11,297 bases of DNA from Thermoplasmata archaeon. GTDB taxonomy: Archaea; Thermoplasmatota; Thermoplasmata; Thermoplasmatales; Thermoplasmataceae. The stretch spans positions 1 to 11,297 of the forward strand of contig JAKBGP010000049.1 of the NCBI GenBank assembly GCA_021833045.1. Reading direction: 5' to 3'. The position numbers and the translations under genes are program-made. The notes beneath the pieces are model-generated. The model was not told the origin of the DNA. It saw nothing but the letters and a program-made list of their open reading frames with translations, and searched no databases. Position 1 is the first letter of the stretch. Every line of letters begins with the position of its first letter. Shown in pieces: positions 1 through 11,297 of this stretch.

Positions 1-1
1 T

Positions 2-76
2 AGCTATAACTCATGCTCATGCAACGGAGTACATATTTCAGTGCCGATTCAGGTTCCCATTCCTGTTGATGGATAA
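2..76 (+). CDS. C-terminal end of an upstream gene (partial; possible small secreted peptide)
   Basis: A reading frame is open from the window edge to a TAA at 74-76. It encodes SYNSCSCNGVHISVPIQVPI followed by PVDG. The tail has a Cys-Ser-Cys pair and then an alternating hydrophobic stretch with VPI occurring twice, which looks like a beta-strand. The stop lies 1 base before the AGAGGAGG SD site of the next gene, so this frame would be co-transcribed with the membrane/ABC cassette. I do not recognise the family. A small cysteine-containing secreted peptide exported or countered by the downstream ABC system is an inference only. A second frame (3-101, ending GALSE) is also open, but part of it merely translates the SD site. 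The start is outside the window. Confidence 0.45.
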   Translation, partial: SYNSCSCNGVHISVPIQVPIPVDG

Positions 77-79
77 AGA

Positions 80-84
80 GGAGG
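80..84 (+). promoter_or_regulatory. GGAGG Shine-Dalgarno site of the first membrane gene
   Basis: GGAGG complements the conserved archaeal 16S rRNA 3' end (anti-SD CCUCC). It abuts the GTG at 85 with no spacer, which is too close for normal initiation. The in-frame CTG at 94 lies 9 bases downstream, so this site argues for the CTG as the real start, or for a shifted one. Confidence 0.55.
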
Positions 85-1035
85 GTGCTCTTTCTGAATA
101 AATATAAATTATTCATTTTTTTTATTGTTTTCTTGCTGATAGCTTCTTTACCGGCTTTAACTATATCATTGATCAAAAATGGTCAGAACGATAATATCGG
201 AAATATAAACTATCTGAAATATCAGGAAAAATCAGCTATAGCACTTTATAATAATGGGAATGGAACAACTTCTCAAGAGCTTTTAGTATACCAAAAGAAC
301 TTCACTTCTTGCTTTACATTATCTTTTATTGGGAATAAAACAATATTTTCTGATACCACGACCGGTGTTAATTTATCAACCCTAATAGATATTATATATT
401 CTGACACTCCCACCTTTCCTTCAGATCCTCTTAATAATCACACTATTTGCCAGAGTTCAAACCATGCCCTTGAAAACTCTCCTTACAGTTCCATTTTCGG
501 TTTTATCAGTATTACTAAAAAATTGTTTGTGTGTGGAATCTATGATAACAATTTGAAAACTCCCAGTGGTGGGCACCCCTTGTATGGATCAGAAACTATG
601 AACATCAAGTATGCGTCTTTAAAAAACGGAAACCTGATGTATAGAAGCAATAGCTTTGTTAGTTTCACAGGTACAGAAAGTATATATAATGAATGCTTCC
701 AAAACAAGAGTTATTCCACGCTATATGACCTTCTGGGTGGAACTACAATTCTTTTGGATGTGGCGAGTCATTCGAATAACTCGGAAAACTTTATTCTTTC
801 AGCAGGTTCAACCATTACACTTATAAGCACAAATGTTCAATTCGTACCAATTATATCTCATTATATTGAGTATGGAATATTAACAGGAAGCATCTTCCTC
901 GTAGCATGTACGTTGTATTGCTATGGCAGAAGTAGAAAATGGAACGTGTATCAATCGATGTTTTTTCCGTTGCTTGGATCGATAATGATGATGATTTTTA
1001 TACTTCCATATACATACGTCTACTATTTGCTTTAG
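85..1035 (+). CDS. Membrane-anchored surface protein with large glycosylation-rich ectodomain (unknown family)
   Basis: I do not recognise this 316-residue protein. Residues 8-30 form a hydrophobic signal-anchor. About 31-258 look extracytoplasmic, and two further helices follow at 262-282 and 291-314. The ectodomain has seven N-X-S/T sequons (N59, N72, N84, N96, N118, N207, N231) and four cysteines (C76, C122, C150, C204), consistent with a glycosylated, possibly disulfide-bonded surface domain. It is followed 18 bp later by an ABC ATPase, a permease and a small membrane protein, so it is probably the surface or substrate-handling part of that system. The annotated start is GTG at 85, but the GGAGG at 80-84 fits the in-frame CTG at 94 better, giving a protein starting at NKYKLF. 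The gene is strongly AT-rich (17 G/C in 121-180). Function is unknown; exporter accessory or immunity protein are both possible. Confidence 0.75.
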   Translation: MLFLNKYKLFIFFIVFLLIASLPALTISLIKNGQNDNIGNINYLKYQEKSAIALYNNGNGTTSQELLVYQKNFTSCFTLSFIGNKTIFSDTTTGVNLSTLIDIIYSDTPTFPSDPLNNHTICQSSNHALENSPYSSIFGFISITKKLFVCGIYDNNLKTPSGGHPLYGSETMNIKYASLKNGNLMYRSNSFVSFTGTESIYNECFQNKSYSTLYDLLGGTTILLDVASHSNNSENFILSAGSTITLISTNVQFVPIISHYIEYGILTGSIFLVACTLYCYGRSRKWNVYQSMFFPLLGSIMMMIFILPYTYVYYLL

Positions 1036-1053
1036 AAAAATATCGGTGTGATC

Positions 1054-1869
1054 ATGATAGAACTGGACAATGTATCAAAGAAATTTAATAAAAAATTTTT
1101 ATTTAAAAATTTATCTTTCACATTCGAAAGAGGTAAAACTTTGATACTTGGCCCAAATGGAATTGGAAAAACAACTCTATTATCAATGATGTTCGGATTG
1201 ACAAGGCCAAATGGTGGGCATATAAGATGTTTTGGATATGATTCTATAAGTGATTTCAAGAAGGTCAAAGAAAAAATGTCATACCTTCCATCAGAATGTC
1301 AGTTTCCATCTTCACTGAAATTTGCAGATATTATAGATTATGCACTTTCATACACTTCTGAAAACAGTGTTTCCTTTTATCTGGAAAAGTTGAAAGTGAA
1401 TTATTTGCTTATGCAACAACTGAGAAGTATGTCAAGCGGGGAAAAACGCCTTTGCGCAATAGCTTTTACACTTTTCTCTTCAAAAGATGTTATCATTATG
1501 GATGAACCACTTGTAAATGTTGACAAGGAAAGACAGTTGATTGTGGCTGAGATAATAAAATCCGAAAAAAAGGACATAATCATGACAACACATCAAGACG
1601 ATTTTGTTTATTCAGGAGATTTTCACATAGTTAAAATTGTGAAAAACAAAGATACCATGCTGTCAGAAATATACACTTCAAATGTAATTAATAAGATTAT
1701 AAGGATATCAGTCACAGAACCATCTGAAGTAAGCAGGATTCTAAAGAACTACTCAATAGATTTTACAATTAAAAATAATGAATTGATCCTATCATTGGAA
1801 CCTGACCTCAAAGTTATGGATGAAATTATGAAATATATTGTTTCTTTCAGGAGGTCGGTGAATTATTAA
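1054..1869 (+). CDS. ABC transporter ATP-binding protein
   Basis: This is a cytoplasmic ATPase that powers the membrane permease encoded next. From the ATG at 1054 (271 aa), Walker A GPNGIGKTT is at 33-41, the signature MSSGEK at 126-131, Walker B VIIMDE at 146-151, the D-loop NVD just after it, and the switch histidine H180. The Q-loop position reads YLPS (77-80), with Ser where Gln or Glu is usual in CcmA/ABC-2 exporters. About 60 residues follow the ATPase core, as in many ABC-2 type ATPases. A GTG at 1048 is a possible alternative start; the ATG has a weak GGTG at 1045-1048 upstream. The stop overlaps the start region of the permease gene, implying translational coupling. An export rather than import role is inferred from family resemblance and from the lack of a recognisable lipoprotein solute-binding protein. 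Confidence 0.92.
   Translation: MIELDNVSKKFNKKFLFKNLSFTFERGKTLILGPNGIGKTTLLSMMFGLTRPNGGHIRCFGYDSISDFKKVKEKMSYLPSECQFPSSLKFADIIDYALSYTSENSVSFYLEKLKVNYLLMQQLRSMSSGEKRLCAIAFTLFSSKDVIIMDEPLVNVDKERQLIVAEIIKSEKKDIIMTTHQDDFVYSGDFHIVKIVKNKDTMLSEIYTSNVINKIIRISVTEPSEVSRILKNYSIDFTIKNNELILSLEPDLKVMDEIMKYIVSFRRSVNY
1850..1854 (+). promoter_or_regulatory. GGAGG Shine-Dalgarno site inside the ABC ATPase gene, for the permease
   Basis: GGAGG followed by TCGGTGA places ATT at 1862 seven bases downstream and a second ATT at 1865 ten bases downstream. Both are in the permease frame. No ATG, GTG or TTG in that frame lies within SD range; the first is TTG at 1919. The same GGAGGTCG string precedes the ATG of the next gene with an 8-base spacer. 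Confidence 0.6.
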
Positions 1870-2524
1870 GAATCTAAAAAATCTTTTCGTCTGGTTTGTA
1901 GTTTATTCTGCAAATACCTTGATTCTTCCAGTTTCATTCATATTAGCTATCGTATTGACGTTTTTTGTCTCACCAACAAACAATGGAATTAGAACTGTGG
2001 CAGTATTTGTAACGTTTATGTGCATTGCATATATGATGAATTTTAATTTTAAATTGACAAATATGTATGAAAAAAATGAGGGATTTTTTTATTTCTCAGC
2101 GAACTTGTCAAGAACTTCAGTACTCGTATTGTTCACAGTATCCGGTTTGCCACTTGCCTTGCTTTTCCCTTTTATAATTCTGGATAATTCAGGAATCAAT
2201 ATTTCTTTTAACGTATTTTATGCGGTGTTGCTGTATGTGTTATTCTATTATTTTTTAATGTTGGCAACTTCTATTCTTTTCAGGAAACCTCAAATACCAA
2301 TGTTTCTAATTTTATTCATTTTCATTTTGCCCATATTCCTTGAAAGCTATCTTACTTCTCAGAGTGAAATATTGATGGTTTATGGGTTAACACCTATGTC
2401 TCTTTCAAATTCGTCTATAGTCTTGAATTGGAGATTTTTTAATATATTGACCGATTATGTAGTTTCTGCAGTAGTATTTCTTATTACATCTATTTCTATT
2501 GAAAAATGGAGGTCGTTTCCATGA
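1862..2524 (+). CDS. ABC-2-like permease, six membrane helices, probable ATT start
   Basis: This is an integral membrane protein with about six hydrophobic segments. Counted from the ATT at 1862 they lie near residues 17-38, 47-65, 85-110, 118-137, 145-164 and 195-213, the usual arrangement of an ABC-2 type permease half. It follows the ATPase gene with an overlap, so the two should form one transporter. A TTG at 1919 would give 201 residues but would cut into the first helix. The frame upstream is open back to a TGA at 1859-1861 and encodes IKNLKNLFVWFVVYSANT, a natural cytoplasmic start plus helix. With GGAGG at 1850-1854, ATT at 1862 or 1865 is the best start (about 220 aa). The gene is very AT-rich with little residue conservation to use, so the family assignment rests on topology and position. 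Confidence 0.72.
   Translation: MIKNLKNLFVWFVVYSANTLILPVSFILAIVLTFFVSPTNNGIRTVAVFVTFMCIAYMMNFNFKLTNMYEKNEGFFYFSANLSRTSVLVLFTVSGLPLALLFPFIILDNSGINISFNVFYAVLLYVLFYYFLMLATSILFRKPQIPMFLILFIFILPIFLESYLTSQSEILMVYGLTPMSLSNSSIVLNWRFFNILTDYVVSAVVFLITSISIEKWRSFP
2508..2512 (+). promoter_or_regulatory. GGAGG Shine-Dalgarno site fixing the start of the small membrane protein
   Basis: GGAGG sits 8 bases before the ATG at 2521. It overlaps the ATG at 2506-2508 of the longer open frame, so 2521 and not 2506 is the start. Confidence 0.7.
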
Positions 2525-2952
2525 ATAAAATTATTGTACTCTTGCTTCTCACATTATCACTTTCCATTATGATTAATGGTATTCAGTATTCTGGATTTCA
2601 AACATATATTCCTCAAGATTTTCATTCTGAATTGAATGTTTATCCATTTGAAAAGGTCTCCTTCACCTTACTATCAGACTATAACACCCTCGTTAATATA
2701 TCAATAAATGGACATGTCTATTCAATGAAAAGAGGAGAGGTGCTATGGATTAACAGTTCATCTAACTATAATAATTTGAATATTCAGACTTATACGGGTC
2801 TTTTCTTGCTTGAAGTATCTGTTCACCCTAACCTACTTTTAAAAAATTTATACGAATTTTCCGGAAGTTCAGTATTTTTACTGTTGATATCTTATGTAAT
2901 TTATCGATATTCTGTAGAGCGTAAAACCACCAATATAAATCAAAAGTTGTAA
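2521..2952 (+). CDS. Small membrane protein with extracytoplasmic domain (unknown family)
   Basis: The 143-residue product is not recognised. A hydrophobic N-terminal segment (about 4-20, MNKIIVLLLLTLSLSIM) is a signal peptide or anchor. It is followed by about 90 mostly polar, beta-rich residues with two N-glycosylation sequons (NIS and NSS). A C-terminal membrane helix (about 116-133) ends in a short basic tail. If the N-terminal segment is cleaved, it is a type I surface protein. The start overlaps the permease stop in an ATGA arrangement, with a good SD, so it is co-translated with the transporter and is probably a subunit or immunity-like partner. It shares the layout of the first gene (N-terminal hydrophobic segment, glycosylated outer domain, C-terminal membrane segment) on a smaller scale. 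The cassette ends here. Confidence 0.72.
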   Translation: MNKIIVLLLLTLSLSIMINGIQYSGFQTYIPQDFHSELNVYPFEKVSFTLLSDYNTLVNISINGHVYSMKRGEVLWINSSSNYNNLNIQTYTGLFLLEVSVHPNLLLKNLYEFSGSSVFLLLISYVIYRYSVERKTTNINQKL

Positions 2953-3311
2953 AGAGCTTAGATTCGGCACTCTGAATCAATGCCGTATGTAACGAAAGTT
3001 TGGGATCATATTATTTCAGAAACAGTTCCCTGTAGTCTATTATCATCTCTGGGTTAGTACACCTCAGATAACTGTACTGCCTGAGGTTGAGCATGTTGGC
3101 CTTCTGTAGTCTTCATGGCAATGAATACAATACAGGATTCTGATCTGCAGATGGTTGCTTCCATATCTGGAAAAGTATAATGCGGAGTATTATTTTGGAA
3201 TCATAACAAACTCACCCGAAAGCCATAGTGAAACAAAAGCATGGTAGAATAATTTTGTCCCAATCCATCTACATATGCAGGTTTATCTATGACTTCAATA
3301 TATTGCTTTAA
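2945..3311 (-). pseudogene. Gene-free spacer with remnants of a decayed minus-strand gene
   Basis: No intact gene fills this 359-bp gap between the cassette and the thymidylate kinase. Read on the minus strand, three stretches look protein-like but are split by stops and frame changes. From about 3311 comes LKQYIEVIDKPAYVDGLGQN and onward; then, in another frame, FQIWKQPSADQNPVLYSLP; then from about 3090 MLNLRQYSYLRCTNPEMIID and onward. The last continues after one TAA with YDPKLSLHTALIQSAESKLF. The third segment uses AGG, CTC and CTG codons like the housekeeping genes, not like the AT-rich cassette. A decayed transposase or other host gene is possible; I cannot name the family. No terminal inverted repeats were found. 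Two weak overlapping hairpins (GATTC/GAATC and CGGCA/TGCCG, 2961-2985) follow the cassette stop. Confidence 0.3.
3282..3290 (+). promoter_or_regulatory. TATA box of the thymidylate kinase gene
   Basis: TTTATCTAT is centred 26 bp before the ATG at 3312, with no SD between them. This is the spacing expected for a leaderless archaeal transcript. Confidence 0.5.
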
Positions 3312-3950
3312 ATGAGTGAAAAGGGGAAGTTCATTGTTCTTGAGGGTATAGACAGATCAGGAAAGAGTACTCTGGTGGATGGTCTCTATCATCACCTTGA
3401 AAACATGGGTTTTGATGTTTTTCTTACGGATGAACCAACTTCATTCTTTGATGAAAGATTCTCATCTCTGTATGAAAATGAACCTTCACCTGAAACTGAA
3501 TTTCCTATTCTCACATCCCTGTTCCTGAAAGACCGGGAGATCCATAATCGCACAATAAAGGAAAAACTGTCTGAAGGAAAGATTGTCCTTTGCGTGAGAT
3601 ATTCCCTTTCAACCTTTGCTTATCAGGGTGTTTATTTCAAGAAATATTTTCCTGATGACAATTCATTCTTTGAATGGATGCTTACATTCATGAAAATGTT
3701 TCATATAAACCCTGATCTCACTATATTCATAGACTTCAACAGCAAGATGTTCATGGAAAGGGGGAGCAGGGGAAAAAGATATTTATTGTTTGAAAAGGAA
3801 CAATACCTGTCTGAAGTTTATGGGCTCTACAGGATGTGCGTGGAAAGAAAGGCACTTTCCCTGGCATATCTGAACATTCCAGGCAGGCTGAATATTGAAG
3901 AAATGAGGGATATTGCCCTGAATGAAGTCATCAGAATAATCAAAGAGTAG
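3312..3950 (+). CDS. tmk: Thymidylate kinase (dTMP kinase)
   Basis: This cytosolic enzyme phosphorylates dTMP to dTDP with ATP for dTTP synthesis. The 212-residue protein has the P-loop GIDRSGKST at 12-20, the DEPT segment at 40-43, the FAYQG substrate motif at 102-106, and a LID-like basic stretch ERGSRGKRY at 149-157. Length and motif order match the family. The usual DRY/DRH triplet reads VRY (V95-R96-Y97): the Arg is kept but the Asp is lost. The start is an ATG with a TATA box 26 bp upstream and no SD. Its 3' end overlaps that of the convergent methionine aminopeptidase gene by 11 bp. A related nucleoside-phosphate kinase with altered specificity is the main alternative. Confidence 0.9.
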   Translation: MSEKGKFIVLEGIDRSGKSTLVDGLYHHLENMGFDVFLTDEPTSFFDERFSSLYENEPSPETEFPILTSLFLKDREIHNRTIKEKLSEGKIVLCVRYSLSTFAYQGVYFKKYFPDDNSFFEWMLTFMKMFHINPDLTIFIDFNSKMFMERGSRGKRYLLFEKEQYLSEVYGLYRMCVERKALSLAYLNIPGRLNIEEMRDIALNEVIRIIKE

Positions 3951-4812
3951 TCACAGTCACAGAATCCCCATCAAACAGAACTGTGTGTTCAGCCTGTGAT
4001 ATCATTGAACCTCTGTGCTCCTTCAAAACTGCGAAGTGTGAGATCTGCTTCATGAAAAGATTCTTCTTCAGATATTCTTTATAATCCGGCTTGATCTTTG
4101 CAAGCCATCTCTCTGCAAATGGAAGCGTGTTGAAATTGTCTATGACCGGATCGCCTTTCTTCTGTTTTGTTCCACTGAATATGTATATATTTCCTCCAGG
4201 CCCATTGTGTATCATTCCAATACCTGTGGATGCAAAAGGTTCTATTGCAATGAGCTGGTTCGGTTCTATCCTTCTCCTGTTGCCATCATCATAATTTGGT
4301 ATGAATATAGTTGAGTGCAGATCATATTGCTTAATTCCATGTCCGCCCAGATTCTTTACCGGTTTGAATCCAAAAGATTCTATTGTTTCTCCTATGGCTG
4401 CACCTATCCTGTTAATCTCTACAGAGGGCCTGAGAACCTTAAGCGCGGAATTGAGCGCTGCCCTGGAACATTCTATGAGATCGCTGTATTTCCCCTGGTT
4501 TCCGACTTCCACTGTTGCAGCATTGTCAGATATGTATCCTTCGACCTGCGCCCCAATATCCACCTTCACCACATCTCCTGTCCTGAAAGTTTTGGTGTCG
4601 CCCGGTGAAGGGGTGTAATGTGCAGCCTCATTATTTATGGAAAGGTTCAGTGGAAAGGATGGGAGTCCTCCGTTGTCCCTTATGAACTGCTCAGTCTTTT
4701 CTGCAACATCCAGTAAAAGTGATCCAGGTTCTATGAGTGACTGTGCGTACTCAAGAGCCATTTTACCAAGCTTACCGGCCTCAAGTGTTTTTCTCCTGAC
4801 CAGCGGATCCAT
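3940..4812 (-). CDS. map: Methionine aminopeptidase, type II (archaeal)
   Basis: This cytosolic metallopeptidase removes the initiator methionine from nascent proteins. The 290-residue length fits archaeal MetAP2. All five metal ligands are visible: D85 (VKVDIG), D96 (ISDNAA), H158 (GGHGI), E191 (AIEPFA) and E275 (SQAEHT). The substrate-contacting H65 (NEAAHYTP) and H166 are also present. The ATG start has TATAAA (minus strand) about 24-28 bp upstream and no SD, so it is probably leaderless with its own promoter. The regulator gene lies 90 bp upstream on the same strand. The 3' end overlaps the thymidylate kinase gene tail to tail. Nothing is missing from the catalytic core. Confidence 0.95.
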   Translation of the reverse strand: MDPLVRRKTLEAGKLGKMALEYAQSLIEPGSLLLDVAEKTEQFIRDNGGLPSFPLNLSINNEAAHYTPSPGDTKTFRTGDVVKVDIGAQVEGYISDNAATVEVGNQGKYSDLIECSRAALNSALKVLRPSVEINRIGAAIGETIESFGFKPVKNLGGHGIKQYDLHSTIFIPNYDDGNRRRIEPNQLIAIEPFASTGIGMIHNGPGGNIYIFSGTKQKKGDPVIDNFNTLPFAERWLAKIKPDYKEYLKKNLFMKQISHFAVLKEHRGSMISQAEHTVLFDGDSVTVTTL

Positions 4813-4834
4813 GAAACCTTATACGAACATTGAA

Positions 4835-4840
4835 TTTATA
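4835..4840 (-). promoter_or_regulatory. TATA box of the methionine aminopeptidase gene
   Basis: TATAAA on the minus strand lies 23-28 bp before the ATG at 4812, with no SD site between. This fits a leaderless start. Confidence 0.5.
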
Positions 4841-4902
4841 GATTATTTGGATTCAGAATGAAGAAACTATGGCTTGCCCCCGTCTCTCTAAAAATTGCAT
4901 CA

Positions 4903-5556
4903 TCAAACAGGATTATTTTCAATCTGGTTGGCCTTCTTTCTTGTTATGGAAAAGGAACATACGTTCGAGCCTGTGGCTATGGTTTCTTTCAGGCAAGAAT
5001 CCATCCCAAAAATCTCGCTGAATATCGAGTTTTCCTTTTCACAGATCTTTCTATGCTTCCTCGCAAAGGAACTGATTGGACAGGCCCCCTGGATCAGCGT
5101 GAATTCATTTTCGTCGTCATACACAATCCTGGTAGTGTAACCTTCAGAATTCCTGATCCTTGAGAATTCTGCGATTCTGTCTTCCAGGATAAGATTCTCA
5201 AGATTCTCCTTCAGGTATGATGTGACACTTTCTATATAATTGTCTATAAAATAAGGAAGTTTTTCCCCGTCAATTTTATTCTCGATGAAGTTGAGGGCCT
5301 CATCTTTAAGATCAGGGTACCTTTTGTTCCTGATTCGAAGTTCCCTAACTGATATCTTACATACAGGTCTTCCCCTGCCTGATGATTGATATTTCCTCTG
5401 AACATAGCCTGCCTTTTCAAGGGATGTGATGTGCTTCAGTATGGCTGTCTTGGACATTCCAGCACTCTTGCTTATATCTTCAAGAGAAGGATTTCCGAGA
5501 TTTATGATTTTTTCAAGTATTGATATATCTGAAACAGTACAGCCTTGCCTGGCCAT
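4903..5556 (-). CDS. SufR-like winged-helix regulator with four-cysteine Fe-S-type C-terminus
   Basis: This 217-residue regulator has an N-terminal winged helix-turn-helix (about 12-54, with LEDISKSAGMSKTAILKHIT as the recognition region) and a basic wing GRGRPVC at 60-66. The C-terminal part carries C159, C172, C188 and C200 (C-X12-C-X15-C-X11-C) in the context ACPISSF, ICEKEN, FGMDSCL and VCSFSI. SufR-type regulators have the same layout: a first pair spaced C-X12-C, a following acidic stretch, and a last Cys in a C-x-F-x-I context, and they bind an Fe-S cluster. An Fe-S, redox or oxygen sensor is therefore likely. The gene diverges from a Rieske ferredoxin-ETF operon across a 170-bp AT-rich spacer, so that operon is the obvious target, along with itself. 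No SD precedes the ATG; an AT-rich TTAATA about 21-26 bp upstream may be its TATA box. Confidence 0.8.
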   Translation of the reverse strand: MARQGCTVSDISILEKIINLGNPSLEDISKSAGMSKTAILKHITSLEKAGYVQRKYQSSGRGRPVCKISVRELRIRNKRYPDLKDEALNFIENKIDGEKLPYFIDNYIESVTSYLKENLENLILEDRIAEFSRIRNSEGYTTRIVYDDENEFTLIQGACPISSFARKHRKICEKENSIFSEIFGMDSCLKETIATGSNVCSFSITRKKANQIENNPV

Positions 5557-5637
5557 GTATGTTTATTGTAAATGACTATTAATCTTTTTAATTTTCATGT
5601 TATATCTTTAAGTTATCAAATATTCACCAATTTGTAA

Positions 5638-5654
5638 AATAAAAATAATTTATT
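5638..5654. repeat. Inverted repeat AATAAA-N5-TTTATT in the regulator/Rieske divergent spacer
   Basis: There are perfect 6-bp arms with a 5-bp spacer, about 40 bp before the Rieske TATA box. A perfect CGATATCG palindrome follows at 5657-5664. Either could be an operator for the divergent regulator. The first is pure A/T, so chance is a fair explanation. Confidence 0.25.
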
Positions 5655-5692
5655 CTCGATATCGCCTTATAATCTCTATTTCCCCAACACAC

Positions 5693-5700
5693 TTATAAAT
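5693..5700 (+). promoter_or_regulatory. TATA box of the Rieske-ETF operon
   Basis: TTATAAAT is centred about 30 bp before the ATG at 5727, with no SD. A TSS at or a few bases before the ATG is expected. TATTGCAT at 5711-5718, between TATA and start, matches 8 bases of the inverted-repeat arms at 8379-8410. Confidence 0.55.
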
Positions 5701-5726
5701 GAAATCTGGATATTGCATAGATAAAC

Positions 5727-6044
5727 ATGACTTGGTACAAAGTTGCAAAAGAAAACAGTATGAGGGATGGAGATCTTGCAAAGATAAGTGTGAATAACCA
5801 AGAGGTGCTCATAATTAGAGATGGGGATAAATTCTATGCTACATCACATCTGTGCACTCATGAGGAGTATGATCTCTCTGAGGCATTTATGGATGACCAT
5901 CAGCTCATTTGCCCAAACCATTTTGCCACGTTTGATCCAAAGGATGGTTCAGTCATTAGCCCTCCGGACGGTGCGGGAGATATTTCTCCTCTTAAATCCT
6001 TCAAGACCAAGGTTGAGAATGGTGACGTAATGGTTGAGATTTAA
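5727..6044 (+). CDS. Rieske [2Fe-2S] ferredoxin
   Basis: This small (105 aa) soluble electron carrier has the complete Rieske cluster motif: C43-T-H45 and C62-P-N-H65, binding one [2Fe-2S] cluster through two Cys and two His. No membrane helix or signal peptide is visible, so it is a cytoplasmic Rieske-type ferredoxin rather than a bc1-type subunit. Nor is there a fused oxygenase domain. Its stop overlaps the ETF start by one base (TAATG), so the two are translationally coupled, suggesting it exchanges electrons with the ETF or its dehydrogenase partners. A nitrite-reductase small-subunit or dioxygenase-ferredoxin role is possible by family, but no such partner lies in the window. Confidence 0.93.
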   Translation: MTWYKVAKENSMRDGDLAKISVNNQEVLIIRDGDKFYATSHLCTHEEYDLSEAFMDDHQLICPNHFATFDPKDGSVISPPDGAGDISPLKSFKTKVENGDVMVEI

Positions 6045-7756
6045 TGAAAATTCTTGTTTTTGTAAAACAGGTTCCTGATGTGAACAAAGTCTCTTTCGAC
6101 ATAGCAACAGGAAGAATCATCAGAGAGAATGTTCCCCTCAGCATGAATTCCTTCGACAGGAGAGCTGTTGAGGAGGCTATCAGGCTCAAGGAGAAGCATG
6201 GCTTCACTGTGGAGGTTGTTTCTATGGGGCCCCCTCAGGCCATAGATGTCATCAACGAATCCCTGCGTATGGGTGCAGATGAAGGATTCCTGATCACTGA
6301 CCGGAAATACGGTGGTGCAGATACATGGGCCACCGCATACATCCTTTCATATTTTGCAAAACAGAGAAAGCCAGATCTCATGATAGGCGGGAAATACTCT
6401 TTGGACGGAGAAACTTCACAGGTTCCTCCAGAAATATCAAAAATGTGTGAATACAGGTTCTTCTCATCCATTTCGAAAATAGAGGTTCAGGAGAATGGAG
6501 TCTTTCTGGAACAGGATTATGAGCATGGAATTTTGAAAATCAAAAGCAGTTTCCCCATGATGATTTCAGTGAGCGAGAAGATAAACAGGGCAAGAAAAAT
6601 TGATGATTCTGTTCCGGACATGAAGGAGAGAGTACAGATAATTGATTCTGGGAAGCTTGGACTGGATTTCAATGGCAATTCCGGATCGCTCACTATTGTG
6701 GATGGAACTGAAATGCTTCAGTCTAAGAGAGTTCCGAAAAATATCACCCTTGATGAAGCGGTTGATATGCTTGAAAGTGCTTTGAAAAATAAGGGAAAAA
6801 AAGATTCCAGAGAAGAGATAAGACTCGAAACTGACTTTTCCGGTGGAACTGTAATGGGAATTGCACTGCTTGACAGCACTGTTTCTATAGAGATAGCGTC
6901 GGAGGTTTCCAAACTTTCCAGAACCAATAAATTTCTCACAGTCATGGCAGGAAACGTATCACCGGACAAACTCAAAGGAATGCCTGCGAATCACTATTAC
7001 CATATTGACTCCACGGATCCATTTTCACTTTCGATGGAGATAGGGAAGCTCATTGATCAGTTAAAGCCGGAATTCGTGATCTTTCCTTCTAATTCCACAG
7101 GAAGGGATGTGGTTGCATTCATTGCAGCAGAGAAGAAACTGGGCCTCACTGCCGATTGTGTGGATATAAAATATGAGAATGGAAAGCTTGTCCAGTTCAA
7201 GCCTGCCTTTGGTGGAGGTATCATAGCAAGGATACTATCAAAAACAAAGCCTGGAATGGCAACTGTCAGGCCAGGAATGTTCAAACAGGCATTTTCCAGG
7301 GAGGAATTCCAAATTCATTCCATAAAAACAGAATCATCAGGTCTCTATGAAACAGTTTCCGATGAGAGAATAGAGGAAAAGTATCTTCCCCTGAACAGTG
7401 CAGATATAGTCATAGGACTTGGAAGGGGGGTTAAATCTAGATCCCTTGTGGAATCCTTTGTGGGATTTTCAAGAAAATACGGCATAGGAATGGGTGGAAC
7501 CAGGCCTGTTGTCGATATGCACCTGCTTCCAAGGCAGCAGCAGATCGGCATAACCGGAATGGCCATTTCTCCTGAACTTTACATCGCAGTGGGTGTCTCC
7601 GGAATGGATAATCATATGTCAGGGTTGAGATATGCAGGGAAGATTGTATCAATCAACAATGATCCATCTTCACCAATAAACAGGCTGGCAGATTACACTA
7701 TAAATGCCACTGCAGAGGACTTCATGAAAATTCTTGAGAAAAGATTTGTCTCATAA
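6044..7756 (+). CDS. Fused electron transfer flavoprotein, beta-alpha (FixA-FixB)
   Basis: This is one 570-residue chain carrying both ETF subunits. The beta part runs from about 1 to 250 and begins MKILVFVKQVPDVNKV, a typical ETF-beta N-terminus. A charged linker (about 248-262) leads to the alpha part from about 268. The FAD-binding alpha C-terminus shows GRG (460-462), GGTRPVVD (484-491), QIGITG (500-505), GVSGMDNH (517-524) and SINNDPSSPI (536-545). The common QVGQTG and GISGAIQH are slightly changed. ETFs carry electrons from acyl-CoA and other dehydrogenases to a quinone oxidoreductase, or take part in electron bifurcation; which applies here cannot be told. No FixC/ETF-QO gene is nearby; the only linked redox gene is the Rieske ferredoxin upstream. 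The tail is convergent with the next gene across 5 bp. Confidence 0.95.
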   Translation: MKILVFVKQVPDVNKVSFDIATGRIIRENVPLSMNSFDRRAVEEAIRLKEKHGFTVEVVSMGPPQAIDVINESLRMGADEGFLITDRKYGGADTWATAYILSYFAKQRKPDLMIGGKYSLDGETSQVPPEISKMCEYRFFSSISKIEVQENGVFLEQDYEHGILKIKSSFPMMISVSEKINRARKIDDSVPDMKERVQIIDSGKLGLDFNGNSGSLTIVDGTEMLQSKRVPKNITLDEAVDMLESALKNKGKKDSREEIRLETDFSGGTVMGIALLDSTVSIEIASEVSKLSRTNKFLTVMAGNVSPDKLKGMPANHYYHIDSTDPFSLSMEIGKLIDQLKPEFVIFPSNSTGRDVVAFIAAEKKLGLTADCVDIKYENGKLVQFKPAFGGGIIARILSKTKPGMATVRPGMFKQAFSREEFQIHSIKTESSGLYETVSDERIEEKYLPLNSADIVIGLGRGVKSRSLVESFVGFSRKYGIGMGGTRPVVDMHLLPRQQQIGITGMAISPELYIAVGVSGMDNHMSGLRYAGKIVSINNDPSSPINRLADYTINATAEDFMKILEKRFVS

Positions 7757-7761
7757 TTTGA

Positions 7762-8349
7762 TTACCATCTCGTGAATGGAGGGGGCTTCTTGTTTCTTTT
7801 TTCCAGATCTTCCTCATATTTCTGGAGCATGATTCCTCCTATCATTGCAACACCTGCAACTACCTGCGCACTCAGGTTCTGCACACCGAGCCCAACCAGT
7901 GCAAACCACATAGCCATTGCTCCTGCAAATGCTGCAACATAAAGGCTCAGTTTCTCGAAACGAACATAACATATGAAGAAAATGATTATTCCTATCACCG
8001 CAGCAACAACTGTGTTTATTGGAGTGAAAAGATACAACGCAAGAGTTATGCTTCCTGCAAGGACAAAACATATGAATGCCTTGGCTGCAAAATTTACCAG
8101 TATTGCCCCAACAACTGCACCTATAAGCAGAATGATGAAAGTTGGCAGGGTGGTGACATGGAATCGAATCAGCATTATGGATGTAAACACAAACCCTATA
8201 TACGCCCCCATTGCATACATTATGATTTTCCAGGATGCCTTTCCCCAGAAAATCAGTGCTATGGCGATAAAAATTAGGATCACATAAATTGTGAAGGAAG
8301 AGAACCCAAATAAACTGGAAGGAATCAGTGCGTTGAGGCCAGATGCCAT
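7762..8349 (-). CDS. Multi-helix membrane protein, TMEM198/DUF4203-like
   Basis: The 195-residue protein is almost wholly hydrophobic, with about six to seven membrane segments (first near residues 20-35, last near 162-175) and a basic, proline-containing C-terminal tail (EEDLEKRNKKPPPF). Small-residue repeats such as GAVVGAI and AGAMAMW recall the TMEM198/DUF4203 family of unknown function; that match is by general appearance only. The ATG at 8349 has a TTAAAT TATA box 24-29 bp upstream and no SD. It diverges from a PadR regulator, and inverted repeats sit over the shared spacer, so PadR control is plausible. It could be the effector of that regulator's response, for instance to membrane-active compounds. 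Confidence 0.7.
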   Translation of the reverse strand: MASGLNALIPSSLFGFSSFTIYVILIFIAIALIFWGKASWKIIMYAMGAYIGFVFTSIMLIRFHVTTLPTFIILLIGAVVGAILVNFAAKAFICFVLAGSITLALYLFTPINTVVAAVIGIIIFFICYVRFEKLSLYVAAFAGAMAMWFALVGLGVQNLSAQVVAGVAMIGGIMLQKYEEDLEKRNKKPPPFTRW

Positions 8350-8372
8350 TATATAAGGAAAAGAGAGAATCT

Positions 8373-8378
8373 ATTTAA
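8373..8378 (-). promoter_or_regulatory. TATA box of the divergent membrane-protein gene
   Basis: TTAAAT on the minus strand lies 24-29 bp before the ATG at 8349. It is directly adjacent to the left arm of the inverted repeat starting at 8379, where transcription factor B would bind. Confidence 0.45.
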
Positions 8379-8410
8379 CTATTGCATTTTGGAATGCGTT
8401 CATGCAATAG
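8379..8410. promoter_or_regulatory. Perfect 9-bp inverted repeat, candidate operator
   Basis: CTATTGCAT (8379-8387) and ATGCAATAG (8402-8410) are perfect reverse complements separated by 14 bp, about 23 bp centre to centre (two helical turns). A dimeric regulator could bind both arms on one DNA face. The repeat abuts the minus-strand TATA box. An inner GCATT/AATGC pair (8384-8397) and an adjacent ATGATCAT palindrome (8411-8418) add symmetry. Confidence 0.5.
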
Positions 8411-8426
8411 ATGATCATGTAATGAA

Positions 8427-8433
8427 TTTAAAT
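8427..8433 (+). promoter_or_regulatory. TATA box of the PadR regulator gene
   Basis: TTTAAAT is centred 31 bp before the ATG at 8461. The predicted TSS falls near 8456, inside the 8445-8460 palindrome. Confidence 0.5.
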
Positions 8434-8444
8434 AGTCAATAAAG

Positions 8445-8460
8445 ATATCGAAATCGATAT
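8445..8460. promoter_or_regulatory. Palindromic operator ATATCGA-AA-TCGATAT abutting the PadR start codon
   Basis: There are perfect 7-bp arms with a 2-bp spacer, ending exactly at the base before the ATG. It covers the predicted transcription start, so binding would block initiation. Autorepression by the PadR protein is the simplest reading. Confidence 0.55.
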
Positions 8461-8970
8461 ATGAGCGCAGGTGAATATCTTGATAGTGCACTCTTCATTC
8501 TTTCACTCAAGCCCATGAGTGGTTATGAACTCTCCAGAAAACTGAAATGGGATGGTTCCATAGTTTCTGGAGGTACCATAAGGCCATTGCTGCATTCCCT
8601 TGAGAAACAGGGACTCATAACCTATGATACAAGAGGAAGGGCAAAGGTTTATAAACTGACCAAGAGCGGTGAAAGATATGTTTCAAACCTCAGACTCTTC
8701 AGGGAAACCATAAGGGAGAAAATGCTTGCATCATCCATGGGCAGAGATATACTTTTTCCAGATATTCTCGTGGATCTGGAGGATGCTATGACATTGAATT
8801 ATGCCATTGAAGACATGGCAAGCCTCATCATAAGAGAGGTAAAGATCGCTTTTGAATTGAGAAAGGGCGGGTATGATGAGGATATAACAGAACTCAGGAT
8901 GAAGATACACGACCTCCTTTCTGAAAGCATAAAAAAGAGAAGCCTGAAACAGGAAGAATTACATGAATAA
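8461..8970 (+). CDS. PadR-family winged-helix transcriptional regulator
   Basis: The 169-residue protein has an N-terminal PadR winged helix (about 5-75). Visible elements are ALFILSLKPMSGYELSRKL, the recognition helix with GGTIRPLLHSLEKQGLI, and the wing DTRGRAKVYKLTKSG. A helical C-terminal region (about 80-165), likely coiled coil, should mediate dimerisation. PadR proteins are usually ligand-responsive repressors that control their own gene and a linked transporter or membrane protein. Here a divergent multi-helix membrane protein lies on one side and a CopD-like membrane protein 43 bp downstream. The promoter is leaderless, with a perfect palindrome on the start site. The ligand cannot be inferred. 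Confidence 0.88.
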   Translation: MSAGEYLDSALFILSLKPMSGYELSRKLKWDGSIVSGGTIRPLLHSLEKQGLITYDTRGRAKVYKLTKSGERYVSNLRLFRETIREKMLASSMGRDILFPDILVDLEDAMTLNYAIEDMASLIIREVKIAFELRKGGYDEDITELRMKIHDLLSESIKKRSLKQEELHE

Positions 8971-9013
8971 CTAATCATAAAATGTTCATTAAACAGTAGG
9001 CTATGTACAGAAT

Positions 9014-9517
9014 ATGAATGCATTTATTGAATATGCAGATATCGTTATACTGTGGATCCATGTATTCACTGCAATTTTCTTCGTTGGAGGTTCTTTTTTC
9101 ATCTGGCTTGTGGTGATGCCGTCTTCCTACAAGATTACGGATGATGAGAAGCTTAGAACAAAGATCGTTGGAACCATCGGTAAGAATTTTGCCTTTTTTA
9201 CAAATATATCTGTAATAATTCTTATATTTACCGGGCTTTACAATATGACCTGGTACCTTGGAGGTAACTATTCTGCTCTCTATAACACATTCTATGGCGA
9301 GATATTGCTTGCAAAGATCATTCTTGTGGGAGCAATGATACTGCTGATGTATGGGAACAACATGTATCATGGAAAAAAGATAATGAACATGGTCAGGGAT
9401 GGGAAGATGGATGAGGTCAGGAAGCTCAGGAAAACATCACACTATCTTTCGTACATAACACTGTTCCTGATGGCACTCATAACTCTGCTCGCAGTATCAT
9501 TGGAATTTTATGGATAA
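9014..9517 (+). CDS. Four-helix membrane protein, CopD-like
   Basis: The 167-residue protein has about four membrane helices (near 9-33, 61-83, 91-112 and 140-164). Helix 1 contains WIHVFTAIFFVGGSFF, in which the His and the following VGG recall the CopD/HemJ-like superfamily of haem- or copper-associated membrane proteins. H143 near the start of helix 4 could pair with H17 as metal or haem ligands. The match rests on pattern only, and function (copper uptake, haem binding or other) is unknown. A TTAAAC at 8989-8994 may be its TATA box; it could also be read through from the PadR gene. It converges on rps7 with 21 bp between stops. Confidence 0.65.
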   Translation: MNAFIEYADIVILWIHVFTAIFFVGGSFFIWLVVMPSSYKITDDEKLRTKIVGTIGKNFAFFTNISVIILIFTGLYNMTWYLGGNYSALYNTFYGEILLAKIILVGAMILLMYGNNMYHGKKIMNMVRDGKMDEVRKLRKTSHYLSYITLFLMALITLLAVSLEFYG

Positions 9518-9530
9518 AAATATTAGAAGG

Positions 9531-9551
9531 TTCTGCAATTATCTTGCAGAA
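9531..9551 (-). terminator. Perfect 8-bp hairpin around the rps7 stop codon
   Basis: TTCTGCAA (9531-9538) and TTGCAGAA (9544-9551) are exact complements, with a 5-base loop holding the rps7 TAA. On the minus strand a T-rich TATTTTTATC follows, and the + strand also enters a T/C-rich stretch. The hairpin lies at the junction of two convergent genes and could end transcripts from both. Confidence 0.45.
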
Positions 9552-10102
9552 GCTGCTACTCTCTCTATTTCCTCTTTCTTGGAAACTGCGTGAGAGTTCT
9601 GGTCGTTTCTTGCTGCCTGCATAATTTCATCCGCAAGGCATGCCTCTATGGGTTTTTTGCTCTTGTATGAAGCATCTGTGCTTCCTATGGCAATGTTTCT
9701 CAGGGCCTCGTCAAGCCTTCTGGATGGTGCAACATCCACTGCCTTTGGAACTGCAATTCCACCATATTTCAGCCTGGTCACCTCTTCTCTGGGTGCAGCG
9801 TTTTCTATGGCGTTTATAAGAATCTGCACTGGATTCTGCTTGGTCTTGTCCTCAATTATCTGGAATGCTTCTTTAAGGATCCTGTATGCACCATATTTCT
9901 TTCCTGTCCACTTCTCGGTTCTCATGAGTTTGTTTATGAGCCTTTCGAGAGTGTTCACATTCTTCTTTCCTGAAGAATAGTTTGAAAACCTGCCACCAGT
10001 GTGAAGGTTCATGTATGAATTGAGGTTTATGTACTTTGAAAGTCCCACGTCATGAACCTCTATGGCAGATGTGTCATATTTTCCGAATATTTTTATTTCC
10101 AT
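9539..10102 (-). CDS. rps7: 30S ribosomal protein uS7
   Basis: This protein binds the 3' major domain of 16S rRNA, nucleates the head of the small subunit and lines the exit tRNA site. The 187-residue length and N-terminal extension fit archaeal uS7. Diagnostic stretches include the helix and loop [18 protein letters not shown] (90-107), [20 protein letters not shown] (110-129) and the C-terminal [14 protein letters not shown]. The start overlaps the rps12 stop (TAATG), so the pair is coupled. In many archaea fusA and tuf follow; here the gene ends against a convergent membrane-protein gene. Confidence 0.97.
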
Positions 10103-10530
10103 TATCTCACCGTCTTCTCCTTTCTTCCCCTCACTAGTTCCCTGAGGGAAATGGTGTTTACTGCCACTACCTTATATCTGACTCCAGGGATGTCTCCCTT
10201 ACTTCTTCCTCTACTTCCACCGATTCCTTCGACAATAACCTCGTCGTGTTCATCAATGTAGTTAATTGCCCCGTCACCGGGTGCAAAGGCTGTGATCTGC
10301 CTTCCGTTCTTTATGAGCTGAATTTTAACGCACTTCCTTATGGCTGAGTTTGGCTGTTTTGCCTCTATACCTATCTTCTCAATAACTATGCCTCTTGCCT
10401 GAGGGGCCCCTTCCAGTGGGTCACTCTTCTTCTTCAGTTCCAGCATTCTTCTCTTGTACTTACTGTTGGACCATCTGAATTTTTCCCTGTCTTCGCTCAG
10501 TTTTGAACCTGCATTTTCTCCATTCGCCAA
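10102..10530 (-). CDS. rps12: 30S ribosomal protein uS12
   Basis: This protein sits at the decoding centre and contributes to accuracy and tRNA selection. The 142-residue archaeal/eukaryotic form shows the universally conserved [10 protein letters not shown] (58-67), PGDGA (84-88) and [20 protein letters not shown] (106-125). The start is TTG at 10530. In-frame ATGs are absent nearby, and AGGTGAT lies just upstream as an SD site, which settles the start. A TATA box is at 10597-10603, giving a leader of roughly 40 nt. It is coupled to rps7 downstream. The RNA polymerase and nusA genes that often precede it in archaea are absent upstream; a transporter gene is there instead. Confidence 0.97.
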
Positions 10531-10533
10531 TAT

Positions 10534-10540
10534 ATCACCT
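10534..10540 (-). promoter_or_regulatory. Shine-Dalgarno site supporting the TTG start of rps12
   Basis: AGGTGAT on the minus strand matches the anti-SD and lies three bases (five from the GGTG core) before the TTG at 10530. Most other genes in regions 3-4 lack an SD. Confidence 0.65.
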
Positions 10541-10596
10541 ATTTTGAAATTGATATGTTACACTTTCGTGAATTAGAGGGGTAATTGAAATATGAA

Positions 10597-10603
10597 TATA
10601 AAT
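10597..10603 (-). promoter_or_regulatory. Probable TATA box of the rps12-rps7 operon
   Basis: ATTTATA on the minus strand lies about 70 bp before the start codon, predicting a leader near 40 nt that contains the SD. This is the only recognisable core promoter in the spacer for this strand. Confidence 0.45.
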
Positions 10604-10619
10604 TCTACCTAACTTCGTG

Positions 10620-10658
10620 ACCTGCAAGCATGATGCACCTATGATAAATATTGCAGGT
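10620..10658. repeat. Nested inverted repeats in the rps12/MFS spacer
   Basis: ACCTGCAA (10620-10627) and TTGCAGGT (10651-10658) are perfect complements with a 23-base spacer. Inside it ATGATGC (10630-10636) pairs instead with GCATCAT at 10672-10678, so two mutually exclusive hairpins can form. The remaining spacer to 10873 is AT-rich, with an 8-bp direct repeat GAGTTGTT (10714-10721, 10731-10738) and a possible MFS promoter (BRE-like GAGGAAAC then TATATG, 10815-10829). No RNA gene was seen. Confidence 0.35.
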
Positions 10659-10873
10659 TGCCACATCTGAAGCATCATTTCAGAAAATCCGTTTTTGATA
10701 ATCCAATTATTAGGAGTTGTTCATAAGAAAGAGTTGTTTTTTGATAAAATAATTATTGAATGATTAGATATCTCTGATAAAGTGTTGGATAAGTGTCTGA
10801 ACTGTTGAATAATTGAGGAAACGTATATGTTATGGGATTGAAACATAAGAATGCTCCTACAGGGATGTAACTG

Positions 10874-11297
10874 ATGGCGGGAAATAAGACGCTCATAGGA
10901 CTCAGATCGTTCCTTTCATCTGTGGGGGCCACTGCTGCCTCAACCTTTGTGGGAATTTATGCAGTTATACTTGGTGCGGGTGCAATTGAAATGGGATGGC
11001 TTCAGTCCAGTTTCAACTCCATCAGCAATGGGGCCCAGCTACTGTGGGGCAAGTTGAGCGACAGAACTGGCAGGAGAAAGGTTTTTCTTTTCATAGGAAG
11101 CTTGATTCTTGCGATCCTGTGGTTCCTGATGCCATTTTCAGGAACGCCTTATGTGCTTATAATAATCTATTCATCTATTGCCCTCTTCGGTTCCATGATC
11201 ACGGTAAACTGGTTCTCCCTCATAGCTGATATGTATGATTCTTCCATCAGGGGAAAGTTCCTGGCATTCATCAACAACATTTCATCTATTGGAACCA
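10874..11297 (+). CDS. MFS transporter (N-terminal part; continues past the window)
   Basis: The frame is open from ATG 10874 to the window edge (141 codons seen). About four membrane helices are present. Between helices 2 and 3 is the major facilitator motif GKLSDRTGRRK (59-69), which defines the cytoplasmic loop of MFS carriers. A later SSIRGKFLAFINN (123-135) resembles the family's loop 4-5 region. The substrate cannot be told; sugar, drug and metabolite porters share these motifs. A stop (TAA, 10868-10870) lies two codons upstream, fixing the start at ATG 10874 (or CTG 10871). TATATG at 10824-10829 would give a leader near 20 nt. It diverges from rps12. Confidence 0.9.
   Translation, partial: MAGNKTLIGLRSFLSSVGATAASTFVGIYAVILGAGAIEMGWLQSSFNSISNGAQLLWGKLSDRTGRRKVFLFIGSLILAILWFLMPFSGTPYVLIIIYSSIALFGSMITVNWFSLIADMYDSSIRGKFLAFINNISSIGT

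Follow-up and report, generated by a model that had tools for sequence, protein, structure and literature searches.

The window, a stretch of 11,297 nucleotides from a Thermoplasmata archaeon, contains at positions 1-2952 the 3′ part of a co-directed five-gene cassette, A-B-C-D-E, as judged from the frame list and from comparison between loci, and the block continues upstream past the window start. This five-gene module is strain-variable and is present in 27 of the 117 genomes of its order, taken here as Thermoplasmatales. We tentatively regard it as most likely an archaeocin (bacteriocin-like) locus in which B-E could provide immunity, a reading that fits best because a probably secreted product has repeatedly been discarded while the ABC transporter was kept. 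The initial annotation, which labeled the block an uncharacterised surface-protein/ABC-transporter cassette with a possible role in peptide export or immunity, was right in its label, and its five frames were borne out, all co-directed, by the frame list. A check set beforehand, whether the gene order recurs in other Thermoplasmatales, returned the order B-C-D-E in 38 of the 40 loci gathered by similarity of the ATPase, which argues against chance, together with an open A frame in 27 of the 38 loci where the A site is visible.

The window's own cassette family was found in 7/117 genomes, and the 40 loci in 27 genomes came from an outward search starting with the ATPase C, with up to four copies per genome in the 117-genome set; selecting loci by C similarity biases this set against broken C. 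No Pfam or NCBIfam family was reached above cut-off by A, B, D or E, except by one A protein (P0015, a partial match to Glyco_transf_64), and no published description of the cassette was found in the literature searched, one key review lying outside that search. Among the PADLOC anti-phage systems, no family matched A (from locus L009), B, D or E at E up to 0.01, and C gave generic ATPase matches only. The block is AT-rich as first described, with a GC content of 30-35% in 1-3000 versus 34-46% beyond, where a dip to 34-35% at 5251-6000 interrupts values otherwise of 36-46%. Genomes G000 and G051 have the same site without the cassette, and the right edge of the island lies at 3280..3311 (no strand assigned), just before tmk, where sequence shared with the cassette-free G000 site resumes; the blastn alignment of the window with contig C76 of G000 begins at 3282. 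Between the last gene and this edge, positions 3000..3108 (likewise unstranded) may be a mobile-element relic, with 83% identity over 109 bases to a site in genome G054; the frame of a Mutator-family transposase (PF00872) is found 597 bases away from that site.

The bulk of gene A lies upstream of the window, and this copy is readable only at its C-terminus: the last 24 codons and the stop occupy 2..76 of the forward strand, where frame 2 reads SYNSCSCNGVHISVPIQVPIPVDG followed by a stop, an end shared with the 229-aa proteins P0012 and P0013. The upstream frame had been thought to end in Cys-Ser-Cys, wrongly, as it continues for 17 further residues. Whole A copies of the window family have 227-229 aa (gene A of L009 spans 688-1371) and A proteins across loci have about 160-270 aa, so that the small-peptide product suggested at first gives way to a protein. 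Most of them carry an N-terminal hydrophobic segment, recognized by hydropathy rather than by a signal-peptide predictor, and A is probably a secreted protein. Library searches (Pfam, NCBIfam) revealed no likeness of A to a known toxin, and the A proteins of the window family and of the other group share no significant profile similarity. That the upstream gene might turn out to be an ordinary enzyme had been named as a point against the earlier proposal; A is not obviously one, although its relative P0015 scores 23.3 bits with Glyco_transf_64, against a Pfam cut-off of 21.3, over profile positions 95-202 of 245 only, whereas the two close relatives P0013 and L009 stay under it (17.6 and 14.2 bits) and the A proteins of L010, L011 and L014 gave no match to this model.

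Genes B and E appear to encode membrane-anchored proteins facing outward. Gene B (85..1035, forward strand; 316 aa) has an N-terminal hydrophobic segment, a beta-rich ectodomain and two C-terminal helices. Its start is GTG 85 or slightly further downstream; GTG 85 nearly abuts GAGGAGG, too close for normal Shine-Dalgarno spacing. The anchor, the richness in N-x-S/T sites (seven) and the four ectodomain cysteines (76, 122, 150 and 204) that had been described are all there, but none of these cysteines is conserved across 11 aligned B proteins. Genome searches found B homologues exclusively inside cassettes. Gene E (2521..2952, forward strand; 143 aa), whose ATG at 2521 is preceded by GGAGGT, agrees with the second small surface protein expected, having an N-terminal hydrophobic segment, an ectodomain and a weaker C-terminal hydrophobic stretch; the N-terminal segment alone passes the hydropathy threshold in the window copy, and the C-terminal one passes as well in E of L014 and L015. 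Scans of A, B and E proteins recognized no solute-binding family, and none was noticed between A and E, so that import is unlikely, as had been argued from the start.

Gene C (1048..1869, forward strand; 273 aa) is certainly an ABC ATPase by its sequence (PF00005, E 4.5e-23), in line with the first description. Its alignment shows the Walker A motif (GPNGIGKTT), the signature (SSGEK), the Walker B motif (DEP) and the H-loop (TTH), and has LPSE instead of a Gln at the usual Q-loop place. C also scored, always below the cut-off, with ATPases of the ABC-2-exporter kind and with ABC-F and CcmA models, and ABC-F and ABCA proteins are among its relatives of solved structure. Third in the list of scores, with 79.9 bits, came TIGR03608, an ABC model of the lactococcin-972 type, far under its cut-off of 254.85. 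Gene D (1862..2524, forward strand; 201-220 aa) is a putative permease of about six helices, as had been predicted, and belongs to no Pfam family. Its start is uncertain, with homology from about 1862 and the first standard in-frame start being the TTG at 1919. Six hydrophobic segments were counted at a threshold of 1.5 in the copy of L009, which is near-identical to that of the window, and 4-7 across loci at the threshold used, with no ATPase fused; a multi-helix D follows C in 39/40 loci, while D of L149 runs off its contig. No ABC-2 Pfam membrane model matched D in 11 members at E up to 1, or D of L148 and L080 at E up to 0.1.

The fate of A differs from that of its neighbors. With A states judged by eye and D and E states by length and hydropathy alone, A was broken or absent in 11 of the 38 visible sites and intact in 23 (4 of the open frames are doubtful), compared with 1/37 for B and 0/76 for D and E as entered (Fisher p 7e-7). 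In the A-less loci B-E are open, apart from B in L012 and from B, D and E in L149, which are gapped or cut. If losses are irreversible, the ATPase tree, read without regard to branch support, places the 11 losses as 11 separate events. Deletion of A was near-complete, with the leader only left, in L012 and in L149 (compared with L143 at the same site), and A is interrupted by insertions in L144, where the inserted gene encodes a DDE transposase (PF01609), and in L146. In comparisons with A-less loci, B-E are under purifying selection, with pairwise dN/dS of 0.10-0.41, an average that includes the time before A was lost. The pace of A itself varies: in the close pair L140/L141 its protein changed roughly four times as fast as the others (dN 0.140 vs 0.033-0.037; dN/dS 0.76 vs 0.21-0.39), in L009 versus L010 it was as constrained as B (dN/dS 0.11 and 0.13), and its rate in L154/L155 was close to those of B and C.

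Because B-E persist at low dN/dS where A is deleted or broken, which a dedicated exporter should not, and because most A proteins carry their own N-terminal hydrophobic segment, the sequence evidence favors immunity or self-protection over export. Of the two functions offered by the initial annotation, immunity thus gains and export recedes, and the module proved far wider than one operon. We infer a mechanism in which A would be exported via its N-terminal signal or membrane segment, and A, whole or as a cleaved fragment, would harm related cells at the membrane. B-E would form a membrane complex, with C as the ATPase, D as a channel half, and B and E as anchored subunits with outward domains, which may guard its owner by binding A outside via B and/or E and removing it from the membrane with ATP. 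Strains without A but with B-E would then be immune non-producers.

Within the initial 130 nt of the gene, simple-sequence repeats occur in A at 6/27 loci against 3/156 B-E genes (p 4e-4, at a repeat threshold set after the data were seen), and in A of L013 the frameshift falls at an (AG)6 tract. Both suit on/off switching, and thereby the rather unlikely reading of A as a cell-surface protein or adhesin, perhaps serving as a virus receptor, that selection switches off or eliminates, with B-E placing, folding or releasing it and serving further clients that would keep B-E useful after the loss of A. The N-terminal hydrophobic segment could keep such an A anchored; however, an assembly complex dedicated to A would be expected to erode along with it while B-E stay open at low dN/dS, no surface-layer or adhesin domain scored above cut-off in the A proteins scanned, and the repeat threshold was post hoc. 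Against the toxin reading, if B-E had another job, losing any secreted protein that is costly or targeted by viruses would leave much the same pattern as losing a toxin. In a further reading, which we consider unlikely, B-E would be a general detoxification or envelope-stress transporter for amphipathic compounds, the peptides of others or lipids, with A as an accessory sensor, scavenger or envelope modifier useful only in some habitats. A communication system, with A as a secreted signal precursor and B-E as its exporter or importer, would suit a multi-copy, variable, probably secreted product beside a dedicated ABC transporter, but is highly improbable given that A is a whole protein, that C carries no peptidase domain, C39 included, at E up to 1, and that in neighboring frames, read by eye, we noticed neither sensor kinases nor response regulators that recur.

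Returning to the archaeocin reading, a broader version, which we hold with still more reserve, is that the Thermoplasmatales, acidophiles deficient in a cell wall, carry order-wide, multi-copy, mobile protein archaeocins with B-E as transporter-type immunity, the toxin gene being perhaps phase-variable via its leader repeats and repeatedly lost to leave immune non-producers. Archaeal antagonism outside haloarchaea and Sulfolobales is poorly known; the module offers a testable candidate for protein toxins and immunity in wall-less cells, and a cluster of hypothetical proteins becomes a defined system of unnamed protein families. Close relatives that differ in carrying it at the tmk site provide a natural experiment on how strains compete in acid mine drainage.

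Among known systems, ABC-2 type exporters of the DrrAB, NatAB and PmtAB kind have a separate ATPase and a six-helix permease. The cassette is like them in its separate ATPase C and multi-helix permease D, and unlike them in that D has no ABC-2 Pfam match in the members scanned, C lacks the usual Q-loop glutamine, and two anchored outer proteins are added. Double-glycine bacteriocin exporters differ by the C39 peptidase domain that C lacks. Compared by description rather than by sequence, the cassette is like archaeocins (halocins, sulfolobicins) in its proposed secreted archaeal protein aimed at relatives; proteolytic maturation is described as common in halocins in the portion of text consulted (PMC12893001), and the archaeocin text examined, a partial one, describes no five-gene ABC cassette. 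The VARTIG of Thermococcales, a hypervariable Ig module of unknown function proposed, in the sections available, for conflicts or self/nonself recognition (PMC8416519), is likewise a variable archaeal gene module, but it is led by a large Ig-domain protein as opposed to an A of ~160-270 aa, and the term ABC transporter is absent from the text of that paper.

The lactococcin 972/streptococcin B locus scbABC consists, according to the excerpts of the two papers used, of a bacteriocin gene followed by two predicted immunity and transporter genes (PMC11796350, PMC4055356), and the former states that the roles of the B and C genes are unproven in any lactococcin-972 locus. Unlike scbABC, the cassette has five genes rather than three, two membrane-anchored outer proteins and archaeal hosts, and the A proteins scanned, unlike lactococcin 972, had no match among the bacteriocin families of Pfam/NCBIfam; the lactococcin 972 family model itself gave no match in 12 window-family A proteins (Pfam/NCBIfam, E up to 1) or in A of L134, L148, L154, L156 and L158 (E up to 0.1). 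A lipid II target would also be unlikely, because the hosts are archaea and Cuniculiplasma is described, in a reference title, as cell-wall deficient. The likeness lies in the pattern of loss: in pneumococci, as reported in the excerpted scb paper, 157/571 genomes keep scbBC alone with the bacteriocin gene gone (PMC11796350), and in the Thermoplasmatales the putative immunity genes B-E similarly persist where A has been lost.

The first 2952 nucleotides of the window contain five genes, all in one direction (+ strand), in agreement with the five packed frames of the initial annotation. Gene A (2–76), probably for a secreted protein, is cut by the window edge to its 3′ end, and its frame ends SYNSCSCNGVHISVPIQVPIPVDG. 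Whole copies could be found at the cassette locus L009 (688–1371, 227 aa) and as two 229-aa proteins (P0012 and P0013) whose C-terminus is identical to that of the window's A; the protein has a charged N-terminal stretch of ~30 residues plus one hydrophobic segment by hydropathy, and its outer part is predicted to be mostly strands in a poor model (pLDDT 43). Gene B (85–1035) encodes an N-terminal hydrophobic segment followed by an outer domain, mostly strands in the model (pLDDT 63), and a pair of helices at the C-terminus. Gene C (1048–1869) encodes the expected ABC ATPase, gene D (ending at 2524) a multi-helix permease without Pfam family, and gene E (2521–2952) a small outer protein with an N-terminal hydrophobic segment. 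The AT-richness noted earlier for this block was borne out (GC 30–35% versus 34–46% beyond). All scanned A, B, D and E proteins fell below Pfam and NCBIfam cut-offs, except one A protein (P0015), which matched part of the Glyco_transf_64 profile at 23.3 bits (cut-off 21.3). Its relatives P0013 and the L009 protein were below the cut-off, and the A proteins of L010, L011 and L014 had no match; the P0015 match is probably due to chance.

Searches with B and with D each recovered the same seven of the 117 genomes of the order. The ATPase search added G042 to these seven, and the A search recovered six of them plus G078, the seventh (G115) being reached by an A profile. Among 400 genomes drawn evenly from the class, B and A profiles each matched six, the same six, and nothing further. 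The order A-B-C-D-E is kept in all seven, with A only a remnant in G055, and the neighbor genes of the cassette differ among them: thymidylate kinase (tmk, PF02223) adjoins it in the window, G056 and G055, and Kdp-type and pyrimidine-synthesis-type genes (names assigned by eye) in G049. In G000 and G051, the helix-turn-helix gene on the left directly adjoins tmk with no cassette between, and G051 carries its own cassette at another site despite the empty tmk site. Upstream of A in G056 lies a 132-base piece that resembles the 3′ terminus of a DDE transposase gene (G053, PF01609) and includes its last 17 codons. Window 3000–3108 is possibly a mobile-element relic, being similar to sequence in G054 that lies 597 bases from the frame of a Mutator-family transposase.

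The window shares 98–100% identity with G056 from 1 to ~4170 and 99.97% with contig C17 of G000 from 4172 onward (compared to 7171), and contigs C76 and C17 of G000 overlap exactly over 127 bases at window 4172–4298. This switch and overlap place a strain branch point within the window contig, which would thus come from a genuine recombinant strain or have been joined from two strains during assembly. Beyond tmk, window 4903–7756 encodes a MarR-like regulator (PF01047), then a Rieske protein (PF00355) and a fused electron-transfer flavoprotein (ETF) gene (PF01012 and PF00766).

A profile of C (1e-42) reached 13 of the 117 genomes, and a profile of the second-group ATPases thus found (1e-48) gave 33 matches in 23 of the 117. 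Adding the window family brings the total to 40 loci, spread over 27 of the 117 genomes with up to four per genome (G085 and G057), and all 40 were read. In 38 of the 40, C directly follows a B-like gene and is itself followed by a multi-helix D and then an E-like gene, so that the gene order, whose recurrence in other Thermoplasmatales had been proposed as a check, does recur; the other two (L149 and L152) are incomplete owing to contig ends or N stretches. Since the second group was sought by the ATPase only, B, D, E and A there are independent observations; the comparison set of unrelated ATPases for gene arrangement comprised only one. The weakest match (G019, of another family, E 6e-49) retains the whole arrangement, indicating that the search stopped short of the family's edge. 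Whole B proteins are ~270–324 aa, apart from copies cut by a contig end (L098), split (L012) or of uncertain start (L011). By hydropathy threshold, both end hydrophobic segments are present in 35 of 38 loci for B and 33 of 38 for E (one only in L009, L012, L099, L157 and L158), and D has 4–7 hydrophobic segments among the 38. In the aligned C proteins the usual Q-loop glutamine is replaced: the window family has LPSE or a similar motif there, and the second group mostly PERP. Between the two groups, B proteins match weakly near the C-terminus, at TNV...P...HY (hhalign Prob 68, E 4.9e-5), and no significant match was found for A proteins. Most A proteins have an N-terminal hydrophobic segment of their own. 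By eye, many second-group A proteins show a leader pattern around Asp ahead of it, together with a linker rich in Gly and a C-terminus that is hydrophobic and in some ends in SGGG; those of G043, G059, G060 and G065 start with a plain signal-peptide-like sequence.

The state of A was judged by eye at every site, with L098 and L152 left out at contig ends (n = 38), giving 23 intact, 4 doubtful and 11 broken. The broken genes comprise internal deletions (L012 and L149), a frameshift at a GA-repeat tract in the leader (L013:7933–8040, G072), a stop within the hydrophobic segment (L102), splits by a transposase gene (L144, PF01609) or an insertion (L146), a frameshift in the leader (L150), truncated or frameshifted copies (L135 and L137), only a remnant (L145) and nothing recognizable (L151). 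Doubtful copies are degenerate (L011), carry a leader stop with a possible later start (L100), or have an open frame with the hydrophobic segment in the +1 frame (L015 and L099, the latter at 1443–1640). In these last two loci, which are distant from each other, the best 19-residue hydropathy score is 0.5 and 0.9 in frame versus 1.8 and 2.8 out of frame, a pattern that a pair of compensating frameshifts, one on each side of the segment, would produce. B is broken at 1 of 37 sites (L012), and no broken D or E was seen among 76, judged by length and hydropathy only; A is broken more often than B (Fisher p 0.003), D+E (p 2e-6) or B+D+E (p 7e-7), C being excluded as a fair comparison because it was the search key. 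Assuming that a lost A is never regained, each of the 11 broken copies would be a separate event when mapped on the ATPase tree, its branching order taken as given. Most genomes are drafts, but the one that holds L102 and L146 is assembled as a single contig. L143 and L149 occupy the same chromosomal site, preceded by two ETF genes (PF01012 in L143); A is present there in G054 (L143) and deleted down to the leader in G057 (L149).

Pairwise dN/dS of B–E between A-less and other loci is 0.10–0.41, averaging over time preceding the loss. In L140/L141, a close pair, dN is 0.140 for A versus 0.033–0.037 for B–E, and dN/dS is 0.76 versus 0.21–0.39. Fast evolution of A is not universal, given that in L154/L155 it is not clearly faster (A 0.58, B 0.55, C 0.52; very few changes) and in L009/L010 A and B are equally constrained (0.11 and 0.13). 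Simple repeats, by a definition set post hoc, occur within 130 nt of the start of A at 6 of 27 loci versus 3 of 156 B–E genes (p 4e-4), no more than a hint of phase variation. In L097, an AG repeat occupies the part of A where L013 has its GA tract, and L156 has a run of nine G; all three tracts are possibly phase-variable.

The sequences directly support the gene content and order, the likely topology, the pattern of loss, the low dN/dS and the presence/absence differences. From the retention of B–E without A, A's own N-terminal hydrophobic segment and the bacteriocin-locus pattern, we tentatively propose, at somewhat under even confidence, that A is an archaeocin-like protein and B–E a transporter keeping it off or out of the membrane. 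Secretion, toxicity, protection and transport direction are what we infer here: A would leave the cell via its own hydrophobic segment and would be toxic, and B–E would protect its owner. That A is a surface protein and B–E its helper complex seems doubtful, and B–E as a general detoxifier with A as an accessory protein is slightly less probable still; a signalling system formed by A and B–E is quite improbable. A as the client of a dedicated exporter fits poorly, for B–E should then decay once A is lost, yet it persists; of the peptide export or immunity suggested by the initial annotation, the evidence favours immunity.

No description of the A–E module was found in the literature searched, which did not extend to a 2019 review of archaeal toxins. 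The Cuniculiplasma genome paper treats islands and toxin–antitoxin genes without the term ABC transporter (PMC5155288), and the E-plasma paper, which used antiSMASH and BACTIBASE, reports that no bacteriocin loci were found (PMC10354927). We rate the module as a putative transporter-type immunity system paired with a probably secreted protein, made of unnamed families. For lactococcin 972, immunity is credited to a putative ABC transporter (PMC4055356); C scores 79.9 bits against the ABC model of this type (TIGR03608), far below the cut-off of 254.85, as it does with many other ABC models. At the pneumococcal scb locus, scbBC occurs without the bacteriocin gene in 157 of 571 genomes (PMC11796350), an example of immunity genes that outlive the toxin gene, and the retention of B–E without A matches this pattern.
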